Source of the DNA: Halosimplex litoreum
GTDB lineage: Archaea > Halobacteriota > Halobacteria > Halobacteriales > Haloarculaceae
Assembly (NCBI RefSeq): GCF_016065055.1
Contig: NZ_CP065856.1
Location: 2,603,836 to 2,667,835, forward strand
Length of the DNA stretch: 64,000 bases
Direction: 5' to 3'
In this document: piece by piece, positions 1-64,000 of the stretch
Numbering within the stretch: the stretch's first letter is position 1
Layout of the letters: every line of letters begins with the position of its first letter
Translations under genes and position numbers: made by a program
The notes under the pieces: model-generated
The model's database searches: none
What the model was told of the DNA's origin: nothing
Seen by the model: the letters and a program-made list of their open reading frames with translations, nothing else

Positions 1-1010
1 GGGAGGTCGACCACGACACGTTCGCCGGCCCTGGCGGACTCGTACGCGGCCTCGATGACGGCGGTCACCCTGATCGCGTCGGTCGGCGTCGCGGGCGGGT
101 CCTCGCCGGTCTCGACACAGTCCATGAACGCTTCAGCCTTGTTACGCTCGGCGTTGCGGTCGAGCAGTGGCGCGTGCTCGGTGCCTTCGGCGTCGATAGT
201 CGTGAGCGACCGCCCGCCCCAGCCTCGCCCTTCGACGTAGGCGGCGCCGTCCTCGTCCCAGACGTGGTGGGCTTCGCGAACCGCCGGCGCGTCGCCGAAC
301 ACCGAGATGTCGGCCGTCGCACCCGATTCGAACTCGACGTGGACGTTCGCGCGCTCGTCGACGCCCTCGTCCCAGTAGGTCATGTCGGCGGTGACGGTGA
401 CGGGGTTGAGGCCGGTGACCCACAGGAGCGCGTCGACGACGTGGCGACCGGTGTCGACGAGGAAACCACCGCCGCTGAGGTCGGTGTTCGTCCGCCAGGA
501 CCCACCGAAGGACTCGAACCACGGCTGGGTGATCTCCGCAGTGACCCAGTCGATCTCGGGTCCGTCGGCGCCGTAGCGCTCCCGAGCACGACGGAACGCG
601 CTGTCCTGGTGGCGCTGGAACCCGACCATGAGGACGAGGTCCGCCTCGGCCGCGCGGTCACGCAGTTCGACCGCCTGTTCGACCTCGAGGACGAGCGGCT
701 TCTCGCAGAGGACGTGCAGGCCGCGGTCGAGCGCGCTGCTCACCTGTTCGTAGTGGAGCTCGTGGGGCGTCGTGATGACGACGCCGTCCAGTGCCTCTTC
801 GTCGAGCATCGCCTCGTAATCGGCGTACCGTGACGCGTCCGGGACGGCCAGGGCGTCCCCACCCTCGTCTCTCGCCGCGTCGCTGACGTCCGTGATCGCC
901 GTCACACTGGCGTCCGGTCGTGCCATGAACTGTCCGCCGATGGCTCGACCCAGCAGGCCGACACCGACGATTCCGATACTCAATACCTGTGACTCCTCTG
1001 TCGCGGGCAT
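1..1010 (-). CDS. Gfo/Idh/MocA family oxidoreductase (3' end cut by window edge)
   Basis: NAD(P)-dependent sugar or polyol dehydrogenase-type protein. The start is the ATG at 1010-1008, and 336 codons are open to position 3, so the C-terminus lies outside the window. The N-terminus has a Rossmann dinucleotide motif (SIGIVGVGLLGRAIGG), followed about 80 residues later by the family signature CEKPL. The middle of the protein has the GGGFLVDTGRHVVDALLWV stretch, with the conserved Asp and His of this family. The substrate cannot be read from sequence. It lies 95 bp downstream of the GH127 gene on the same strand, so a role in oxidising or epimerising the released sugar is a reasonable inference. 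The family call is secure and the substrate is unknown. Confidence 0.9.
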   Translation of the reverse strand, partial: MPATEESQVLSIGIVGVGLLGRAIGGQFMARPDASVTAITDVSDAARDEGGDALAVPDASRYADYEAMLDEEALDGVVITTPHELHYEQVSSALDRGLHVLCEKPLVLEVEQAVELRDRAAEADLVLMVGFQRHQDSAFRRARERYGADGPEIDWVTAEITQPWFESFGGSWRTNTDLSGGGFLVDTGRHVVDALLWVTGLNPVTVTADMTYWDEGVDERANVHVEFESGATADISVFGDAPAVREAHHVWDEDGAAYVEGRGWGGRSLTTIDAEGTEHAPLLDRNAERNKAEAFMDCVETGEDPPATPTDAIRVTAVIEAAYESARAGERVVVDL

Positions 1011-1105
1011 ACTCGGTAATCGATCGACGGTGACAAAAAGCTACGGGTCCGCTGTCGGCGAGCGCCGGGGCTCCGCCGGTCCGGTGGCGGACGGCGTCGC
1101 CGCGG

Positions 1106-3037
1106 TCAGCGATCGAGCGCTCGGAGCCACACCGCCATCTCGCCCGGTTCGCGGTTGTCCCAAGCGAAATACGGCACGAGGTCGAGCGAGGCGTCCTCGA
1201 TGTCGGTCTCCTCGACTGGTCGGTAGAGGTCGTCCGCCCACCCTTCCAGCGACGGGACGGCGGCCTCCGTCTCGACGGTGGTCACGCCGCCCAGCAGGTC
1301 CTCGCGATGCTCGCTCTCGACGTCGGCGTCCGCCGGGAGGGCGTACTGGTGGAGGGGGCGGTCGGTATCGACCGCTTCGGCGCAGTAGACGAGTGGCCCC
1401 CGTTCGACGGCGACCCGGCCCGCATCGCTCTCGACAGCGGGGTGTGCGGCCGTGAGTCGCGTCTGCTGTTCGAACACCAGTTCGATCGTCTCGCCGTTCC
1501 ACTCGCGGTCGAGCCGGGCGTAGCCGGACCCGTCGGTCGAGACGGCCTCGCCGTCGACGGTGACCGTCGCGTCGACACACCACTCGGGGATCCGGAGGTT
1601 GAGCGGGACGGCCCCGTCGGCGTCGACGGTGACCTCGACGCGTCCCTCCCAGGGGAGTGAACTGGTCTGTTCGACCGTCACGTCGATCTCGTCGACGGTC
1701 GTCTCGAGCGTGCTGCCGACGTACTGGCTGACGTAGAGTTCGCCCTCGCGTTTCGCGTAGCAGTACTGGCCGAGCGAGGCGAACAGGCGCGCAGCGTTGG
1801 GCGGGCAACACGCGCAGGTGAACCACCCTTTCCGGTGGTGGTCCCCGGAACTGGCCAGGGGGTTCACGTAGAAGAAGCGCTCGCCGTCCAGTCCGACGCC
1901 CGCGAGGAAGCCGTTGTACAGCGTCCGCTCGATCAAGGCGGCGTACTTCGCTTCGCCAGTGTGTTCGAACAGGCGCTGATTCCAGAAGATACTCCCGATC
2001 GCGGCACAGGTCTCGGCGTAGGCCGTCTCGTTGGGAAGGTCGTAGTCCTCGGTAAAGCCCTCGTGGTCGTGTTCCGGCCCGATACCGCCCGTGACGTACG
2101 TGCGCTTCGTGGTCATGTTCTCCCAGAGGCGCTGTACGGCCTGCCACAGCTCCTCGTCGCCAGTCTCCGCGACGATATCCGTCACCGCGGCGTAGAGGTA
2201 CGTCGCTCGCACGGAGTGGCCCTCGACGGCGTCCTGTTCGCGGACCGGCGCGTGCGCCTGGGCGTAACTCCCGTCGTAGCCGCCGTCCTCGAGGAAGAGG
2301 TTGTGGCCCGCGTCCATGATCTGGTCGCCCCGGCCCTGCTCTACGTCGCTGTAGGCGTGGCCGGCGATCTCGTCGAGATGGGCCGTCTCCCAGGCCAGTC
2401 TGTCCTCGTGGCCACGCAGGTCCACGAAGTACTGTGCGAGGTCGAGATAGCGTCGTTCGCCGGTGACGCGGTACAGTTTGACCAGTGCGAGTTCGATCTC
2501 CTCGTGGCCCGGCACGCCGTCTAGCTCGTCGCCGAAGACGTCGTCGACGTGGTCGGCGAAAGCCCGTCCGACGTCGAGCAGGGACGTCTCGCCGGTCGCC
2601 TCGTAGTGTGCGACCGCTGCCTCGATCAAGTGCCCGCCGCAGTAGAGCTCGTGCAGTAGGTGGAGGTTCGTCCACTTCCCGTCGGGCTCGACGAGCTGTA
2701 AGTACGTGTCGATGTAGCCGGAGTCCTCCTGTGCGGCGGCGACGAGGTCGATCACCTCGTCGACTCGTTCGCGCAGGTCCGGGTCGTCGTCTTTGGCGAG
2801 TTCGTAACTCGCGGCTTCGAGCCACTTGTAGGCGTCACTGTCCTGGAACCACATCCCGCTGAACCCCCCGGTTTCGCCCGCGGCGGCCCGGCGGAAGTTC
2901 TCCAGCGCACCGGACGACTCGAGTCGCTCGTACTGGTACTCGATAGTCACGTCGCGGTTGGTCTCCACCCACCCAGACCAGAACTCGTCGTCGATCTCGA
3001 CCTCAGTCACGCCTACCGAATACGCAGGTGTCGTCAT
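1106..3037 (-). CDS. Glycoside hydrolase family 127 (beta-L-arabinofuranosidase-like)
   Basis: A 643-aa protein that should release beta-L-arabinofuranose or a related sugar from oligosaccharides or glycoconjugates. The length fits GH127 (about 650 aa). The unusual Zn-thiolate catalytic centre of this family is visible: Glu342 and Cys344 in AETC, and Cys410 and Cys411 in TCACCPPN. Glu326 sits at the spacing expected for the acid/base. The (alpha/alpha)6 barrel fills most of the N-terminal 430 residues, and beta-rich domains follow. No signal peptide is seen, so a cytoplasmic enzyme acting on imported oligosaccharide is likely. It is divergent from the aldo/keto reductase and followed by the Gfo/Idh/MocA oxidoreductase. 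The exact linkage specificity is not certain. Confidence 0.9.
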   Translation of the reverse strand: MTTPAYSVGVTEVEIDDEFWSGWVETNRDVTIEYQYERLESSGALENFRRAAAGETGGFSGMWFQDSDAYKWLEAASYELAKDDDPDLRERVDEVIDLVAAAQEDSGYIDTYLQLVEPDGKWTNLHLLHELYCGGHLIEAAVAHYEATGETSLLDVGRAFADHVDDVFGDELDGVPGHEEIELALVKLYRVTGERRYLDLAQYFVDLRGHEDRLAWETAHLDEIAGHAYSDVEQGRGDQIMDAGHNLFLEDGGYDGSYAQAHAPVREQDAVEGHSVRATYLYAAVTDIVAETGDEELWQAVQRLWENMTTKRTYVTGGIGPEHDHEGFTEDYDLPNETAYAETCAAIGSIFWNQRLFEHTGEAKYAALIERTLYNGFLAGVGLDGERFFYVNPLASSGDHHRKGWFTCACCPPNAARLFASLGQYCYAKREGELYVSQYVGSTLETTVDEIDVTVEQTSSLPWEGRVEVTVDADGAVPLNLRIPEWCVDATVTVDGEAVSTDGSGYARLDREWNGETIELVFEQQTRLTAAHPAVESDAGRVAVERGPLVYCAEAVDTDRPLHQYALPADADVESEHREDLLGGVTTVETEAAVPSLEGWADDLYRPVEETDIEDASLDLVPYFAWDNREPGEMAVWLRALDR

Positions 3038-3149
3038 GGTACACCCTCACATCGGTTCGGAGGTGCAAAACGCTAGTGGAAGGGGTGGCCGGGACCGGGG
3101 AAATCTATTTACTCCGATCTGCACAATCGAGAGTGTGTCACAACACGAC

Positions 3150-4127
3150 ATGGCATACACGCGGCTGTCGGGAACGGGACTCGAGATATCGCGACTCTGT
3201 CTGGGCTGTTGGAACTTCGGGACCGAGGAGCCGTGGATGGTCGGCGACGAGGAGGCGGCCCACGAGATCATCGACCGCGCCATCGACTCGGGAATCAACG
3301 TTCTCGACACCGCGAACGTCTACTCTCACGGCGAGAGCGAGCGGATCGTCGGGAATGCCATCCAGGGGCGCCGTGAGGAACTCGTAGTCACTTCGAAGGT
3401 GTTCGGACGGATGCGCGAGGGCCCCAACGGCAGGGGGCTCTCACGCAAGCACGTCCTCGAACAGGTCGATCGAACGCTCGAGCGCCTCGGGACCGACTAT
3501 CTGGACCTGTACCAGATCCATCGCTGGGACGAACACACGCCCATCGAGGAGACACTCTCGGCGCTCACCCACCTCGTCGACGAGGGCAAAGTCAGGTACG
3601 TCGGCGCGAGTACGATGGCCGCCTGGCAGTTCACGAAGGCACTCTACGAGGCCGACCGGCAGCGATACGAACGCTTCGACTCGATGCAACTGGAGTATAG
3701 CCTCGTCGACCGTCACGAAGAGCAGAATCTCCTGCCCGTCTGTACCGACCAGAACGTCGGTACGCTGGCGTGGTCTCCCCTGGCTGGCGGGTTCCTCACG
3801 GGTCGCTACGACCGTGACGACGACCCCGACGACGGGAGCAGGGCCGCCGAGGACCCGTACATGCAACAGCGCTTCACCGACGAGAACTGGGCCGTGCTCG
3901 ACGTCGTCCGCGACCTCGCCGAGGTCAAAGACGCGACGATGGCCCAGGTCAGCCTCGCGTGGCTCCTCCACAAGGACTCGGTCGACGCGCCGATCGTCGG
4001 GCCCACGACCGTCGAGGAACTCGACGACAGCGTCGCGGCGCTCGACGTCTCCCTCTCCGATCGGGAGATCGAACGACTCGAAGCACCGAAATCACCGAGC
4101 TGGTCCGAACGGAAGGTCCCGTGGTGA
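3150..4127 (+). CDS. Aldo/keto reductase
   Basis: A 325-aa NADPH-dependent carbonyl reductase of the AKR superfamily, with a single (beta/alpha)8 barrel. I chose the ATG at 3150 because the protein then begins MAYTRLSGTGLEISRLCLG, the normal family N-terminus; the longer frame upstream runs into the divergent promoter. The catalytic tetrad is present: Asp and Tyr in DTANVYSHGESE, Lys in VTSKVFG, and His in LYQIHRWD. The GPTTVEELDD segment near the C-terminus matches the coenzyme-binding loop. It is divergently transcribed from GH127, which suggests sugar or aldehyde reduction in the same catabolic locus. A TATA-like tctatttact lies at 3106-3115. The substrate is unknown. Confidence 0.9.
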   Translation: MAYTRLSGTGLEISRLCLGCWNFGTEEPWMVGDEEAAHEIIDRAIDSGINVLDTANVYSHGESERIVGNAIQGRREELVVTSKVFGRMREGPNGRGLSRKHVLEQVDRTLERLGTDYLDLYQIHRWDEHTPIEETLSALTHLVDEGKVRYVGASTMAAWQFTKALYEADRQRYERFDSMQLEYSLVDRHEEQNLLPVCTDQNVGTLAWSPLAGGFLTGRYDRDDDPDDGSRAAEDPYMQQRFTDENWAVLDVVRDLAEVKDATMAQVSLAWLLHKDSVDAPIVGPTTVEELDDSVAALDVSLSDREIERLEAPKSPSWSERKVPW

Positions 4128-4945
4128 GCGGTGCCGACTCGTCAGCGAGTTCCGGTCGACGATCCTCCCGGCACTAACAGATAAAGAAACGTACAGTTGT
4201 ATAAAATAGTACGAAAGTCATCATTTCGGCCGGGGGATCTCGTCGGGCTCCCGCGCTCGAGGGAGTCGGTCGATCGGCCACCCGACGTCGACGTCGCCCG
4301 CCGAGTCACTCACCGGTATCGACCGTCCGGCCGTCGTCGTTCCGACGGTTCTCGCCCCGTCTGCGATCTGACCGGAGAGCCGCTGGATATTCGAGACGAC
4401 CGACGGGGAGCGTGTTTAGCTGAAAGAACCGATCCGTCTCTAGTGTCAGAAGATGCCGCGAGAATGTGGGGTCGTATCCCCGAGCCTCGAGATGCGGTTC
4501 TGTCGCGTCTCGCTGGGGCTGTCGGCAACGGTGCGCGAACGCGGCGATGGGCAGCCGATCGATGTAGCTGGCGCGGATCGGACAGACGGCGGCCGATACT
4601 GCACGGAACGAACGAATTACCGTTCGAAGCCGTGAAGACGACGCACCTCCAGAGATCGCGATCACAACACTTTCACTACATACCTCGTTAGATGATGTAT
4701 GCGCCTGGTTCCGAGGTCGGCCGACGGTCGGTCGAACGAGTCGAGACGGACCGACCGGTCCTGCTGCCGACGACGGCCGTGATCGGTGGTCACCGCGGGT
4801 CCGTGTCCTCGTCGTCTGGTTCGGGTTCGGTGCGAGCACTTCGTTGGGTCGGTGCCCCAGTCCAACCGACGCTCGTCCAGAGGGCCGTCGAAAGTCCCGA
4901 ACGTCGACTGTCGGGAGCGTGAGCGGACGGCGACGCTACACGTCC
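4128..4945. other. 818-bp stretch without a supportable gene
   Basis: Open frames here are short or have arginine- and serine-rich compositions unlike the acidic neighbours, so I call none. Positions 4180-4235 are conspicuously AT-rich. They include a TATA-like tataaaat at 4199-4206, flanked by the inverted repeat CGTAC (4190-4194) and GTACG (4209-4213). This could be a promoter for a small RNA or for a gene that has decayed, but no product can be recognised. Confidence 0.5.
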
Positions 4946-5224
4946 TCACCGCTGCATGTACAGCGAGTACATGATGATCGCCAGCCCGACCGCCAGGAAG
5001 ATGCTGTTGACGAGGATCCCGGTCTCGAACGGGACGGCGAAAAACTGGTTCGCGGCTCCGGAGACGAGCGCTCCGAGCGTGATCACGCCGAACCCGGCGC
5101 CGAGCGCCCGCAGTGACGGGTCGCCCGCCCGCCGGTAGGCGCGATAGGCGACGATCGTGATGGCGCCGCCCAACAGCAAGATCACCGACTTGACGACGGC
5201 GATGGCGAGTTCGGTCTCGTTCAT
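4946..5224 (-). CDS. Small membrane protein, DUF7521-like
   Basis: A 92-aa haloarchaeal protein with three predicted membrane helices (about residues 5-27, 42-62 and 68-88) separated by short loops, one containing AYRAYRR. No enzymatic motif is seen. Its start codon overlaps the stop of the upstream wHTH gene by 4 nt (ATGA), so the two are translationally coupled. I recall this pairing of a winged-helix protein and a small three-helix membrane protein (DUF7521) as recurrent in haloarchaea. It may be a membrane partner or sensor for the regulator. Function is unknown. Confidence 0.8.
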   Translation of the reverse strand: MNETELAIAVVKSVILLLGGAITIVAYRAYRRAGDPSLRALGAGFGVITLGALVSGAANQFFAVPFETGILVNSIFLAVGLAIIMYSLYMQR

Positions 5225-5598
5225 AGTTCGTCCCCCATCGCGGACCAGATGTCCGCGAGCCGTTCGTCTGCGCCCCGGGACGGCCGGTTGACGGCGACGG
5301 AGAAGGTGTCGTCGTCCTCGATCGCGATCAGCACGGTCTCGAAATCGCGTTCGTAGGTCGTCGTGCGGCCGCCTTCCGGATTGATAGTGTCGCGCTCCCG
5401 GAGGAGGGCTGCCGAACCGAGACGGTCGAGCTTGCGGTACAGTGTCGATTTCGGGATGTCACAGGCGTCGATGAGTTCGGTCGCGGTCATGGGTTCGGCG
5501 GTCTCCCGGAGGATCGCCCGGCAGTCGGGGTCGTTCAGTGCTTCGAGTACGGCCGTCAGCGGGGTCTCGTCCGGCGCCGGCGCTGACTCCTCCGCCAT
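5221..5598 (-). CDS. Winged helix-turn-helix transcriptional regulator
   Basis: A 125-aa DNA-binding protein. Residues about 10-75 form an ArsR-like winged helix (DPDCRAILRETAEPMTATEL, then CDIPKSTLYRKLDRL as the recognition-helix region). A C-terminal beta-rich segment follows (TTTYERDFETVLIAIEDDD). It is the first gene of a two-gene operon with the overlapping small membrane protein. It probably regulates its own operon or a membrane-related target, but no operator could be assigned. The regulator class is clear and its ligand is unknown. Confidence 0.85.
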   Translation of the reverse strand: MAEESAPAPDETPLTAVLEALNDPDCRAILRETAEPMTATELIDACDIPKSTLYRKLDRLGSAALLRERDTINPEGGRTTTYERDFETVLIAIEDDDTFSVAVNRPSRGADERLADIWSAMGDEL

Positions 5599-5734
5599 TA
5601 CTCGCGATTGGAGACGCGGTTGGATATGCTATCCGGTCGTATACGAGTTCGGTTCGCGGGCGCGTCGAGCGCCGTCGGCGACCACTGGACGGGGGCTCCG
5701 GTCGTGTGGTGGCCGTCGGCCGCGTCGTCGACGA

Positions 5735-6703
5735 TCACCCGTCGTGGTCGGCGTACACGTCGAGCAACTCCTGGTAGCGGTCGCGGATCGTCACCCTGCT
5801 CACGTCCGCGACGTCGCTCACGGCCGCCTGCGTGAGCGATTCGTTCGTCAGTGTCGCCGCGGCGTAGACGGCGGCGGCCGCCAGCCCGGACGGGCTCTTG
5901 CCGCTGTGTCGGTTGGCTCGTTTCGCGACCGCGAGCAGTTCGGTGGCTCGCCGTTCGGCCTCGTCGCTGAGGTCGAGGGCGGACGCGAACTGCGGGACGT
6001 ACTGGGCCGGGTCCTCCGGCTCGATAGCGAGTCCGAGTTCGGCCTTGAGATAGCGGTACGCTCGCTCGATACGCCGCTGGGAGACGCGGCTCACGTCGGC
6101 GAACTCGGTCACCCGCCGGGGCGCGCCGTGCTGGCGGACGGACGCGTACAGCGCCGCCGTCGCCATCCCTTCGATCGAGCGCCCGGGGAGCAGTTCGTCT
6201 TCGACGGCTCGCCGATAGAGGACGCCGGCGGTTTCGCTGACCGACTCGGCGAGGTTGAGCGCCGAAGCCATGCGGTCGATCTCGCCGAACGCCTGTTTGA
6301 GGTTGCGCTCCTGGGCGTCTTTCGTCCGGAACCGCTCGTTCCAGGTGCGCAACCGCTCCATCCGCGTCCGTTGTCGCTGCGAGAGGGGCGACCCGTAAGC
6401 GTCCTTGTTTTGCCAGCCGATGTTCGTGCTGAGCCCCTTGTCGTGCATGAGCTCGGTCATCGGGGCGCCGACCCGGCTCTTTTTCTCTCGGTCGTCGCCG
6501 CCGAAGTCGCGCCACTCGGGACCGCGGTCGATCTCGTCGGTCTCGACGACGAGTCCACACGCGTCACAGGTCGTCTCGCCGCTGGCCTCGTCGTGTGTGA
6601 CCTGCCCGTCGCACTCCGGACACGACGCTTCGGCGGTCGACTCGTCGCGCGCCTCAGAGCGGCGCGTTCGTTCGGGGTCGGACTCGAATCTCGTCCGTGT
6701 CAT
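5735..6703 (-). CDS. tfb: Transcription initiation factor TFB
   Basis: A 322-aa TFIIB homologue that recruits RNA polymerase to TBP-bound promoters. The N-terminal zinc ribbon has Cys28, Cys31, Cys46 and Cys49. The B-reader/linker region (GPEWRDFGGDD, then RVGAPMTELMHDKGLST) follows. Two cyclin-like repeats fill about residues 120-215 and 220-318. Haloarchaea carry several TFB paralogues that select different promoter sets, and the sequence alone does not say which one this is. The gene is monocistronic. The upstream region toward the divergent LLM gene is about 200 bp. Confidence 0.96.
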   Translation of the reverse strand: MTRTRFESDPERTRRSEARDESTAEASCPECDGQVTHDEASGETTCDACGLVVETDEIDRGPEWRDFGGDDREKKSRVGAPMTELMHDKGLSTNIGWQNKDAYGSPLSQRQRTRMERLRTWNERFRTKDAQERNLKQAFGEIDRMASALNLAESVSETAGVLYRRAVEDELLPGRSIEGMATAALYASVRQHGAPRRVTEFADVSRVSQRRIERAYRYLKAELGLAIEPEDPAQYVPQFASALDLSDEAERRATELLAVAKRANRHSGKSPSGLAAAAVYAAATLTNESLTQAAVSDVADVSRVTIRDRYQELLDVYADHDG

Positions 6704-6905
6704 TGTGGGGGACTCCAGGAACGGGACTGCGATCTGTGTTCCCAGGTACCACCACTATCGGGGGGTTACAAGATGAGGATGCGGCGGCGTCCCAGCGGTT
6801 GGGACACCACCCGACTATTATGGTTCTCGGGCGCCGAATATTCCGGGTTGGCGAGCGCTGCGGAGCGAACCGAACCGTTTTGCCCCGTCGTCCCACAGCA
6901 AGGAC

Positions 6906-7934
6906 ATGGATCTCGCCGTCGTCGATCTCTCTCCCGTCCCCGACTCGGGCACGGCGACCGAGGCGTACGCGAACACCGTCGAGGCCGCACAGCAGGCCGA
7001 ACGTCTGGGCTACACACGGTTCTGGGTGGCCGAACACCACGGTCGCGCCGAGACGCTCGCGGGCACGACGCCCGAGGTGCTCCTGGGCCACCTGGCGGCC
7101 GAGACCGACGCGATCCGACTGGGTTCGGGTGCGGTCCTGCTCAACCACTACAGCCCGCTCAAGGTCGCCGAGCAGTTCGGCGCGCTGGACGCGCTCGCAC
7201 CGGGGCGGATCGACGCCGGCCTGGGCCGCGCGAACGGGTCGCCCGCGGTCGACCGGGCGCTGGGGACCGAGCGCCACGTCGAAGACCCCGACGGCGACCA
7301 CGCAGAGAAAGTCGAGTCGGTGGTCTCGCACCTCTACGACGAGTTCCCGGACGACCACCCCTCCGGCGATATCGAGATCCCGGCCTCGGCCGAGGGGCCG
7401 GCGGTCCCGTGGGTGCTGGGGTCGAGCCCGTCGAGCGCGGAGATCGCGGCCGAACTCGGGCTGCCCTACTGCTTCGCGGCGTTCATCCGTCCGCAGTTCG
7501 CCGTCCACGCCTTCGAGACCTACCGCGAGGCGTTCGAACCGTCGGAACTGGCCGGCGGGGTCGACGAACCGCGGGGGATGGTCGCCGTCAACGCGCTCTG
7601 CGCCGAGACCGACGGGGAAGCCGCTCGGCTCCGGGCGGTCACCGAGGCGGTCTTCCGGCGAATGGCCCGCGGCGAGGTCGGGACCCCACCGACCGTCGAG
7701 GAGGCGATCGACGAACTCGGTGGGGTGCCGGAGCCGACACCGGAGCGGCTCGACGCCGACGAGTGGCCGCGGGCGATCTCGGGAAGTCCCGAGACGCTGT
7801 CTGGGCTGCTCGACCAGCTGGCCGACCGCGTGGAGGTCGACGAAGTGATGATCCAGCAGTCCGCGCCGACCCACGAGGACGCGCTGCGATCCCACGAGCT
7901 GCTGGCCGAGGGTGTCGGACTCTCGGGCCGGTGA
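6906..7934 (+). CDS. LLM class (luciferase-like) flavin-dependent oxidoreductase
   Basis: A 342-aa protein of the bacterial luciferase-like monooxygenase superfamily, which use reduced FMN or F420. The family start pattern (LAVVDLSPVPDSGTATEAY) is followed by GYTRFWVAEHHG, the characteristic His-containing strand. LGSGAVLLNHYSPLKVAEQF follows, then the IDAGLGRANGSP segment. The length is typical. It stands alone between the TFB gene and the VOC protein and reads in the same direction as the latter. The substrate is unknown. Confidence 0.92.
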   Translation: MDLAVVDLSPVPDSGTATEAYANTVEAAQQAERLGYTRFWVAEHHGRAETLAGTTPEVLLGHLAAETDAIRLGSGAVLLNHYSPLKVAEQFGALDALAPGRIDAGLGRANGSPAVDRALGTERHVEDPDGDHAEKVESVVSHLYDEFPDDHPSGDIEIPASAEGPAVPWVLGSSPSSAEIAAELGLPYCFAAFIRPQFAVHAFETYREAFEPSELAGGVDEPRGMVAVNALCAETDGEAARLRAVTEAVFRRMARGEVGTPPTVEEAIDELGGVPEPTPERLDADEWPRAISGSPETLSGLLDQLADRVEVDEVMIQQSAPTHEDALRSHELLAEGVGLSGR

Positions 7935-8011
7935 CAGGGTCGAAATCGGTCGTGTCCGGTTACACCGATGCCGCCTGAACTACATGTGCCTCCGAGCCCG
8001 ATATCGAGGTG

Positions 8012-8881
8012 ATGACCGCTGCCAGTGAGACGGACGAACCCACCGTCCCCGCGACGGCCCGGCTGGGTCGGACGGCGCTGACCGTCGCCGACCTCGACGA
8101 GACGGTCGCGTTCTACCGCGACGTCGTCGGGCTCGCCGTCCAGGCCCGGAGCGAACGAGCGGCGACGCTCGGTGCCGGGGGGTCACCGGTGCTCGAACTG
8201 CTGGCCGACGCGGACGCGCCGCCCAGGGACCGGACACAGGCGGGGTTGTTCCACACCGCCGTTCGGGTCCCCGACCGGGCGGCGCTGGGCGCCGCGCTCG
8301 AACGGATCCGCGACCGCGGGACGCTCGACGGGGCTTCCGACCACTACGTCAGCGAGGCGCTGTACTGCACCGACCCCGAGGGCAACGGGGTAGAGATCTA
8401 CACGGACCGACCGCGCGAGGCGTGGCCTCGGGCCGACGACGGGACGGTCGAGATCGGCACGGCTCCGCTGGACCTGAACGCCCTCGCCGCAGAGTCGGAC
8501 GGCGCCGCCGAGGCGTCCCCCGAGACGGATCCGGGTCACGTCCACCTCGAAGTCACCTCCCTCGACCGGACGCGGGCGTTCTACGCCGATCGCCTGGGGC
8601 TGGGCGTCCAGACGGAGACGCGGGGCGCCTCCTTTCTCGCGGCCGGCGGCTACCACCACCACGTCGGGGTCAACGTCTGGAACGGCCGGACCGACCCGGC
8701 CGGTGGCCGCGGTCTGGCGTGGTTCGAGTTCCTGCTGCCCGACGCCGAGGCGGTCGCAACCGCGCGCCGCCGACTCTCGGAGGCCGACGCTCCGGTGACC
8801 GACCGCGAACCGGGCTTCGAGGTGCGTGACCCGGACGGGATCGCCGTCCGGTTTCGAGCCCGGACGCCGCGGGAGCCATAG
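8012..8881 (+). CDS. VOC family protein, CatE-like (two glyoxalase/extradiol folds)
   Basis: A 289-aa protein made of two vicinal-oxygen-chelate modules, about residues 14-130 and 170-285, as in catechol-2,3-dioxygenase CatE. Metal-ligand candidates are His in FHTAVRVPD, Glu in GNGVEIYTDRP, His in HVHLEVTSL, and the terminal IAVRF strand. The module start TVADLDETVAFYRDVVGL is diagnostic. A GTG at 8009 would add one residue; I prefer the ATG at 8012. It begins 77 bp after the LLM oxidoreductase and could be co-transcribed. Whether it is a ring-cleavage dioxygenase or another VOC enzyme cannot be settled. Confidence 0.88.
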   Translation: MTAASETDEPTVPATARLGRTALTVADLDETVAFYRDVVGLAVQARSERAATLGAGGSPVLELLADADAPPRDRTQAGLFHTAVRVPDRAALGAALERIRDRGTLDGASDHYVSEALYCTDPEGNGVEIYTDRPREAWPRADDGTVEIGTAPLDLNALAAESDGAAEASPETDPGHVHLEVTSLDRTRAFYADRLGLGVQTETRGASFLAAGGYHHHVGVNVWNGRTDPAGGRGLAWFEFLLPDAEAVATARRRLSEADAPVTDREPGFEVRDPDGIAVRFRARTPREP

Positions 8882-8910
8882 AGCGCTCGCGCGGCCGAGC
8901 GTCCGGACAA

Positions 8911-8936
8911 GGCTTATAACTGACTAACCGGTTAGT
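8911..8936 (+). promoter_or_regulatory. TATA box followed by TetR-type palindrome
   Basis: A TATA-like gcttataac (8912-8920) is followed at once by the perfect 14-bp palindrome ACTAACCGGTTAGT (8923-8936), 6 bp before the start of the zinc-ribbon membrane protein gene. A palindrome between TATA box and start is a classic repressor position. The same half-sites recur at 10121-10134 in front of a TetR gene. Confidence 0.7.
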
Positions 8937-8942
8937 AACTGT

Positions 8943-9374
8943 ATGGACAGATCGGTTTCACAGAAGCGGCCGTGGCTCGCCGCGGTGCTCGGGGTACTCG
9001 CGACGGGGCTCGGGCACGTCTACCTCCGACGAGTACGTCGGGCGGTCGGGTGGCTGGTCGCGTTGCTGGGCGTGAGTTTCCTGTTCGTCGACGGAGCGGC
9101 GCTGAGGGCGCTGGTCAGCGGCGACCCGGTCGACCCGCTCGCGGTCGCGCCCGTGGTCTTCGTCGGCGCCCTGAGCGTGATCGACGCCTATCTCGTCGCC
9201 CGAGCGCACAACGCCGTCGCCCGGATCACCGCCACGCCGGACGGGCAGGTCACGCACTGTCCGAACTGCGGTCGGGAACTCGACCCGAGCATCGACTTCT
9301 GTCAGTGGTGTACGACCGACCTCTCGGGCGTGGAGGTCGGATCGGCCGACGTGGCGGACGAGTCGGACCACTGA
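8943..9374 (+). CDS. Membrane protein with C-terminal zinc ribbon
   Basis: A 143-aa protein with two or three hydrophobic segments in the first 95 residues (about 12-28, 34-50 and 65-88). A cytoplasmic zinc ribbon follows: CPNCG about 30 residues before the C-terminus and CQWC after it. The first half resembles small DUF6677-like or TM2-like membrane proteins (GVLATGLGHVYLRR). The gene sits behind a TATA box and the ACTAACCGGTTAGT palindrome, so control by a TetR regulator is likely. It converges with the TetR gene at 9384-9974. Function is unknown. Confidence 0.82.
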   Translation: MDRSVSQKRPWLAAVLGVLATGLGHVYLRRVRRAVGWLVALLGVSFLFVDGAALRALVSGDPVDPLAVAPVVFVGALSVIDAYLVARAHNAVARITATPDGQVTHCPNCGRELDPSIDFCQWCTTDLSGVEVGSADVADESDH

Positions 9375-9383
9375 GCGGCCCCG

Positions 9384-9974
9384 TCAGGTCAGTGTGGCGT
9401 CGACGTACTCCTCGGCGGTCAGTCGGGCGGTTTCGAGCGCCCCGGGCTCGTCGAGGACGACGGCCCGCGTCCGGGCACCGTCGACGATCGTCATCAGGCC
9501 CCGCGTCACGTGGTCGGCGTCGACGTCGTCGAACTCGCCCTCGTCGATCCCGTGGTTTATGACCGCCTTGATCATGTAGCGGATGTACTCGTCGTTCCCG
9601 CGGAAGCGCTCGCGGAAGTCGGGCTTGTACGGCGCCTGCGAGCGCATCTCGAGCATCGCGACCGACAGGTCGCGGTGCTCCTCGGCGGCGAAGATCAGCT
9701 CGTCGAGGAGCAGATCGAGGCGCTGGTGGGGGTCGGTCGTCTCCACGTTCCGTATCGTGTCGACGAACCGTTCGAGCAGGTAGTCGAGGAACGCGACGAG
9801 CAGCTCGTCTTTCGTGTCGTAGTGGTAGTGGATCGCGGCGGTCGACTTCCCGTACTCCGCGGCGATCCGCTTGATCGTGAGGTCGGCGTACCCGTGCTCC
9901 CGGAGCGCCCGATAGGTCGCCCGCATGATATCCGCTTCCGGCTCCGAGAAGCTCCCCTCCGTTGGATCGGCCAT
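9384..9974 (-). CDS. TetR/AcrR family transcriptional regulator
   Basis: A 196-aa one-component repressor. Residues about 15-60 form the TetR HTH (IMRATYRALREHGYADLTIK, then IAAEYGKSTAAIHYHYDTKDELLVAFLDYL), and the rest is an all-helical ligand/dimer domain. It converges on the zinc-ribbon membrane protein gene and lies 177 bp from the divergent second TetR gene. It is clearly paralogous to the 10152 regulator in the HTH (IHYHYDTKDELL versus IHYYYDDKETLF). The two regulators may recognise the same palindrome. Ligand unknown. Confidence 0.92.
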   Translation of the reverse strand: MADPTEGSFSEPEADIMRATYRALREHGYADLTIKRIAAEYGKSTAAIHYHYDTKDELLVAFLDYLLERFVDTIRNVETTDPHQRLDLLLDELIFAAEEHRDLSVAMLEMRSQAPYKPDFRERFRGNDEYIRYMIKAVINHGIDEGEFDDVDADHVTRGLMTIVDGARTRAVVLDEPGALETARLTAEEYVDATLT

Positions 9975-10112
9975 CGGCTATGCGTTCCGGGCTCGTCGGG
10001 TTAACAGTTGTGACCGCTCCATCAGATCCTCGCCAGAGATACCGACCGGTCAGCCCGAATCGGCGTGAGATGCGTCGATAAACCTCGACGACGCGGCGCT
10101 CTCGAGTCCAAA

Positions 10113-10134
10113 CGCTTTTGACTAACTAGTTAGT
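10113..10134 (+). promoter_or_regulatory. TATA-like box and TetR-type palindrome
   Basis: The perfect palindrome ACTAACTAGTTAGT lies at 10121-10134, immediately after a TATA-like cgcttttg, and 17 bp before the ATG of the TetR-MATE operon. It shares the ACTAAC and GTTAGT half-sites with the site at 8923-8936. This is consistent with autorepression by the TetR protein encoded downstream. The assignment is inference from position and symmetry. Confidence 0.72.
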
Positions 10135-10151
10135 AAGTCGCGTATCGACCG

Positions 10152-10751
10152 ATGGACGACGACGCAGCGACGGAGATCCTGGCGGCGACGCATCGAGCGC
10201 TCTGCGACCGGGGCTACGCCGACGTGACGCTAGCGGACATCGCCGCGGAGGCCGACCGGAGCAAGGGGTTGATCCACTACTACTACGACGACAAGGAGAC
10301 GCTGTTCGCGGCGTTTCTGGACTACCTCTACGACCGCTACACCGAACGGATCGAGTCGGTCGCGGGGGAGACGCCGCGCGACCGCCTCGTCGGGCTCTTC
10401 GAGACGGTCCTCGCCGACCGGAAGGGGTCCGCCGGCGAGCAGTTGCGGACGGCGATGCTGGCGGTGAACGCGCAGGCGCCCTGCGACGACGCGATCCGGG
10501 CGCGGCTGGAACGGTTCGACGAGTACCTCCTCGACCGAGTGGCGGCGATCGTCGCCGACGGCGTCGCGACCGGCGAGTTCGCCGACGACGTCGACCCGAC
10601 CGTCGCGGCCGAGTTCCTCGTGACGGCCGTCGCCGGCGCGCACGCGCGGCGGGCGGCCGTCGACCGCTCGCCCGACCGGATCGTCGAGACGATGACGCGC
10701 TACGCCGAGCGCCACCTGGTCGCCGACGGACCCGCGGAGGTGTCCGGCTGA
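10152..10751 (+). CDS. TetR/AcrR family transcriptional regulator (MATE operon)
   Basis: A 199-aa repressor with the TetR HTH at about residues 5-52 (GYADVTLADIAAEADRSKGL, then IHYYYDDKETLFAAFLDYLY) and a helical ligand domain. Its stop codon overlaps the start of the MATE gene by one base (TGATG), so regulator and exporter form one operon. The palindrome at 10121-10134 sits in its promoter. By analogy with other TetR/exporter pairs, it probably derepresses the exporter when its substrate accumulates. The substrate is not known. Confidence 0.93.
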   Translation: MDDDAATEILAATHRALCDRGYADVTLADIAAEADRSKGLIHYYYDDKETLFAAFLDYLYDRYTERIESVAGETPRDRLVGLFETVLADRKGSAGEQLRTAMLAVNAQAPCDDAIRARLERFDEYLLDRVAAIVADGVATGEFADDVDPTVAAEFLVTAVAGAHARRAAVDRSPDRIVETMTRYAERHLVADGPAEVSG

Positions 10752-12235
10752 TGGGCCTGCGCAGTCGGCTCGACGCGCTGTTCAAGGGGCCCGAGGACTT
10801 CGACCTCACGTCGGGCGGGATCGGCAAACCGCTCTTCTTCCTCGCGATGCCGATCGTCGTCACGAACCTCTTCCAGACGGCCTACAACCTGGCGGACACG
10901 TTCTGGCTCGGCCAGTACAGCACGGACGCGCTGGCGGCGATCAGCTTCGCGTTCCCGATGGTCTTTCTGCTCATCTCGTTCGGGACCGGCATCTCCGTCG
11001 CCGGGAGCGTCCTCGTCGCGCAGTTCACCGGCGCCGGTGAGCCCCGCGAGGCCGAGTACGCCGCCTCCCAGACGGTCACGTTCGCGGCGATCGTCTCGCT
11101 GGTCCTGGGCGTGGTCGGCTACTTCGTCGTCGGCGAGTTCCTCTCGCTGATGGGCGCCTCGGCGGACGTGTTGCCGCTGGCATCGAGCTACATGGAAGTC
11201 ATCTCGCTGGGTCTGCTCTTCATGTTCGGCTTCTTCGTCTTCATCGCACTCATGCGCGGCTACGGCGACACGATCACGCCGATGCTCGTGATGTTCGGGT
11301 CGGTCGTCCTCAACATCGTCCTCGACCCGTTCCTCATCTTCGGGTGGACGGTCGTCGAGTCGGCGCCGCTGGTCGGGACGGTGGCGTTCCCCGAACTCGG
11401 CATCCAGGGCGCGGCCGTCGCGACGGTGTTCTCCCGCGGGCTCGCGCTGGTCGTCGGGCTGGCGATCATGTTCCGGGGCGAGCGGGGCGTCCAGATCCAC
11501 CTCGGCGACATGGTCCCGGATCTCTCGTATCTCCGCCGGCTGGTCGCGATCGGCCTGCCGGCGTCGGTCGAGGGGATGGGCCGGGCGCTGTCGATGAACC
11601 TCCTGTTGTTCGTCGTCGCCACGTTCTCCGACCCCGTCGTCTCCGCCTACGGTATCGGGACGCGCGTCTTCTCGGTCATCGTCCTGCCGGCCATCGCCGT
11701 CGCCCGCGGCGTCGAGACGATGACCGGCCAGAACGTGGGGGCGGACAAACCCGAGCGGGCTCAGGCGGCCGCCGACCTCGCGGCCAAGGTGCTGTTCGGC
11801 GTCCTCACCGCGGCGGGTGTCGTCGTCTTCCTCGCGCCCGAGCCCATCGTCTCGGTGTTCGTCGGCGCCGACCAGGCGAACGCCGACCGGGTCGTCGAGG
11901 TCGGCGCGCAGTTCCTCCGCTACGTCGCGCTCACCTTCGGGTTCATCGGCATCACCCGTGCTTACACCGGGAGCTTCCGCGGCGCCGGCAAGACCCTGAC
12001 CGCCGCGGCCATCTCCGTCCTGATGCTCGGCGTCGTCCGGTTCCCGATCGCCTGGTTCGCCGCCGCCCCGCTCGGCGAGGCGGGGATCTGGCTCTCGTTC
12101 GCCGTCTCGAACGTCGTCGGCGCCGTCGTCGCCGTCCTGTGGTACCGCCGCGGCACCTGGAAAGGCGCCGAACTGACCGAACAGAGCGTCGACGTCGAGC
12201 CGACGGCCGTCGAGAGCTCGGCGGGCGACGACTGA
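10751..12235 (+). CDS. MATE family efflux transporter
   Basis: A 494-aa polytopic membrane protein with about 12 helices in two related halves of six, of the MATE/DinF superfamily. MATE carriers export cationic drugs or metabolites using Na+ or H+ gradients. Typical segments are visible: IGKPLFFLAMPIVVTNLF at the N-terminus, YNLADTFWLG in helix 2, and GIGTRVFSVIVLPAIAVARG in the second half. A short acidic C-terminal tail follows the last helix. It is translationally coupled to the upstream TetR gene, which presumably controls it. The transported compound is unknown. Confidence 0.94.
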   Translation: MGLRSRLDALFKGPEDFDLTSGGIGKPLFFLAMPIVVTNLFQTAYNLADTFWLGQYSTDALAAISFAFPMVFLLISFGTGISVAGSVLVAQFTGAGEPREAEYAASQTVTFAAIVSLVLGVVGYFVVGEFLSLMGASADVLPLASSYMEVISLGLLFMFGFFVFIALMRGYGDTITPMLVMFGSVVLNIVLDPFLIFGWTVVESAPLVGTVAFPELGIQGAAVATVFSRGLALVVGLAIMFRGERGVQIHLGDMVPDLSYLRRLVAIGLPASVEGMGRALSMNLLLFVVATFSDPVVSAYGIGTRVFSVIVLPAIAVARGVETMTGQNVGADKPERAQAAADLAAKVLFGVLTAAGVVVFLAPEPIVSVFVGADQANADRVVEVGAQFLRYVALTFGFIGITRAYTGSFRGAGKTLTAAAISVLMLGVVRFPIAWFAAAPLGEAGIWLSFAVSNVVGAVVAVLWYRRGTWKGAELTEQSVDVEPTAVESSAGDD

Positions 12236-12322
12236 TCCGTGGCGTGCCGCCTCGCTCGGGCGACCGGTCGCCGCCCGGCGGTTCCAACAGCTATACAAAC
12301 GCAGCCGGAAAACAGACGCGCC

Positions 12323-13600
12323 ATGAGTTCCGGATCGGCCTCGTCGGCCCCGCTCGGCGCCGCTGCGCGGTGGATGTCCGAACGGGACCGGCTCCCGCTG
12401 TCGTTCCGCGCCGTCGCCCGTTTTTACGCCCGGACGGGCGAACTCGACCTCACGGCGCTGCGGATCAAGTCGTGGGTCGACGACACCCTCGAAGCGTTTC
12501 TCGACGACGCGTACGGTGCTATCGAGGCCGAACTCGAGGCCGAGCTCGGCTACGAGGATATCGACTTTCGCTACGAGACGAAGCTGACGCTGCCCGTCGA
12601 GCTGACGCTGGGCTATCTCTACCGGCGCGCGCTCGACGACTGCGACGGCTACAACCCCGTCACCGGGGAACCGACGCGATCCCGGGGCGGGGCCGTCCGG
12701 TCGCTCGTCGACGGCACCGATCCGGGGCGGCGCGAGCGCCTGCGTCGCGAGGCGAGCGAGCAGGTCGAGTTCGTCGGTCGCGTCGAGCGGGTCGCGCGCC
12801 TCTGTACGGAGGCGCTGCTCGACGGCGACATGCGCGACGCCATCAACGACGCGGAGTTCGAGGACTTCGAGACCGAGCCGCCGCTGTCCGACGACGAACG
12901 CGAGCGGGTCGCCCGGATCGCCCAGTCCACCCTGCGCGAACGCGTCGACGCGCAGATGGGACGGTTCCCCGACGCGGTCCGCGAGGCCTACGAGTCCGCC
13001 GTCGCCGAATCCAACACCCACCAGGCCGACGACGAGCACTTCCGCACGCTGATGGCGCGAGCGCTCGGCGAGGGCGGCGACGGGAGCGGGGACGGATCGA
13101 GTTCGGTCGCCGAGACGCCCGCCGACGCCGTCGAGCGCATCGAGGCGGAGTACAAGTTCGCCGAGTTCGATGGAGAGGCGGGGTCGCTGACGGCCGAGGA
13201 GCAGGGCTGGCCCTACTGCAAGACACAGTACGAGCGGGTGGGCGTCATCTACGAGGGGATGATCGAGATGTTCCGCGCGGCCGATATCGCCATCGAGCCG
13301 GCGTTCGAACACGCGGTCGTCCTGGCGATCGTCGGGGCGCAGGTCTGGCTCGACGACGTGGACGACTTCGCGGCCGACCGCGCCGAGACCCAGTTGACGC
13401 CGGTCACCGCCGAGTACATCGTCGCCGACGACGACCAGAAGGCCTACGACCGTGTCGTCGAGGTCTCGGAGACGTACCTCGACCGGGCGATCGAATACGC
13501 CGTCGACTCCGAGTCCATCCTGACCGGCATCGCCGCCGAGTACATCTACCTCTCGGGCGACCCCAGCGTGCTCCCCGGGAGTTCGGGACGCGACGACTAG
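12323..13600 (+). CDS. Conserved haloarchaeal protein of unknown function
   Basis: A 425-aa soluble-looking, acidic, mostly helical protein that I do not recognise. I chose the ATG at 12323 because the in-frame upstream part lacks haloarchaeal composition. The protein has no signal peptide and no clear membrane helix. A low-complexity GEGGDGSGDGSSS linker lies near residue 255. The C-terminal third contains the hydrophobic segment AFEHAVVLAIVGAQVWLDDVDDF followed by two acidic helical stretches. Its stop lies 24 bp from the convergent stop of the GGGPS-like gene. No enzymatic motif can be named. Confidence 0.75.
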   Translation: MSSGSASSAPLGAAARWMSERDRLPLSFRAVARFYARTGELDLTALRIKSWVDDTLEAFLDDAYGAIEAELEAELGYEDIDFRYETKLTLPVELTLGYLYRRALDDCDGYNPVTGEPTRSRGGAVRSLVDGTDPGRRERLRREASEQVEFVGRVERVARLCTEALLDGDMRDAINDAEFEDFETEPPLSDDERERVARIAQSTLRERVDAQMGRFPDAVREAYESAVAESNTHQADDEHFRTLMARALGEGGDGSGDGSSSVAETPADAVERIEAEYKFAEFDGEAGSLTAEEQGWPYCKTQYERVGVIYEGMIEMFRAADIAIEPAFEHAVVLAIVGAQVWLDDVDDFAADRAETQLTPVTAEYIVADDDQKAYDRVVEVSETYLDRAIEYAVDSESILTGIAAEYIYLSGDPSVLPGSSGRDD

Positions 13601-13624
13601 CCCGGCGACCCGTTTTCGCCGCAG

Positions 13625-14920
13625 TCACCGCGACACGGAGAGCGTCGAGAGACTCAGGTGGCGCAGTCGTCGCGGGTCCGCGTCGGCATCGGAGAGGGCG
13701 GCCGCGACGCGAGCGCAGTAGTCGTCGAGCGGGTCGCCGTCCGCTCCGTGTTCGCCGGCCGAGAGCGCCGCTTCGAAGCGATCGGCGGTGTCGGCGTCGA
13801 CGGCCGAGAGGAGCGAGCGCGTGCGCTCGGCGGACGGTTCCGATTCGCCGACGGCGGCCGGGAGCACGCCGAAACAGAGCGCGAGCGCGACCAGCAGCGA
13901 CCCCTCTGCGGCGGCCTCCGGGTCGTCGACGGCCGGGGTCGTCCGGAGGTAGCGGGCCGCGGCCGTCCTCGCTGGGTCGATCTCGGCGTCGAACCACGAC
14001 CGGATCTCCTCGCCCGAGGGCGCGACGCCGAGCGCCTCGACCGCGCGGGCGCAGGTCTCGACCTCCTCGTCGGCCACGTCGTGGAAGCAGTCGCCGACGA
14101 CGACCGTATCGGCGCCCGCGTCGAGCATCGCCACCGCCCTTTCGCGGTCGTCGATCCCGCCGCCGTACCAGACGCGGGCGCCGTTGACCGAGTCGGCGAC
14201 CGCCCGGAGCACGTCGGCGGCCTCGTCGCCGCCGTAGGTGCCCGAGTACTCGACGTAGACGACCTCGCTGTCGAGGTGGCGGTCGGCGACCATCGCCCGC
14301 TCTCGGGCGACCGCAGGCGAGAGCACGTCCGACTCGCCGACGCCGCTGCGGCGAGCCGCCGCGCTGTCGGGGTTCTGAACGACGTACGCCTCGAAGACGG
14401 CCGCCTCCAGCAGCCACGAGGTCGCGACGTCGGCGAGTGAGTCACCGACCAGCCGGTAGAGCGGGCCGGGCAGTTTCTCCCGGAGGAGCGCGGGTACCAT
14501 CTCGTCGTGGAGGTAGGCCAGCCCCTCGCCGAGCGTGCCGACGAGCGCCTCGGTCTCGCCGTTCAGGACCTCGGGGAGCGCGAGGAACGCGGCCAGCTCT
14601 CGGGTCTCCTCGGTGACGTGACGGGCCTCGCTGGGCTCGTGGAAGGCGGGGACCGGTGCGCGCGCCAGCAGTCGAAACGTCTCTTCGGTGTTCGCCGCGG
14701 TGACGTCACTGGACCCACCCACGGAGACGGCGTCGGTGTGGCCGAGATACAGGGGGTAGGCGACCGGGAGCAGTTTCGCCGTCTCCGGGTCGACCTTCGT
14801 GACGTGGCGCCAGTCGGCGGGGACCGGGTTGGCGTCGAGCGAGCCGAGCGTCTCCGCGCCGATCCCGACCGCGGCGACGCACTGCCCGAGAGTGCGGCCG
14901 AGCGACGAACCGAGCGACAT
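13625..14920 (-). CDS. Long GGGP/heptaprenylglyceryl phosphate synthase-like protein
   Basis: A 431-aa PcrB/GGGPS-family TIM barrel. The family forms the ether bond between glycerol-1-phosphate and an isoprenyl diphosphate in archaeal lipid synthesis. Hallmarks are HVTKVDP (39-45), DAVSVGGSSDVT (63-74), EAYVVQNPDS (177-186), VYVEYSGTYGG (221-231), YGGGIDD (252-258) and GADTVVVGD (269-277). The usual haloarchaeal enzyme is about 210-240 aa. This one has an insertion between about residues 95 and 170 and about 140 extra helical residues after 290. The start is the ATG at 14920. It is therefore probably a paralogue whose activity needs testing, not the housekeeping enzyme. Confidence 0.85.
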   Translation of the reverse strand: MSLGSSLGRTLGQCVAAVGIGAETLGSLDANPVPADWRHVTKVDPETAKLLPVAYPLYLGHTDAVSVGGSSDVTAANTEETFRLLARAPVPAFHEPSEARHVTEETRELAAFLALPEVLNGETEALVGTLGEGLAYLHDEMVPALLREKLPGPLYRLVGDSLADVATSWLLEAAVFEAYVVQNPDSAAARRSGVGESDVLSPAVARERAMVADRHLDSEVVYVEYSGTYGGDEAADVLRAVADSVNGARVWYGGGIDDRERAVAMLDAGADTVVVGDCFHDVADEEVETCARAVEALGVAPSGEEIRSWFDAEIDPARTAAARYLRTTPAVDDPEAAAEGSLLVALALCFGVLPAAVGESEPSAERTRSLLSAVDADTADRFEAALSAGEHGADGDPLDDYCARVAAALSDADADPRRLRHLSLSTLSVSR

Positions 14921-15065
14921 ACCGACCGAGAGGTGGCTGTCGCAGGTTAAACTCCCGGTTTCGGGGGCGGGCTCGGTGAGCGGTCCCCGGTCCGCGTGGT
15001 CGACGGCCGACGAGCGCGGTCGGTACGTGGGGTCGGACTGGGTGGTCGGGCCTCCCGGATCGACC

Positions 15066-15260
15066 TCAGTCCACCGGCAGCACGTCCACGTCGGCGTCGG
15101 GAGCGTTGCGCTTGACGCTGTCGATACCGCGTTTGGCACCCTGCTTGGAGCTGTATCCCTCGCCGCTGTCGGCGATGATGTTCCCGTTGCTCGCGACGAG
15201 TCGCCACCGCCACTCGTCTGCACTGTCGCGATACACTTCGAAGGTTCCGGTGTTCGCCAT
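15066..15260 (-). CDS. DUF1508 / YegP-like small protein
   Basis: A 64-aa single-domain protein. FEVYRDSADEWRWRLVASNG at the N-terminus and GEGYSSKQGAKRGIDSVKRN in the second half are the two conserved motifs of the DUF1508 (YegP, HVO_2922-like) beta-beta-beta-alpha fold. The ATG at 15260 gives the standard start. A TATA-like element (ggatttaac on this strand) lies at 15288-15296, about 30 bp upstream. Its cellular role is not established. It precedes the GGGPS-like gene on the same strand but is 145 bp away. Confidence 0.9.
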   Translation of the reverse strand: MANTGTFEVYRDSADEWRWRLVASNGNIIADSGEGYSSKQGAKRGIDSVKRNAPDADVDVLPVD

Positions 15261-15657
15261 ACGGTCACAGGACACACTCGTGACCGTGTTAAATCCCTCG
15301 GGGACGCGCGAACGGTCCAAGCGTGGTCGTCGGGGGCGGAAGCGCTCGACCGGCGACTGCGGGTTGTCGCGGGCCGATCGGGACACCACGTATCAGCGAA
15401 ACCGTCTCAGTTCGGTCTGTCCGCACACACGGACACAGGAGCCGTCCACTCGGTTCGGGGGCCTCTCCGAACCGGTCCACAGCCTACCTTCGTCGTTTCG
15501 CGGCGGGCCTCGCCCGAGCCCACCGGTTTCACACAGACCAGCCGCGGGCTCGCAGAGAGCGGCCGAGACGACGGAGAGGGTCAGACGCACGTCGTGTCGC
15601 TCGACACACGATAGAACCAAGTGCACCGCCTGCCTGCGTGGGAGATAGACGCTACGA
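15261..15657. other. 397-bp intergenic region between divergent genes
   Basis: Apart from the TATA element of the DUF1508 gene near 15288-15296, I see no gene or RNA here. Frames crossing it are arginine-, serine- and threonine-rich and lack haloarchaeal protein character. Confidence 0.5.
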
Positions 15658-16116
15658 ATGGAGATCTCCGATCAGCTTCGCTGTCTGTTTTCCGCGCAGG
15701 TCGAGGAACGGGACGGGTCCTACGTCGTCGAGGTCCCGAAACGAGAGGTTCGAACGGGGTCGCTCGCCGCCGGCGACACGTATCGCGTGGCGCTGGTCCC
15801 TTCGCCCGCGAACACGAGCGGCGGCGGATCGGACGGTGAGGACGCCTCGCGCGCCGAACGTCGAGACCGTGCGAACGGGGATCGGTCGAACGGCGACCGT
15901 TCGGGGCGGTCGCCGCCGGTCGACGAAGGCGAGGAGCGCACCGTCGAGATCGAGGACATCGGCGAACAGGGTGACGGGATCACCCGCGTCGAGCGCGGGT
16001 TCGTCGTCATCGTCCCCGACACCGACCAGGGCGAGCGCGTCACCGTCGAGATCACGGACGTTCGCGAGAACGTCGCCTTCGCCGAAGTCGTCGAACGCCG
16101 CAGTTACTACGAGTGA
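15658..16116 (+). CDS. TRAM domain-containing protein
   Basis: A 152-aa protein. The C-terminal 60 residues (ERTVEIEDIGEQGDGITRVE, then GFVVIVPDTDQGERVTVEI and NVAFAEVVER) form a TRAM beta-barrel, a small RNA-binding OB-like fold found in tRNA-modifying enzymes and as archaeal stand-alone RNA chaperones. The N-terminal 55 residues (QLRCLFSAQVEERDGSYVVE) are a second beta-rich element. A charged linker of about 45 residues, with repeated Asn-Gly-Asp-Arg, joins them. It is probably an RNA-binding protein. It lies 44 bp upstream of dgoD, but a separate TATA box precedes dgoD. Confidence 0.9.
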   Translation: MEISDQLRCLFSAQVEERDGSYVVEVPKREVRTGSLAAGDTYRVALVPSPANTSGGGSDGEDASRAERRDRANGDRSNGDRSGRSPPVDEGEERTVEIEDIGEQGDGITRVERGFVVIVPDTDQGERVTVEITDVRENVAFAEVVERRSYYE

Positions 16117-16160
16117 GCGGGGCGAACGGTTAACAGGCGTCGACGCGCAGGTCGGGGTAC

Positions 16161-17315
16161 GTGACTCAGATCACCGACTACGAACTGTTCGAGGTCCCGC
16201 CGCGGTGGCTGTTCCTGCGGGTGGAGACGAGCGACGGGACGGTCGGCTGGGGCGAGCCCGTCGTCGAGGGGCGAGCGAAGACCGTCCGGACGGCCGTCGA
16301 GGAACTGTTCGAGACTTACCTGCTCGGCGAGGACCCAGGCCGTATCGAGGACCACTGGCAACGGATGTACCGCGGCGGCTTCTACCGTGGCGGGCCCGTC
16401 CTCATGTCGGCGATCGCCGGCGTCGACCAGGCGCTGTGGGACATCAGGGGCAAGCAACTGGGCGTCCCGGTCTACGACCTGCTCGGCGGACCGGTGCGTG
16501 ACCGCGTTCGAGTCTACCAGTGGGTCGGCGGCGACCGTCCGGCGGACGTGGCCGAGCAGGCAGCCGAGAAGGTCGACGCCGGGTTCACCGCGCTGAAGAT
16601 GAACGCCACGTCGGAGCTGCGCCGGGTCGACACGCCCGCGGCGGTCGACGCCGCGGCCGACCGACTCGGCGCGGTCCGCGAGGCCGTCGGCGACGAGGTG
16701 GACGTCGGCGTCGACTTCCACGGTCGCGTCGCCAAGTCGATGGCCAAACGGCTGGCCGCCGCGCTCGAACCGCACGATCCGTTCTTCGTCGAGGAGCCGG
16801 TGCTTCCGGAGCACAACGACGCGCTCCCGCGGATCGCCGAACACACGACGACGCCCATCGCCACCGGCGAGCGGATGTACTCCCGCTGGGATTTCAAGGA
16901 AGTCTTCGAGCAGGGAACCGTCGACGTGGTCCAGCCCGACTTGTCCCACGCCGGTGGCATCACCGAGTGCAAGAAGATCGCCGACATGGCCGAGGCCTAC
17001 GACGTGGCGCTGGCGCCCCACTGTCCGCTGGGGCCGATCGCCCTGGCCTCGTGCATTCAGGTCGACGCCAGCGCACCCAACGCCCTCATTCAGGAGCAGA
17101 GCCTCGACATCCACTACAACGAGACCAGCGACGTACTGGAGTATCTCGCCGACCCGTCGGTGTTCGAGTACGACGACGGCTACGTCCCGCTTCCCGACGG
17201 GCCGGGACTGGGTGTCGAGATCGACGAGGCGTACGTCCGCGAGCAAGCCGGGGGCGACGTGGACTGGCACAGCCCCGTGTGGCGCCACGACGACGGCGGC
17301 GTCGCCGAGTGGTGA
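16161..17315 (+). CDS. dgoD: D-galactonate dehydratase
   Basis: A 384-aa enolase-superfamily enzyme that dehydrates D-galactonate to 2-keto-3-deoxygalactonate. Similarity to bacterial DgoD runs the full length: PPRWLFLRVETSDGTVGWGE at the start, GFYRGGPVLMSAIAGVDQAL, VYQWVGGDRPADV, VDFHGRVAKSMAK, FVEEPVLPE, TGERMYSRWDFK, QPDLSHAGGITECKKIADMA, and the terminal PVWRHDDGGVAEW. Metal ligands Asp (VDFHG), Glu (VEEPV) and Glu (TGERM), and the catalytic His in APHCPLGP, are present. Translation starts at GTG 16161. A TATA-like cggttaacag lies at 16127-16136. The product would suit the KDG-type aldolase and kinase encoded about 7 kb away. Confidence 0.93.
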   Translation: MTQITDYELFEVPPRWLFLRVETSDGTVGWGEPVVEGRAKTVRTAVEELFETYLLGEDPGRIEDHWQRMYRGGFYRGGPVLMSAIAGVDQALWDIRGKQLGVPVYDLLGGPVRDRVRVYQWVGGDRPADVAEQAAEKVDAGFTALKMNATSELRRVDTPAAVDAAADRLGAVREAVGDEVDVGVDFHGRVAKSMAKRLAAALEPHDPFFVEEPVLPEHNDALPRIAEHTTTPIATGERMYSRWDFKEVFEQGTVDVVQPDLSHAGGITECKKIADMAEAYDVALAPHCPLGPIALASCIQVDASAPNALIQEQSLDIHYNETSDVLEYLADPSVFEYDDGYVPLPDGPGLGVEIDEAYVREQAGGDVDWHSPVWRHDDGGVAEW

Positions 17316-17736
17316 CCGGGCGTCGAAGGTCGTCTGCGGTTCGGCCGGTCGCTGCCGCCGCTCGGCGCGTTCGACGGGTGCGAAAGCGCGAGCGGGAGGC
17401 GGCTGCGGGCGAGACGAACGGTCCCGGGCACGAGACGGTTCGGAAAGGGTGGAATCCCTACGCTCCCCCGAGCGTCGGAATTGGTGGGTGTGGACGGGGT
17501 GGGTCGCGGGTGAGGCACATCCGTGGTCGGATGGGGCTCGCGGTCACACGAGCCGTTCCGTAGTTTGGCCCGGAGACGGAAGTCCACAGGGCCTCAGCAA
17601 TTAGGTACCGTCGGGGCGTCACCGGACGGTCGGCCGATAGAGGCGCCAGAGGGCGTCTCGAGTCCGACGACGGATCGAGGCGAGCGCCGGGCCGACGGCC
17701 ACAGTTAACCGCCGCCGCCCCGTTCGTTCGACCGAC
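17316..17736. other. 421-bp intergenic region with promoter at its end
   Basis: I find no gene. The right end holds a TATA-like acagttaacc at 17701-17710, 27-36 bp upstream of the quinone reductase start. The open frames here are arginine-rich shadow frames. Confidence 0.5.
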
Positions 17737-18702
17737 ATGCGCGCAGTTCGCTTGCACGACCACGGCGGCCCCGAGGCCCTCGGGGTCGAGGACATCGACC
17801 GTCCGACCCCCGCGTCGGACGAACTGCTCGTCGAAGTGGCGGCGGCCGGCGTCAACCCCGTCGACACCTACTTCCGCGAGGGGTCGTACGAGCCCGTCGG
17901 CCTCCCGTTCACGCCGGGGGTCGACGTCGCCGGCGTCGTCGCCGCGACCGGCGACGGCGTCGCGGGGTTCGCCGAGGGCGACCGGGTGTTCGGCACCGGG
18001 GTCGGCAACGCCGGCCACCAGGGCGCCTACGCCGAGTACGCGACCGTCCCCATCGACCGCGTCGTCGCCCTGCCCGAAGGCGTGGACCTGACCGAGGCCG
18101 GCGCCGCGGGCGTCGCGGCGGTCACCGCCTGGCGCGCGCTGGTCGACCACGCCGCCCTCGACCCCGCCGAACACTGCCTCGTCCACGGCGGGTCGGGCGG
18201 CGTCGGCCACGCGGCCGTCCAGATCGCCGACGCCGTCAGCGCTCGTGCGATCACGACCGCCAGCGAGAGCTATCACGACGCGCTCGCCGACCTGGGCGCC
18301 GACACGGTACTGAACTACGGCCGCGACGACCTCGCCGACGCGGTCCTCGAAGCGTCCGACGGCGGCGTCGACGCGGTGCTCGATCACCGACTCGACGACT
18401 ATTTGCAGTTCGACGCCGACGTGGCCGCCCAGGGCGCCCGCGTCGTCGGTATCGGCGAGAACAGTCCCGACCCGGGGTTCACGAACGACGGCGCCGCCCG
18501 CTCGAAGGACGTGTCCTACCAGTTCATGTCGATGTTCAACATGCCCGACCTGCGCGCGGGCCTGGCCGGCGTCGCCGACCTGATGGAACGCGACCGGCTG
18601 TCGATCGAGTGCGCCCGCAGCTACGATCTGGCGGAGGCCGGCGAGGCACAGCGTGCGGTCGTCGAGGACAGCTTTTTCGGCAAACTCGTCGTCGAGCCCT
18701 GA
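17737..18702 (+). CDS. NADPH:quinone reductase-like zinc-independent MDR oxidoreductase
   Basis: A 321-aa member of the quinone oxidoreductase branch of the medium-chain dehydrogenases. The N-terminal GroES-like domain begins MRAVRLHDHGGPEALGVEDI and contains AAGVNPVDTYFREG. The Rossmann domain carries VHGGSGGVGHAAVQIA, the NADPH-binding loop. No structural or catalytic zinc cysteines are present, as expected for this branch. The reaction is probably one- or two-electron reduction of quinones or enones by NADPH. It has its own TATA box. Confidence 0.92.
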   Translation: MRAVRLHDHGGPEALGVEDIDRPTPASDELLVEVAAAGVNPVDTYFREGSYEPVGLPFTPGVDVAGVVAATGDGVAGFAEGDRVFGTGVGNAGHQGAYAEYATVPIDRVVALPEGVDLTEAGAAGVAAVTAWRALVDHAALDPAEHCLVHGGSGGVGHAAVQIADAVSARAITTASESYHDALADLGADTVLNYGRDDLADAVLEASDGGVDAVLDHRLDDYLQFDADVAAQGARVVGIGENSPDPGFTNDGAARSKDVSYQFMSMFNMPDLRAGLAGVADLMERDRLSIECARSYDLAEAGEAQRAVVEDSFFGKLVVEP

Positions 18703-18841
18703 CGCCGCGAGCGGGTCGGGCTCCTGGCTCCGCCGGCGGAGCGTCGGGCGAGCCGGAGCGGCCCCGCAGACCGGTTCGTCAGCGGTGGCGGTCCGTCGGG
18801 ATCCCCGCGGCGATCCGGCGGCGACGCGACGGGCACTGGAC

Positions 18842-20050
18842 TCACTCACCGGTCGGCAGCTGTCCAGCCCGGGCGAGGACGAACATCCCGACGGCGACGA
18901 GCGCGACCACGACCGCGTAGGCGCGGAAGACGCCGTCGTAGGGGATCCCGAACTGGTAGAACGTCCCGACGGCGACCCCGCCGGGAGCCTGCATGAGCAT
19001 CATGACGGCGCTGTAGCCCGAGTAGGCGCTGGCGCGGTTCTCGTCGGGAAACGAGTCCAGCAGATAGGCGTCGGCGACCGGAAACAGACCGTGGACGATC
19101 AGGCTCATGACGATAGAGACGGCGGCGACCGCGACCCACGAGGAGACGAGCGTGAGCGCGAACAGGGTGACGACGAACCCGCCGAGGACGGCGAGCAGGA
19201 CGGAGAGGTAGTCGAAGCGGTCGGCCAACCGGCCGGCGACGACGAACGACGGGACGCCGGCGGCGAAGGTGATAGTCAGGAGGGTGTTGGCCGGACCGGC
19301 CGCGAACCCTTTGGCGCCGAGATACGTGACGTAGAAGTTGAACACGCCCTGCCAGACGAACCCGGTGACGCCGACGAAGACGACGCCCGCGGCGACCAGT
19401 CGCCACTGGGCGCGGATCGCTCCCAGCAGGTCGCGGTCGTCGACGCCGGCGTCGGGCAGGTCGGCCCGCCGGACCGCGAGGACGAACAGGAGGGTGACGA
19501 CGACGGCGAGGACGGCCAGCGCGCGGAAGGAGAGGCGCCACGACCCGCGGGCGATGGCGACCGAGACGAGGAACGGGGCGGCGACGGCGGCGATCTGCGA
19601 GGACATGCCGCGCAGACCGACCGCCAGGCCGACTCGCTCGGGGTAGAGTTCGCTGACGAGGGGGTTGGCGGCGATGAAGAACACGCCGGAGGCGAGGCCG
19701 ACGAACAGCGCGCCGACGACGGTGACGCGAATCGACGGCGAGAACGCGGTGAACGCGGCCGCCGCGGCGAGACCGAGGCCCATTCCGGTGAGGACGCGGT
19801 GGCGCGAGACGAGCGTGAGGAGGTACCCCGTCGGCAGTCGCGGGAGTGCGCTGCCGACCCAGACGGCGGTGGCGGCCAGCCCCGCCGTGGCGGGGCTGAC
19901 GCCCGTGCGGATGAAGTAGTCGACCAGCGGCGCGAAGGCGATCCGCCCGAAGTTCACCAGGAAGGAGAAGGCGCAGATGGAGACGAACACGCCGGCCCGG
20001 CCGCGGGGCTTGGCGGCGGTCGTCGCGCCCGAGGCCTCGCTCGTGGTCAC
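18842..20050 (-). CDS. Major facilitator superfamily transporter
   Basis: A 402-aa carrier with about 12 membrane helices in two six-helix bundles. I chose GTG at 20050 because the hydrophobic first helix (AGVFVSICAFSFLVNFGRIA) then starts about 20 residues in; the frame upstream is arginine-rich and looks untranslated. LPTGYLLTLVSRHR fits the loop 2-3 motif of MFS. AGRLADRFDYLS in the second half is the symmetric equivalent. The substrate cannot be predicted. It is convergent with the quinone reductase and lies about 100 bp from the end of the histidine kinase gene. Confidence 0.9.
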   Translation of the reverse strand: MTTSEASGATTAAKPRGRAGVFVSICAFSFLVNFGRIAFAPLVDYFIRTGVSPATAGLAATAVWVGSALPRLPTGYLLTLVSRHRVLTGMGLGLAAAAAFTAFSPSIRVTVVGALFVGLASGVFFIAANPLVSELYPERVGLAVGLRGMSSQIAAVAAPFLVSVAIARGSWRLSFRALAVLAVVVTLLFVLAVRRADLPDAGVDDRDLLGAIRAQWRLVAAGVVFVGVTGFVWQGVFNFYVTYLGAKGFAAGPANTLLTITFAAGVPSFVVAGRLADRFDYLSVLLAVLGGFVVTLFALTLVSSWVAVAAVSIVMSLIVHGLFPVADAYLLDSFPDENRASAYSGYSAVMMLMQAPGGVAVGTFYQFGIPYDGVFRAYAVVVALVAVGMFVLARAGQLPTGE

Positions 20051-20154
20051 GGTCTCCGGTCGCAGCCGCGGTCGGTTTAAGCCCGCGCTCGCGGCCAAAG
20101 GTTCCCGTTTGCGGTGCGGTGACGAACGGCTCGGGGTCCGACGAGCTGGTCGCG

Positions 20155-22113
20155 CTAGCGGAACAGCAGCGTCGGTGGCCGGGCGACGTCGTCGATCGAA
20201 GCGCCGTCGTCGATGCCGGGCAGACGAACTCGCGCGACGGTGCCGCCGCCGTTTGCCGGCTCGACCTGGAAGGAGCCGCCGTATCGCGTGACGACCCAGT
20301 TGACCAGCCACAGCCCCAGCCCGGAGCCGTGTTCGAGCGCCGTCTCCCGGCCGTGCTCGACGACCGCCGACTCCATCGGGTCGATCCCCGGGCCGTCGTC
20401 GACGACGGAGACGACGACCCAGTCGCCGTCGTCGACGGCGGTCACTTCGACGGCCGGATCGGGCCCTTCGACCCCGTGTTCGAGCGCGTTCTCGACGAGT
20501 TCCGACAGCGCCCGCCGGAGTTCGGTGCCGGCGCAGATCCCTCTCTCGGTCTCGACGCTCGTCTCGACGCTCGCTCGCCGGGGTCGACCGCCGTCGGCGT
20601 CGCGGGCCACGTCGACCGCGCTGGCGACCAATTCGGCCACGTCGAGACGTTCGTGGACGGGGTCGTGCCGTGCGAACTCCTCCAGGTCACGGGCTTTGTC
20701 GCTCAGCGCTACCAGATTCTCGGCGCTCGTCTCGATGCGCGCCCCGAGGTCGGCCGGCTCGTCTTCGTCCGTCCGAAGCATCTCGCCGAACGCCATGAAC
20801 GGGCTGACGTCGTTCGCGAGGTTGTGCCTCAGCACCCGATTGAGCAGCGCACGGAGTCGCTCGGCACGCTTGCGCTCGGTCACGTCGTTCTGGAAGCCCA
20901 GGTAGTGGGTCACCTCTCCGGCGTCGTTCTCGATGGGGCTGAGCTGGACGCGATTCCAGAACGGGCTCCCGTCGGCCCGGTAGTTCACGATCTCCGTCGA
21001 GACCGATTCGCCCGCCTCGATCCCAGCTTTGAGCGTCGCGACCGCGTCGGGGTCGGTCGCCTCGCCCTGGAGGAACCGGCAGTTCCGACCGAGCATCTCC
21101 GCGGGGTCGTGGCCCGTCACGCGACCGAACCCCTCGTTGACGTAGACGAGCGGGCGACCGGAGTCGGTGTTGTCCGCGAGCGAGATGCCGATCTCGGCCT
21201 CGTCCATCGCACGATTTTTGATCCGTAGTTCCCGCTCGCGCTCCTTTCGGGCGGACACGTCACGACCGACGCCCTGGACGCCGACGACTTCGTCGCCGTC
21301 GCGGATCGGCGTCGCGTTCACTTCGAGCGCGACGGAGTTCCCCTCGGCGTCCAGAAACGTGAGTCCCAGCCCTTCGACGGCCTCGCCGTCGAGGACCGAC
21401 GAGAGTCCTTCCGTGGCGTCGTCGACGGAGGACTCGCGGACGTGATCCACGACCGGTCGGTCGACCAGCGCCTCGGGGTCGTACCCGAGGACGCGCTCGA
21501 CCGCGGCCGAGACGTACGTGAACCGCGTGTCCCGGTCCACGCGAAAGAGGATGTCGAAACTGTTCTCGGCGATCCCTTCGAAGCGCCGCTTCTCGCGAGC
21601 CAGCCGGTCTGCACGCTCGTGCAGTTCCCGCTCGTGGTCGCGCCGTTCGATGGCCTGCCCGACCAGCTTGGCGAGCAACTCGACGAACAGCTGTTCGGCC
21701 TCGGAAAACGGCGCGTCGCGCTCCAGGTCGTCGGCGAAACACACCGTCCCGTAGACCTCGTCGTCGAGTTCGACGCGCACGCCGATGTACGTTCCGAGTT
21801 CGAAAGTTCGGAGCGCCTGGTCGGAGACGAGCGGCGACGACCCGGCGTGCTGGACGGCCAGTGACTCCTCGACCTCGACGGTCCGCTTGCAGTAGGCCCG
21901 GTCGATCGGGCAGGTCTCGCCCGGCTGGATCAGGTCGTGGTCACCGACCGACTGGACGATCTCCTGACGACCGTCCGCGACGCGAGTCAGGAACCCGAGG
22001 TCGAGCGAGAGGTAGTCCGTGCCCAGCGAGAGCGCGTCGGCGACCTGTGAGTCCAGGCCCTCGGCACTGGCGAACACCTCGTAGAGCGACTCCCGATATC
22101 CGCTCGCGTTCAT
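20155..22113 (-). CDS. GAF-PAS-LOV sensor histidine kinase
   Basis: A 652-aa soluble sensor kinase. The order is: GAF domain (about 15-155), a PAS domain (about 175-290), a second PAS domain (about 300-413) with the full LOV photoreceptor signature, and a HisKA/HATPase module (about 420-640). In the LOV domain, GRNCRFLQG places the flavin-adduct Cys at 345. NYRADGSPFWN gives Asn377 and Asn387, and LGFQNDVT gives Gln408. The phospho-acceptor His is in RVLRHNLAND (about 430). The ATPase has ELVENALEHG and DDGPGI with a G-rich lid. No membrane helices are seen. The partner response regulator is not adjacent. Blue-light sensing is inferred from the intact LOV residues. Confidence 0.92.
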   Translation of the reverse strand: MNASGYRESLYEVFASAEGLDSQVADALSLGTDYLSLDLGFLTRVADGRQEIVQSVGDHDLIQPGETCPIDRAYCKRTVEVEESLAVQHAGSSPLVSDQALRTFELGTYIGVRVELDDEVYGTVCFADDLERDAPFSEAEQLFVELLAKLVGQAIERRDHERELHERADRLAREKRRFEGIAENSFDILFRVDRDTRFTYVSAAVERVLGYDPEALVDRPVVDHVRESSVDDATEGLSSVLDGEAVEGLGLTFLDAEGNSVALEVNATPIRDGDEVVGVQGVGRDVSARKERERELRIKNRAMDEAEIGISLADNTDSGRPLVYVNEGFGRVTGHDPAEMLGRNCRFLQGEATDPDAVATLKAGIEAGESVSTEIVNYRADGSPFWNRVQLSPIENDAGEVTHYLGFQNDVTERKRAERLRALLNRVLRHNLANDVSPFMAFGEMLRTDEDEPADLGARIETSAENLVALSDKARDLEEFARHDPVHERLDVAELVASAVDVARDADGGRPRRASVETSVETERGICAGTELRRALSELVENALEHGVEGPDPAVEVTAVDDGDWVVVSVVDDGPGIDPMESAVVEHGRETALEHGSGLGLWLVNWVVTRYGGSFQVEPANGGGTVARVRLPGIDDGASIDDVARPPTLLFR

Positions 22114-22230
22114 TCGATTCCGCTAGGGACAACGCCGACTTATCCCCTTTGACGCGAGTCTCACAGCTGGATCTGGGGCGGTCGTCTGACGATTCGGGGG
22201 CGACGACGGCGAATCGGGGCTATCAGCCTC

Positions 22231-23025
22231 TCACCGCAGACAGCGCGTCCGGAGGCTGCGGACCCGTCCGAGGCAGTCGGCGACGGCGGCCAGTGCAGGG
22301 CAGTGCCGCTCGCGGTCGCCGTAGAGGAACGAGACCAGGCTCACCCCGTCGACGCCGGAGAGCGGGACCGAGGGGCGCCCGTGGACGAGTCGCTGGCGCT
22401 CGTCGGCCAGGTCGGCGCAGGTCGTCTCGACGTCGGCCAGTCGGTCGTCGAGGCGGCGCAGTCGCTCGGAGTCGGCGCCGTCGAGTTCGGCGGCGACGTC
22501 GTCGAGTCGCCGTTCGCAGGCCGCGAGGTCGTCGCGGACGGTCGTCAGCGAGTCGCGCTCGCGTTCGAGGGCGCGACCGAACCGCGAGCGCTCGTCGACG
22601 GCCCGGTCGGCGGCGGCGGCGAGTGCGCGGTACAGCGGCGGCGTCAGCCGCGTCCCGTCGACGACCTGAGCGGCCACGTCGGCGCCGCACTCGGCGGCGA
22701 GGTTCGCCCGGAGCGTGTCGTCGTACTCGGCTTCGAAGTGCGGGACCGACATCACGGTCTCGCGGTAGGCCGTCCGGACGGTTCCGAGCCCGGTCCCGGT
22801 GGGTGGTTCCGAGCGCACCCCGGCGAGCGTCGGGGCGGACCCGACGACCGTCGGTTCCGTGCCGGCGCTCGCGTTCCCGTCGCTCGTCGCGGGCGTCCAC
22901 GGCTCGACCTTCGAGAGACGGGCGCGAAAGCGGTCGAACGCCCCCCGCTCGTCGGCGATGTACTCGATCTCTCGGTCTACGGTCCCGACGGCGTCGACGA
23001 CTCGGTCGTGTGGTGTCTCCGTCAT
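22231..23025 (-). CDS. Haloarchaeal DUF7260-like protein
   Basis: A 264-aa acidic helical protein with no membrane segments. It begins with a helix (DAVGTVDREIEYIADERGAF). A Ser/Thr/Pro-rich stretch follows, then GLGTVRTAYRETVMSVPHFEAEY, and a long coiled-coil-like region at about residues 150-215 (SRFGRALERERDSLTTVRDD, then ERRLDDVAAELDGADSERLR). It ends with a Cys-containing helix. It resembles the haloarchaea-specific family I remember as DUF7260; the family number is from memory. Function is unknown. Confidence 0.7.
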   Translation of the reverse strand: MTETPHDRVVDAVGTVDREIEYIADERGAFDRFRARLSKVEPWTPATSDGNASAGTEPTVVGSAPTLAGVRSEPPTGTGLGTVRTAYRETVMSVPHFEAEYDDTLRANLAAECGADVAAQVVDGTRLTPPLYRALAAAADRAVDERSRFGRALERERDSLTTVRDDLAACERRLDDVAAELDGADSERLRRLDDRLADVETTCADLADERQRLVHGRPSVPLSGVDGVSLVSFLYGDRERHCPALAAVADCLGRVRSLRTRCLR

Positions 23026-23175
23026 GTGTCCCGGGCGTGATGAGATCTGTCAGCCAGCCCGTGTAACCGGTTGCTATGTGGGGCACGTAGCGTTCCCGAG
23101 GGCTACGTAGTGGCGCTGCCGACGGGGCGAGGGCTCGATCTATCCGGCTCACTACCGACGTTTCCTTCAGCGAAG

Positions 23176-23182
23176 CTTTATT
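23176..23182 (+). promoter_or_regulatory. TATA box of the FMN reductase gene
   Basis: ctttatt lies 24-31 bp upstream of the ATG at 23207 in otherwise GC-rich DNA. This is the usual spacing for a leaderless haloarchaeal transcript. Confidence 0.6.
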
Positions 23183-23206
23183 CGCGCGGTCCGTCGATCC
23201 ACCTAC

Positions 23207-23788
23207 ATGACCCGCCCCGACGTGGTCGCCGTCTGCGGCAGTCGCCGCGAGGGCAGTTACACCCGCCGGGCCCTCCGGATCGCGCTCGACGCGGCTGCCG
23301 AGTCCGGCGCCGACACCGAGTTGCTCGACCTGCGGACGCTCGACCTGCCGCCGTTCGACCCCGACGCCGACGAGGGCGAGGCCGTCGTCGCGTTCAAGCG
23401 CCGCGTCCGTGCGGCCGACGCCGTGATCCTCGGCTCGCCCGTCTACCACGGCTCGTACTCGGCGACGCTGAAGGACGCGCTGGACTACTGCGGCAAAGAG
23501 GAGTTCGCCGACGCGACCGTGGGCCTGCTCGCGACCGCCGGCGGCGGCAGCTACGCGAGTACGTTCGACCACCTCCGTACCGTGGTCCGGTCGGTCCACG
23601 GCTGGACCGTCCCGACGCAGGTCGGCATCCGCGGCGCCCACGACAAGTTCGACGGCGACCGAGTCGTAGAGCCGGGCCTCGAAGACCGCATCCGGCGACT
23701 CGGCCGCGAGGTGGCCGCCAACGCCGACGTGGAACCGGCCGCCCGCCGCCAACGGGGCGTCGCGGCCGCCGCCGACTGCGACGACTGA
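23207..23788 (+). CDS. NADPH-dependent FMN reductase family protein
   Basis: A 193-aa flavodoxin-fold protein. The FMN phosphate-binding loop is CGSRREGSYTRRAL near the N-terminus. The signature GSPVYHGSYSATLKDALDYC is centred at about residue 85, followed by LLATAGGGSYASTFDHLRTV. The family reduces FMN, quinones, azo dyes or chromate with NAD(P)H, and the physiological substrate here is not known. It is preceded by a TATA box and converges with the aldolase gene. Confidence 0.92.
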   Translation: MTRPDVVAVCGSRREGSYTRRALRIALDAAAESGADTELLDLRTLDLPPFDPDADEGEAVVAFKRRVRAADAVILGSPVYHGSYSATLKDALDYCGKEEFADATVGLLATAGGGSYASTFDHLRTVVRSVHGWTVPTQVGIRGAHDKFDGDRVVEPGLEDRIRRLGREVAANADVEPAARRQRGVAAAADCDD

Positions 23789-23819
23789 GTCCGCCGAGCG
23801 GCGACTGCGCTCGGCCGCT

Positions 23820-24731
23820 CTATATGAGATCCAGCGTGCGCAGCGTGCGTTCGAGTTGCACTTCCTCCTCCTCGCTCATCCGCTGGAGCGGCCGCCGCAT
23901 CGGGCCGGGGTCGAACTCGACCTCGGGGTGCAAGTCGAGCGCGGACTTGACGCCGCCGAGGTAGGGTCCCTGGTCGATGGCCTTCCACACGTCGAACACG
24001 CGGCTCTGGAGTTCGCGGGTGCGGGTCTCGTCGCCGTCGACGTAGGACTCGTACAGCTCGACGGCCATCTCCGGGAAGACGTTCGAGACGGCGCTCACCA
24101 GGCCGGTACAGCCGATCTCCAGCTCCGCGAAGAGCAGCGAGTCCAGCCCGGCGAGGTAGGTCAGTTCGGGGTGGCGGTCGATGGCCTGGCCGAGCCACGC
24201 TACGTCGCCGCTGGAGTCTTTGACCCCGACGATCCCGTCGATGGCCGCCAGCCGGTCGAGGGTGTCCAGATCGAGCTTGTTGCCCATCCGGGCGGGGAAG
24301 TGGTAGATGTACACCGGGATGTCGACGGCGGCGGTGACCTCCTCGTAGTGTTCGACGATGGCGTCGTTGTCGATCGGGTAGTAGTAGGGGATACCGACGA
24401 CGACGGCGTCGGCGCCTGCATCCTCGGCGTCGACGGAATAGGAGACGGTGTTTCGGGTGCTGGGCGCGCTGACGCCGGCGATCACGGGCACCTCCGCGCC
24501 CACCTCGCCGACGACCGCCTCGATGACCGCCGCGCGCTCGTCGGGCTTGAGCATCGGGAACTCCCCGTTGGTCCCCAGCGGGAAGACGCCGTGGGCGCCC
24601 CGGTCGACCACGAACCGCGCGTGGGCCGCCGTCGCGTCGAGCGCCAACTCCTCTTCGTCGGTGAAGGCGGTGATCGTCGGCGGGATCACCCCGTGTATCG
24701 ATACGTCGTGCGTCGGGCCAGTGTTCGCCAT
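23820..24731 (-). CDS. kdgA: DHDPS-family aldolase, probably 2-keto-3-deoxygluconate aldolase
   Basis: A 303-aa class I (Schiff-base) aldolase of the dihydrodipicolinate synthase/NAL family. The Schiff-base Lys is in IVGVKDSSGD (about 170), the partner Tyr in VYIYHFPARMG (about 143). The pyruvate-carboxylate loop reads PLGTNGEFPML, not the GTTGE of true DapA, which fits sugar-acid aldolases. In haloarchaea such proteins cleave 2-keto-3-deoxy sugar acids to pyruvate and an aldehyde in the Entner-Doudoroff route. It is the last of three same-strand genes (hydrolase, sugar kinase, aldolase). The specific substrate (KDG, KDGal or the phosphate ester) is inferred. Confidence 0.82.
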   Translation of the reverse strand: MANTGPTHDVSIHGVIPPTITAFTDEEELALDATAAHARFVVDRGAHGVFPLGTNGEFPMLKPDERAAVIEAVVGEVGAEVPVIAGVSAPSTRNTVSYSVDAEDAGADAVVVGIPYYYPIDNDAIVEHYEEVTAAVDIPVYIYHFPARMGNKLDLDTLDRLAAIDGIVGVKDSSGDVAWLGQAIDRHPELTYLAGLDSLLFAELEIGCTGLVSAVSNVFPEMAVELYESYVDGDETRTRELQSRVFDVWKAIDQGPYLGGVKSALDLHPEVEFDPGPMRRPLQRMSEEEEVQLERTLRTLDLI

Positions 24732-24815
24732 CTGTCGATCACTGCACGACCGGTGAGTATGAAGGTGTCGCTACAGGTGAGTGCTGACACCGTTCGAGAG
24801 CGGCGAACGGGCGGC

Positions 24816-25757
24816 CTAGACGACGGAGTCGGGGTCCGGCAACTCGGCCATCCCGCCGGCACGGGTGGTGGCGGCGGCGGCGACGGCGTTCCCACGTTCG
24901 AGGACGGCGCGCAGGTCCCGCTCGCCGCCGGCCAGCGCGTCGACGACACCCGCGGTGAAGGCGTCGCCAGCGCCCGTGGTGTCGACGGCGTCGACGACGT
25001 AGCCCCCGTGGGACGCTTCGGTGGGGCCCCAGGGCGCGTCGGCGGTCGACCTGGCTACGGCGCCGCCCTCGCCCAGCGTGAGGAAGGCGGTGTGGGGGCC
25101 GCGCTCGTGGAGTTGGGGCGCCACGGTGTCGATATCGGCGGTGTCGCCCTCGATTCCGGCCGGTCCCAGGTCCTCGGGTGAGGCCTTGACGGCGTCGACG
25201 GCGGGGAGTATCCGGTCGACCTGTTCCCGGAAGTCGGCGTCGCCCCACAGCTCCGGGCGGGCGTTCAGGTCGAAGACGAGGGTGCAGTCGCGGTCGTTCG
25301 CGCGGTCGACGAGGTCGCGGACGGCGCTGCGGGCGGGGTCGCTGGCCAGCGGGACGCTGCCGACGACGACCCACTCGACGGCGTCGAGGGCGTCGTCGGG
25401 GACGCGACCGGGTTCGAGGCGGGTGTCGGCGGTGCCGTCGCGGTAGAAGGTAAAGCGGGGACCGCTGGTCGGGTCGCCGCTGACGAACGCGAGGGTGGTC
25501 TTGGCCGACGGATCGCGCTCGACGAAGCGGTCGGGGACGCCGCGGTCGGCGAGCGTCTCGACGAGGAAGTCGCCGAAGGGGTCGCTGCCGACGCGGGTCC
25601 AGAACCAGGCGGGGCGGTCGAGCTGGGCGAGGCGGACGGCGACGTTGGCGGGGGCGCCACCCGGTCGGCGGGCGAACGCCTCGGTGGTCGCGAGGGGCGT
25701 GTCGCTCTCGGGCAGGAAGTCGACGAGCGTCTCGCCGGCGACGAGAACGTCGGGCAT
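24816..25757 (-). CDS. PfkB family sugar kinase, fructokinase-like
   Basis: A 313-aa ribokinase-fold kinase. The N-terminal PfkB signature is GGAPANVAVRLAQL, with GSDPFGDFL downstream. The C-terminal signature is DAVDTTGAGDAFTAGVVDAL, whose Asp in GAGD is the catalytic base. The GETLVDFLP start and GGAPANVA motif resemble fructokinases more than classical haloarchaeal KDG kinases. It lies 84 bp upstream of the aldolase gene on the same strand. It could therefore phosphorylate a hexose or keto-deoxy acid in the same pathway. Confidence 0.88.
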   Translation of the reverse strand: MPDVLVAGETLVDFLPESDTPLATTEAFARRPGGAPANVAVRLAQLDRPAWFWTRVGSDPFGDFLVETLADRGVPDRFVERDPSAKTTLAFVSGDPTSGPRFTFYRDGTADTRLEPGRVPDDALDAVEWVVVGSVPLASDPARSAVRDLVDRANDRDCTLVFDLNARPELWGDADFREQVDRILPAVDAVKASPEDLGPAGIEGDTADIDTVAPQLHERGPHTAFLTLGEGGAVARSTADAPWGPTEASHGGYVVDAVDTTGAGDAFTAGVVDALAGGERDLRAVLERGNAVAAAATTRAGGMAELPDPDSVV

Positions 25758-25940
25758 GACCGGGGCTACCGTGCCGACGAGGAAAAATCGCGAGGGTCGA
25801 CGGCGAGCGGACGCCGTCGCGGTTCGGCGAGTCGATGCGCGGACGGCACCGGGGCGCCGGTCACTCCGGCGGTTCGAACTCGGTGTCGGTGCTGGCCTGC
25901 GTGACCGTCCCGCAGTCGGGAGTCGCCCCCCGGCGCGCCC

Positions 25941-26993
25941 TCAGGAGCCGTCAGTCGGTGGCGCGTCCGCCGGTCCGGTGACGCCGTCCAGATACGCGAA
26001 GAAGGCCTTCTTGCGGGCGGTGTTTTCGTCCCAGCGGACGGGCGGCGACTGGTAGCCGTGCCAGTAGTCGTTCTCGCCGGGGTCGAAGTAGCCCCACGAG
26101 GCGCCTGCCTCGATCGCCGCGTCGAGATTCGATTCCGAGCCGAACGCGAAGTGGTCGTCCTCGTTGAAGACGATCGGCATCGGCTCGTAAGAGGAGCGCT
26201 CGCGTACCTGGGCGACCATCTCGCGGATCCGGTCGGGATCGTCGACGCCGTTGCCGTGCAACAGCGCGAAGTCGGAAGCGGCGACCACGTCGTCGGGCGG
26301 GACGACGCCGCCGCTGCAGCTCACGCCGACGGGGTAGCCGAAGCCGTCGCGCTCGATCCCCCGCACGCGCTCGATCAGCTCCGTCACCCTGTCAGCGCCG
26401 ATGATATCGTGGTCGTAGTTGATGTCGCACTCGTTGGCCACCTCGACGAGGACGTTCGTGTACTCCCGATCGAGCAGCCACTCGACGGCCTCGTCGACGG
26501 CGCGTTTCACCGCGGCCTCGTCTTCGAGGACCGCGTCCTGGCCGAAGTAGAACAGGCCGAGGATCACGACCAGCCCCAGCTCGTCGGCCCGGTCGAGGAC
26601 ACGCTCGACGCGTCCCATCCAGTCGGGTTTGAGCGAGCCGTCCGGGCGAAAGGCCGAGACGGTCCAGGGCTGCGTTTCGGAGTACCCTTCGGGGCTGCCA
26701 CACTGGAGGTTCGCGGCGATCGCGCGCAGACCGGACTCGCGATAGGCGGGCAGCGCCGCGCAGAACTCGGCGACGTTGCGCTCGGCGTCCCACGCTCCGG
26801 TGTCTGGGTAGGCCCAGTTGTCCCGGGTCTCGGGGTTGTCGTCGTCGAACCACGCGTGGACGAGACGGGCGTTGAACAGTCGCCCCTCGATCGAGGTCCC
26901 CTCGTGGCTCCGTCCCTCGTAGGTCGGGCGGCCGTCGATCGTGAACCGCTCGCCGTCGATGCCGACACGGGTCGACCGGTCGCTACCGAACAT
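25941..26993 (-). CDS. Clan GH-A glycoside hydrolase-like protein
   Basis: A 350-aa protein with features of a (beta/alpha)8 retaining hydrolase. The start at 26993 gives MFGSDRSTRVGIDGERFTID; the longer upstream frame is arginine-rich. LVEVANECD (about residue 150) supplies the Asn-Glu pair of the clan GH-A acid/base. IVFNEDDHFAF (about residue 285) places a second Glu at a strand end, as expected for the nucleophile. RLFNARLVHAWFDDDN and AANLQCGSPEGYS resemble substrate-cleft segments. The family (GH5-like or unassigned) cannot be named. There is no signal peptide. It heads the sugar kinase/aldolase strand, so it may release the substrate of that pathway. Confidence 0.75.
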   Translation of the reverse strand: MFGSDRSTRVGIDGERFTIDGRPTYEGRSHEGTSIEGRLFNARLVHAWFDDDNPETRDNWAYPDTGAWDAERNVAEFCAALPAYRESGLRAIAANLQCGSPEGYSETQPWTVSAFRPDGSLKPDWMGRVERVLDRADELGLVVILGLFYFGQDAVLEDEAAVKRAVDEAVEWLLDREYTNVLVEVANECDINYDHDIIGADRVTELIERVRGIERDGFGYPVGVSCSGGVVPPDDVVAASDFALLHGNGVDDPDRIREMVAQVRERSSYEPMPIVFNEDDHFAFGSESNLDAAIEAGASWGYFDPGENDYWHGYQSPPVRWDENTARKKAFFAYLDGVTGPADAPPTDGS

Positions 26994-27090
26994 GTCCTCA
27001 GTGGCACGACCCGCCGCAAAACCGTTTCTGATGGGGGCCGATTCCGCCCCGACCGCGGCGAACCGTCCGGGCGAGCCGGCCCCGTCCGAT

Positions 27091-27789
27091 TCACTCGCCG
27101 TCGAGCGTCGAGAGGAACCGAGGCGGAACCCGCTCGGTGGTGTACGTCGCCCGGCCGCGGCGGGTGATCGCGTGGCCATCGGCGGTCATCCGGGCGGCGT
27201 CGACTTCGAACACGACCGGCTCGGTCGCGTGGCGGGCGCCGACGCGCCGGGCCTCCCCGACGGTGCCCGAGAGGTGCACCAACTGGCGCGCCATCGGTCG
27301 GAGCCCGTCCTCGCGGATCGCGTCGGCGTTCCCGGGCGCAGTGCCGTGGTAGAGGGTGTCCGGCACCGGACCGTCGCCCGAGTCGAGGTCCACGGCGACG
27401 GAGTGGCCGTAGGCCGCGCGGACACGGTCCTCGGAGGCGGCCGCGTCCGGATCGTCCGCTCGGTCACCACTCGGTGCGGCGCCCGTCCGGGAGCCCCCGG
27501 TGCGCTCGAAGCGACCGTTCGGGTCGGTCGCGACGACGGCGGCGACGGTCTCGCGGTCCGCCCAGCCGTACTGCCGTTCGGCCGCGGCGACCAGGCCGTC
27601 GAAGGCGGTCCAGCCCGCGTCGTCCAGCGTCAGCCCAGCGTCCGCCGGGAAGTGCCGAAGCGCGCCCGACAGGAACTTCGAGAGCCGGCGGCGGCGCTCG
27701 CCGTCGAGGACCGACCGGCCGCCGCCGCAGACGGGACAGCGGCCGCTCTCGAAGTAGCCGTGATCGTCACAGACGAGAACGTCGCTCAT
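27091..27789 (-). CDS. kptA: RNA 2'-phosphotransferase (Tpt1/KptA family)
   Basis: A 232-aa enzyme that transfers an internal 2'-phosphate from RNA to NAD+. The ATG at 27789 gives a start just before the zinc-binding element (VCDDHGYFESGRCPVC). The catalytic core has LSKFLSGALRHFP, LDDAGWTAFDGL, LYHGTAPGNADAI, VHLSGTVGEARRVG and VVFEVDAARM. These contain the conserved Arg-His-Arg-Arg constellation. An acidic insertion (about residues 95-125) separates the two lobes. Archaea are not known to leave 2'-phosphates in tRNA splicing, so the native substrate is open. Confidence 0.92.
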   Translation of the reverse strand: MSDVLVCDDHGYFESGRCPVCGGGRSVLDGERRRRLSKFLSGALRHFPADAGLTLDDAGWTAFDGLVAAAERQYGWADRETVAAVVATDPNGRFERTGGSRTGAAPSGDRADDPDAAASEDRVRAAYGHSVAVDLDSGDGPVPDTLYHGTAPGNADAIREDGLRPMARQLVHLSGTVGEARRVGARHATEPVVFEVDAARMTADGHAITRRGRATYTTERVPPRFLSTLDGE

Positions 27790-27947
27790 CGGACACCGGT
27801 TCGTCGCCGGGGCGGAAAACGCGTTCGGGACCGTGAGCCGGAGCCGGCGAGCGGGTGGTCTCGCATACGCGTGACGAGCGGTGACACGCCCCGGAGCGGG
27901 TCGCGACCGCACCGTTTTTCACTCCGATCCCGTTAGGTAGCGTCGCT

Positions 27948-28118
27948 ATGGGCTTCGGGAGCTACGACGAATCCGAACAGGAGAACCAGAGCGGGGACGC
28001 CGACTACGACGAGGACGACGCCGTCAACGTCCACGAACACGACCACGAGGGGGAGGTCTCCGTCGAGGGCGCCGACGAAGCCGACGAGCTCGTCGACCGG
28101 CTGCAAGACATGAAGTGA
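27948..28118 (+). CDS. Small acidic DUF5786-like protein
   Basis: A 56-aa, extremely acidic protein beginning MGFGSYDESEQENQS and ending EADELVDRLQDMK. The middle is Asp/Glu-rich with HEHDHEGE. The sequence matches the short haloarchaeal family I remember as DUF5786, with a conserved GFGSYDESEQ N-terminus and a terminal helix. A T-rich gtttttca lies at 27913-27920. Function is unknown. The codon pattern and stop make it a real gene despite its size. Confidence 0.85.
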   Translation: MGFGSYDESEQENQSGDADYDEDDAVNVHEHDHEGEVSVEGADEADELVDRLQDMK

Positions 28119-28178
28119 GGCGGCGGGTCACCCCCGTCCGCACGGAGCCGCGGACCGACCGCGCCTCAACCGCGCCGG

Positions 28179-28517
28179 TCAGTGTGCGGGCGCGTAGGCG
28201 TCCGAAAAGTGGTTCAACACGACGACGCCGGCGAAGACGAGGGCCATTCCGGCGACCCCGGCCACATCGAGATTTTCTTCGAAGGCGACGACACCGACCA
28301 GCGCCGTCGCCACGATACCGGCGCCGGCCCACGTCGCGTACACCAGCCCGACGGGCAGTTCTTCGAGCGTCAGTCCCAGCAAGTAGAACGACCCCACGTA
28401 GCCGACGACGACGACGGCGGTCGGGAGGGGGTTCGAGAACCCCTCGCTGGCTTTCAGCGCGGTCGTCCCCGTTACTTCGGCGGCGATAGCGAGCGCGAGC
28501 GTCAGGTACGGATACAT
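28179..28517 (-). CDS. Small multidrug resistance (SMR/EmrE-like) transporter
   Basis: A 112-aa, four-helix membrane protein. I use the ATG at 28517, which gives MYPYLTLALAIAAEVTGTTA; the Glu in AIAAEVTGTTALK is the substrate/proton-coupling residue of helix 1. The conserved LPVGLVYATWAGAGIV and a final helix ending VVLNHFS follow. SMR proteins act as antiparallel dimers exporting cationic compounds or guanidinium. It is divergent from the TrmB-family gene. The specific substrate is unknown. Confidence 0.93.
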   Translation of the reverse strand: MYPYLTLALAIAAEVTGTTALKASEGFSNPLPTAVVVVGYVGSFYLLGLTLEELPVGLVYATWAGAGIVATALVGVVAFEENLDVAGVAGMALVFAGVVVLNHFSDAYAPAH

Positions 28518-28585
28518 AGGTGAGGCGACCGCCGCGGCCGACAAGTGGCTTGTCGAACCCGCCACCACTTCCTGTACGTTTCCGA

Positions 28586-28594
28586 GTACTTTAG
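28586..28594 (+). promoter_or_regulatory. TATA box of the TrmB-family gene
   Basis: gtactttag lies 25-33 bp upstream of the ATG at 28619, at the normal distance for a leaderless transcript. Confidence 0.55.
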
Positions 28595-28618
28595 TCGCGC
28601 CCGGGTCCACCGCCGGGT

Positions 28619-29437
28619 ATGTCGGATCTGGGAGAGCTGGGGCTGTCGAGCTACGAGGAGAAGGGCTACCGGACGCTGCTATCGCTCGGGTCGGCGACCG
28701 CTCAGGAGGTCTCCGAGGCCAGCGGCGTCCCGATGGGCCGGATCTACGACGTGTTGAACGGGCTCGACGCCCGCGACATCGTCCGCAGCCAGTCGACCGA
28801 GCCGACGCGCTACGCGGCGGTCGACCCGGAGACGGCCGTCGACCGGCTGCTGGCCGAGCGTCGGCGGGAACTGGACGCCCGCGAGGCGCGCTACGAGGAG
28901 ATCGCCGGGGGGATCGGACCGGAACTCGCGGCGACGACGCCGGCCGAGAGCCGGTTCTGGACGGCGCCGCTGGGCAGCGACGCCGCCGTCTCGCTGGAGC
29001 GGGACCTGTTCGCGACGGCGGGGGAGACGGTGCGGTCGGCGATGAGCTACCCGTACGCCGCGGCGCCGTGGGGCCGATACGCAGCGGAGGTCGACCCGTT
29101 CTACGAGACGGTCGACGGCGGGGTCGACGTGCGACTGCTCGGCCACGTCGCGATGCTCGACGACGCCCCGCCGGAAGCCGCCGAGCGGGTGGCCGACGCG
29201 CCGGCGAACGTCTCCGTGCGCGTCACGACCGACCTGGAGACGACCTTCGATATCGTCGACGGGAACGAACTGACGCTCCACGTCCCCCACCCGACCGAGA
29301 GTGGCGAACGCCTCGGCGTGATCCACGTCCGCGACGAGTCGATGGCCGGCCGGCTGGTCGCGGTGTTCGACCGCGCGTGGGAGGCGGCGACGCCGCTGTC
29401 GACCGTCGTCGAGGGCGAGTCACCGGTCGGTGAGTGA
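28619..29437 (+). CDS. TrmB family transcriptional regulator
   Basis: A 272-aa sugar-type regulator. The N-terminal winged helix (LGELGLSSYEEKGYRTLLSL, then ATAQEVSEASGVPMGRIYDV) is characteristic of TrmB proteins. A short coiled coil (ERRRELDAREARYEEIAGGI) links it to a C-terminal effector/PLD-like domain. Divergent orientation to the SMR exporter is suggestive but not proof of regulation. The effector is unknown. Confidence 0.92.
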   Translation: MSDLGELGLSSYEEKGYRTLLSLGSATAQEVSEASGVPMGRIYDVLNGLDARDIVRSQSTEPTRYAAVDPETAVDRLLAERRRELDAREARYEEIAGGIGPELAATTPAESRFWTAPLGSDAAVSLERDLFATAGETVRSAMSYPYAAAPWGRYAAEVDPFYETVDGGVDVRLLGHVAMLDDAPPEAAERVADAPANVSVRVTTDLETTFDIVDGNELTLHVPHPTESGERLGVIHVRDESMAGRLVAVFDRAWEAATPLSTVVEGESPVGE

Positions 29438-29463
29438 GCGCCCGGGGCGCGGTCGACCGCCGC

Positions 29464-29916
29464 TCACTCGTCCCACTCGTCGCTCGACCACGCGTCCGCG
29501 CCGTCCTCGACGGCGGACTGGCCCGCTCGCGGGAGGACGCGCGAGAGGACCACGTACTCCGCCATCGCCAGCGCGAGCGCGGCCGCGACCGGGAGGAGCA
29601 CGCTCTCGAAGACGAACAGCAGCGCCAGCACGACGATCCCGCTCCCCGACAGCGCGTAACCCGCGGCGCCGGGGTGGAAGCTCCGCGCGAGGTTCTGGTG
29701 GGCGTCGCGGACGTAGCCCTCGTCGGCCCGGCGGATCGTGTAGGGAACGGTGTAGAAGATACCGACGCCCGAGAGCGCGCCGACGAGGACGCCCACGGCG
29801 ATCCGGTCGAACAGGAGGACGGTTACGGAGGCGAGCACGCCGAAGGTGACGACGCCGGCGGCGCCGCCGACCAGCCCGGGCGATACCGGGATCTCGTCCA
29901 TCGTCGCGTCTGACAT
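29464..29916 (-). CDS. Four-helix membrane protein of unknown function
   Basis: A 150-aa haloarchaeal membrane protein with helices at about residues 14-32, 38-56, 84-100 and 104-122. A cytoplasmic loop (RRADEGYVRDAHQNLARSFH) and an acidic C-terminal tail are also present. The start could also be the Met five residues downstream (MDEIPVSPG). It converges with the TrmB gene and lies upstream of nadC on the same strand direction. No family is recognised. Confidence 0.78.
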   Translation of the reverse strand: MSDATMDEIPVSPGLVGGAAGVVTFGVLASVTVLLFDRIAVGVLVGALSGVGIFYTVPYTIRRADEGYVRDAHQNLARSFHPGAAGYALSGSGIVVLALLFVFESVLLPVAAALALAMAEYVVLSRVLPRAGQSAVEDGADAWSSDEWDE

Positions 29917-30000
29917 GTGCGGCTCGTCGTGGCCCTCGGCGATAAACGGTGGGGACGCGAACGGAGAGGGACGGTCGACGACCGAGCGGTCGGCTCCCTC

Positions 30001-30837
30001 TCACCCCGTCCGGAAGGAGTAATCGAGCGTCGGCGCCGAGTGGGTCAGACTTCCCATCGAGATCACGTCGACGCCGGTCGCGGCGTAGCCCGGCACCGTC
30101 TCGACGGTGATCCCCCCGGAGGCTTCGGCGAGCACCTCGCGGCCGATTTCGGCGGTCGTCTCTCGGAGCCGCTCGACTGCCTCCGCCGTCGTCTCGGGGT
30201 CCATGTTGTCCAGCAGGACGATGTCGGCGCCGGCCGCGGCGGCCCGTGGGGCTTGCTCGACCGTCTCGACTTCGACCTCGATCTTCGTCGCGAACGAGGC
30301 GCGGTCGCGGAACTGTTCGACCGCGGCTTCGAGGCCCATCTCGGCGACGTGGTTGTCCTTGACCATCACCATGTGCGACAGATCGAGGCGGTGGGTGTCG
30401 CCGCCGCCGGCCACCACGGCGCGCTTCTCGACGCCGCGCAGCCCGGGCGTGGTCTTTCGGGTCCCGGCGACGCGCACGTCGTGGCCGTCCGGGGCGCCCT
30501 CGGCTGCAGCATCGACGGCCCGCCGCGTCTTCGTCGCGATGCCCGAGGCGTGGCCCGCGACGTTGACCGCGACGCGCTCGCCGCGCAACACGTCGCGAGC
30601 GGAGCCCTCGACTTCGAGAGCGGCGTCGCCGGGGTCGATGCGGTCGCCGGCCGCGGCGCTGTCGAGGACCTCGACGCCGAGGTAGTCGAAGACGGCCCGA
30701 GCCGCCGCCAGGCCGGCGACGACGCCGGATTCCTTGGCGACGAGTCGGCCGGCCGTCTCGCCGGGGACCTGGTTGGTCACGTCGTGGTGGCCCACGTCCT
30801 CGCGGAGCCACGTCTCGATCTTCGAATCGGGGATCAT
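30001..30837 (-). CDS. nadC: Nicotinate-nucleotide diphosphorylase (carboxylating)
   Basis: A 278-aa quinolinate phosphoribosyltransferase, which converts quinolinate and PRPP to nicotinate mononucleotide, PPi and CO2. Landmarks are REDVGHHDVT near the N-terminus, the TRKTTPGLR loop, HRLDLSHMVMVKDNH, KIEVEVETVEQA, DIVLLDNM and AEASGGI. These contain the Lys, Arg and acidic residues that contact PRPP and quinolinate. It is the last gene of nadA-nadB-nadC, 20 bp after nadB. Confidence 0.97.
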   Translation of the reverse strand: MIPDSKIETWLREDVGHHDVTNQVPGETAGRLVAKESGVVAGLAAARAVFDYLGVEVLDSAAAGDRIDPGDAALEVEGSARDVLRGERVAVNVAGHASGIATKTRRAVDAAAEGAPDGHDVRVAGTRKTTPGLRGVEKRAVVAGGGDTHRLDLSHMVMVKDNHVAEMGLEAAVEQFRDRASFATKIEVEVETVEQAPRAAAAGADIVLLDNMDPETTAEAVERLRETTAEIGREVLAEASGGITVETVPGYAATGVDVISMGSLTHSAPTLDYSFRTG

Positions 30838-30857
30838 GTCGGGTCGAACGCCCCCGC

Positions 30858-32420
30858 TCAGTCGGCCTGCGTGGTCGCAGGCTCCTCGACGAGGTTGTGC
30901 GTGCCCACCGATTCACCGTTCTCGGCGGCCGCTCGCGTCACGAGCAGCGCCGTCACGGAGGCGTGGCGGAGTTCGTACAGCGACCGCGCCGTCCGGGTTC
31001 GGACGTAGGCGTCGACTTCGCCCTTCAGCCGCCGGAGGACGGCCTGTGCGCGGCTCAGGTCGTCGGGACTCCGGCGGAGGCCGACGTACTCGTCCATCGT
31101 GCGGCGCAGGCGGTGGAACTTCTCGCGGGCGAAGTTGTCGGGCAGCGCGGGGTCGCGATCCAGCAGCTCGGGCGCCTCGACGACTTCGGGGTCGAACGCG
31201 GCCGCGTCGCCGCCAGCGCGGAGGCCCCAGACGAGCCCCTCCAGCAGTGAGGTCGAGGCGAGACGGTTGGCGCCGTGGACGCCGGTCCGGGAACACTCGC
31301 CGACGGCGTACAGGCGATCGAGCGACGCCCGGCCGCGGGTGTCGACGTCGACGCCGCCACAGAGGAAGTGCTCGGCGGGGCCGACGGGGATACCCGACTC
31401 CCAGTCGACGCCGCGGTGCTCGCACTTCTCGACGAGGTCGGGGAACTCGCCCGCGAAATCGAGCGGACTCACGTCGAGGACGACCTCGCCGGTGGCGTCG
31501 ATCTCCTCCTGGACGGCGCGGGCGACCACGTCGCGCGGTGCGAGTTCGGCGTCCTCGTGGTAGTCGGGCATGAACCGTTCGCCCTCGGCGTTGACGAGTC
31601 GGGCGCCCTCGCCGCGGACGGCCTCGCTGACGAGGAAGGGGCCGTCGCCCTCGGCGTCGCTGCCGGGGTAGACGGTCGGGTGGAACTGGACGTACTCCAT
31701 GTCGTCCACGTCGGCGCCCGCGAGCGCGGCCATCGCGATACCGTCGCCGGTCGAGCCGTCGGGGTTGGTCGACCGGGAGTACAGGTCGCCGATGCCGCCG
31801 GTCGCTAGCACCGTCGCGCCGGCGAAGGTGGGCGTGACGTCCCCTTCGTGTTCGAGCAGCGCGCCGTGGACCCGGCCTTCGTGGGAGACGAGTTCGAGCG
31901 CCGCGGTGTCGTCGCGGACGGTCACGTCGTCGTGGTCGTCGAGGTAGTTGAGGAACGGCACGTGGATCGCCTTGCCCGTCGAGGCGTCGACGTGGAGGAT
32001 ACGCGGCTCGTCGTGGGCGGCCTCGCGACCGAAGTCCCAGTCGTCGGTGTCGGCGGCGCCCGCCTCGCCCTCGTCGTTCGTGTCGAACTCGACGCCGAGC
32101 GTGTCGACGAGCACCTCCGAGACTGCGTCGTTGGCCTCGTCGACGAGCACGTCGACGGCTTCGGGGTCGGCGGTGTCGGCGCTGGCGGTCAGGATGTCGT
32201 CTTTGAACTGACCGGGGTCGTCACGGGAGACGGCGATGCCGCCCTGGGCCCACCACGAGGAGGCGCCCTCCGGCCGGGTGGCCTTCGTCGCGACGGTCAC
32301 GTCGGCGCCCTCGCGGGCCGCCCCGAGCGCCGCCGCGAGCCCGGCGATGCCCGAGCCGACCACGAGCACGTCCGTCGTCCGGTAGTCGTCGTAGTCTTCG
32401 AGTTCTCGCGTCTCGGACAT
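30858..32420 (-). CDS. nadB: L-aspartate oxidase
   Basis: A 520-aa FAD enzyme of the succinate dehydrogenase/fumarate reductase flavoprotein family. It oxidises L-aspartate to iminoaspartate for NadA. The FAD-binding loop is VVGSGIAGLAAALGA. Active-site segments include SSWWAQGGIAV, LATGGIGDLYSRSTNPDGST, QFHPTVYPG, LVSEAVRGEGA and GGVDVDTRGR, followed by GECSRTGVHGANRLASTSLL. The gene lies 3 bp after nadA and 20 bp before nadC, so one transcript is likely. Confidence 0.97.
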   Translation of the reverse strand: MSETRELEDYDDYRTTDVLVVGSGIAGLAAALGAAREGADVTVATKATRPEGASSWWAQGGIAVSRDDPGQFKDDILTASADTADPEAVDVLVDEANDAVSEVLVDTLGVEFDTNDEGEAGAADTDDWDFGREAAHDEPRILHVDASTGKAIHVPFLNYLDDHDDVTVRDDTAALELVSHEGRVHGALLEHEGDVTPTFAGATVLATGGIGDLYSRSTNPDGSTGDGIAMAALAGADVDDMEYVQFHPTVYPGSDAEGDGPFLVSEAVRGEGARLVNAEGERFMPDYHEDAELAPRDVVARAVQEEIDATGEVVLDVSPLDFAGEFPDLVEKCEHRGVDWESGIPVGPAEHFLCGGVDVDTRGRASLDRLYAVGECSRTGVHGANRLASTSLLEGLVWGLRAGGDAAAFDPEVVEAPELLDRDPALPDNFAREKFHRLRRTMDEYVGLRRSPDDLSRAQAVLRRLKGEVDAYVRTRTARSLYELRHASVTALLVTRAAAENGESVGTHNLVEEPATTQAD

Positions 32421-32423
32421 CGG

Positions 32424-33557
32424 TTAGATCTCCAGCATGCGGTCGAGCGCGACCTGTGCGAGTTCCTTCTCCTCCGGGGCGACCTCGATGACGTTGCGCT
32501 CGCGGCCCTCGACCAGCTCCTCGAGCACCCACGTCAGATAGTTGGGGTCGATCTGGCGCATCGCGTTGCAGTCCATGCAGGCGTCGCCACACAGCGGCAG
32601 CACCTCCACCTCGGGGTGCCACCGATCGAGGTGCTTGGCGAGGTGGATCTCCGTGCCGATGGCCCACGCGTCGCCGGGGTCGGCGTTCTCGACGGTCTCG
32701 CAGATGGTCGACGTGGAACCGACCACGTCCGCGGCCTCGACCACTTCGCGGCGACACTCGGGGTGGACCACGACGTTCGCGTCGGGGCGCCGTTCCCGGA
32801 GGTCCTCGATGTGGCTCTCGCGGAAGCGCTCGTGGACCTGGCAGTAGCCGTCCCAGAGGACGATGTCGTTCTCGACGACCTCGCTGGCGTCCTTGCCCTC
32901 GGGGTCCCAGGGGTCCCACTCGGCGATCTCGTCTTCCATCCCGAGCCGATAGGCGGTGTTCTCCCCGAGGTGCTTGTCGGGGAGAAAGAGGACCTTGTCG
33001 CCCTTCTCGAAGGCGTACTCGAAGGCCTTGTGCGCGTTCGAGGAGGTACACACGAGCCCGCCCTGTTCGGCGCAGAAGGCCTTGAGGTCGGCGTAGCTGT
33101 TCATGTAGGTGATCGGGATGATCTCCTCGTCCGGTGCGGCTCCCGTAATTTCGGCCCACGCGGCGTCGACCTGCAGCGCCTCGGCCATCCCAGCCATCGG
33201 ACAGGAGGCCTCCATGCTCGGGAGGATGACGCTCTGAGAGTCGTCGGTGATGATGTCCGCCGACTCGGCCATGAAGGTGACGCCGCCGAAGACGACGTAG
33301 TCGGCGTCGGCGTTCGCCGCCTCCTTGCTCAACTGGTAGGAGTCACCGACGAAGTCGGCGTGTTCGACGATCTCCCGGCGCTGGTAGTTGTGGCCGAGGA
33401 TGACCACGTCGTCGCCGAGTTCGGCGAGCGCGGCCTCGATGCGCTCGGTGCGTTCGGCCTCCTCCAGGTCGCGATAGGCCGGCGGCAGCTGTTCTAAGTT
33501 GTCGTACTTGAAGAGACTCAAATCGGTCTCGAACTGCGCTGTTTCCATTTCCGGCAC
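32424..33557 (-). CDS. nadA: Quinolinate synthase
   Basis: A 377-aa [4Fe-4S] enzyme that condenses iminoaspartate with dihydroxyacetone phosphate to give quinolinate. Three cluster cysteines are in conserved contexts: one in LVCTSSNAHKA, one in VHPECRREV, and one in LCGDACMDCNAM. GHNYQRREIVEHADFVGDS forms the substrate-binding start, and MAESADIITDD and HPEC are typical. It is the first gene of the nad operon. A perfect inverted repeat precedes its promoter at 33594-33619, suggesting repression when NAD precursors are plentiful. Confidence 0.97.
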   Translation of the reverse strand: MPEMETAQFETDLSLFKYDNLEQLPPAYRDLEEAERTERIEAALAELGDDVVILGHNYQRREIVEHADFVGDSYQLSKEAANADADYVVFGGVTFMAESADIITDDSQSVILPSMEASCPMAGMAEALQVDAAWAEITGAAPDEEIIPITYMNSYADLKAFCAEQGGLVCTSSNAHKAFEYAFEKGDKVLFLPDKHLGENTAYRLGMEDEIAEWDPWDPEGKDASEVVENDIVLWDGYCQVHERFRESHIEDLRERRPDANVVVHPECRREVVEAADVVGSTSTICETVENADPGDAWAIGTEIHLAKHLDRWHPEVEVLPLCGDACMDCNAMRQIDPNYLTWVLEELVEGRERNVIEVAPEEKELAQVALDRMLEI

Positions 33558-33578
33558 GGGTGGTCACTCGGGTTGCCG

Positions 33579-33619
33579 ATTCTATGGACTACCGTATTGA
33601 AAAGGTTTTGTCTTCAATA
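33579..33619 (-). promoter_or_regulatory. nad operon TATA-like box with upstream palindrome
   Basis: On the minus strand a TATA-like CATAGAAT (33586-33579) sits 22-29 bp before nadA. Directly upstream is a perfect 8-bp inverted repeat, GTATTGAA (33594-33601) and TTCAATAC (33612-33619), with a 10-nt T-rich spacer. This is AT-rich DNA in a GC-rich surround. The symmetry suggests a dimeric regulator of NAD biosynthesis. The regulator is not identified here. Confidence 0.6.
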
Positions 33620-33771
33620 CTCCGGACCGGTGACTCACTCGATTGGGACGGGGCGTTCGACGGGCGTATCGGAGACGATTGCCTGGATTGTCGATTCGAG
33701 GTGTGCGTTACCACGGGACAATATCGGTGGAGAATGGGCGGGGCGGGGACCGGGCGGAGCGTCTGTCGGTA

Positions 33772-34014
33772 TCAGACGATCTGTTCGCCGTCGTCGTCGT
33801 AGACTTCGATGGCGTCGACTGGACACGAGCGGGCGGCGAACTTCGCGTCCAGTTCGGCGTCTTCGGGTACCTCCCGGACGAAGACGTCCTCGTCGGTCTC
33901 CTCGCCGTCGACGAGGACCGCCTTGCCGGCGTCGCTGTCGCGTTCGAAGCCGTCCCACTCGGCGACACATTGGAACATCCCGATGCAGGTGTCGCGGTCG
34001 TACTCGATGCGCAT
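33772..34014 (-). CDS. Short ferredoxin with three cysteines
   Basis: An 80-aa acidic ferredoxin. Only three cysteines are present: Cys10 and Cys16 (TCIGMFQC, a C-x5-C spacing) and Cys64 (SCPVDAIEV). This is the pattern of [3Fe-4S] mono-cluster ferredoxins rather than 4Fe-4S ones. The IEYDRDTCIG start and CPVDAIEV end are typical. It is a small electron carrier whose partner is unknown. It sits between nadA and a kinase gene, and no operon partner is obvious. Confidence 0.9.
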   Translation of the reverse strand: MRIEYDRDTCIGMFQCVAEWDGFERDSDAGKAVLVDGEETDEDVFVREVPEDAELDAKFAARSCPVDAIEVYDDDGEQIV

Positions 34015-34122
34015 AGCCGGAGTTGGCGGGCGACCGGCATAGTGATGGCGGGACGCCGGGGCCAGTCGTCGGTCCGAGCGCCGTCCGTGCCGTTTTCTAT
34101 CCGGCCGCCCACGTCACGGTCG

Positions 34123-35052
34123 ATGCCCGACGGGTCCCTCACCGAACGCGACGCTCGCCGCGCTGTCGCCGACGCGGTCCCCGACCAGCGAGTCGTCTCG
34201 GCGGAGCGCGTCGACGGCGGGACGAACCTCCTCTATCGCGTCGAAACCGACGCGAGCGAGTACGTAGTCAAGTTCAACACGTTCGTCGGCCGGGAGATCG
34301 CCGCTGCCGAGGTCGAAGCGTATCGCCTGCTCGCCGAGAGCGACGTGCCCGTTCCACGGGTCGTCGACGACGTCCACGACCCCGCCGAGGGCTCGGCGTA
34401 CTTCGTCACGACGGCCGTGCCCGGCGCGCCACCGACGGACGTGTCGCCGGCGCTCGCGCGGGAGATGGGACGGACCCTTCGTGGGTTCTCGACTGTCCCG
34501 GGCGTCGACGCTATCGACGGGTACGGCCGCTTGCGGCGCGCGCCCGGGGCGACGCCACCGCTCGTCGGTTCGGCCGACACTTGGCGTGCGTACGTCGAGT
34601 GGGCCGCCGAGATGCTGCTGTCGAAACCGAGCGACGAGGTCGCCGATCTGGCCGACCCCGTCCGCGGCGTCGTCGACGAGACGCTCGACGCGGTCCCGCG
34701 ACGGCCCGACCCCGCGGTCGTCCCCGACGACTACCGGCCGGCGAATCTCCACGTCGTCGACGGCGAGATCGCGGGCGTGGTGGACCTCGAACGCGCTGCT
34801 CGTGGGGACCTGCGACTCGCGCTGGTCAAGAGCGGGTACCTCTTGACCCGTGTGCGTCCCGCCGGAGGCGGTGACCGTCTCCGGGCGGCGCTGTCGGAGG
34901 GGTTCGGTTCCGACGTGTCCGACGAACGCCGGCGGTGCTACCGGGCGGTGGCCGTCGCCAGCGAGATCCGCGGGTTCGACATCTGGTGGGACGACGCCGC
35001 CGACGAAGCGGCTGCGACCCTCCGCGGAATCGTCGACGAACTGCGCTCTTGA
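34123..35052 (+). CDS. Aminoglycoside phosphotransferase-like kinase
   Basis: A 309-aa APH/choline-kinase-fold protein; the ATG at 34123 follows a GC-rich leader. The ATP-binding lobe has GGTNLLYRVETDASEYVVKF. The catalytic loop reads DDYRPANLHV, where the Asp and the Asn five residues later keep the APH spacing but His and Gly of the usual HGD are replaced. The metal-binding DLE motif follows in VVDLERAARGD. The protein probably phosphorylates a small metabolite. A drug-resistance role should not be assumed. Confidence 0.85.
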   Translation: MPDGSLTERDARRAVADAVPDQRVVSAERVDGGTNLLYRVETDASEYVVKFNTFVGREIAAAEVEAYRLLAESDVPVPRVVDDVHDPAEGSAYFVTTAVPGAPPTDVSPALAREMGRTLRGFSTVPGVDAIDGYGRLRRAPGATPPLVGSADTWRAYVEWAAEMLLSKPSDEVADLADPVRGVVDETLDAVPRRPDPAVVPDDYRPANLHVVDGEIAGVVDLERAARGDLRLALVKSGYLLTRVRPAGGGDRLRAALSEGFGSDVSDERRRCYRAVAVASEIRGFDIWWDDAADEAAATLRGIVDELRS

Positions 35053-35259
35053 TCCGGGGTCGGCGGCGTTCTGTTCGGCTCGAGGATCGAGCCAGTGTCT
35101 CTCCGAACCGGTGCGAAACGAACCGCCGAAACCGTGGCCGCAGGGGACAACACACGACGAACGCCCTCGCCGCGCTCGCGTGTCGGACGGGTTGCTGGCG
35201 GGCTCCCCTGGGAACCCGGGTCCGACGGATACATCCGCCCGCCGGGCACACACGAACGT

Positions 35260-36327
35260 ATGAGCGAGATCGACGTGGAGGCGGTCGAGGACATCGACGA
35301 CGATGCGGTCCCGTCGGGAGTCGACGCGCCGGAGTACGTCCTCTACGGGGGGAAAGGCGGCGTGGGGAAGACGACCATGGCCGCGGCGACGGCGCTGGCG
35401 AGCGCCCGCGACGGTACCGAGACGCTCGTCGTCTCTACCGACCCGGCCCACTCGCTCTCGGACACGCTCGAAACGGAGATTCCGGCCGAGCCCGCGCGGA
35501 TCCGCGAGGACGTGCCCCTCTACGCCGCGGAGATCGATCCCGAGGCCGCGCTGGAGGACGGCCCGTTCGCCGAGGACGGCGGTCTCGGCGGCGCTGGCGG
35601 CGCGATGGGCGGACTGGGCGAGATGCTCGGCGGCGCGGGCGAGGGGATGGTCGATCCCCTCGGCGGGTCGATGCCCGGCGCCGACGAGGCCGCCGCTATC
35701 CGGCTGCTCATCCGCTACATGGACGACCCGCGGTTCGACCGCGTCGTCGTCGACACCGCGCCGACGGGTCACACCCTGCGGCTGCTCGAACTCCCGGACG
35801 TGATGGACTCGATGCTCGGGAAGGTGCTCGCGATGCGCGAGCGGATGGGCGGCATGATGGAGAACCTCGGCGGGATGTTCGGCGGCGACGACGAGGACGT
35901 CGACCCCGAAGAGGGACTGGACGACCTGCGGGTGCTCAGCGATCGCATCGAGCAACTACGGGACGTGCTGCAGGACCCGACGCAGACGGACTTCCGCGTG
36001 GTGATGGTCCCCGAAGAGCTGTCTGTGCTGGAATCGGAGCGACTGCTCGATCGGCTCGACGAGTTCGACGTGCCCGTCGGGACCGTCGTCGTCAACCGGG
36101 TGATGCAGGACCTGACCGACGTGGCCGATACCGACGCCGACTGGTTCGTCTCGCCGGATCTGGACGACTGCGAGTTCTGTCAGCGGCGCTGGGACGTACA
36201 ACGTGACGCGCTCTCGCGCTCGCAGGAGGTCTTCCGCGGCCACGACGTGCGCCGCGTCCCGCTGTTCGCCGAGGAGGTCCACGGCGAGCGGACGCTCCGG
36301 ATCGTCGCCGCGTGTCTCGAAGAGTGA
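35260..36327 (+). CDS. ArsA/Get3 family ATPase
   Basis: A 355-aa P-loop ATPase of the ArsA/TRC40 type. The deviant Walker A loop is GGKGGVGKTT (about residue 30). Switch I is STDPAHSLSDTL and switch II VVDTAPTGHTLRLLELP. A Met/Gly-rich region (GGAMGGLGEMLGG at about 110 and MRERMGGMMENLGGM at about 190) fits a client-binding helical subdomain, as in tail-anchored-protein targeting factors. CEFC near residue 307 is the dimer-zinc CxxC motif. No ars genes are nearby, so membrane-protein targeting is more likely than arsenite transport. Confidence 0.93.
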   Translation: MSEIDVEAVEDIDDDAVPSGVDAPEYVLYGGKGGVGKTTMAAATALASARDGTETLVVSTDPAHSLSDTLETEIPAEPARIREDVPLYAAEIDPEAALEDGPFAEDGGLGGAGGAMGGLGEMLGGAGEGMVDPLGGSMPGADEAAAIRLLIRYMDDPRFDRVVVDTAPTGHTLRLLELPDVMDSMLGKVLAMRERMGGMMENLGGMFGGDDEDVDPEEGLDDLRVLSDRIEQLRDVLQDPTQTDFRVVMVPEELSVLESERLLDRLDEFDVPVGTVVVNRVMQDLTDVADTDADWFVSPDLDDCEFCQRRWDVQRDALSRSQEVFRGHDVRRVPLFAEEVHGERTLRIVAACLEE

Positions 36328-36337
36328 CCGCGCGGCG

Positions 36338-36955
36338 CTAGGCTCGATACACGTCCGCGCTCCGTTCGTACTCCGTCGTCTCGGCGACGGCGGTCGCGAC
36401 TCCCGCGCCCCACTCGCGTTCGACCAGCCACAGCGCGGCGTCGATGCCGGCGGTGATGCCGCCCGCGGTCACGATATCGCTGTCGTCGACGACGCGCGCG
36501 TCGACCACCTCCGCGTCGGTCCCGCGGAGTTCGTCGAGCGCGCTCCGGTGGGTGACCGCGGGTCGACCGTCGAGCAGCCCGGCGGCCGACAGGACCATCG
36601 CGCCGGTGCAGACCGAGAGGAGCGTCGTGCCCTCGGCGTGGAGCGCCCGGATCGCGTCGAGGATCGTCTCGTCGCGAGCGACCGCCCGGGCGCCCGTCTC
36701 CCCGTCGCCGTCGTTCCAGCCGCCGCCGGGGACGACGAGATAGTCGAGGTCGGCGTCGGCCGACAGGACACCGTCCGGTTCGACGCGGAGGTCGTACGCC
36801 GCCGAGACGCGGTCAGTTTCCGCCGTGGCGAGCAACTCGACCGTCCAGTCCGCGCCGGCGGACCGCGCCCCCTGGAACACCTCGTAGGGGCCGATGGCGT
36901 CGAGTTCCTCGAACCCCTCGAAGGCGAGGATCGCGAGCGAGTCGGTGTCGGTCAT
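36338..36955 (-). CDS. DJ-1/PfpI (ThiJ) family protein
   Basis: A 205-aa class I glutamine-amidotransferase-like protein. The nucleophile elbow is LLSVCTGAMVLSAAGLL, with Cys at about 115. EELDAIGPYEVF near the N-terminus supplies the Glu that contacts the Cys. VTAGGITAGIDAALWLVERE is the typical C-terminal segment. A GTG one codon upstream would add one residue; I prefer ATG at 36955. Family members include isonitrile hydratases, chaperones and amidases, and the activity here is not predictable. It is convergent with the ArsA-like gene, 10 bp apart. Confidence 0.92.
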   Translation of the reverse strand: MTDTDSLAILAFEGFEELDAIGPYEVFQGARSAGADWTVELLATAETDRVSAAYDLRVEPDGVLSADADLDYLVVPGGGWNDGDGETGARAVARDETILDAIRALHAEGTTLLSVCTGAMVLSAAGLLDGRPAVTHRSALDELRGTDAEVVDARVVDDSDIVTAGGITAGIDAALWLVEREWGAGVATAVAETTEYERSADVYRA

Positions 36956-37045
36956 CACCGACGCTACCCGCGAACGGGTCGAAAAGCTACCGACCGGCGC
37001 GAACGTCGTCGGTCACCCGAGGTTCGAGCCCCGTCCGTCCTGCCG

Positions 37046-37870
37046 TCAGGACAGCACCCACCGCACCAGCCGGTAGCCGGCGTCGCGAAGACTATCGGGG
37101 AGGTGCCGGGTCGCGACCAACGCGGTCGCGAGTGTCCCCACCGGGTAGCGGGCCTCGGGATCGGAGGCGCAGGCCGCGTCGGCGATCACCGCCGCCACCT
37201 CGGAGGGGTGGACGCCGAAGTCGTTCCCGCTGGCGAGGACGTCCGTGTCCTCAAAGAGGTCGTAGAGGTCGCCGTAGCCCGCCGAGCGGTCGAGGCGGTC
37301 GATCTGAGCGTCGGCGCGGTCGCCGAACTGCGTCGCGACCGGACCGGGCTCGACCAGCACGACGTCGATCCCGAACTCCTCGACCTCGACGCGCAGGGCG
37401 TCGCTCATCGCCTCCAGGGCGAACTTCGACCCACTGTAGGCGCCCGAGCCGGCGGTGGCGATCCGCCCCTGGACGCTGGAGACGTTGACGACCGTCCCCG
37501 TCCCGCGCTCGCGCATGTTCGGGAGGACCGCCCGCGTGAGCCGGTGGGGACCGTAGACGTTCACGTCGAACTGGTCGTGGAGGGCGTCGATAGGCACGTC
37601 TTCTACCGGGCCGTACTGGGCGTAGCCCGCGTTGTTGACCAGGCAGTCGATGCGGCCCGTCTCCGAGAGGACTCGGTCGACGACTCGCTCGACGTCGGCG
37701 TCGCTCGTCACGTCGAGTTCGGCCGTCTCGCAGCCGGCCTCGGCCAGGTCGGCCACGTCGTCGGTGTCCCGGGCCGTCGCGTACACCGTCCACTCCCGCC
37801 GCAGGAAGTCGACGGCCGTCGCCCGCCCGATGCCCGACGAGCAACCCGTGATAAGCGCCGTCTTCGTCAT
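37046..37870 (-). CDS. Short-chain dehydrogenase/reductase
   Basis: A 274-aa classical SDR oxidoreductase. The cofactor loop is TGCSSGIGRA (residues 8-17), NNAG follows at about 84-87, and the catalytic Ser-Tyr-Lys is in NVSSVQGR and AYSGSKFALEAM. LVEPGPVATQF is the post-catalytic loop. ATARDTDD after strand 2 suggests NADP preference through Arg. The C-terminus is longer than average, with a helix that could form a lid. The substrate is unknown. Confidence 0.92.
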   Translation of the reverse strand: MTKTALITGCSSGIGRATAVDFLRREWTVYATARDTDDVADLAEAGCETAELDVTSDADVERVVDRVLSETGRIDCLVNNAGYAQYGPVEDVPIDALHDQFDVNVYGPHRLTRAVLPNMRERGTGTVVNVSSVQGRIATAGSGAYSGSKFALEAMSDALRVEVEEFGIDVVLVEPGPVATQFGDRADAQIDRLDRSAGYGDLYDLFEDTDVLASGNDFGVHPSEVAAVIADAACASDPEARYPVGTLATALVATRHLPDSLRDAGYRLVRWVLS

Positions 37871-38530
37871 ATCCCCGACGACGAACGCCCCCCAGTTAAG
37901 TCTCCGCGCTCCGACTCGACGGGGACGGTGCAGACGACGCGGTAGATTGCAGCGTGGCAGGCGCGTGCTGGAGCGCGCTCTCGTGCGCGCGACGACACCG
38001 CGCGGGGGATGAGGGAGTGAGCGGAGCGAACGAGCGAATCGGCTGGGGAGGTTCGTGGCCGTCTGCGGTCGCTGTGCGGGACGATACTGTCCCTGGCGGA
38101 CTGAAAGGGCGAGGCGCGCTCGCGCGCAGTTTCGTCGCCTGAGCGACCCCTATCCGCGCGGTGCGAGGCGCGCAGCGCCTCGAAGCGAACGGCCCTGCCG
38201 TGAGCGGGCCGTGCGGAGAGCGCGGATATCCCGCTCAGCGACCGCGAGAGCGAGGTCGACCGCAGGGAGACCTCGTCAACGCGAACGGGGAGCGAAGCGA
38301 CCCGTGAGCGAGCGGGCCGAGGGCTTTCACGAGCCGTCGTCGATCGCGTTCGAGTCGGTTCAGAGCGAGCGGGCCGGGGGCGTTCACGAGCCGTCGTCGA
38401 TCGCGTTCGAGTCGGTTCAGAGCGAGCGGGCCGAGGGCGTTCACCGCCTGCCGACGAGTGCAGGCTCAACTCACACACGCAGAACTACCCCAACCGGTGC
38501 GTTCAAGCGACGAGAGTCCCACCCGGAGGT
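37871..38530. other. 660-bp intergenic region with internal repeats
   Basis: No gene is supportable. The DNA is built from repetitive GC-rich words (such as gagcgagcgggcc and gcgagcgaagcg), includes short inverted repeats such as gaggcgc-gcgcctc (38165-38180), and contains the 57-bp tandem repeats listed separately. The frames that remain open are Arg-, Ser- and Pro-rich. It may be an old insertion or recombination remnant. Confidence 0.55.
38306..38443. repeat. 57-bp tandem direct repeat, 2.4 copies
   Basis: Units lie at 38306-38362, 38363-38419 and a partial copy at 38420-38443. The two full units differ at only two positions. Each begins gagcgagcgggccg and ends gagtcggttca. The period is a multiple of three and the repeated block is open in one forward frame, but composition and context argue against a real protein. 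It is not a CRISPR: the repeats have no spacers. Confidence 0.9.
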
Positions 38531-39139
38531 ATGGACGGGACGCGGATCGCAGACGTGAGCGATCTCTCGACGGACGATACCTTCCTCTTTCGCGTGCGCT
38601 CGGTGGACGACAATGCCGTCGCGAGCGGCGACGCCGCGCTCCGCTCGGACGAGCGGACGGCCGACGCCGCCGACCAGCCGGACGGGGACGCCGAGCCCGA
38701 CGGCGGCGAGCCGGTCGGAGACGACGCGACGAGTGCCACCAACGACGACGGGATCGCGATGCCCGACGACATGCAAGACGACGATGACGGCGTACGCGAG
38801 GCGATCCTCCTGAAGCTGGGTGGCGAGGACGACGACGCCGAGGCGGTCGTCTGCTGGCTCAACTACTGCCAGCACATGACCCACATCAAACTCGACAAGG
38901 GCTCTGGGGCGCCGATCCGCGACGGCGAGGTGATCTGCGTCAACCACGGCGCGTTGTTCGCCGCCGACTCCGGGGAGTGCACCTACGGCCCCTGCGAGGG
39001 CGCGTTCCTGAACGAACTCGACGTGGCGGTGGCCGACGGCGGCGTCTACCTCGCCGACGAGGAGTTCGAGTACGTCGGCGAGGGCCCGGTCGAGAGCGAC
39101 GACGACGACCTGTCTTCCTCGTCGAACGTGATCCTGTAG
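38531..39139 (+). CDS. Rieske [2Fe-2S] domain protein
   Basis: A 202-aa acidic cytoplasmic protein. The first 90 residues are an Asp/Glu-rich linker region after a beta strand (DTFLFRVRSVDD). The C-terminal part carries a Rieske-type cluster site: CQHMTH about residue 117 and CVNHGALF about residue 138, followed by ECTYGPCEG. This matches the CxH...CxxH pattern of ferredoxin-like Rieske proteins. It is likely an electron-transfer component. A membrane anchor and oxygenase partner are absent. Confidence 0.88.
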   Translation: MDGTRIADVSDLSTDDTFLFRVRSVDDNAVASGDAALRSDERTADAADQPDGDAEPDGGEPVGDDATSATNDDGIAMPDDMQDDDDGVREAILLKLGGEDDDAEAVVCWLNYCQHMTHIKLDKGSGAPIRDGEVICVNHGALFAADSGECTYGPCEGAFLNELDVAVADGGVYLADEEFEYVGEGPVESDDDDLSSSSNVIL

Positions 39140-39173
39140 CCGACCGGGACGCCGCCGGGGAGGCGCCCCGGCG

Positions 39174-39464
39174 CTACTCGATGACGAACGACGGTTCGGC
39201 GACGGCCTCGCTCTTGCACTCGGGGCACCGGGCCGGGCGGTTGACCAGGTCGTCGAACTCGTCGAAGCCGCACTCCTCGCAGGTCGGCGGCGCGACGAGC
39301 AGCGTCTCGTCGGTCGGTTCGAGCGACTGGGAGATGTGTTCGACGTGGTCGAGGGCGGTGGCGGTGCGGACCTCGAACTCGTTGGCGAGCGTCCCCGCGG
39401 CCATCGGCTGCTCACGCAGTTTGTCCGCGATCCGCTGGCGGGTCGTCCGATTCGCCTCGCGCAT
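39174..39464 (-). CDS. HTH domain fused to zinc ribbon (predicted regulator)
   Basis: A 96-aa protein of the archaeal COG3357 type. The N-terminal winged helix (NRTTRQRIADKLREQPMAAG, then TLANEFEVRTATALDHVEHI) is followed by a zinc ribbon with CEEC and CPEC. The ATG at 39464 gives the shortest sensible start; upstream in-frame sequence is non-coding in character. It probably binds DNA. Its target and partner are unknown. It is convergent with the Rieske gene. Confidence 0.88.
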   Translation of the reverse strand: MREANRTTRQRIADKLREQPMAAGTLANEFEVRTATALDHVEHISQSLEPTDETLLVAPPTCEECGFDEFDDLVNRPARCPECKSEAVAEPSFVIE

Positions 39465-39599
39465 ACCCGGATTTAGTGAACCGACCACAAATCATTTCCG
39501 CCGCCAGGGGCGAAACGGGTCGGCGCGGGTCGGCCCGATACCTCCGTGGGTCGTTGTCACAATGAAAAAGGCCTTCAGGCGAGCCCGAGGAGGGCCTGT

Positions 39600-40568
39600 A
39601 TGGACGCTGTCGTACTCGCAGGTGGTTACGCAACGCGGCTCTGGCCGATCACGCGCCATCGGCCGAAGATGATGCTACCGGTCGGCGACACGACCGTCAT
39701 CGACCGGGTGCTCTCGGAGCTGGAGTCCGACGGCCGGGTCGACGACGTGTACGTCAGCACGAACGAGCGCTTCGCCGCGGACTTCGAGGCGTTCCTCGAC
39801 GACCGGGACTACGAGAAGCCCCGCCTGTCGATCGAGGACACGACCGGTGAAGACGAGAAGTTCGGCGTCGTCGGCGCGCTGGGCCAGCTCGTCGACCGCG
39901 AGGGGATCGACGACGACCTGTTCGTCATCGCTGGGGACAACCTCATCAGCTTCGACGTGAGCGACTTCATCGACGCCTACGAGGACAACGGCGGGACGAC
40001 GCTTGCGGCCTACGACGTGGGATCGCGGGAGAAGGCCAAGTCCTACGGGCTCGTGACGCTGGACGGCGAGCGGGTGGTCGACTTCCAGGAGAAGCCCGCG
40101 GACCCGGCGAGCACGCTCGTCTCCATCGCCTGTTACGTCTTCCCGGCCGACCAGGTCCGCTTCGAGGAGTACCTCGAAGACGGCAACAACCCCGACGAGC
40201 CGGGCTGGTTCATCCAGTGGCTCGTCGACAACGACGAGGTCTACGCCTACACCTTCGACGAGGCGTGGTTCGACATCGGGACGCCCGAGAGCTACCTGAC
40301 CGCCGTCGCGTACCACCTCGACGGCGCGAACCGCGTCGCCGACAGCGCCACCGTCGACGGCACCACGCTCGGCGAGAACGTCCACGTGCTGGACGGCGCC
40401 GAGGTCGTCGACTCCACGCTCGACGACGCCATCGTCTTCCCCGAAGCGACGATCCGCGACTGCGACATCCGCGAGTCGATCATCGACCGCGAGACCACCC
40501 TCGAGGACCTCGACCTGGCCGGCGCGCTCATCGGTGCCCACACGACGATCACCAACGGCGACGACTGA
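39600..40568 (+). CDS. Sugar nucleotidyltransferase
   Basis: A 322-aa NDP-sugar pyrophosphorylase. The nucleotide-binding signature is VVLAGGYATRLWPITRHRPK, with the catalytic Arg and Lys. DLFVIAGDNLISFD supplies the metal-binding Asp. DFQEKPADPASTL and YTFDEAWFDIGTPESYLTAV are substrate-site motifs. The final 80 residues form the start of a left-handed beta helix (hexapeptide-like NRVADSATVDGTTLGENVHV). It produces an NDP-sugar for glycan or glycoprotein synthesis. The nucleotide and sugar are not determinable, though the architecture is RmlA/GlmU-like. Confidence 0.92.
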   Translation: MDAVVLAGGYATRLWPITRHRPKMMLPVGDTTVIDRVLSELESDGRVDDVYVSTNERFAADFEAFLDDRDYEKPRLSIEDTTGEDEKFGVVGALGQLVDREGIDDDLFVIAGDNLISFDVSDFIDAYEDNGGTTLAAYDVGSREKAKSYGLVTLDGERVVDFQEKPADPASTLVSIACYVFPADQVRFEEYLEDGNNPDEPGWFIQWLVDNDEVYAYTFDEAWFDIGTPESYLTAVAYHLDGANRVADSATVDGTTLGENVHVLDGAEVVDSTLDDAIVFPEATIRDCDIRESIIDRETTLEDLDLAGALIGAHTTITNGDD

Positions 40569-40627
40569 GGCCGGCGTTCACGGTTTCGGGTCGGCGAAAC
40601 GGCGCCGCCGCTCGGCGAGTCGAGACG

Positions 40628-40990
40628 GCTGAGGGGAGTAAGCCCCCTTCTGTTCGGCCCGGCATTCGGCTGAGCGTCCGCGCTCGCGTCCGGGCTACCT
40701 TGCCGCGCGGACTTGCACCGGTGAGGATTCGCCGTTCCATCCGTTCTCCGCCGTCGACCCTCGGTGGGTTAGCTCCCCGTCGCTTCCCGGCGTTGCCGGT
40801 CGCTTCGGGTTCGCACACCTCATCGGTCGGACGGAGCGGTCTCGTTTCTGTTCCAGCGCCAGCGGTCGCCCGCTCCGGGTTTGCACCCGGTCACCTGCCC
40901 GGACGGTGGGGGGACTTTCCTCATGCCCGTAGCGCGCCGACGGAGTCGACGCGGACCGGAGCACGGAGGCCGGGCTCCCTCTGCCGGTCG
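40628..40990 (-). ncRNA. rnpB: Ribonuclease P RNA
   Basis: The catalytic RNA of RNase P, which cleaves 5' leaders from tRNA precursors. On the minus strand the conserved gaggaaagtcc (near 40919-40909) is followed by the J/P4-type aacagaagggggcttac near the 3' end. gtgcaaacccgg and gtgcgaacccg precede the tetraloop helices. The 5' element gagggag (near 40983-40977) can pair with ctcccctc near 40637-40630. About 360 nt, normal for haloarchaea. A TATA-like cttaatcg on this strand lies about 20-30 nt upstream (near 41008-41015). Ends are approximate. It explains the gap between the nucleotidyltransferase and the surface-protein genes. Confidence 0.9.
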
Positions 40991-41055
40991 AAGGTAGCGC
41001 ACACCGACGATTAAGCCCGTCGGTCCGCACGCTGGCGTCGGCCGACAGTGCGGCG

Positions 41056-41064
41056 ATTTTTATG
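41056..41064 (+). promoter_or_regulatory. TATA box of the surface-protein gene
   Basis: atttttatg lies 27-35 bp upstream of the ATG at 41091. It is a strong haloarchaeal box A in GC-rich DNA. Confidence 0.65.
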
Positions 41065-41090
41065 TCCGCCATCCCTTGGTCCCGGTAGTC

Positions 41091-42920
41091 ATGCGTTCCG
41101 CCCTCTCCGCAGTCGTCGCCGGGCTCGTCGTGCTGTCCGCGGTGGCCGCCCTCCCCGCCGCGGCCGCCGGCGACCCGGTCGATGCCCCGACGACGGACCG
41201 GTCCTCGAACACTGTGGGCGCCTCGGCCGCCGAGGCCCTCCAAAGCGACGACGCCTGCGCGGCCGCGCCGGTCGCCAACGGGAGTTCGCCCGAGAACCCC
41301 GACGGTGACCCGCTGGGCTGGGAGAACGGCTGCTGGTACAACGAGTCGATCGACGTGGACCGCTCCGACGGCCTCAACGACACGGAACTCGACGCGGTGG
41401 TCGCCCGAGGGATGGCTCGCGTCGAACAGATCCGCGAGCTGGAGTTCGACGAGACGGTTCCGGTCGAAGTCGTCTCCCGGGAACAGTTCCGCGCGAACAC
41501 CAGCTACGACGCGACGACCAACGGGAGCCTCCACCAGAACGTCAAGTGGGAGGCGATGCTGATGGTCGGCGAGGACACGGACGCCATCTCCGTCCAGGAG
41601 TCGAACACCGGCGCGAGCGTCGGCGGCTACTACAGCCCCACGGAGGAGCGGATCGTCATCGTCTCCGAGAACACCACCTCGCCGAAGATGAACGAGATCA
41701 CGCTCTCACAGGAGCTGTTCCACGCGTTGCAGGACCAGCGGTACAACATCTCGTCGTACGACCAGTACACCGAGGAGCTCCACAACGCCAGAGACGGTAT
41801 CATCGAGGGCGACGGGAACTTCGTCGACCAGCTCTACAGCCAGCGCTGTGCCGCCGGCTGGGACTGCCTGATGCCCCAGACCCAGCCCGGCGGTGGCGGC
41901 GGGAGCGCCTCGGTCCACCAGGGGCTGTTGCTGGTGACTTACCAGCCCTACAGCGACGGGCCGGCGTTCGTCCGCGGCATCTACGAGTCGGAGGGCTGGG
42001 AGGGCGTCAACGCGGTCTACGAGAACCCGCCGGCGAGCACGGAGCAGACGATCCACCCCGAGAAGTACGGCGAGGACCAGCCGACCAACGTGAGCTTCGC
42101 GGACACCTCCGGGGCCGACTGGACGGTCCCGACCCTGGAGAACGGCACCGTCGACTACGCGCAGTTCGGCGAGGCCGGGCTGGCGACGATGCTGTTCTAC
42201 CCCTTCTACGACTCGGGCGGACAGGCCGCGCCGGTCGTCGACCCGCGGTCGTTCATCACCGGCGGCTCGCCGGACCCGCTCAACTACTCGACGCAGTACA
42301 CGGACGGCTGGGACGGTGACCGACTGTATCCCTACGTCACCGACGACTCCGCCGAGACCAACGAGACCGGCTACGTCTGGAAGACCGTCTGGGACTCCGA
42401 AGGCGACGCTACCGACTTCGTCGAGGGGTACTCGATGCTGCTCGACTACTACGGCGCCCAGCCCGTCGACGACAGCGCGAACACCTACCGGATCGCCGAC
42501 GGCCCCTACGGCGACGCCTTCTACGTCAACCATACCGGGACGACCGTGACGCTCGTCAACGCACCCTCCGTCGAGGGGCTGAGCGAGGTCCGCGCCGGCG
42601 CCGCGCCGGCCGACGGGTCGACCGACGGGACCGACACCGCGACCGATTCCGGCGGCGACGACGAGACGGCCACCGACGCCGAAGAGACGGCCACCGACAC
42701 CGCGACCGCGACCGACGCACCCGAGACCGATTCGGACACCGCGACCGCGACCGAGGAGCCGATGGCGAACGACGGCGGTGCGGGCGACGGCGGTGACGGC
42801 GCCGACGAGGCGACCGACGAACCCGCCGAGACCACCGCGTCCGGGGGTCCGGGCTTCGGGCTCGCCGTCGCGCTCGTCGCGCTCGCGCTCGCCGGCCTCC
42901 TCGCCGGCCGGAGGGAGTGA
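41091..42920 (+). CDS. Hvo_1808-type surface protein with PGF-CTERM anchor
   Basis: A 609-aa secreted protein. A Sec-type signal (SALSAVVAGLVVLSAVAALP, cut near AAAAGD) precedes a large extracellular domain. The C-terminus has a Thr/Asp-rich stalk of about 80 residues with repeated TATDA-like words, then PGFGLAVALVALALAGLLAG and a basic end. This is the PGF-CTERM signal processed by archaeosortase A and lipid-anchored. The paralogous position of the zinc-protease motif in the next gene reads LSQELFHALQDQ here (Gln207, Glu208, His211), so the first metal His is lost. The ATG at 41091 is used. Confidence 0.92.
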   Translation: MRSALSAVVAGLVVLSAVAALPAAAAGDPVDAPTTDRSSNTVGASAAEALQSDDACAAAPVANGSSPENPDGDPLGWENGCWYNESIDVDRSDGLNDTELDAVVARGMARVEQIRELEFDETVPVEVVSREQFRANTSYDATTNGSLHQNVKWEAMLMVGEDTDAISVQESNTGASVGGYYSPTEERIVIVSENTTSPKMNEITLSQELFHALQDQRYNISSYDQYTEELHNARDGIIEGDGNFVDQLYSQRCAAGWDCLMPQTQPGGGGGSASVHQGLLLVTYQPYSDGPAFVRGIYESEGWEGVNAVYENPPASTEQTIHPEKYGEDQPTNVSFADTSGADWTVPTLENGTVDYAQFGEAGLATMLFYPFYDSGGQAAPVVDPRSFITGGSPDPLNYSTQYTDGWDGDRLYPYVTDDSAETNETGYVWKTVWDSEGDATDFVEGYSMLLDYYGAQPVDDSANTYRIADGPYGDAFYVNHTGTTVTLVNAPSVEGLSEVRAGAAPADGSTDGTDTATDSGGDDETATDAEETATDTATATDAPETDSDTATATEEPMANDGGAGDGGDGADEATDEPAETTASGGPGFGLAVALVALALAGLLAGRRE

Positions 42921-42929
42921 ACCCGGTCG

Positions 42930-44279
42930 ATGGCAGGGTTCGGATCCGAGTCGCGTCTGCGCCTCGCTCTCGCGGCGGTCGCCGTCCTCGCGCTGCTCGC
43001 GGGCTGTACCGCCTTCGAGTCACTGGGCGGCGGGCATCCGGAGGGCGACCCGGCAAGCGACCGGATCGGCTGGGAGAACGGCTACTGGTACGACGACCCG
43101 GTGAACGTGACGGCCGGTGACGGCTACAACGCCACCGAGCGCGAGGCCGTCGTCGCGCGCACGATGGCCCGCGTCGAACGGATCCGGGACCTCGAGTTCA
43201 ACTCGACGGTGCCGGTCGACGTGCTCAGCCGCGAGCAGTACCTCGAAAACCGGAGCGGCGGCGGTGGGAACGCGACGTACTCGCGGTGGAACGACCAGGT
43301 GTGGGAGTCGCTGTTCATCGTCGGGGAGTCCTCGTCGTACTCGAACAGCTCCGACGAGACGCTGGGTCAGTCCGTGCAGGGCTACTACTCGCCCGGCGAG
43401 GACGCTATCGTCCTCGTGTCGGACTCGCCGACGCCGACCATCGACCGGACGACGCTGGCCCACGAACTCGTCCACGCCCTGCAGGACCAGCAGTTCGGCT
43501 TCGGCGCCGACGGCGAGACCCAGGACCGGCAACTCGCCAACCGCGGCGTCACCGAGGGCGACGCCCGCTACGTCGACGTCCTCTACGAGAACCGCTGCGG
43601 GAGCGAGTGGGCCTGTATCCCCGAGCCCGACGCCGGCGGGGGCGGCGGCTCGGCGAGCAGCGACTACAACCGCGGCCTGTTCCTGACCATCTACACGCCC
43701 TACGCCGCGGGCTCGCAGTTCGTCGACCAGGTGCGCGCCCAGAGCGGCTGGGACGGCGTCAACCAGCTCTACGACGCCCGCCCGGAGAGCACCGAACAGC
43801 TCATCCATCCGCAGCTGTACCCCGACGAAGACCCAGTGAACGTGACCGTCGCCGACCGCTCGTCGGGCGAGTGGCGCCGCTTCGACGTCGACCCCGTCGC
43901 CGACACCGTCGGCGAGGCCTCGATCTACGCGATGCTCGTCCACAACGACGCCGTCGACCCGGAGAACCGCTACGGCTACGACGCCGAACCCTCCGCCGGC
44001 TGGGGCGGCGACAGCGTCGTCCCCTACACGAACGGGGAGGCCGGCGCCTACGTCTGGGAGACCACCTGGGACTCCGAGGGCGACGCCGAGGAGTTCCACA
44101 CCGCGTATCTCGACGTACTGGAGTCTCACGACGCCCGCAATCCCCGCGGGAACGTCTACGTCGTCCCCGACGGCGAGTTCGCCGACGCGTTCCGCGTCGT
44201 TCGGACCGGCGAGACGGTCCGGGTCGTCAACGCACCGACCGCGGACGCGCTGAGCGCCGTTCACTCGCGGTCGGGATAG
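42930..44279 (+). CDS. Hvo_1808-type lipoprotein with HExxH motif
   Basis: A 449-aa paralogue of the preceding protein, about 10 bp downstream. The N-terminus is a lipoprotein signal (LAAVAVLALLAGC, lipid Cys26) instead of a C-terminal anchor. The extracellular domain matches the neighbour (RIGWENGYWYDD, WDSEGDAEEFHTAY, VVNAPTADALS). It keeps a complete HELVH (His178, Glu179, His182) within LAHELVHALQDQ, and an Asp/Glu-rich EGDARY (Glu209) about 27 residues on could be the third ligand. A zincin-like metalloprotease is therefore plausible. No biochemical data are claimed. Confidence 0.9.
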   Translation: MAGFGSESRLRLALAAVAVLALLAGCTAFESLGGGHPEGDPASDRIGWENGYWYDDPVNVTAGDGYNATEREAVVARTMARVERIRDLEFNSTVPVDVLSREQYLENRSGGGGNATYSRWNDQVWESLFIVGESSSYSNSSDETLGQSVQGYYSPGEDAIVLVSDSPTPTIDRTTLAHELVHALQDQQFGFGADGETQDRQLANRGVTEGDARYVDVLYENRCGSEWACIPEPDAGGGGGSASSDYNRGLFLTIYTPYAAGSQFVDQVRAQSGWDGVNQLYDARPESTEQLIHPQLYPDEDPVNVTVADRSSGEWRRFDVDPVADTVGEASIYAMLVHNDAVDPENRYGYDAEPSAGWGGDSVVPYTNGEAGAYVWETTWDSEGDAEEFHTAYLDVLESHDARNPRGNVYVVPDGEFADAFRVVRTGETVRVVNAPTADALSAVHSRSG

Positions 44280-44355
44280 GGACCCGGCGTCTCGGGACCC
44301 CGTCGCGACGCATCGAACGCGGACCGTTTTTGCCCGTCGCCCCGGAAGACGACTT

Positions 44356-45549
44356 ATGACCGACGAGTCGGGCTTCGATATCGTCCCGCCGGAAGCCATC
44401 GCCGACGGACGGGCCACCGACGCCTACTTCGACCGGACGGTCGAGACGCTGGAGCACGCCGACCGCAACCCCCACGTCGTCGCCGAGGTGACCGCCGACC
44501 AGTTCGCCACCGGCGAGTGGGAACTGCTCGCGGGCGTGAAAGACGCCGCCCGCCTGTTCGAGGGCCGTGACGTGGACGTGGACGCCATCCGCGAGGGCCG
44601 GCTGTTCGACGGCGGGCCAGTCATGCGCATCGAAGGGCCGTATCTGGAGTTCTGTCGCCTCGAAACCGCGCTGCTCGGGTTCCTCTCGCACGCGACGGGC
44701 GTCGCGACCGCCGCGCTCGAAGCTCGCCGCGCCGCTCCGGACTCGACCGTTCTCAGCTTCGGCTCGCGCCACGTCCACCCCTCGATCGGCGCGATGGTCG
44801 AGCGCTCGGCGCTTTTGGGCGGGCTCGACGGCTTCTCGAACGTCGCCGCCGGCGAGGTGCTCGGCCGCGAGGCCGGCGGGACGATGCCCCACGCGCTGCT
44901 CATCTGCTTCGGCCGCGGCGAGCAGGAAGCGGCCTGGCAGGCATTCGACGAGGCCGCCGGCTCGGACGTGCCGCGCGTCGCCCTCGTCGACACCTACAGC
45001 GACGAGGTCGACGAGGCCGTCCGGGCCGCCGAGGCCGTCGACGCCCTCGAATCGGTGCGGCTCGACACCACCGGGTCCCGGCGCGGCGATTTCGAGCACA
45101 TCGTCCGGGAGGTACGCTGGACGCTCGACGCCGAAGGGTTCGACGACGTCGGCATCTTCGCCAGCGGCGGGCTCGGTCCCCGGCAGCTCCGGGAACTGCG
45201 CGAGCACGTCGCGGGCTTCGGCGTCGGCAGCCACGTCAGCAACGCCGAGCCGACGGACTTCTCGCTGGACATCGTCGAACTCGAGGGCGACCTCGCGGCC
45301 AAGCGCGGGAAGCTCACCGGGACGAAGGAAGTCTACCGCACCGACGACGGCGGCCACCACGTCGCGCTGGCCGACGGGAGCGCCACGGGCGGGCCGACCG
45401 CCCCACCCGCCGACGGCGAGCGGCTCCTCCAGCCGCTCGTCCGTGACGGCGAACTCGTCCGCGAGTTCGACCTCGACGCCGCGGTCGACCGCGCCGCCGA
45501 GGACGCCGACACCGTCGGCTTCGAGGCGCTCGCCGACGACGGAGACTGA
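44356..45549 (+). CDS. pncB: Nicotinate phosphoribosyltransferase
   Basis: A 397-aa enzyme that makes nicotinate mononucleotide from nicotinate and PRPP for NAD salvage. Typical segments: TDAYFDRT at the substrate start, EGPYLEFCRLETALLGFLSH, FGSRHVHPSIGAMVER, GGTMPHAL and VRLDTTGSRRGDF, then FASGGL and FGVGSHVSNAE. The ATG at 44356 is used. A short linker separates it from the surface protein, so it is probably transcribed alone. It complements the de novo nadABC operon 10 kb upstream. Confidence 0.95.
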   Translation: MTDESGFDIVPPEAIADGRATDAYFDRTVETLEHADRNPHVVAEVTADQFATGEWELLAGVKDAARLFEGRDVDVDAIREGRLFDGGPVMRIEGPYLEFCRLETALLGFLSHATGVATAALEARRAAPDSTVLSFGSRHVHPSIGAMVERSALLGGLDGFSNVAAGEVLGREAGGTMPHALLICFGRGEQEAAWQAFDEAAGSDVPRVALVDTYSDEVDEAVRAAEAVDALESVRLDTTGSRRGDFEHIVREVRWTLDAEGFDDVGIFASGGLGPRQLRELREHVAGFGVGSHVSNAEPTDFSLDIVELEGDLAAKRGKLTGTKEVYRTDDGGHHVALADGSATGGPTAPPADGERLLQPLVRDGELVREFDLDAAVDRAAEDADTVGFEALADDGD

Positions 45550-45624
45550 CCGGAACTGGCTCAGGCCCAACTATTGGACTCGCGACAGACGCCGGTCGTG
45601 ACCGATCCGACGCGGACGGTCAAC

Positions 45625-46233
45625 TCAGCGCTCGTCGCTTTCGGTGGGTTCGCTCGGGTCGCCACTACACCCTCCATTCCGGGCGTCGAGGCCCCGTTCG
45701 GCGGGTGCGAGCGCGGCGTCGAACGCCGAGACGTCGTCCAGCCCGTCGAACATCTCCCCGAGCTCGCGTCGCAACCGGTCGATCTGCCGGTCCAGTCGGT
45801 CGAGCGCGCCCTCGTCGTCGGTCAGCGCCGCTCGGCGTTCGGCGAGGTCGTAGAACTCCTCCAGCCGCGCCCGGTACCGTGCCCGGGCGGCGAGCCACTG
45901 GACCGTCTCGCGGACCGCCGTCGAATCCCGCTCGACGACCGCGTCGGCGGCCGCGTCGAACCCGTCGGCCGTTCGGTCCGGATCGGGCGTCGACACCCCG
46001 ATCTGACAGTCGAACTCGCGCGTTCGAACGTCCGTCAGGAGCGGGTCGATCGGTCCGTCGACCAGGTCGACGTCGACGAGCACTACGTCGACCTCCGCAT
46101 CGAGACTCTCGCGGAGGGCCTCGACGCTGTAGGCCGTCCGGACGGTGCCGTCGTCGCGAAGCGCGCTCGCCAGCGCGTCGGTAGCCGCGGGGTCGACACC
46201 GGCGACGACGACGAGGTGCCGTTCCGAGGCCAT
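45625..46233 (-). CDS. HalX-domain response regulator
   Basis: A 202-aa protein with an N-terminal receiver domain and a C-terminal HalX coiled helix pair (ARYRARLEEFYDLAERRAAL, then RLDRQIDRLRRELGEMFDGL). The phospho-acceptor is Asp54 in VVLVDVDLVDG. The acidic pair that normally binds Mg2+ next to strand 1 is reduced (VVVAGVDP), so phosphorylation may be weak or the domain degenerate. The ATG at 46233 is chosen; the frame upstream crosses into the neighbouring gene. The stop of the DUF7504-like gene lies 58 bp upstream on the same strand. The two may form a signalling operon. Confidence 0.86.
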   Translation of the reverse strand: MASERHLVVVAGVDPAATDALASALRDDGTVRTAYSVEALRESLDAEVDVVLVDVDLVDGPIDPLLTDVRTREFDCQIGVSTPDPDRTADGFDAAADAVVERDSTAVRETVQWLAARARYRARLEEFYDLAERRAALTDDEGALDRLDRQIDRLRRELGEMFDGLDDVSAFDAALAPAERGLDARNGGCSGDPSEPTESDER

Positions 46234-46291
46234 GTCCGCCGGAAGGGAGGGAAGGTATAAAGAGTCACCCCTTTCCCGTCCCTCGGTTTCG

Positions 46292-46897
46292 TCAGTGACC
46301 GGCCGCGGTCGAACGGCCGCGGTCGGTGTCGACGACCGCGTCGCAGACGATCCGGAAAGTCTCGACGGTGTCGTCGTCGTGGGCTCCGGGATCGAGGTGG
46401 AACACGACGATGCCGTCGACGCGGCGAGCCACTTCACCCAGCGTGTAGACGAACTTGAACGCGGTCGGCTCGTCGACGTGCTGGAGCACCCCAGTCAGCG
46501 AGTGGACCGCGACGCCGACGCGGTCGCCCGCGTCGGCGGTCCGCTGGAGGACGTCGCTGATTCGGCGACCGAGCGCCTCCAGGTCGGTCGGGTCGACGAC
46601 CCGCTCGACCGGGACGGTGCTGTCGGCGGTGGCCGCCCCGGCGGCCGACCGCGTCGGCCGGTCCACGTCCACGCACGCGGCGAGCGGCGGTCCGGTGTCG
46701 GCTCCCCGCTCCCACTGCGAGAGCCACTCCGCCGCCGGCAAGGAGATCGTGACCGGGATCGCCCGGTCGATCCGGTCGCCGAGGCGGTCGAGCACGGTCA
46801 CGCAGGCGTCGGTCGAGTGGTCGTACGCGTCGGGCGCCAGCAAGAGCACCGTCGTCGCGTCGCCGATATCCGCCGCTCCCCGGACACGCACGGTCAC
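46292..46897 (-). CDS. DUF7504-like haloarchaeal protein
   Basis: A 201-aa protein resembling the RecA-like HTR/DUF7504 proteins found next to haloarchaeal HalX regulators and sensor kinases. It begins with a strand-like ATTVLLLAPDAYDHSTDACV and ends with IVVFHLDPGAHDDDTVETFR. RVGVAVHSLTGVLQHVDEPT is the middle segment, with Ser and Thr in place of a P-loop. No ATP-binding signature is complete. The family number is from memory. It probably acts in regulation with the HalX protein. Confidence 0.72.
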   Translation of the reverse strand: MTVRVRGAADIGDATTVLLLAPDAYDHSTDACVTVLDRLGDRIDRAIPVTISLPAAEWLSQWERGADTGPPLAACVDVDRPTRSAAGAATADSTVPVERVVDPTDLEALGRRISDVLQRTADAGDRVGVAVHSLTGVLQHVDEPTAFKFVYTLGEVARRVDGIVVFHLDPGAHDDDTVETFRIVCDAVVDTDRGRSTAAGH

Positions 46898-46974
46898 GAC
46901 TCTCCCCTCTCGAACGGACGGATCCGTATCACTTCGTATCGATCTGGCGGGCCCACACGACTATGAGTGTTGTC

Positions 46975-47145
46975 GTTCCCTGACATCCCCGGGATATACA
47001 GGATACCCGACCTGACGGCGATAATGAAGGCACAACTGAAATATCGACTGCTAATCTCTCTCGAAGATACTGATAATACAAGGGTTAATTTATCCCGAAC
47101 TTTTAGATAAATTCAATCACAGACGGGCTGAATAAACACTTGGCT
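46975..47145. promoter_or_regulatory. AT-rich upstream region of the DUF7503-like gene
   Basis: Base composition changes sharply: runs such as aatttatccc, acttttagataaattc and gaataaacac stand out in GC-rich DNA. TATA candidates are ttttagataaa (about 47101-47111) and gaataaac (about 47131-47138). The exact promoter cannot be assigned. The shift suggests acquired or regulatory DNA. Confidence 0.5.
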
Positions 47146-47286
47146 ATGAGCCAAGAATCAACGCGACTCCGCGAATTCCTCGAAGAGAACCCCAAATGGA
47201 TCGGCGTCACGTTCAGCGCGCTGCTGCTGCTCTCGCAAGTCGGGAGCGTCGCGGCGGCGAATGGAAGTTCGATGACTGGTCCGTAG
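47146..47286 (+). CDS. 46-aa DUF7503-like single-helix membrane peptide
   Basis: A very short protein: a charged cytoplasmic N-terminus (MSQESTRLREFLEENPKWIG), one hydrophobic helix (VTFSALLLLSQVGSVAAA) and a short tail NGSSMTGP. The sequence matches a small family that I remember as DUF7503, whose members keep the helix LxxLLLLxQxGS and a GP end. It was too short for ordinary gene calling. Its stop is only 2 bp from the convergent stop of the CHAT protease gene. It may be a substrate or effector of that protease, which is inference. Confidence 0.82.
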   Translation: MSQESTRLREFLEENPKWIGVTFSALLLLSQVGSVAAANGSSMTGP

Positions 47287-47288
47287 AG

Positions 47289-49409
47289 TTAGAGTTCAGT
47301 AACGTCCATACTCCACCGAAGCGAACCGCCGATTTCTACCGGAGTGTCCTGTTTGTGAAGGAATTCGATAGCGGCTGGTTGATCTAGTGTGTACGTCCCC
47401 ATCAGTCCAGAGTTGAGACAAAACGACTGAATCCCGTCGATTTGCGGGATGAACATAGTCCCCATAGGCGTCGACAGGGTCGGATAGCCGTACAGATCCA
47501 GCTCGTAGGTCCCCGGTTCAGTCTCTTCGACCACTGCTTTGTTCGGAGTTCCCGACCGGTTCTCGACGATCGAGGCGCTGGCGTCGCCGACGACGAGGTA
47601 GTGGTGGCCGATCTGTTCGTACTCTTTGATGATCGAGACGGTCGCGGCCAGTGAGAACCCCTGATTGAGGAGTTTCGCGGCGGTCCGCCCGACGGAGGTG
47701 GCTGCCTCGTTGACGATATCCGTCACAGTGGCGATCCCGGCCATCGCACCCGAATCCACGAGGCCGCGGCCCTGCTCGTAGGAGTCACAGGCGTTGAGGA
47801 GGAACGCGCTGACGTTGACCTCCGAGAGGTGGCGAGTGTCGAGGTAGCCGTCGGTACAGCGGATCCCCTCGTCGTCGACGTGGCCGATGTAGTGGAGGAA
47901 GTCGATGTCCGATCGAAGGAGTTCCCGCATCTCCATCGCGGTCAGTTGCTCGTGGGCTTCGATCCCGAACTCGATCCAGTCGCGGGTCCCGTAGATGTCG
48001 GAGACGACGTTCTCGTCGGTCATCTCCTGGTCGTTGCAGACGACGGCGACCTGGATCTGCGGGTCCGTCGTCGGCTCGAAGTCGAGCCGTCGATAGTAGG
48101 CGTCGAGGGTCATCTTGCTCGCGCCGACCGGGAGCCCCTCGCCGACGTAGGCCTGTTCGATGCTGTCCGCAGGGTCCGGGCGGAAGATCTCGGGGCTCGC
48201 GGTCGACGGCGACGACTCCGAGCGAGTCTGTGTTCGGGTGCTCCGCCGGAGCGCGTCGGGGTTGTTCCTGAAGAACGATTCCACCTGGTCCGTGAGATCT
48301 TCCAGCGCCTCGTCGCGAGTCTCTCGGGAGTGGGGGCACCGGACGACGGCCAGTTCGTTCGCGAGGAAGGGGAGCGCGCTGACGTTCGTCGCGTCGGGTC
48401 GCACGTCGGCGGTGAGCTTCCACTTGGGGACCACGTCCGCCACGGTGTCGAACGGCACGTCCAGATACGTCCGCAACTGTTCCGACAGGGGCAGTTCGTA
48501 GACGTCCGCGAAATTCAGGTCGACCAGCGATTCGACCGTGGACCGCTCGTGGAGGTCGACCTGATAGTACCCTTCGGTGCGCGTGACACAGTCCATGAGG
48601 AACACGTGTTTCAACACGCGCTCGACTTCGGCCTCGAAGCCGTCGTCGCCGTCGAGCGGGTACGACCAGTCTTCGGCGGCGATCCGCGGCGACGGACCGG
48701 ATTCGATCCGCGCACCCGTGTAGTACGCCAGCGGCACGATCGGGTAGATGTACTCCTCTATCGGCGGCACCTCGATGCCGACGCCCGTCTCGGGTGCGGT
48801 GATCGAGTTCGGGATGTCCAATCGGTCGCCGATCTCCACGAGCGGCGGATGGCCGCGCAGCGACGGGAACGACCGCTCACAGCTGGCCGTCTTCAACGCC
48901 GAACCGAGCGTCGAGAGCGCCTGCATCAGGTCCTCGGGCTGCTCGGTCGTCGTGACGGTCGCCGCCGGCCGTTCGTGGACCGAACGAGCCCCGACGTGGA
49001 TCCGGTCGGTCTCGGTGAGTGCGACCCGGACGGCGTCCTCCATCGAGGTCACTTCGATCCCACCGTCGATGGCGAACTGGAGTTTCACCTGCGTCGTCGC
49101 CAGCTCGACGTTGTACCTCCCGGGTGGCACGCTGACCGACTCCCGGTCGGACACCTCCGCGACGGTACTCCCTGTCTCGTCGCGGATCCACAGCGAGACG
49201 AAGTAGGGCGTCTCGACGGCGGTAGTCCGCACCGTCGCACCGGCGTCGGCGGGGAAGTAGAAGCTGTCGGGGTCGCAGTCGTCGATATCGGGCTCGTCGG
49301 GCGTCAGCAGCGAGAACTGGGTCTCCTGGATCGGGTCGACCACCTGGATACCGTCGCGACTCGGATGTGGGCGTATCTGCGGCCGCGTGGCGTCCGAGTC
49401 GACGTTCAT
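47289..49409 (-). CDS. CHAT-domain caspase-like protease
   Basis: A 706-aa protein. Its C-terminal part (about 440-620) is a CHAT (caspase HetF-associated) peptidase. The catalytic His is in FLHYIGHVDDEG (about His510) and the Cys in AFLLNACDSYEQG (about Cys541). The N-terminal 130 residues form a beta-rich domain (VETPYFVSLWIRDETGSTVA, PPGRYNVELATTQVKLQF), and a helical region (about 150-400) links it. No TPR repeats or membrane helix are seen. CHAT enzymes act in regulated proteolysis and some in immune or death pathways. Its stop faces the DUF7503-like gene 2 bp away. Upstream the metX gene ends in a T-rich terminator. Confidence 0.9.
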   Translation of the reverse strand: MNVDSDATRPQIRPHPSRDGIQVVDPIQETQFSLLTPDEPDIDDCDPDSFYFPADAGATVRTTAVETPYFVSLWIRDETGSTVAEVSDRESVSVPPGRYNVELATTQVKLQFAIDGGIEVTSMEDAVRVALTETDRIHVGARSVHERPAATVTTTEQPEDLMQALSTLGSALKTASCERSFPSLRGHPPLVEIGDRLDIPNSITAPETGVGIEVPPIEEYIYPIVPLAYYTGARIESGPSPRIAAEDWSYPLDGDDGFEAEVERVLKHVFLMDCVTRTEGYYQVDLHERSTVESLVDLNFADVYELPLSEQLRTYLDVPFDTVADVVPKWKLTADVRPDATNVSALPFLANELAVVRCPHSRETRDEALEDLTDQVESFFRNNPDALRRSTRTQTRSESSPSTASPEIFRPDPADSIEQAYVGEGLPVGASKMTLDAYYRRLDFEPTTDPQIQVAVVCNDQEMTDENVVSDIYGTRDWIEFGIEAHEQLTAMEMRELLRSDIDFLHYIGHVDDEGIRCTDGYLDTRHLSEVNVSAFLLNACDSYEQGRGLVDSGAMAGIATVTDIVNEAATSVGRTAAKLLNQGFSLAATVSIIKEYEQIGHHYLVVGDASASIVENRSGTPNKAVVEETEPGTYELDLYGYPTLSTPMGTMFIPQIDGIQSFCLNSGLMGTYTLDQPAAIEFLHKQDTPVEIGGSLRWSMDVTEL

Positions 49410-49501
49410 GTGTTGGGAGGGCTCCGTCGTCTCTCACGGTGTCACTGGGGGACCCACACCTGGTCCGTGCGAGCGAGTAGGCGTGAGAACGCAGTGGGGA
49501 G

Positions 49502-49520
49502 AAAAAAGCCTGTTGGCCTC
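49502..49520 (-). terminator. T-rich transcription terminator after metX
   Basis: On the minus strand a small hairpin (aggcc aaca ggctt) is followed by a run of six T (49507-49502), just downstream of the metX stop at 49530. Archaeal terminators are mainly T runs, so this fits the end of the metY-metX transcript. Confidence 0.6.
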
Positions 49521-49529
49521 GAAAACGTG

Positions 49530-50741
49530 TCAATCTGAGAATAAACTGGTGTGTACGGGCGCGAACGAGGGGTCGTCGTCCTCGGGCGGTTCGTCGGTGT
49601 CGGTGACGGCCGTCCCTTCGACCCCGTCGGCGAGGAAATCGGAGAGCGGCGGACCGACGCTCTCCGGTTCGACGAGGAACGCGTCGTGGCCGTGGTCGGA
49701 TTCGACGAGGTGGTGGGCGGCGGCCACGTCGGCCCCGCGGAGCGCCTCGGCCAACTCCTCGGCCTGGCTGGCGGTGAAATGCCAGTCGGCGGTAAAGGAC
49801 ATCACGAGCGCCTCGCCGTCGAAGGCGGCCAGCGCGTCCTCGTCGGACTCGAAGCCCGCGGCGAGGTCGTAGTTGTCCATCGCGCGGGTGAGATACAGAT
49901 ACGAGTTGGCGTCGAACCGTTCGACGAAGCTCTCGGCGTTGTAGTCGAGATACGACTCCACGTCGCGGTAGGGAAAGAAGCCGGCGGCGGGGTCGGTCGG
50001 GAACGACCGGGCGGCGTCGCGGCCGGCCGCGCGGCGGCCGAACTTCTGTTCCATCGAGGCCTTCGAGAGATACATGACGTGGCCGATCTGGCGGGCGAGC
50101 GCGAGCCCGTCGGTCGGCTTCGGGCCGTCGCCGTAGTAGTCGCCGCGCTGCCAGTCGTCGTCGGTGGTGATGGCGCGGCGGGCGATGGCGTCCATAGCGA
50201 GACACTGCACGTCGAGGCGAGCGGCGGCGGCGATGGGTGCGATACGCTCGACGTGGTCGGGGTGCTGTTTCGCCCACTCGATGACGTTCATGCCGCCGAC
50301 GCTGCCGCCGACGACGGCGTGGAGGTGGGGGATCCCGAGTTCGTCGAGCAGCCGGCGCTGGGCCTCGGTCCAGTCGGTGACGGTCACCGCGGGGAAGTCC
50401 GTGCCGTAGGGCTCGCCCGTCTCGGGATTGGTGCTCTCGGGGCCGGTCGTGCCGTAGCACGAGCCGGGGACGTTGGCACAGAGGACGTAGTACTCGCGGG
50501 TGTCGACGGCCTTGCCGGGGCCGACGATGTCGTCCCACCAGGCCCGGGCCTGGCCGTCGGTCTGGTCGTCGGGGTGACGACCGGCGACGTGGGCGCTCCC
50601 TGTCAGGGCGTGACACACGAGGACGGCGTTGTCGCCCGTGAACTCGCCGTAGGCCTCGTAGGCGACTTCGAGTTCGGGGATCGACCGGCCACACTCGAAC
50701 TCGAACTCGCCCAGCGAGACGGTGTCGCGTTCGACCTCCAT
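49530..50741 (-). CDS. metX: Homoserine O-acetyltransferase
   Basis: A 403-aa alpha/beta-hydrolase-fold enzyme that acetylates homoserine with acetyl-CoA for methionine synthesis. The nucleophile elbow is [16 protein letters not shown] (Ser about residue 147). [16 protein letters not shown] carries the acidic residue and [11 protein letters not shown] the His. [12 protein letters not shown] and [12 protein letters not shown] are conserved MetX/Met2 segments. The start follows the metY stop with no spacing (TAGATG). The fold and operon support MetX; distinction from succinyl transfer (MetA) is by family. Confidence 0.95.
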
Positions 50742-52067
50742 CTACGAGTCACCCGCGTTCGGTGTTCCGTCGCCCGCGCTCGTGTTGGCGCGGTCGATGG
50801 CGCCGTCGATGTCGGCGAGCACGTCGTCGGCGTCCTCGATGCCGACCGACAGCCGCACGAGGTCGGGCGTGACGCCGCTGGCGCGCTGTTCCTCGGGGGT
50901 AAGCTGGGCGTGCGTGGTGGACGCGGGGTGGATGACCAGCGTCTTCGCATCGCCGATGTTCGCGAGGAACTGCGCCAAGTCGGTCTCCTCGCAGAAACGC
51001 TTGCCGGCCTCGAAGCCGCCGGCGAGGCCGAAGGCGATCATCCCGCCGTAGCCCCCCTCCAGATACTCGCTGGCGTAGTCGTGGGTCTCGTGGGAATCGA
51101 GGCCGGGGTAGGTGACCCACTCGACGCCGTCGTGGTCGTCGAGGAAGTCGGCGACCGCGCTCGCGTTCTCGCAGTGACGTTCCATCCGGAGTTCGAGCGT
51201 CTCGGTCCCCTGGAGTGTGGCCCAGGCGTCGAAGGGCTTCTGCCCGTCGCCCAGCGAGCGGACGGCGCGCTGGCGAGCGGCCATCGCGAAGGCACGGTCG
51301 CCGAAGCGCTCGGCGAAGGTGACGCCGTCGAAGGCGTCGTTGGGCGCGCCCAGCTCGGGGAACTTCTCGGGGTACTCCGTCCAGGGAAAGGATCCCCCGT
51401 CGACGAGGACGCCGCCGACGGTGGTACCCGAGCCGTGGATCCACTTGGTCGTGGACTCCCAGACGATGTCGGCGCCGTGGTCTAACGGCTTGCACAGCGC
51501 CGGCGTCCCGAAGGTGTTGTCGACGAAGACGGGGACGCCGCGCTCGTGAGCGACCTCGGCGATGGCCTCCATCGGCGGCGTCACCAGCGAAGGGTTGCCG
51601 ATGGTCTCGTAGTGGACGTAGGCGGTGCGCTCGTCGATGGCCGCGGCGTAGGCCTCCGGATCCAGGGTGTCGACGAAGCGGGTCTCGATCCCGCGACGGC
51701 CGCCCATGTTGGAGAGATAGGAGTGGGTGCCGCCGTAGATAGAAGCGGCGGTGACGACGTTGTCGCCGGCGCGGGCGAGGATCGAGGTCGCGGCGTCGAG
51801 GGCGGCCATCCCCGAGCCCGTGGCGACGGCCGCGGTCCCGTTCTCCAGGGCGGCCAGGCGGCGTTCGAGCGTCGAGACGGTCGGGTTGTCGAACCGCGAG
51901 TAGACGTTGCCCCCGTCGTCCAGCGCGTACCGGTCGGCCGCCGTGTCGGCGTCGTCGAAGACGTACGAGGTAGTCTGGTAGATCGGCGGCGCTCGCGCGC
52001 CTGTCGCCGGGTCCACGTCCTGCCCGGCGTGGACACAGCGCGTCCCGAAGGCGTACGGATCGGTCAT
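50742..52067 (-). CDS. metY: O-acetylhomoserine (thiol)-lyase
   Basis: A 441-aa PLP enzyme that forms homocysteine from O-acetylhomoserine and sulfide. The PLP Lys is in STTKWIHGSGTTVGG (about 209). IYQTTSYVFDD, NVYSRFDNPT, GSGMAALDAATSIL, VDNTFGTPALCKPLDHGADI and IHPASTTHAQLTPEE are family hallmarks. The ATG at 52067 is used; a longer frame begins 18 residues upstream in the AT-rich promoter. It forms an operon with metX, upstream of it. A TATA box lies at 52093-52100. Confidence 0.95.
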   Translation of the reverse strand: MTDPYAFGTRCVHAGQDVDPATGARAPPIYQTTSYVFDDADTAADRYALDDGGNVYSRFDNPTVSTLERRLAALENGTAAVATGSGMAALDAATSILARAGDNVVTAASIYGGTHSYLSNMGGRRGIETRFVDTLDPEAYAAAIDERTAYVHYETIGNPSLVTPPMEAIAEVAHERGVPVFVDNTFGTPALCKPLDHGADIVWESTTKWIHGSGTTVGGVLVDGGSFPWTEYPEKFPELGAPNDAFDGVTFAERFGDRAFAMAARQRAVRSLGDGQKPFDAWATLQGTETLELRMERHCENASAVADFLDDHDGVEWVTYPGLDSHETHDYASEYLEGGYGGMIAFGLAGGFEAGKRFCEETDLAQFLANIGDAKTLVIHPASTTHAQLTPEEQRASGVTPDLVRLSVGIEDADDVLADIDGAIDRANTSAGDGTPNAGDS

Positions 52068-52082
52068 GTGTGTCGTGCATAT

Positions 52083-52100
52083 ATCTACAAACATCTATAA
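52083..52100 (-). promoter_or_regulatory. metY-metX promoter with ATCTA direct repeats
   Basis: The minus strand reads a TATA-like TTATAGAT (52100-52093), 26-33 bp before the metY ATG. Two identical 5-bp words (ATCTA on the plus strand, 52083-52087 and 52093-52097) are spaced ten bases apart. This could be one helical turn of a regulator site or coincidence in AT-rich DNA. Confidence 0.5.
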
Positions 52101-52174
52101 CCACGAGTTACGGCAAATATCTCAGTGTCTGGTATTCTCATGCGCGCCAGTGGGGTAATGTTCGGCGGTCGCGG

Positions 52175-53074
52175 TCATGCGCGCTCGACGCCGAGGACCG
52201 ACAGCGAGCGGTCGACGGTCACGTCGACCCGCTCTTGGCCCGCTTCGATGGGAACGGTGACGCGGAGGGGGTCGCGCTCGGCGACGGTGATGTCGTCGGG
52301 GTCGCAGGCGTCGACCGCCCACAGCGGGTCGGTCAGCAGGTCGGGCGCGTTGGCGGCGACGAACGGCAGCACGTCGGAGTGATAGACCAGGATCTCCGGT
52401 AGATCGGTACAGAAGAAGTTCTTGCAGTACGAGCAGTGGTGGACGACCGCCGGACCGGGCATCGCCTGTTCGAGTTCGCTCGATTTCTCGTCGTCGGGGA
52501 CCACGTCGTGGTACATCTCGCTCGCGCAGGTGGGACAGACGTCGCTGGCGACGGTCAGCAGGTCTCGGCGGGCGTAGACGCTTGCCGCCGACAGCACGGC
52601 GTCGGGGTCGTTCGACCGGATCGCGCCCGGCGGGAGGTGATACTTGAAGACGAGCGCGCCGCAGTCACCACAACGGACGACGAGCATGCTGTTTCGGTAT
52701 GTCGCTTCGAGCCCCGCGTCGCACTCGGAACAGCCGGCGTCGACGGGGAACGGCTCGACGGTCGTCCGGTCGGTGAAGCTATCGGCCTTGATCGCCTGAT
52801 AGAGGATGACGCCGGGGTACAGCAGGCCGTACCCGTCCGATTCCTCTCGCACGAACACGCCGAGTAACTCCTGGAGGTGGTAGTTGAATCGGCCGCTGTC
52901 GGAGACGTCACAGCGTCGGCGCAGCTCCTCGAACGGCAGCGGTCGGGGCTGGCTGCCCTCCTTGGCGTCGCCCAGTTCCAGCAGGATGGACACCCGGAGC
53001 TCGTTTCCCAGCAGCGAGAACGCCTCGGCGGGCGGGACCGACCGTCGCTCGGAGACCTGGAAAGCGTCGGTCAT
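52175..53074 (-). CDS. ArsR-like winged helix with DUF7351-type metal/effector domain
   Basis: A 299-aa putative transcription factor. The N-terminal winged helix (AEAFSLLGNELRVSILLELG, then LRRRCDVSDSGRFNYHLQEL) is followed by a domain with several Cys pairs: CSECDAG, CGDCGAL, CPTC and HCSYCKNFFC, which could bind zinc. The domain is similar to the haloarchaeal family I recall as DUF7351. I use the ATG at 53074; an ATG at 53101 would add nine residues. It lies upstream of metY on the same strand but about 100 bp away. Target unknown. Confidence 0.85.
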   Translation of the reverse strand: MTDAFQVSERRSVPPAEAFSLLGNELRVSILLELGDAKEGSQPRPLPFEELRRRCDVSDSGRFNYHLQELLGVFVREESDGYGLLYPGVILYQAIKADSFTDRTTVEPFPVDAGCSECDAGLEATYRNSMLVVRCGDCGALVFKYHLPPGAIRSNDPDAVLSAASVYARRDLLTVASDVCPTCASEMYHDVVPDDEKSSELEQAMPGPAVVHHCSYCKNFFCTDLPEILVYHSDVLPFVAANAPDLLTDPLWAVDACDPDDITVAERDPLRVTVPIEAGQERVDVTVDRSLSVLGVERA

Positions 53075-53200
53075 CGGCCCACACCTCGCGTGCCCAGCCA
53101 TTTAGCCCTGTCTCTCGTCGGGGTCGTCGGCTCTCGGCGTCGCCGGCCGTCGTCCATCTCCGACCTGAAAGCACTTGCTTCGTCGCCAGGTTACTACTGT

Positions 53201-53398
53201 ATGAGCCGCTTCGGCGACTTCGCCGCGATCTGGTTCGGGACACTCTTTACCCTGAACTTCGTCGTCCTGCCCGTTCTGGGGACGCCCCCGGGGATGTACT
53301 CCGGGACGTTCCTGTCCGCGCTCGTCGGTCTCGTCCTCGCGACCGTGCTGGTCTTCCACCGTGGCGTGTCCCTGCCGACGGTCGTCGGAGCGGAGTAG
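53201..53398 (+). CDS. Two-helix small membrane protein
   Basis: A 65-aa protein: MSRFGDFAAIWFGTLFTLNF begins the first helix (about residues 7-27) and ALVGLVLATVLVFHRGV forms the second. The loop contains PPGMYSG. Composition and codon use look genuine, but no family is recognised. It precedes the tRNA-Asn gene (opposite strand) by 59 bp. Confidence 0.65.
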   Translation: MSRFGDFAAIWFGTLFTLNFVVLPVLGTPPGMYSGTFLSALVGLVLATVLVFHRGVSLPTVVGAE

Positions 53399-53457
53399 CG
53401 GTCCGCGACGAGGGAGCGCGTTCGCTGTGCGACTGAGAGAATCGAGGAACCGCAGGA

Positions 53458-53560
53458 CGCCACCGCCAGGACTCGAACCTGGGACAACCTCGTGTCTGCG
53501 GCACGCAGGTCACCTGCGCACCCTAACAGCGAGGTGCTCTACCAACTGAGCTACGGCGGC
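53458..53560 (-). tRNA. tRNA-Asn (GTT) with 30-nt intron
   Basis: The minus strand folds as a full tRNA: acceptor GCCGCCG with CGGTGGC plus G discriminator, D arm GCTC...GAGC, anticodon stem CCTCG/CGAGG, and T arm with GGTTCGAGTCC. The anticodon loop CTGTTA-A carries GTT (Asn). A 30-nt intron (53494-53523) lies after position 37, the standard archaeal place, and its partial pairing is consistent with a bulge-helix-bulge site for the splicing endonuclease. A TATA-like box at 53587-53594 precedes it. No CCA is encoded. Confidence 0.95.
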
Positions 53561-53696
53561 ACGCATGCATCCATAGCCGGAGTTGTTGTATAGGGATTTC
53601 GTTTTCCCTTCGCCACGACACGGAGTCACGTACGGCGATTCGACCGGAAACTGTCACGCACCCATCTTTTAGTCGGGGGTCGTCGAAACCCACGTC

Positions 53697-54317
53697 ATGG
53701 CAGCCGAATCGGTGGCCCTCGACGTCGACGGCGACTCGTACCCCGGTCGCGTGAACGAACCCGACGAACCCGCCGACAGCGGCGTGCTCGTCCTCCCGGG
53801 GCTGAACCACGGCCCGTTCGGCGACGTGTTCGACGAATTCGCGCGAGCGGCGGCCGAGGACGGCCACCTCGTCGCGCGCTTCGAGACGTGGGCGGACCCG
53901 GACGACCTCGACGCCAAGAGCGAGGACGACATGGAACGCGAACTGGCGGCCGGCGTCGACTTCCTCCGCGACCGCGGCCGCTCGCCAGTCTCGGTCGTCG
54001 CCAAGAGCTTCGGCGGGCGGCTGGCGCTGACGCATCTCCCGAGGGAGCACGTCGACCGGCTCGTCCTCTGGGCGCCCGCAGTGTTCGTCGGCGAACACGA
54101 CGAGCGGCCGTCGATCACCGCGGACGAACTGTCCGATATCGACCGTCCCACTCGGGTCCTCCAGGGCACCGCGGACGACATTCCCGTCGAGAACGCCCGG
54201 GAGATGGCCGACCACCTCCCGAACGGGGAGTCCGTCGTCCTTCCCGGGGAGGACCACTCGTTCCAGCGCGACCGCGAGCGGATCGTGGCGGAGACGCTCG
54301 ACGCTATCCCCGAGTGA
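53697..54317 (+). CDS. Alpha/beta hydrolase
   Basis: A 206-aa compact hydrolase. LVLPGLNHGPFGDVF forms the oxyanion region, VVAKSFGGRLAL the nucleophile elbow (Ser about 103), QGTADDIPVENA contains the Asp, and PGEDHSFQRDRER the His. The fold is like dienelactone hydrolase/KANL3-like hydrolases. A TATA box (cttttagt, 53666-53673) lies about 25-30 bp upstream. The substrate is unknown. Confidence 0.88.
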   Translation: MAAESVALDVDGDSYPGRVNEPDEPADSGVLVLPGLNHGPFGDVFDEFARAAAEDGHLVARFETWADPDDLDAKSEDDMERELAAGVDFLRDRGRSPVSVVAKSFGGRLALTHLPREHVDRLVLWAPAVFVGEHDERPSITADELSDIDRPTRVLQGTADDIPVENAREMADHLPNGESVVLPGEDHSFQRDRERIVAETLDAIPE

Positions 54318-54379
54318 GCGCGGTCCGGCGGCGCGCACACATCGGACGGGTTTTCACCGCCCCCGAACAACGCCGAGCC

Positions 54380-55759
54380 ATGAGCGACGAGTTCGACGCC
54401 GTCGTCGAGCGGGTCCGCGAGCGGGTGACGCCCGACGACGACGAGCGCGAGCGACTCGACGCGGTCGTCGGCGACCTCCGCGAGCGCACGCGCGACGGCG
54501 TCGCGGACCTGCCCGTCGACGCCGAGATCGTCCAGGTCGGCTCGACGGCCCGGGACACCTGGCTGGCGGGCGACCGCGATATCGACCTGTTCGTCTCCTT
54601 CCCGACGACCGTCGACCGCGAGGAACTGGAACGCTACGGTCTCGATATCGGTCACGCGGTGCTGCCCGACGGCCACGAGGAGTTCGCCGAACACCCCTAC
54701 GTCAAGGGTGTCTACGAGGGATTCGACGTGGACCTGGTGCCCTGCTACGCGGTCGGGGACGCCACGGAGATCCAGTCGGCGGTCGACCGCACGCCCTTCC
54801 ACACCGAGTACCTCGACGCGCGCATCGACGCCGATCTGGCGAGCGAGGTGCGGGTCGCAAAGCAGTTTCTCACCGGCATCGGCGTCTACGGCAGCGACCT
54901 CCGGACCCGGGGCTTCTCGGGGTTCCTGACCGAGTTGCTCGTCCACGAGTACGGCGGCTTCCGCCCGTTCGTCGAGGCTGCAGCCGAATGGCACCCGCCC
55001 GTCGCGTTCGACCCCGAAGCCCACGGGACGGAGACGTTCGAGGACCCCCTGGTCGTGATCGATCCGACCGACCCAGAGCGCAACGTCGCCGCGGTCTGCT
55101 CGTCGGAAGCGGTCGCCCGACTCCAGCACTACGCTCGGGACCTGCTCGCCGACCCGCGCGAGGACCTGTTCGTGCCCGACGAGCCCGCCCCCGTCGACGC
55201 CGAGACGGTCGTCGCGGCGTTCGAACGTCGCGGCACGACACCGGTCGCCGTTCGGTTCGACGCGCCCGACATCGTCGACGACCAGCTCTACCCGCAGCTC
55301 GACCGGTCGCTGGAGGGGCTCGTCGGCGAACTCGACCGCCGCGGCTTCGACGTGCTGCGGTCGGCCGCGTGGGCAGAGGAGACGGTCGTCCTGTTCGCCG
55401 AACTCGGGGTCGCCGAACGGCCGGCGATCGAGCGCCACGAGGGGCCGCCGGTCGGGGTCCGCGACCACGCCGAGGGTTTCTTCGAGGCCTACGCAGACGA
55501 GACCACCGCGCCGGACGACGGCACGGCCGGCACCTACGGGCCGTTCCTCGACGCCGACCGCTACGTCGTCGAGCGGCCCCGGGAGTTCGAGACGGCGATC
55601 GACCTGCTGGAGAGCGACGCCGTCTTCGACGTGGCGCTGGGCGCACAGGTCGAGACGGCCATGAACGAGGGGTACGCGGTCTCGACGGGGGCGGCAATCG
55701 GCGACCTCGCCGAGGAGTTCGGGGTCGAACTGGCGCGATATCTCGACCCGCGGCCGTGA
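54380..55759 (+). CDS. cca: Archaeal (class I) CCA-adding tRNA nucleotidyltransferase
   Basis: A 459-aa enzyme that builds or repairs the 3'-CCA end of tRNA. The polymerase beta-type active site is QVGSTARDTWLAGDRDIDLF (metal Asp in DID), and EGFDVDLVPCY supplies the third Asp. The ATG at 54380 is used. Archaeal class I features: TGIGVYGSDLRTRGFSGFLT, LVHEYGGF, EDPLVVIDPTDPERNVAA and a tail domain of about 150 residues. It follows the hydrolase gene closely (63 bp), probably in one transcript. It is fitting that the neighbouring tRNA-Asn gene encodes no CCA. Confidence 0.95.
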   Translation: MSDEFDAVVERVRERVTPDDDERERLDAVVGDLRERTRDGVADLPVDAEIVQVGSTARDTWLAGDRDIDLFVSFPTTVDREELERYGLDIGHAVLPDGHEEFAEHPYVKGVYEGFDVDLVPCYAVGDATEIQSAVDRTPFHTEYLDARIDADLASEVRVAKQFLTGIGVYGSDLRTRGFSGFLTELLVHEYGGFRPFVEAAAEWHPPVAFDPEAHGTETFEDPLVVIDPTDPERNVAAVCSSEAVARLQHYARDLLADPREDLFVPDEPAPVDAETVVAAFERRGTTPVAVRFDAPDIVDDQLYPQLDRSLEGLVGELDRRGFDVLRSAAWAEETVVLFAELGVAERPAIERHEGPPVGVRDHAEGFFEAYADETTAPDDGTAGTYGPFLDADRYVVERPREFETAIDLLESDAVFDVALGAQVETAMNEGYAVSTGAAIGDLAEEFGVELARYLDPRP

Positions 55760-55829
55760 CCCGGACCGCGATCGCGGTCGCTACCGGCGTGCTCGGTCGA
55801 AAACACGCGACGCGGTCGGCCCGGTCGAG

Positions 55830-56084
55830 CTACTCGGTGTCGATAGCGTAGAGTCGCTGGCGGGCGTCCGCCGGATAGATCCGTTCTTCGACGATGTCGG
55901 CGTCGGTCAGGTCCGACAGCGCGCTGCGCACGCTACGCTGAGAGAGCCGCGTCTCCTCGGCGAGCGTCTTCTGTGTCAGTGGGCCTTCGTACTCGAGGAC
56001 CGTGTACACGAACTTGGCGCTCGGTGTCAGATCGTCGAGTTGCGATTCCCAGTCACGATACGATTGTTCCGTACAACAGCACAC
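55830..56084 (-). CDS. MarR-like winged-helix regulator
   Basis: An 84-aa single-domain DNA-binding protein with wHTH at about residues 18-75 (SAKFVYTVLEYEGPLTQKTL, then LAEETRLSQRSVRSALSDLT). It starts at GTG 56084 with MCCCTEQSYRDWESQ. A TATA-like tctatacat on this strand lies at 56124-56132, leaving a short leader. The family is widespread in haloarchaea, where similar small wHTH proteins (Trh-type) occur. Target unknown. Confidence 0.82.
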   Translation of the reverse strand: MCCCTEQSYRDWESQLDDLTPSAKFVYTVLEYEGPLTQKTLAEETRLSQRSVRSALSDLTDADIVEERIYPADARQRLYAIDTE

Positions 56085-56288
56085 GGGGAAAGGTCACCAA
56101 CAGCACGGTTTCACACGCTCCCATGTATAGATTTCCGCGGTGCGTTGATGTGTATCCCAGTACCCATCAGATCACAGACTGATACTCGAACGGTACCCGG
56201 CCCTCGAAACACCGCGACGCCTCTCGTCGTCGCAACAGTTCGGGATCGGCGCTCGGGGCAGTCGGTGAGTTCGGTACCGAGCGGACGG

Positions 56289-57305
56289 TCACTCGTCGGC
56301 GAGGTCGAACCCCTGGGTCCGCACGTCGTCGATGACCTCGCGCGCGGCGCTCTGGACGTCCTCGTCGGGTTCGGCGGGGGCGTAGCCATCGAACACTTCG
56401 TGAACGGTTCGGACGCTCTCGGTCAGCGTATCGAGGCCGTAGCCACCCTCCAGAACGAATCCGAGGCCGGCGTCGATGCGGTCGGCGAAGGCGTCGACGC
56501 GCTGTGCGAGCAGGCCGTACCCCTCGGTGGAGACCCGCATGCGCGAGATGGGGTCGTGTTCGTGGGCGTCGAAGCCCGCGGAGACCAACAGGAGGTCCGG
56601 GTCGAACGCCTCGAATGCGGGAACGATCAGGTCTTCGACGGCGGCGAGGTAGCCGCTGGTGGTCGTTCCCGGTGGGAACGGGACGTTCATCGTCGTCCCC
56701 TGGGCGTCGCCGGTCCCGATCTCCGTCGCGTCGCCGGTCCCGGGATAGATGCCGTCCTCGTGGATCGAGACGAAGAAGACGTCCTCGCGGTCGGCGAAGA
56801 TGTCCTGAGTGCCGTTGCCGTGGTGGACGTCCCAGTCGAGGATGGCGACGCGGTCGGCGCCGCCGTCGTCGATGGCGTGCTGGGCGGCGACGGCGACGTG
56901 GTTGAAGAAACAGAAGCCCATGGCGTCGTCGTAGACGGCGTGGTGACCCGGCGGACGTCCGAGCGCGAAGGCCGTGTCGCGACCGTCGACCCCGTCGAGC
57001 GCTTCGTCGGCGACCCAGTTGGCCATGCCCGACGCGGCCAGCGCGGCGTCCCAGGTGGCCTCGACGGCGACGGTGTCGGCGTCCCAGTCGCCGCCGCCGT
57101 CGGCGCAGAAGTCCTCGACGGACTGGACGTAGTCGGCGTCGTGGACGGCGGCGACCTGTTCGACGGTCGCGTTCGCTGGGGCGACGTACTCGACGCCGTG
57201 ACACTCCGAGAGGCCCTGGCGGATGGCGCGCAGGCGGTCGGGGCTCTCGGGGTGGCGCTTGCCGGTGTCGTGGTCGAGACAGGCCTCCCGGTAGCCGAAG
57301 TTCAT
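56289..57305 (-). CDS. Histone deacetylase family protein
   Basis: A 338-aa zinc amidohydrolase of the class II HDAC/acetoin-utilization family. Active-site motifs: RPPGHHA (His pair), [21 protein letters not shown] (zinc Asp and His), and GFDAHEHDP (zinc Asp). [11 protein letters not shown] is the conserved last loop. Deacetylase activity on histone or another acetyl-lysine protein is plausible. The gene lies 4 bp after the doublet histone gene on the same strand, which supports a chromatin role. Confidence 0.94.
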
Positions 57306-57309
57306 ACGG

Positions 57310-57747
57310 TCACTCGTAGTACTGGCTCAGTCGAAAGTAGGCCTCGACGTCCTCGGCTTTGACGGTCCGCCGGTCGGCGTGGCGCGCCAGATCCGCGGCG
57401 GCCGCGGCCACGCGGTCGGCGTACGCCTCCAGGTCGGACGCCAGCGCGAGGCGTGCGTCCATGGAGACGCGGTAGTCGTCGATGTCGAGGCGAGCGATGC
57501 GGTCGACCGGCGCGATCGGCAGTTCCAGCTCGTCTTTGTCCCCGCTCGGTTCGGTCCCGAAATCCGACGCCATCAGCGTCTTCCGCCCGTCCCCGGTCGC
57601 CACGTCGGCCGCGTCGACCGCCCGCTCGGCACCGCGCTCCTGGATGCGGCGGGCGAGTTCCTCGGCGGCCTCGGCGCTGACGCGCAAACTCCCGGCGTTG
57701 CGCCGGATGATGGTGTCGACCGGCGCGAACGGTAGCTCGACGCTCAT
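57310..57747 (-). CDS. Archaeal doublet histone
   Basis: A 145-aa protein with two fused histone folds, as in haloarchaea: [16 protein letters not shown] (about 3-18) and [16 protein letters not shown] (about 75-90). Each is followed by a helix-strand-helix ([20 protein letters not shown] and [20 protein letters not shown]). Doublet histones can form heterodimer-like units on DNA; in haloarchaea they are often scarce and act more like regulators. The ATG at 57747 gives the standard start. It forms a cluster with RPA upstream and HDAC downstream, likely one operon. Confidence 0.95.
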
Positions 57748-57899
57748 AGCACACAAGCGGGCCGTTCCGGCCTTAAGCGTTTCCGAAAGTCGCTCTCGGC
57801 CCTCGACGGCCGCTCCGAGGTCGCGATCCGCCGTCGCCACGCGATCGCTTCGACCGCAGCCGGAAGTCCGATATCGACCGTTCTCGGTCGTCTGTCCCG

Positions 57900-59387
57900 T
57901 CAGAACACGTCGTCGGCGTCGAGTCGGTCGTCGGCCATCGCGCCGCGGACGGTCACTTCCTGCCCGAGCGTCAGCGCCGCGTCGGTGTCGACCTGCATCG
58001 TCTCCTGACCGTCGTCCAGGATGACCGGATCGCCAGTCTGAACGACCGTCCCCGTGAACTCCACCTCTTCCGCCGCGGCCGCCGCGGCCCCACCGTCGGC
58101 GCCCCCACCGGCCGACGCCGCCCCCTCGGACCCGCCGTCGCCGCTCGTGCCGGAGTCGGCGCCGTCACCGTCACCGGTGAACGCGCCGAGCCCGGCGTCC
58201 GACCCGCTCGAACCCCCACTCCCGCCGCTCGCACCCGACCCGGACCCGCCCGGCGAGGGTGCGGCCGAGCCCGCACCGGTGTCCTCGTCGAGGACGACCA
58301 CCGTCGACTGCCAGCCCGCCGACGCCTCGAGGTCGTCCTGCCAGCCGTCCTGGATCTCGGCGTCGGCGACGAACACCTCGTCGCCCGGCGCGATCTCCTT
58401 GTCGGCTTTCTCGCCCCACAGCGCCACCCGGATGTCGCCCGTGTCGTCCTGCACGCGGATGTTCCGGACCTGCCCCTCCGAGCCGTCGTCGCGGTCGAAG
58501 GTACGCTTTGGGTCGGCCGAACGGACGACGCCGGCCAGATCGACCACCTCGTCCATCTCCACGGCGCCGACGGCGTCGGCCTCCGGCGTGAACTCGACGG
58601 TCTCGTCGATCTCGTCGATCGCCCCGTGGTCGCCGACGTGCAGCTCCAGATCGCCCTCCCGCTCGCGGACGTAGCCGTCGACCACCTCGACGGCCGTGCC
58701 GGGTTCGAGCTCCGTCGCGCGGTCGGCGCGGTCGTCCCACATCGTCACGCGCACGCGGCCGGTCTCGTCGCCCAGTAGCAGGTTCGACACCTTCCCCTCC
58801 GACCCGTCGTCGCGGTCGAACGTGCGGATCGAGTCCGTCTCCAGGACGATCCCCCGGACGTTCACGTCCGATTGGCCCATCGTCAGTGCGTCGACGGTCG
58901 ACCCGTCGCCCAGTTCCACGTCGATCTCGGCGTCGTCGTCCGGTTCGGCCTTGTCGACGGAGACTTCGAGGCCGTTGTAACCGTCTTTCGGGCGGCCGGC
59001 GATCCGGAGGACCTGCCCCTCCTCCAGTTCGCCCTCGACCACGGACTCGGCCTGCTGGTCCCAGAAGGCCAGCCGGACGGTACCGGTCTCGTCGGCCGCT
59101 TCGACGTTGGCGACGCGCCCGTCCTCGTCCTCGCCGTCGCGTTCGAACGTGCGCAACTCACCGATCGAGACCACCTTCGCGAGGAACTTCACCTCCTCCA
59201 TGCCCGGTTCGATGTCCGCGACGGTGTCGACTTCCCCTTCGTTGAGCTCGTGGGCGAGCAGCATCGCCGCCGTCTCCTCGTCCGCGAGCCCGCCCATCTG
59301 CTCGACTTTCTCTTCGACGGCCTCGCGGAACTCCTCCTCGGAGACGTCCGTATCCAGATCCGCGTAGACCTCCTCGATCGCTCCCAT
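57900..59387 (-). CDS. Replication protein A (single-stranded DNA-binding, three OB folds)
   Basis: A 495-aa acidic SSB of the archaeal RPA type. Three OB folds are clear: about 70-155 (FLAKVVSIGELRTFERDGED), 178-265 (GIVLETDSIRTFDRDDGSEG) and 283-365 (GVVRSADPKRTFDRDDGSEG). Each ends with a conserved TGxxRVxxWD-like strand. A Gly/Ser-rich linker (about 375-435) precedes a fourth short OB-like tail. No Cys is present, so it lacks the zinc finger of some RPA1s. I chose the ATG at 59387; the preceding Met is six codons upstream. As I recall, H. volcanii rpa2 is also beside its histone gene. Confidence 0.93.
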   Translation of the reverse strand: MGAIEEVYADLDTDVSEEEFREAVEEKVEQMGGLADEETAAMLLAHELNEGEVDTVADIEPGMEEVKFLAKVVSIGELRTFERDGEDEDGRVANVEAADETGTVRLAFWDQQAESVVEGELEEGQVLRIAGRPKDGYNGLEVSVDKAEPDDDAEIDVELGDGSTVDALTMGQSDVNVRGIVLETDSIRTFDRDDGSEGKVSNLLLGDETGRVRVTMWDDRADRATELEPGTAVEVVDGYVREREGDLELHVGDHGAIDEIDETVEFTPEADAVGAVEMDEVVDLAGVVRSADPKRTFDRDDGSEGQVRNIRVQDDTGDIRVALWGEKADKEIAPGDEVFVADAEIQDGWQDDLEASAGWQSTVVVLDEDTGAGSAAPSPGGSGSGASGGSGGSSGSDAGLGAFTGDGDGADSGTSGDGGSEGAASAGGGADGGAAAAAAEEVEFTGTVVQTGDPVILDDGQETMQVDTDAALTLGQEVTVRGAMADDRLDADDVF

Positions 59388-59651
59388 TAGTATAGCCGTT
59401 GGCATGGTTGCGCTCCGCTTAAGCGTTGTCGTTGGCCCGCTACCCCGCCCTCGTCGCTCGATCTCGTCGCGCCTTCGAACGCCGATAACGCCGGCGTGTC
59501 GACGGTCCGCCTCGCCCCTCTCGCGTTCATGATCCGGGTTGGTCCGGGCTTCGGTGATAAAGTCGAGGGTGGTCGGCGGGTTCGCGCGGGCGCCGGTCGG
59601 GTCGCAGGCGCTCGACGGCCCCCGACGAGCGCAACCGTGCGCGGCCGGACG

Positions 59652-60308
59652 CTATCGGGACTCCGAGGTGACGCGCGTGTCCTCGCCGTCGTGGCCGTGG
59701 ACGACGACGACCTCGCGGGGGAGCGCGCTGTCGAGCGCCACTGTCGCCTCGTAGTCGATCTCGGTGAGACACTCGGCGCACATCGTGTCGGTGTCGGCGT
59801 CGGATTCGGCACCGACGACGACGGTGAGCGTCCCACCGTCGAGGCGAACGTCCGACAGGACGGCCGTGTAGCAGGCGTCCGACCCCCAGGTCGTCCCCGT
59901 CACGGTGACCGTGCCGGCGTTTCCGTCGAAGCCGACCGAGGCGTCGTCGGTCTGACCGCCGCAGCCGCTGTCGGTCACTTCCAGCGACGAATCCGTGACC
60001 CCGCTGGGCGTCGCCGACGGCTCGCCGTCGGGCGTCTCGCTCACGGTATCCTCGGGCGAGTCGCTCGGCGTGGCGCTCGGGTCGTCGGTTCCGTCGGGGT
60101 GTGGCTCGGTCACGGTATCGCCGTCTCGGTCGGGCGTCACCGCCGGGTCGGTGGTCGCGGGGTCGTCGGACGGCGTAGCGGCCGGTTCGTCGGTGTCGGC
60201 CGGTTCGTCGGTATCGGTCGGTTGGCCGCCGGGTCCGTCGGACAGACAGCCGGTCAGGGCGAGCGTGCCCGCGGCGCCGAGGCCGCGGAGGAGGGTGCGT
60301 CGCTTCAC
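59652..60308 (-). CDS. Tat-exported lipoprotein with Thr/Asp/Pro-rich stalk
   Basis: A 218-aa protein with a twin-arginine lipoprotein signal: MKRRTLLRGLGAAGTLALTGC, lipid Cys21. About 85 residues of TDEPADTDEPA-like low complexity follow as a spacer. The C-terminal domain (about 110-215) is beta-rich with several Cys (SGCGGQTDD, DACYTAVL, MCAECLTEIDY) that could form disulphides on the outside of the cell. Function is unknown. It is transcribed convergently with the 60391 promoter region and not obviously operonic. Confidence 0.85.
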   Translation of the reverse strand: MKRRTLLRGLGAAGTLALTGCLSDGPGGQPTDTDEPADTDEPAATPSDDPATTDPAVTPDRDGDTVTEPHPDGTDDPSATPSDSPEDTVSETPDGEPSATPSGVTDSSLEVTDSGCGGQTDDASVGFDGNAGTVTVTGTTWGSDACYTAVLSDVRLDGGTLTVVVGAESDADTDTMCAECLTEIDYEATVALDSALPREVVVVHGHDGEDTRVTSESR

Positions 60309-60390
60309 GACGTGACAGACGAGCGGTCGGATAAAGGGCCTTGTCGACGTTCAAGCGATCCTTTGACACTGCCCGGACGGATCGTAACCC

Positions 60391-60400
60391 CTTTACAATC
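60391..60400 (+). promoter_or_regulatory. TATA box of the tRNA-Arg gene
   Basis: ctttacaatc lies 22-31 bp upstream of the mature tRNA 5' end at 60422. Confidence 0.6.
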
Positions 60401-60421
60401 AACCGCGGTACGTAGAAGTGA

Positions 60422-60494
60422 GTCCGGGTAGGGTAGTGGACTATCCTCTTGGCTTGCGGAGCCAGGGACCGGAGTTCGAATCTCCGCTCGGACG
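60422..60494 (+). tRNA. tRNA-Arg (GCG)
   Basis: A 73-nt tRNA: acceptor GTCCGGG with CTCGGAC plus G discriminator, D arm of GG..CC type, anticodon stem TTGGC/GCCAG with loop TTGCGGA (anticodon GCG, reading CGC/CGT), and T arm CGGAG-TTCGAAT-CTCCG. No intron and no encoded CCA. Its 3' terminal segment recurs downstream. Confidence 0.96.
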
Positions 60495-60622
60495 TTTCTG
60501 CCGACCGCAACACGACGAGCGTAGCGAGGAGTCTGCGGTCGGCGAAACTCCACGCGGAGATTGGAGCAGACCAGTGGCAGCCCGCGCAGGGAGCGTAGCG
60601 ACCGAGCAGGAACCTCTGGGCA

Positions 60623-60705
60623 AGTTCGAATCTCCGCTCGGACGTTCACTTCGTTCACGACCGACGAGCCCAGCGCTCGCACCGCTCGCGCTGGACTCCG
60701 CTCGG
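60623..60705. repeat. 82-83 bp direct repeat, copy A (contains tRNA-Arg 3' end)
   Basis: Begins agttcgaatctccgctcgga (the last 20 bp or so of tRNA-Arg) and continues through cgttcacttcgttcacgacc and ctcgcgctggactccgctcgg. The same stretch recurs at 60845-60927, 222 bp away, with almost no change. It looks like duplicated attachment-site DNA or a remnant of one. Confidence 0.9.
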
Positions 60706-60844
60706 ACGTTCCTTCGCGAACTACGCCGCGAGCGACTGTTCTGTCGCTCGCATCCGTGAGCAAGCGACCGTCCCGAGGAGATTCGAGCAGGGAAGTCGCA
60801 CGCCCGGGAAGCGACCGCAGGGAGCGACCCGGAACGTCTTCACG

Positions 60845-60927
60845 AGTTCGAATCTCCGCTCGGACGTTCACTTCGTTCACGACCGACGAGCCCAGCGCTC
60901 GCACCGCTCGCGCTGGACTCCGCTCGG
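60845..60927. repeat. 82-83 bp direct repeat, copy B
   Basis: Second near-identical copy of the repeat at 60623-60705. The tRNA-derived part is 60846-60868. Between copies A and B (60706-60844) there is no recognisable gene. Confidence 0.9.
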
Positions 60928-61018
60928 GCGGTTCCGTTCGGTCGTCACTCGCCGAGCGTCGCGTCTATCCCGAAGAGGAGAGGTTCGGACGGCCGGCGAC
61001 GGCGAGCGAACGTCCCGC

Positions 61019-61738
61019 TCAGGCGAACCTGTCGATCAGGTAGCCGCCGACGGCGCCGAGCCCGGCGTTGATCGCCAGCGCGACCAGTTCGGCGACGACG
61101 ATGACGCCGACCAGGACGGCGCCGCCCGCGAGCTGACCGATCGCGTCGGCACCGGCGAGGAACCCGCCCGCGACGGCCACGAGCAGCGGGACCGTCAGCA
61201 CCCAGCCGACCAGTCCGGCCACGGCGCCGATACGCAGGCCGGACCCGCTCTCGCCGTACAGGTACGCCGCGGCCCCGCCGCCCGCGACCGCCGCCCCGGG
61301 GATGAACGAGACCAGCGCCGTCACCGCGGCGCCGTAGACGGCGCAGGCGCGGAACGTCGCGGTCGTTCCGCCCTCGCGGGTGACCCGGCGACGGGTACGC
61401 CGGCGAGCGACGACGAACGCCGCGGCGACGGCGACCAACAGCAGTCCGGTCACGGCGAGCCCGGCCGCGAACCAGTCGACGAACGGGACCCCGGCATCGA
61501 TCGCTTCCGCGGGCGTCAGTCCGTTTACCTCGACCTCCTCGCTGGTGACGAAGTCGGCGATCAGCGCCCGGTCGACGCGAGCGTACATCGCGGCGCCGAC
61601 CGCCGTCAGCGCGAGTCCGATCAGTCCGGTCACGATACCCAGCAGCCAGTCGACCGCCGCCGGCACCGGGTCGCGCCCGTCCGTCGGTTCGTCGGCCGCG
61701 GGTCGACCAGCGTCGTGTACGGTATCTACGTCCGTCAT
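61019..61738 (-). CDS. DUF5518-like membrane protein
   Basis: A 239-aa membrane protein with about five or six hydrophobic helices. An N-terminal acidic segment (MTDVDTVHDAGRPAADE) precedes the first (VDWLLGIVTGLIGLALTAVG). An extracytoplasmic-looking loop (ARVDRALIADFVTSEEVEVN) and a Gly/Ala-rich C-terminal half follow (AVAGGGAAAYLYGES, AGFLAG-like turns). The Gly-rich helices resemble the haloarchaeal DUF5518 family. Function unknown. Confidence 0.8.
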   Translation of the reverse strand: MTDVDTVHDAGRPAADEPTDGRDPVPAAVDWLLGIVTGLIGLALTAVGAAMYARVDRALIADFVTSEEVEVNGLTPAEAIDAGVPFVDWFAAGLAVTGLLLVAVAAAFVVARRRTRRRVTREGGTTATFRACAVYGAAVTALVSFIPGAAVAGGGAAAYLYGESGSGLRIGAVAGLVGWVLTVPLLVAVAGGFLAGADAIGQLAGGAVLVGVIVVAELVALAINAGLGAVGGYLIDRFA

Positions 61739-61852
61739 ATCTACCGATAGACACCCCGAGTAATTATACCTGCAAGCCGCGCTTCTCGGCCGGAAGAGCG
61801 GCGAGTGATTTAAGTACCCTCACAGAACGAGCCGCAGATTCGGGGGTTGGAG

Positions 61853-62686
61853 TCAGTAGTCACCCAGGACGCCGAGCCGTCGAGCGCGGCGGGTCGCCAG
61901 TTCGAAGACGACGTAACCGAGACCGAGGTAGACGGCGGCGACACCGACGAGGACGGCGAGGTCGAGGGGGGCGAACTCCCAGAGACGAGTCCCGTCGATC
62001 ATCGCCCGCTGGAGGAGTGCGCTGCCGTGGGCCAGCGGGAGCAGTCGCGTCCAGCCCAGGTCGAACGCGGGCGCGGAGATCAGCACGACGAACCCGAACT
62101 GGAGGAGGTTCAGCCAGTTACCGATCTGCTTGTAGAGGACGGTGATCCCGCCGGCGGCGAAGCCCAGTCCCAGGACGGAGACGACGCTGAGTCCAGCGAC
62201 GACGACCACGGTGAGGACGGGCACCCCGAGTCCGGTATCGGTGATCGCGAGCATCACCGCCAGGATGACCGCCGAGGTGAGGAACGTGCGGACGAGCTTG
62301 GCCACGCCTTTCAGCAGCGCGACGGGTGCGAAGCCGAACGGCGTCATGACGTGGCGTTCGAGCGTGCCCCACTGGACCTCGCTGCCGATGTCGTTGGAGA
62401 TCGAGGAGTACGCGCCGACCGAGAGCGTCCAGAGGAAGTAGCCGACGACGATCCCCGCCAGCGAGTCGGTGAGCGCCCGTCCGGCGACCATCTCCCCGCC
62501 GTAGAACAACAGGCCGAAGAAAAACAGCGAGACGACGATCCCCCCGATAGCGTTGGCCGGGTAGCGGACGAAGATCAGATACTCGCGGTAGAGCACCTGT
62601 TTCGCGAGTTCGGCGTAGGTCGCCCGCTGGGGGGTGACGCCCGCGTCGAGGCTCGTCTCGCTCGCGTCGAGGCCCGCGTCGCTCAT
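61853..62686 (-). CDS. ABC-2 type transporter permease
   Basis: A 277-aa permease with about six membrane helices. ELAKQVLYREYLIFVRYPAN at the N-terminus matches the ABC-2 family. Its start overlaps the stop of the ATPase gene by 4 nt (ATGA). It shares a two-gene exporter unit with that ATPase. Substrate unknown; ABC-2 systems export drugs, lipids or polysaccharides. Confidence 0.9.
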   Translation of the reverse strand: MSDAGLDASETSLDAGVTPQRATYAELAKQVLYREYLIFVRYPANAIGGIVVSLFFFGLLFYGGEMVAGRALTDSLAGIVVGYFLWTLSVGAYSSISNDIGSEVQWGTLERHVMTPFGFAPVALLKGVAKLVRTFLTSAVILAVMLAITDTGLGVPVLTVVVVAGLSVVSVLGLGFAAGGITVLYKQIGNWLNLLQFGFVVLISAPAFDLGWTRLLPLAHGSALLQRAMIDGTRLWEFAPLDLAVLVGVAAVYLGLGYVVFELATRRARRLGVLGDY

Positions 62687-63768
62687 CGGCGCTCCCCCGA
62701 GCCCGTGATGTCGACGAAGACGTCCTCCAGGTCCGGTTCGACGGTCCGGACCCGGTCGAGGGTCACGTCGTGGGCCCGGAGCGTCGCCATCAGGTCGTAG
62801 AGCCCGTCGCTGTCGACGGTCGCCGCAACGTGTGCGCCGCGGTCGCGGCGGTCGACGACGGCGAGAGCGAACCGCTCGCGCAGCGTCGCGAGCAGGCCGT
62901 CGTCGAAGTCCGCGCTGGTGACGTGTATCTCGTGGGTGTCACTTCCACCGAGTAGCGCCTCGACCGTGTCGTCGGCGATGACCCGCCCCTCGGACATGAT
63001 GACGACGCGGTCACAGACCGTCTCGACCACGTCCATGTTGTGACTGGAGAGGACGACCGTCAGCCCCTCGTCGGCCGCTAACCGGCGCAGTTCCGTCTGG
63101 AGGGTTCGGGCGCTCTCGACGTCGAGCCCGAGCGTCGGCTCGTCGAGGAAGACCACGTCCGCACCGCCGGCGAGGACGCTCGCCAGCGACACCTTCTGTT
63201 TCATCCCCCGCGAGAGGTCTCGGACCGCCACGTCGGCGTGGGCCGCGAGGTCGAGCCGTTCGAGCAGGCGGTCGTGGCGGGCCTGCACCGAGTCGGGGTC
63301 GACGCCGCTGACGGTGGCGAAGTAGCGCAGGTTCTCCCGGACGGTCAGCCGCCAGTAGTCGTTGCGCGCGCCCTCCAGCAGCGCGTCGACCCGGGAGTAG
63401 GCGGCTCGCGGGCGCTCGCGGGCGTCGATACCGTCGATGTGGACCGACCCCTCGTCGGGCAGGACCATCCCGAGGATCGACTTGACCAGCGTCGTCTTGC
63501 CGGCGCCGTTGGGGCCGAGCAGGCCGACGATGGCCCCGCGGTCGATCGAGAGCGACACGTCGTCGACCGCGACGGTGGCGTCGGGACCGCTCCCGAACCG
63601 CTTGCCGAGCCCTTCGACGGCGACGACGGTGTCGGCCGGCTCGGCGAGCGCCGTGGCATCGTCGTCCGCGGCCTCCTCGTGGTCCGCCGACCGCCCGGCG
63701 GCCGTCGCCTGTGACCCGGTCTCGGCCCGCCGGTGGGCAGTCGATTCCGGGTCCGTTCTGCCAGTCAT
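62683..63768 (-). CDS. ABC transporter ATP-binding protein
   Basis: A 361-aa ATPase. Walker A GLLGPNGAGKTTLVK, signature LSRGMKQKVSLASVL, Walker B DVVFLDEPTLGLD and H-loop VVLSSHNMDVV are intact. An acidic N-terminal extension of about 60 residues precedes the ABC domain, and a C-terminal domain (about 270-361) with a DUF4162-like beta fold follows, as in ABC-2 exporters. I chose the ATG at 63768; an in-frame upstream start would add 25 residues of atypical sequence. Translationally coupled to the permease. Confidence 0.92.
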   Translation of the reverse strand: MTGRTDPESTAHRRAETGSQATAAGRSADHEEAADDDATALAEPADTVVAVEGLGKRFGSGPDATVAVDDVSLSIDRGAIVGLLGPNGAGKTTLVKSILGMVLPDEGSVHIDGIDARERPRAAYSRVDALLEGARNDYWRLTVRENLRYFATVSGVDPDSVQARHDRLLERLDLAAHADVAVRDLSRGMKQKVSLASVLAGGADVVFLDEPTLGLDVESARTLQTELRRLAADEGLTVVLSSHNMDVVETVCDRVVIMSEGRVIADDTVEALLGGSDTHEIHVTSADFDDGLLATLRERFALAVVDRRDRGAHVAATVDSDGLYDLMATLRAHDVTLDRVRTVEPDLEDVFVDITGSGERR

Positions 63769-63875
63769 CGCCGGTCGTAGGGGCCCGATCGGCAAAAGGG
63801 ACGCGCGGTCGTCGAGGGTGAGGGCACCGGGAACGCAGCCCACAGGGATTTGTCCAGAGCGGCCCGGTGTCCGGT

Positions 63876-64000
63876 ATGGAGCGAGTCAGTTTCGACGACG
63901 CCGAGACGTACGAACCGGACGAAGGGTGGCGCCGCGTCGCACTGGCGGGCGACGACGACGTGAGCCTCGAGTACTTCGAGAAGCCGCCGGGCCACTCCTC
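63876..64000 (+). CDS. Cupin-domain protein, 5' fragment
   Basis: The first 41 codons of a gene that continues past the window: MERVSFDDAETYEPDEGWRR, then VSLEYFEKPPGHSS. The YFEKPPGHSS segment matches the start of small cupin metal-binding proteins, where His residues follow. The full family call needs the rest. Confidence 0.6.
   Translation, partial: MERVSFDDAETYEPDEGWRRVALAGDDDVSLEYFEKPPGHS

Follow-up and report, generated by a model that had tools for sequence, protein, structure and literature searches.

A QExxH variant in a tandem pair of haloarchaeal surface proteins with predicted gluzincin-like domains

In a 64-kb window of the Halosimplex litoreum genome (the whole stretch of DNA that was analysed, 64,000 nucleotides), two adjacent genes, referred to as genes A and B herein, encode surface proteins of the Hvo_1808 family that differ at the first position of a putative metal-binding motif. 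We regard the chances as evenly balanced that gene A encodes a working metal-site variant of the same surface metallohydrolase as gene B, and not the dead partner of gene B. Gene A is probably such a variant because the rest of its putative active site has been kept intact and because the motif appears to have switched back and forth within the family. On our best reading, A and B make up a tandem pair of long standing, each protein being anchored at the surface and combining two predicted domains: a gluzincin-type metallohydrolase domain, most likely a peptidase, and a PknH/TiME-like domain. We infer that gene A retains metal binding, in which Gln would supply a weaker, oxygen-based ligand and the preferred metal would probably differ, and that it acts outside the cell as an enzyme, with a presumed catalytic activity and substrate. 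On these models, a family of nearly every haloarchaeon that had no function assigned to it would gain a fold and a likely active site, along with a natural variant and a neighbourhood that is conserved. The case cautions against applying the label 'pseudo-protease' on the strength of one altered motif residue.

Organisation of the gene pair

An earlier sequence-only reading had described two paralogous surface proteins, one with QELFH and one with HELVH. Both reading frames are open and their translations agree with that description, and the two proteins share 39% identity across 450 aligned columns (E = 5e-94). The genes lie on the same strand with 9 nt between them. The features of the pair and of its downstream neighbour are as follows:

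41091..42920, + strand: gene A, Hvo_1808-family surface protein, QExxH form, 609 aa (ORF; NF038145, 574 bits versus a cut-off of 200)
41091..41168, + strand: gene A signal peptide region, residues 1-26, hydrophobic N-terminus (read off the sequence)
41289..42080, + strand: gene A predicted N-terminal gluzincin-like domain, model residues 1-264 (AlphaFold2 pLDDT 94.7 and structure matches)
41709..41723, + strand: gene A QELFH, residues 207-211, on predicted helix 136-152 of the model (sequence, alignment and model)
41805..41807, + strand: gene A Glu239, candidate third metal ligand, on predicted helix 162-189 (invariant in 259/259; model)
42081..42593, + strand: gene A predicted C-terminal domain, PknH/TiME/RseB-C-like (structure matches, model residues 265-435)
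42834..42914, + strand: gene A PGF-CTERM surface-anchoring tail, residues 582-608 (TIGR04126, 26.6 bits versus 24.5)
42930..44279, + strand: gene B, Hvo_1808-family surface protein, HExxH form, 449 aa (ORF; NF038145, 497 bits versus 200)
42996..43007, + strand: gene B lipobox LAGC, Cys26 (sequence)
43044..43835, + strand: gene B predicted N-terminal gluzincin-like domain, model residues 1-264 (pLDDT 93.8 and structure matches)
43461..43475, + strand: gene B HELVH, residues 178-182, on predicted helix 135-150 (sequence and model)
43554..43556, + strand: gene B Glu209, candidate third metal ligand, on predicted helix 160-184 (alignment and model)
43836..44264, + strand: gene B predicted C-terminal PknH/TiME-like domain (structure matches, model residues 265-407)
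44356..45549, + strand: nicotinate phosphoribosyltransferase, conserved downstream neighbour (NF006415, 503 bits versus 243)

Both proteins matched the whole NCBIfam model NF038145 (1-432), with 574.3 bits for gene A and 497.2 bits for gene B against the curated cut-off of 200. The name of this model, 'Hvo_1808 family surface protein', gives no function, and the family was present in 390 of 391 Halobacteria genomes. No curated Pfam peptidase family reached its cut-off with either gene, and the Pfam zincin scores were sub-threshold (DUF6782 for gene B, 19.3 versus 27; Peptidase_M76 for gene A, 15.8 versus 25.2). Our literature search found no paper that calls the Hvo_1808 family a protease, nothing on its enzymology and no mention of its QExxH subset or of the switching described below. 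A distant in-genome relative (L144) lacks the [HQ]ExxH motif.

Both proteins would be attached outside the cell, gene A by a PGF-CTERM tail and gene B by a lipid. The tail of gene A scored above the TIGR04126 cut-off and is preceded by a Thr/Asp/Glu-rich linker; the Pfam PGF-CTERM model PF18204 gave 14.9 bits, under its cut-off of 18.8. In gene B, the lipobox cysteine follows a hydrophobic stretch, as expected of the lipoprotein anchor claimed for it, and Hvo_1808 of H. volcanii is described as a cell-associated lipobox protein, likewise with LAGC (PMC2945643). The difference in anchors did not go with the motif change. By simple pattern matching, 19 Q-type sequences comprised 8 with PGF, 10 with a lipobox and 1 with neither, and each anchor was found in H and Q forms alike, so that anchor type was rejected as the meaning of the split.

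Predicted fold and candidate metal site

The proteins had also been called zincin-like, and the confident predicted models point the same way, with a gluzincin-like N-terminal domain in which a motif helix is followed by a glutamate helix. The top matches were gluzincins (3cmn, M1, M9 and M4), which, except for 3cmn, had Z-scores near or below 8 on predicted models: for gene A, 3cmn (Z 10.1), M1 aminopeptidase N (Z 7.3) and collagenase H (Z 6.6); for gene B, 3cmn (Z 11.0), M1 enzymes (Z about 8) and thermolysin (Z 6.1). The predicted C-terminal domain matched 7cu8 (Z 6.3), 4esq (Z 6.2) and 2v43 (Z 5.1) in gene A, and 4esq and 7cu8 (both Z 7.2) in gene B. A sequence search for a solved relative with gene B alone found none, and a family-profile search returned marginal matches only, the best being 3cmn at E = 0.47. 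Both proteins resemble M1 aminopeptidase N, M9 clostridial collagenases, 3cmn and M4 thermolysin in the predicted fold of model residues 1-264 and in the order of motif helix and Glu helix. They differ from these by the extra C-terminal domain, and gene A also by the missing first His.

Gene B would have a complete HExxH...E zinc site: the intact motif lies exactly where it had been placed, at His178-Glu179-His182, on the predicted active-site helix. The corresponding helix of gene A carries QELFH, so the putative site reads QExxH...E, with Gln for the first His and with the candidate general base Glu208, His211 and Glu239 retained. The glutamate on the helix after the motif helix (Glu239 in A, Glu209 in B) is inferred to be the third ligand; the alignment behind Glu209 left out one partial sequence and all those scoring 350 bits or less.

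Conservation and switching of the motif

The motif was compared across 259 distinct family domains, which remained from 275 after domains scoring 250 bits or less and identical sequences had been left out. The first position is His in 208 and Gln in 51, with no other residue, while E208, H211, E239 and Q214 (gene A numbering) are invariant in 259/259, including all 51 Q-type domains. Judged from the alignment, conservation of the motif is far beyond chance.

Nor does the Q form show relaxed constraint. Among the 40 columns at least 95% conserved in H-type sequences, only column 207 and three mildly drifting columns fell below 95% in Q-type sequences; the same comparison in five control H clades gave 0 to 9 such columns. 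In Halosimplex-type orthologues, dN/dS ranged over 0.20-0.48 in gene A and 0.20-0.35 in gene B. Decay of gene A was rejected, as it has no stop, is under purifying selection and keeps all of the conserved residues. His231 of the Q clade was considered as a substitute metal ligand and rejected: it is present in 45/51 Q-type sequences and absent from 6, it also occurs in some H-type sequences near the Q clade, and it tracks the switch in just 3.56/8 pairs.

Strong constraint is possible in pseudoenzymes too. Q-type proteins might be stand-alone pseudoenzymes, whose fold and site bind a surface ligand or peptide without hydrolysis, perhaps together with the PknH/TiME-like domain. This would fit the loss of the first zinc ligand, the predicted resemblance of the C-terminal domain to sensor and lipoprotein domains, and the existence of genomes with only the Q form. 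However, the catalytic Glu208 is invariant in 51/51 Q-type sequences, and the H state was seemingly regained inside Q clades (L091, L176 and L179), which would be easier with functional machinery; we consider this reading unlikely, if far from negligible. The 78 named loci in the analysis were drawn from the best 80 of 251 confirmed stretches, a choice biased to Q-like relatives.

HExxH appears to be ancestral, as had been supposed, since 16/16 fetched relatives from outside Halobacteria carry it. The proposed duplication is likewise borne out: the A and B lineages form separate clades common to many haloarchaeal families, so the duplication is old. Every gene-B orthologue in a 50-sequence clade is H, the A lineage holds H as well as Q members, and in Haladaptatus both forms occur at one and the same locus. 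We counted 10 His/Gln changes on the 259-sequence tree, at least 8 of them forced by starred branches, and 9 on a thinned mixture-model tree, 7 of them on supported branches. Both trees exclude columns 198-250. The thinned tree kept 107 sequences, leaving out those more than 85% identical in the same state, named long-branch sequences and, save for eight outgroup sequences, those beyond the clade of all Q-type sequences. The trees thus point to at least 7-8 switches on supported branches, with direction and number uncertain since many branches are weakly supported.

Other residues changed with the motif. Phe/Tyr210 tracks the switch in 7.96/8 independent pairs and D246 in 7.38/8; together with S206 and G242 they ranked top among 194 columns examined (165 variable ones run through the pairs) and again among 169 columns on the second tree. 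HExxH and QExxH could be interchangeable, catalytically competent metal-site states of a single, nearly universal haloarchaeal surface enzyme, with Gln207, an aromatic at 210 and Asp246 (often also Ser206/Gly242) toggled together at least 7-8 times, changing metal preference without loss of function. We hold this only tentatively and on balance doubt it; if true, it would be a natural replicated experiment in changing the metal of a gluzincin, e.g. from zinc to copper or another ion. Since the coupled columns lie near each other in sequence, a share of the switches may reflect short tracts of gene conversion between copies in tandem, and a similar stretch is present at the Halobium locus. Repeated switching with coupled neighbours could be used to learn whether, and in what way, a gluzincin copes with losing a metal ligand or turns that loss to use. 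Two tractable laboratory organisms suit such a test: H. salinarum, which is Q only, and Haloferax, which in the species examined has only H at the locus.

Partners, known variants and gene neighbourhood

Gln coordinates zinc poorly, and loss of one His would normally weaken zinc binding. The sequence-only reading had proposed that one of the two copies became a non-catalytic partner; gene A would then bind or regulate the active gene-B protease, like the inactive subunits of mixed protease complexes. The close spacing of A and B on one strand, and frequent tandem arrangement elsewhere, fit this proposal. However, no HExxH member was found above the family cut-off in 5/17 Q-bearing genus representatives or in the Halobacterium salinarum genome. 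As Q-only genomes exist, Q copies do not require an H partner, which excludes an obligate partnership. Tandem HExxH/HExxH pairs also exist (e.g. in Haloferax, L207). With the state switching and the retention of the other putative active-site residues, these results speak against the proposal in general, and we find it quite improbable for gene A.

Pseudo-protease subunits are known, e.g. the plant FtsHi proteins, which resemble the present case as protease paralogues with an altered HEXXH motif (PMC8197885). FtsHi have both histidines replaced or the motif missing, whereas the Hvo_1808 family loses one His, always to Gln, with all else kept. A precedent for a working variant is Volvox VMP3, an extracellular QEXXH metalloproteinase with a copper preference (PMC7717551), catalytic according to Heitzer and Hallmann 2002 as cited there. 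In both VMP3 and gene A the first metal ligand has naturally changed from His to Gln, and both proteins are placed outside the cell, but VMP3 has QEXXHXXGXXH with a metzincin-type third ligand, while gene A has QELFHALQDQ, without HxxGxxH, and a candidate Glu third ligand.

Known gluzincins are mostly peptidases, which weighs against one further reading, in which the family is a surface hydrolase or binding protein for NAD precursor salvage and not a general protease. This reading draws on the neighbourhood: the phosphoribosyltransferase occurs in 127/181 family loci, always 3' and on the same strand, and both it and an isochorismatase-family hydrolase in 114/181, counts that are not independent because several genomes were entered twice. 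Synteny may nevertheless last without functional linkage, and we judge the salvage reading very improbable. Within the window, the phosphoribosyltransferase alone adjoins the gene pair; the upstream hydrolase of other loci matches Pfam Isochorismatase but is not identified as a nicotinamidase, its best PDB match being an N-carbamoylsarcosine amidase-related protein.

The gene pair and its family

Re-reading of the open reading frames, motifs and anchors confirmed the two paralogues as the sequence-only reading had described them, residue numbers of the second included:

41091-42920, gene A: 609 aa, QELFH (Gln207-Glu208-His211), C-terminal PGF-CTERM tail
42930-44279, gene B: 449 aa, HELVH (His178-Glu179-His182), N-terminal lipobox signal

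The products are 39% identical, and both matched NF038145 ('Hvo_1808 family surface protein') over its full length (574 bits for gene A, 497 bits for gene B; cut-off 200), while no Pfam peptidase family matched either at its cut-off. The host genome, of class Halobacteria, is a single contig of 4.16 Mb, and among 78 loci drawn from the best 80 of 251 stretches confirmed in a scan of named genomes, the records nearest to gene A were from Halosimplex (91% identity for H. carlsbadense). Remoter zincin-like relatives of the family are encoded elsewhere in this genome, beyond the window: two adjacent HExxH ORFs (region L143, 1-9001) and one ORF without the motif (region L144, 1-8001).

The family is already known yet uncharacterised; the membrane anchoring of Hvo_1808 is the subject of PMC2945643. 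A match above the cut-off was found in 390 of 391 Halobacteria genomes, the sole exception being G129, though it is 98% complete. In a phylum-wide search, 53 of 294 genomes had a match above the family cut-off, all in the order of the window, and 24 further genomes, all outside that order, had weaker matches. For genus sampling we took one representative of each of 86 genera (42 + 44 genomes), and regions were fetched from the 85 with a match.

Predicted fold and motif conservation

AlphaFold2 models of the shared region had a mean pLDDT of 94.7 (gene A) and 93.8 (gene B). The motif lies within one predicted helix (model residues 141-145 in 136-152 for gene A; 140-144 in 135-150 for gene B), and an invariant Glu lies in the following one (173 in 162-189; 171 in 160-184). 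For model residues 1-264 a structural aligner placed 3cmn nearest (Z of 10.1 for gene A and 11.0 for gene B), followed by M1 aminopeptidases, clostridial collagenases and M4 enzymes; 3cmn was also found with Foldseek alone (E = 8.5e-3). As Z-scores besides 3cmn were mostly about 8 or lower for these predicted models, we based the assignment on fold and motif together rather than on Z alone, and the two in combination support a gluzincin-like N-terminal domain. The zincin-like fold first proposed from sequence stands as a prediction. Residues from 265 to the end were nearest to PknH, TiME and RseB domains.

HExxH and QExxH accounted for 135 and 19 of a first set of 154 domains, and for 208 and 51 of a larger set of 259 distinct domains, in which no residue other than His or Gln occupied the first motif position. 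Four residues were invariant in 259/259: the Glu and second His of the motif, Gln214 and a downstream Glu (Glu239 in gene A, Glu209 in gene B). Gln was encoded by CAG in 48 cases and CAA in 3, and His by CAC in 207 and CAT in 1. The His/Gln switch is real and unusually clean. Each of the 16 relatives retrieved from other classes than Halobacteria has HExxH; judged from these sequences, HExxH is thus the ancestral state of the family, as the sequence-only reading had implied.

History of the His/Gln switch

In a first tree, built with the motif columns omitted, orthologues of gene B formed one clade of 50 rows, all HExxH, and gene A fell in a 19-row clade (18 Q, 1 H) embedded in a broader H group. 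Another Q row, the QELYH member L082 (minus-strand ORF of genome G031), was placed elsewhere, and its Q state is apparently independent of the main Q group; it has an aromatic residue at column 210 and Asp at 246 (gene A numbering throughout). A 259-row tree that excluded columns 198-250 gave 10 state changes, of which starred branches force 8; after thinning to 107 rows, a mixture-model tree gave 9, with 7 forced. Clear examples of HExxH rows within Q groups are seen in Halobium (L091, support 97-98), inside a Halorussus-type group (L176, support 99) and in Haladaptatus (L179, group support 99). At one Haladaptatus locus, beside nicotinate phosphoribosyltransferase, the Q form occurs in L171-L173 and the H form in L179. 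Several changes are ambiguous in direction, since the A lineage could have acquired Q at an early stage and reverted later.

Coupling to the switch was examined for 194 columns, and the 165 that vary were compared across independent row pairs. The mean number of pairs, out of 8, in which a column followed the switch was 7.96 for Phe/Tyr210, 7.38 for Asp246, 6.17 for Ser206 and 5.39 for Gly242; for 71 columns it was below 1. The same four led on a second tree with 169 columns (6.87, 5.93, 5.34 and 4.88 of 7), and in the gene A model all four lie within the two predicted active-site helices. Intervening columns, such as 231 and 235, track the switch far less, which would argue against simple transfer of one tract between copies; the reverted Halobium copy is similar to its neighbour near the motif.

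What the Q form may be

The sequence-only reading had cast the Q copy as a non-catalytic partner of the H copy, a role it may have where both co-occur. Among 86 genomes with rows (85 representatives and the window's own), 17 had a Q member, and five of these (G001, G002, G024, G050 and G093) had no HExxH member above the family cut-off; G001 and G002 had no further family match of any kind. The single family match in the Halobacterium salinarum genome is likewise QELFH. A partner role therefore cannot be the general explanation, and we consider it the less likely alternative.

As to possible decay of the Q form, of 40 columns at least 95% conserved in H rows, 4 drop below 95% in Q rows, namely 207 itself and three at 94, 88 and 82%; as a control, five H clades drop 0 to 9 of 36 to 45 such columns. 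With dN/dS (NG86) among Halosimplex-type orthologues of 0.20-0.48 for gene A and 0.20-0.35 for gene B, both genes are under purifying selection, gene A somewhat more loosely. Volvox VMP3 is described as a QEXXH protein that prefers copper (PMC7717551), so QEXXH need not mean a dead enzyme. The interpretation we favour is a surface metallohydrolase whose metal site takes one of two states, with catalysis, metal and substrate as inferences; its main rival is that the Q form is a constrained pseudoenzyme.

One gene follows the pair on the same strand:

44356-45549, same strand, downstream of the pair: nicotinate phosphoribosyltransferase (NF006415)

This gene lies downstream on the same strand at 127 of 181 family loci, an isochorismatase-family hydrolase adjoins family genes at 128 (usually upstream and divergent, 123), and both occur together at 114, counts in which some genomes appear twice and secondary copies and short contigs are included. 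The phosphoribosyltransferase is present at 43 of 52 Q-bearing loci. Placement of the upstream hydrolase is limited to the isochorismatase superfamily, and nicotinamidase would be a guess; in the window, no isochorismatase-family hydrolase lies beside the pair. Also near the pair are a small upstream protein with a Rieske [2Fe-2S] domain (38531-39139; 23.7 bits vs 20.3) and a DUF7504/DUF7090-family ORF (46292-46897, minus strand).

Follow-up and report, generated by a model that had tools for sequence, protein, structure and literature searches.

The last nucleotides of a tRNA-Arg gene recur several times directly downstream of that gene in a halobacterial contig of 4.16 Mb. Does this array record sequential integrations and excisions of integrase-bearing elements, as proposed in a preliminary description, or does it have another origin? 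The window analysed here is the whole 64-kb stretch of DNA around the locus (positions 2603836-2667835 of the contig).

The array behind tRNA-Arg(GCG)

The tRNA-Arg(GCG) gene is followed by four units, each terminating in a copy of the 3′ end of that tRNA: two hairpin units and two shorter ones, called minis hereafter (Table 1). The last 21 nt of the gene, GTTCGAATCTCCGCTCGGACG, recur exactly at the end of both hairpin units; the preliminary description had noticed these recurrences as those of a 23-bp tRNA end. The 82-83 bp repeat that it reported at an offset of 222 bp is also real (129 nt at 88%, spacing 222) and corresponds to the copy of tRNA positions 53-73 plus the 64-bp mini behind it. 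The 13-nt copies at the ends of the two minis and the two inverted T-arms had been overlooked. The counterpart of the first mini occurs alone in a congener (G007).

Table 1. Features of the tRNA-Arg(GCG) locus, in window coordinates
Feature	Position	Strand	Description	Basis
tRNA-Arg(GCG)	60422..60494	+	putative target gene; copied segment 60474-60494 = positions 53-73	ARAGORN, Rfam RF00005
Hairpin unit 1	60495..60644	+	150 bp; hairpin 60495-60548, inverted T-arm 60555-60567, core hairpin 60568-60623, direct copy 60624-60644	covariance-model match 60554-60637
Inverted T-loop/T-stem copy, unit 1	60555..60567	-	CGGAGATTGGAGC, 2/13 mismatches	DNA fold
Direct copy, unit 1	60624..60644	+	exact copy of tRNA positions 53-73	
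Mini unit 1	60645..60708	+	64 bp; terminal 13-nt copy of tRNA 61-73, CTCCGCTCGGACG, at 60696-60708	
Hairpin unit 2	60709..60866	+	158 bp; hairpin region 60709-60775, inverted T-arm 60776-60788, core 60789-60845, direct copy 60846-60866	covariance-model match 60775-60859
Inverted T-loop/T-stem copy, unit 2	60776..60788	-	AGGAGATTCGAGC, 2/13 mismatches	
Direct copy, unit 2	60846..60866	+	exact copy of tRNA positions 53-73	
Mini unit 2	60867..60930	+	64 bp; terminal degenerate 13-nt copy CTCCGCTCGGGCG (60918-60930), with a mismatch	
Native trailer of tRNA-Arg(GCG)	60931..61018	+	actcgccgagcgtcgcgtc, similar to the sequence directly 3′ of the tRNA in the unit-less congeners G002 and G003	

Both hairpin units of the window match a covariance model built from the units of this genome (61 bits, E ~3e-15 in the 64-kb window), a score that is not independent on its own as both belong to the training set of the model. 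The units contain no notable ORF, and the tRNA is the sole match of meaningful score in an Rfam cmscan of positions 59000-62000. No tyrosine recombinase is encoded in the window. Elsewhere in the window, a tRNA gene on the minus strand (53455-53560) is read in two ways: ARAGORN without introns predicts a tRNA-Cys(GCA) at 53455-53534, and ARAGORN with introns, together with the Rfam span, a tRNA-Asn(GTT) of about 103 nt.

A hairpin family behind the tRNA genes of Halobacteriales

In this genome, 18 of the 47 tRNA genes have their own 3′ end repeated downstream (at most 4 mismatches out of 21). With at most two mismatches, such repeats are present for 16 of the 47 tRNAs, compared with 3 of 2162 control pairs associating a tRNA with the locus of another one, which rules out chance repeats. 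The units of the genome measure 97-243 bp, and the core of the window units is common to those located at its other tRNAs. With the covariance model, a threshold of E ≤ 0.001 yields 30 copies in this genome; among these listed copies, 27 lie at most 300 bp downstream of a tRNA gene, one is located behind a 9-kb integrase element at tRNA-Ile and two are elsewhere. The same approach identified units in 37 of 40 relatives, mostly 8 to 33 in each. In a phylum-wide sample, 51 of the 53 Halobacteriales genomes possess units and the 242 genomes from outside the order possess none, a count made on partly incomplete genomes with strict filters that weak copies outside Halobacteriales could escape.

Units were found behind about 30 tRNA isoacceptors in dozens of genera, in arrays of up to five (L190 and L201), and many tRNAs are devoid of them. 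Present in almost all halophilic archaea, with up to about 30 copies in a genome, they rank among the most regular features of the tRNA loci of these organisms. When plasmids were searched with the consensus, the sole convincing copy lay behind a plasmid-borne tRNA-Val; two short additional matches look like unrelated GC-rich hairpin tips and were discarded. Core hairpins lacking a tRNA copy were observed in two ordinary intergenic places, L078 (G000 1070460-1070535), directly behind an apparent aspartyl-tRNA synthetase gene, and L132 (G006 2123125-2123190). We found no earlier description of this gene-less hairpin family, of which the window holds two members, in the open full-text literature, where searches retrieved tRNA-targeting integrases and proviruses instead.

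In each unit, a variable hairpin precedes the inverted T-arm; the conserved core hairpin, NNNAGTCG...CGTCTNNN, comes next, and a direct copy of tRNA positions 53-73 closes the unit. The limits of the direct copy are sharp: among 166 distinct copies, identity to the parent tRNA sets in at position 52/53, rising from about 0.3 at position 51 to 0.96 at position 53, remains between 0.92 and 1.0 over positions 54-73 and drops to 0.58 just past position 73. Compensatory changes support the structure: in the first 20 aligned units, changes on both sides affect 11 pairs and 48 cells, compared with 18 cells in shuffled alignments, and the covariation score is 0.35, compared with 0.15 after shuffling and at most 0.125 after sliding. 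Alignments fitted to a model are biased towards its structure, and the counts behind the main pair statistics were therefore repeated with a simple pattern search, which still demands the AGTCG and CGTCT motifs. Of the 164 cells formed by the two innermost variable pairs of the core stem (82 distinct cores), which adjoin AG/CT, 154 are Watson-Crick; all four pair types are represented, and two cells are G-U and one A-C. The core stem AGTCG/CGTCT also holds one fixed T-T mismatch, which is found at unrelated tRNAs. Of 145 cores, 115 have a C-GNA-G triloop on the sense strand and 4 on the opposite strand, compared with about 14 in a shuffled set; this triloop corresponds to an extraordinarily stable type of DNA mini-hairpin (PMC4686876).

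GC-rich hairpins are common in these genomes, and the units could be by-products of replication, i.e., palindromes that arise when replication switches template at the T-arm, that slippage multiplies and that quasi-palindrome correction keeps symmetrical, with neither recombinase nor function. Such a process would account for inverted arms that follow the tRNA, for the near-perfect Watson-Crick symmetry and for the tandem arrays. However, it leaves unexplained both the conserved core with its fixed T-T mismatch (AGTCG/CGTCT) at unrelated tRNAs and the clean insertion with a complete 53-73 copy, and we consider it improbable. The inverted arms differ from their own tRNA by 2.68 mismatches out of 13 and from other tRNAs by 3.97. 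In this genome, the units at tRNA-Gly(CCC) and tRNA-Ser(GGA) have a common core of about 66 bp, flanked in each case by arms that fit their own tRNA. Either the core was exchanged alone by conversion or the arms were rewritten after transfer, and this is the most puzzling feature of the family.

The minis represent a second class (class II) of about 60-65 bp that copies only tRNA positions 61-73 and includes a hairpin of its own and often an inverted copy of the acceptor end, these traits being judged by eye. We listed 28 candidate places for such minis (for instance L197, L166 and L013), some of them nested inside class I units. In L084 and in L112 (the Asp locus of G006), the class II insert breaks the class I copy at tRNA position 61-63: this copy stops after GTTCAAATCCC and resumes with CCCGCCTCGGGCG.

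Gain, loss and integrase elements at shared sites

The tRNA-Arg(GCG) locus was compared in eight genomes of the genus. Three of them (G002, G003 and G005) have no unit at the orthologous position and provide the empty sites that the preliminary description had suggested to look for. Among the others, G007 exhibits one mini only, G004 a truncated unit, G006 one unit and two minis, G001 two units, and G000, the genome of the window, two units and two minis. The intact junctions are located at tRNA-end copies, and similar trailers follow the last copy in several congeners. At tRNA-Ala(CGC), the site is empty in G003, where tagcggtttttcgttcccgcgaactatccgg directly follows the tRNA; in G006, a 130-bp unit is followed by tcccggtttctcgtctctgcgaactatccag, which is related to tagcggtttttcgttcccgcgaactatccgg, and the 30 bp upstream of the tRNA are identical in these two genomes. 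A single mini is present at this locus in G000. More generally, unit presence differs among G000, G006 and G003 at many tRNAs with similar upstream sequences, including the Ala-CGC, Arg-GCG, Phe, Gly-CCC and Glu-UUC loci.

This variable occupancy between congeners points to insertion and loss rather than to a fixed function at given tRNAs, for which we found no support. Judging from these sequence comparisons, the units have very probably been inserted and lost as discrete elements. The part of the initial proposal that invoked repeated gain and loss of DNA at the 3′ end of the tRNA is supported by these data (zero to two units across the eight genomes of the genus). In contrast, the units are not the featureless scars of integrase elements, but a structured, gene-less family with a conserved core present at many tRNAs.

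Integrase-bearing elements nevertheless use the same tRNAs, and several of them sit between a tRNA and its unit, so that both kinds of insertion share sites. The end of the integrase gene adjoins the unit at the tRNA-Ile of the genome studied here, at tRNA-Tyr and tRNA-Met of G006 and at tRNA-Ala of G008. For instance, a 9-kb element encoding a tyrosine recombinase (G000 908.1-917.3 kb; L302 and L003) is inserted between tRNA-Ile(GAT) and a hairpin unit. The repeated core of this element is a 26-bp tRNA end, and its attR has no hairpin and starts at a tRNA position unlike that of the units. In L188 (4275-7516, G227), a hairpin unit stands on either side of a 3-kb integrase element at tRNA-Gly(TCC), and the two units are identical, as if the attachment region of the element included the unit. 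L188 had been our best candidate for a gene-bearing cassette; it turned out to be an integrase element of the ordinary kind, whose right end bears a partial tRNA copy.

Since such elements leave 3′-end copies at these very tRNAs (Ile, Tyr, Met and Ala in the above genomes), the units could be relics of tRNA-targeting integrase elements of the SNJ2 or pR1SE type, left after excision or deletion and homogenised by gene conversion, which was the view of the preliminary description. Repeat-mediated deletion between partial tRNA copies has been described in Haloquadratum (PMC3119063), and the two identical units of L188 would fit this scenario. However, the remains of diverse elements would not have one covarying core at about 30 tRNA species in dozens of genera, and the attR of the tRNA-Ile element differs from the units in its lack of a hairpin and in its starting point. 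The shared core argues against ordinary attR scars as the main cause; this reading is largely refuted, and we retain it with low probability.

Archaeal integrative elements that target tRNA genes (SSV, pNOB8, pT26-2, SNJ2; PMC8371274) are similar to the units in that they use the 3′ part of the tRNA, restore the tRNA and produce a distal direct copy. Direct copies of the tRNA 3′ end and empty sites in relatives are both observed for the units. Unlike these elements, the units carry neither integrase nor cargo, measure about 100-200 bp, contain a conserved hairpin and restrict their direct copy to positions 53-73 in class I and 61-73 in class II, to which an inverted copy is added. No integrase gene is present between the tRNA and the distal copy, units of 97-243 bp being too short to encode one. 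Like REP/BIME and other repeats related to IS200/IS605, they are short, non-coding, hairpin-forming, numerous in each genome and probably moved in trans, but they exhibit no apparent link with Y1 transposases, include a 21-bp copy derived from the target and are strictly linked to tRNAs. They share with haloarchaeal MITEs a small size, the absence of genes and a presence that varies between relatives, whereas they lack fixed terminal inverted repeats and short target duplications, their termini being those of the host tRNA.

Neither the content of the window nor presence/absence comparisons linked a recombinase to the units. The numbers of integrases (PF00589) do not separate genomes with and without units, and each of the ten genomes tested encodes Y1 transposases (PF01797), whether it has units or not. 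The scores of three integrases encoded elsewhere in this genome are far below the cut-offs for integron integrases.

Folded form and putative mode of movement

Folded as DNA, the sense strands of the two window units have z-scores of -2.6 and -3.6, compared with -1.0 and -2.1 for their complements; folded as RNA, the units reach -4.0 and -4.7. These fold energies do not decide between DNA and RNA. Changes creating G-U (24) or A-C (28) are about equally frequent in the long outer stem, which therefore does not discriminate between the two either. In the core, the scarcity of G-U pairs and the strand-specific triloops lean towards DNA as the folded form, although GNA loops are not exclusive to DNA.

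If RNA were the folded form, the unit would be a structured trailer co-transcribed with the tRNA and involved, for instance, in termination, in 3′ processing or as a small RNA pairing with the T-arm, and the complementarity of the inverted arm would be kept through selection on RNA pairing. The strong RNA fold, the sense orientation directly behind the tRNA, the strong covariation, the conserved core and the presence of the family in nearly all Halobacteriales are all in line with this proposal. It is difficult to reconcile with G-U in only 2 of 164 cells of the two most variable core pairs, which is unusually few for RNA, and with the erratic presence of units at the same tRNA in congeners, in rows of one to five, many tRNAs being empty. 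Moreover, units are in places parted from their tRNA by large integrated elements and match no Rfam family. We consider an RNA trailer rather unlikely.

The reading to which we give an even chance is that the units are non-autonomous mobile hairpin elements, whose site, folded from single-stranded DNA, would be recombined at the T-loop of tRNA genes by a recombinase acting in trans. Both the folding as DNA and the movement by a recombinase are inferred here from the features described above. Owing to the direct copy of tRNA positions 53-73 present in each hairpin unit, the tRNA would be left intact after insertion, as with other tRNA-targeting elements. On the inner side of this copy, the inverted T-arm, the core hairpin and the T-arm again form a long imperfect palindrome. 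The working form would be the sense strand as single-stranded DNA, whose folding would create a double-helical recombination site: the T-arm stem and a small internal loop would be followed by the AGTCG/CGTCT stem, with its fixed T-T mismatch, and by a variable tip. This folded site could then be exchanged with the T-loop of the tRNA gene (G53/T54) by a recombinase provided in trans, much in the way that integron attC hairpins are recombined at G^TT. Arrays would result from repeated insertion combined with unit loss, through recombination of one 21-bp copy with another, and with conversion among units.

Integron attC sites are imperfect palindromes made of a stem, an internal loop, a mismatched stem and a variable tip, with outer arms meeting at G^TT and a 3′ arm common to the target site, and they occur in tandem arrays. 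The units resemble attC sites and ORF-less cassettes in all these respects: palindrome layout, G^TT arms, 3′ arm shared with the target and tandem arrays. A fold of the attC type (two paired boxes, an unpaired spacer and a variable tip) is found in the 20 aligned units and the 82 distinct cores. In contrast, the attC core site RYYYAAC...GTTRRRY is replaced by GAWTYGAAC...GTTCRAATC, a sequence set by the tRNA T-loop. The units also differ from integron cassettes in targeting tRNA T-loops rather than attI, in having GTTCRAA instead of GTTRRRY as R box, in lacking cassette genes and an adjacent integron integrase, and in having arms that follow the host tRNA. The analogy is one of architecture: neither the core-site consensus nor the integrase places the units in the attC group.

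A more specific version of the mobile-hairpin reading can be put forward tentatively, although we regard it as less probable than its general form: an integron-like, gene-less system in which a host recombinase would insert single-stranded DNA hairpins into the T-loops of many tRNAs, the arms being rewritten for each target. Transfer of a core between tRNAs must involve re-matching of the arms, which goes beyond simple site-specific recombination. Counting against mobile hairpins are this re-matching, the absence of a recombinase tied to the units, the GTTCRAA sequence found in place of the integron R box GTTRRRY, the location of the one convincing plasmid copy behind a plasmid tRNA, and the absence of free copies in IMG/VR (searched with a strict pattern only) and in phage records (searched with one consensus as query).

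If the units do move as folded DNA, they would represent an archaeal counterpart of attC recombination with tRNA genes as landing sites. For the detection of proviruses, a 3′-end copy downstream of a tRNA gene is usually taken as attR; many such copies in these genomes are not. We also observed dense groups of tRNA-like genes, with about a dozen of them in a few kb (G006 2778898-2783297 and G003 5114186-5116692), possibly of viral or plasmid origin.
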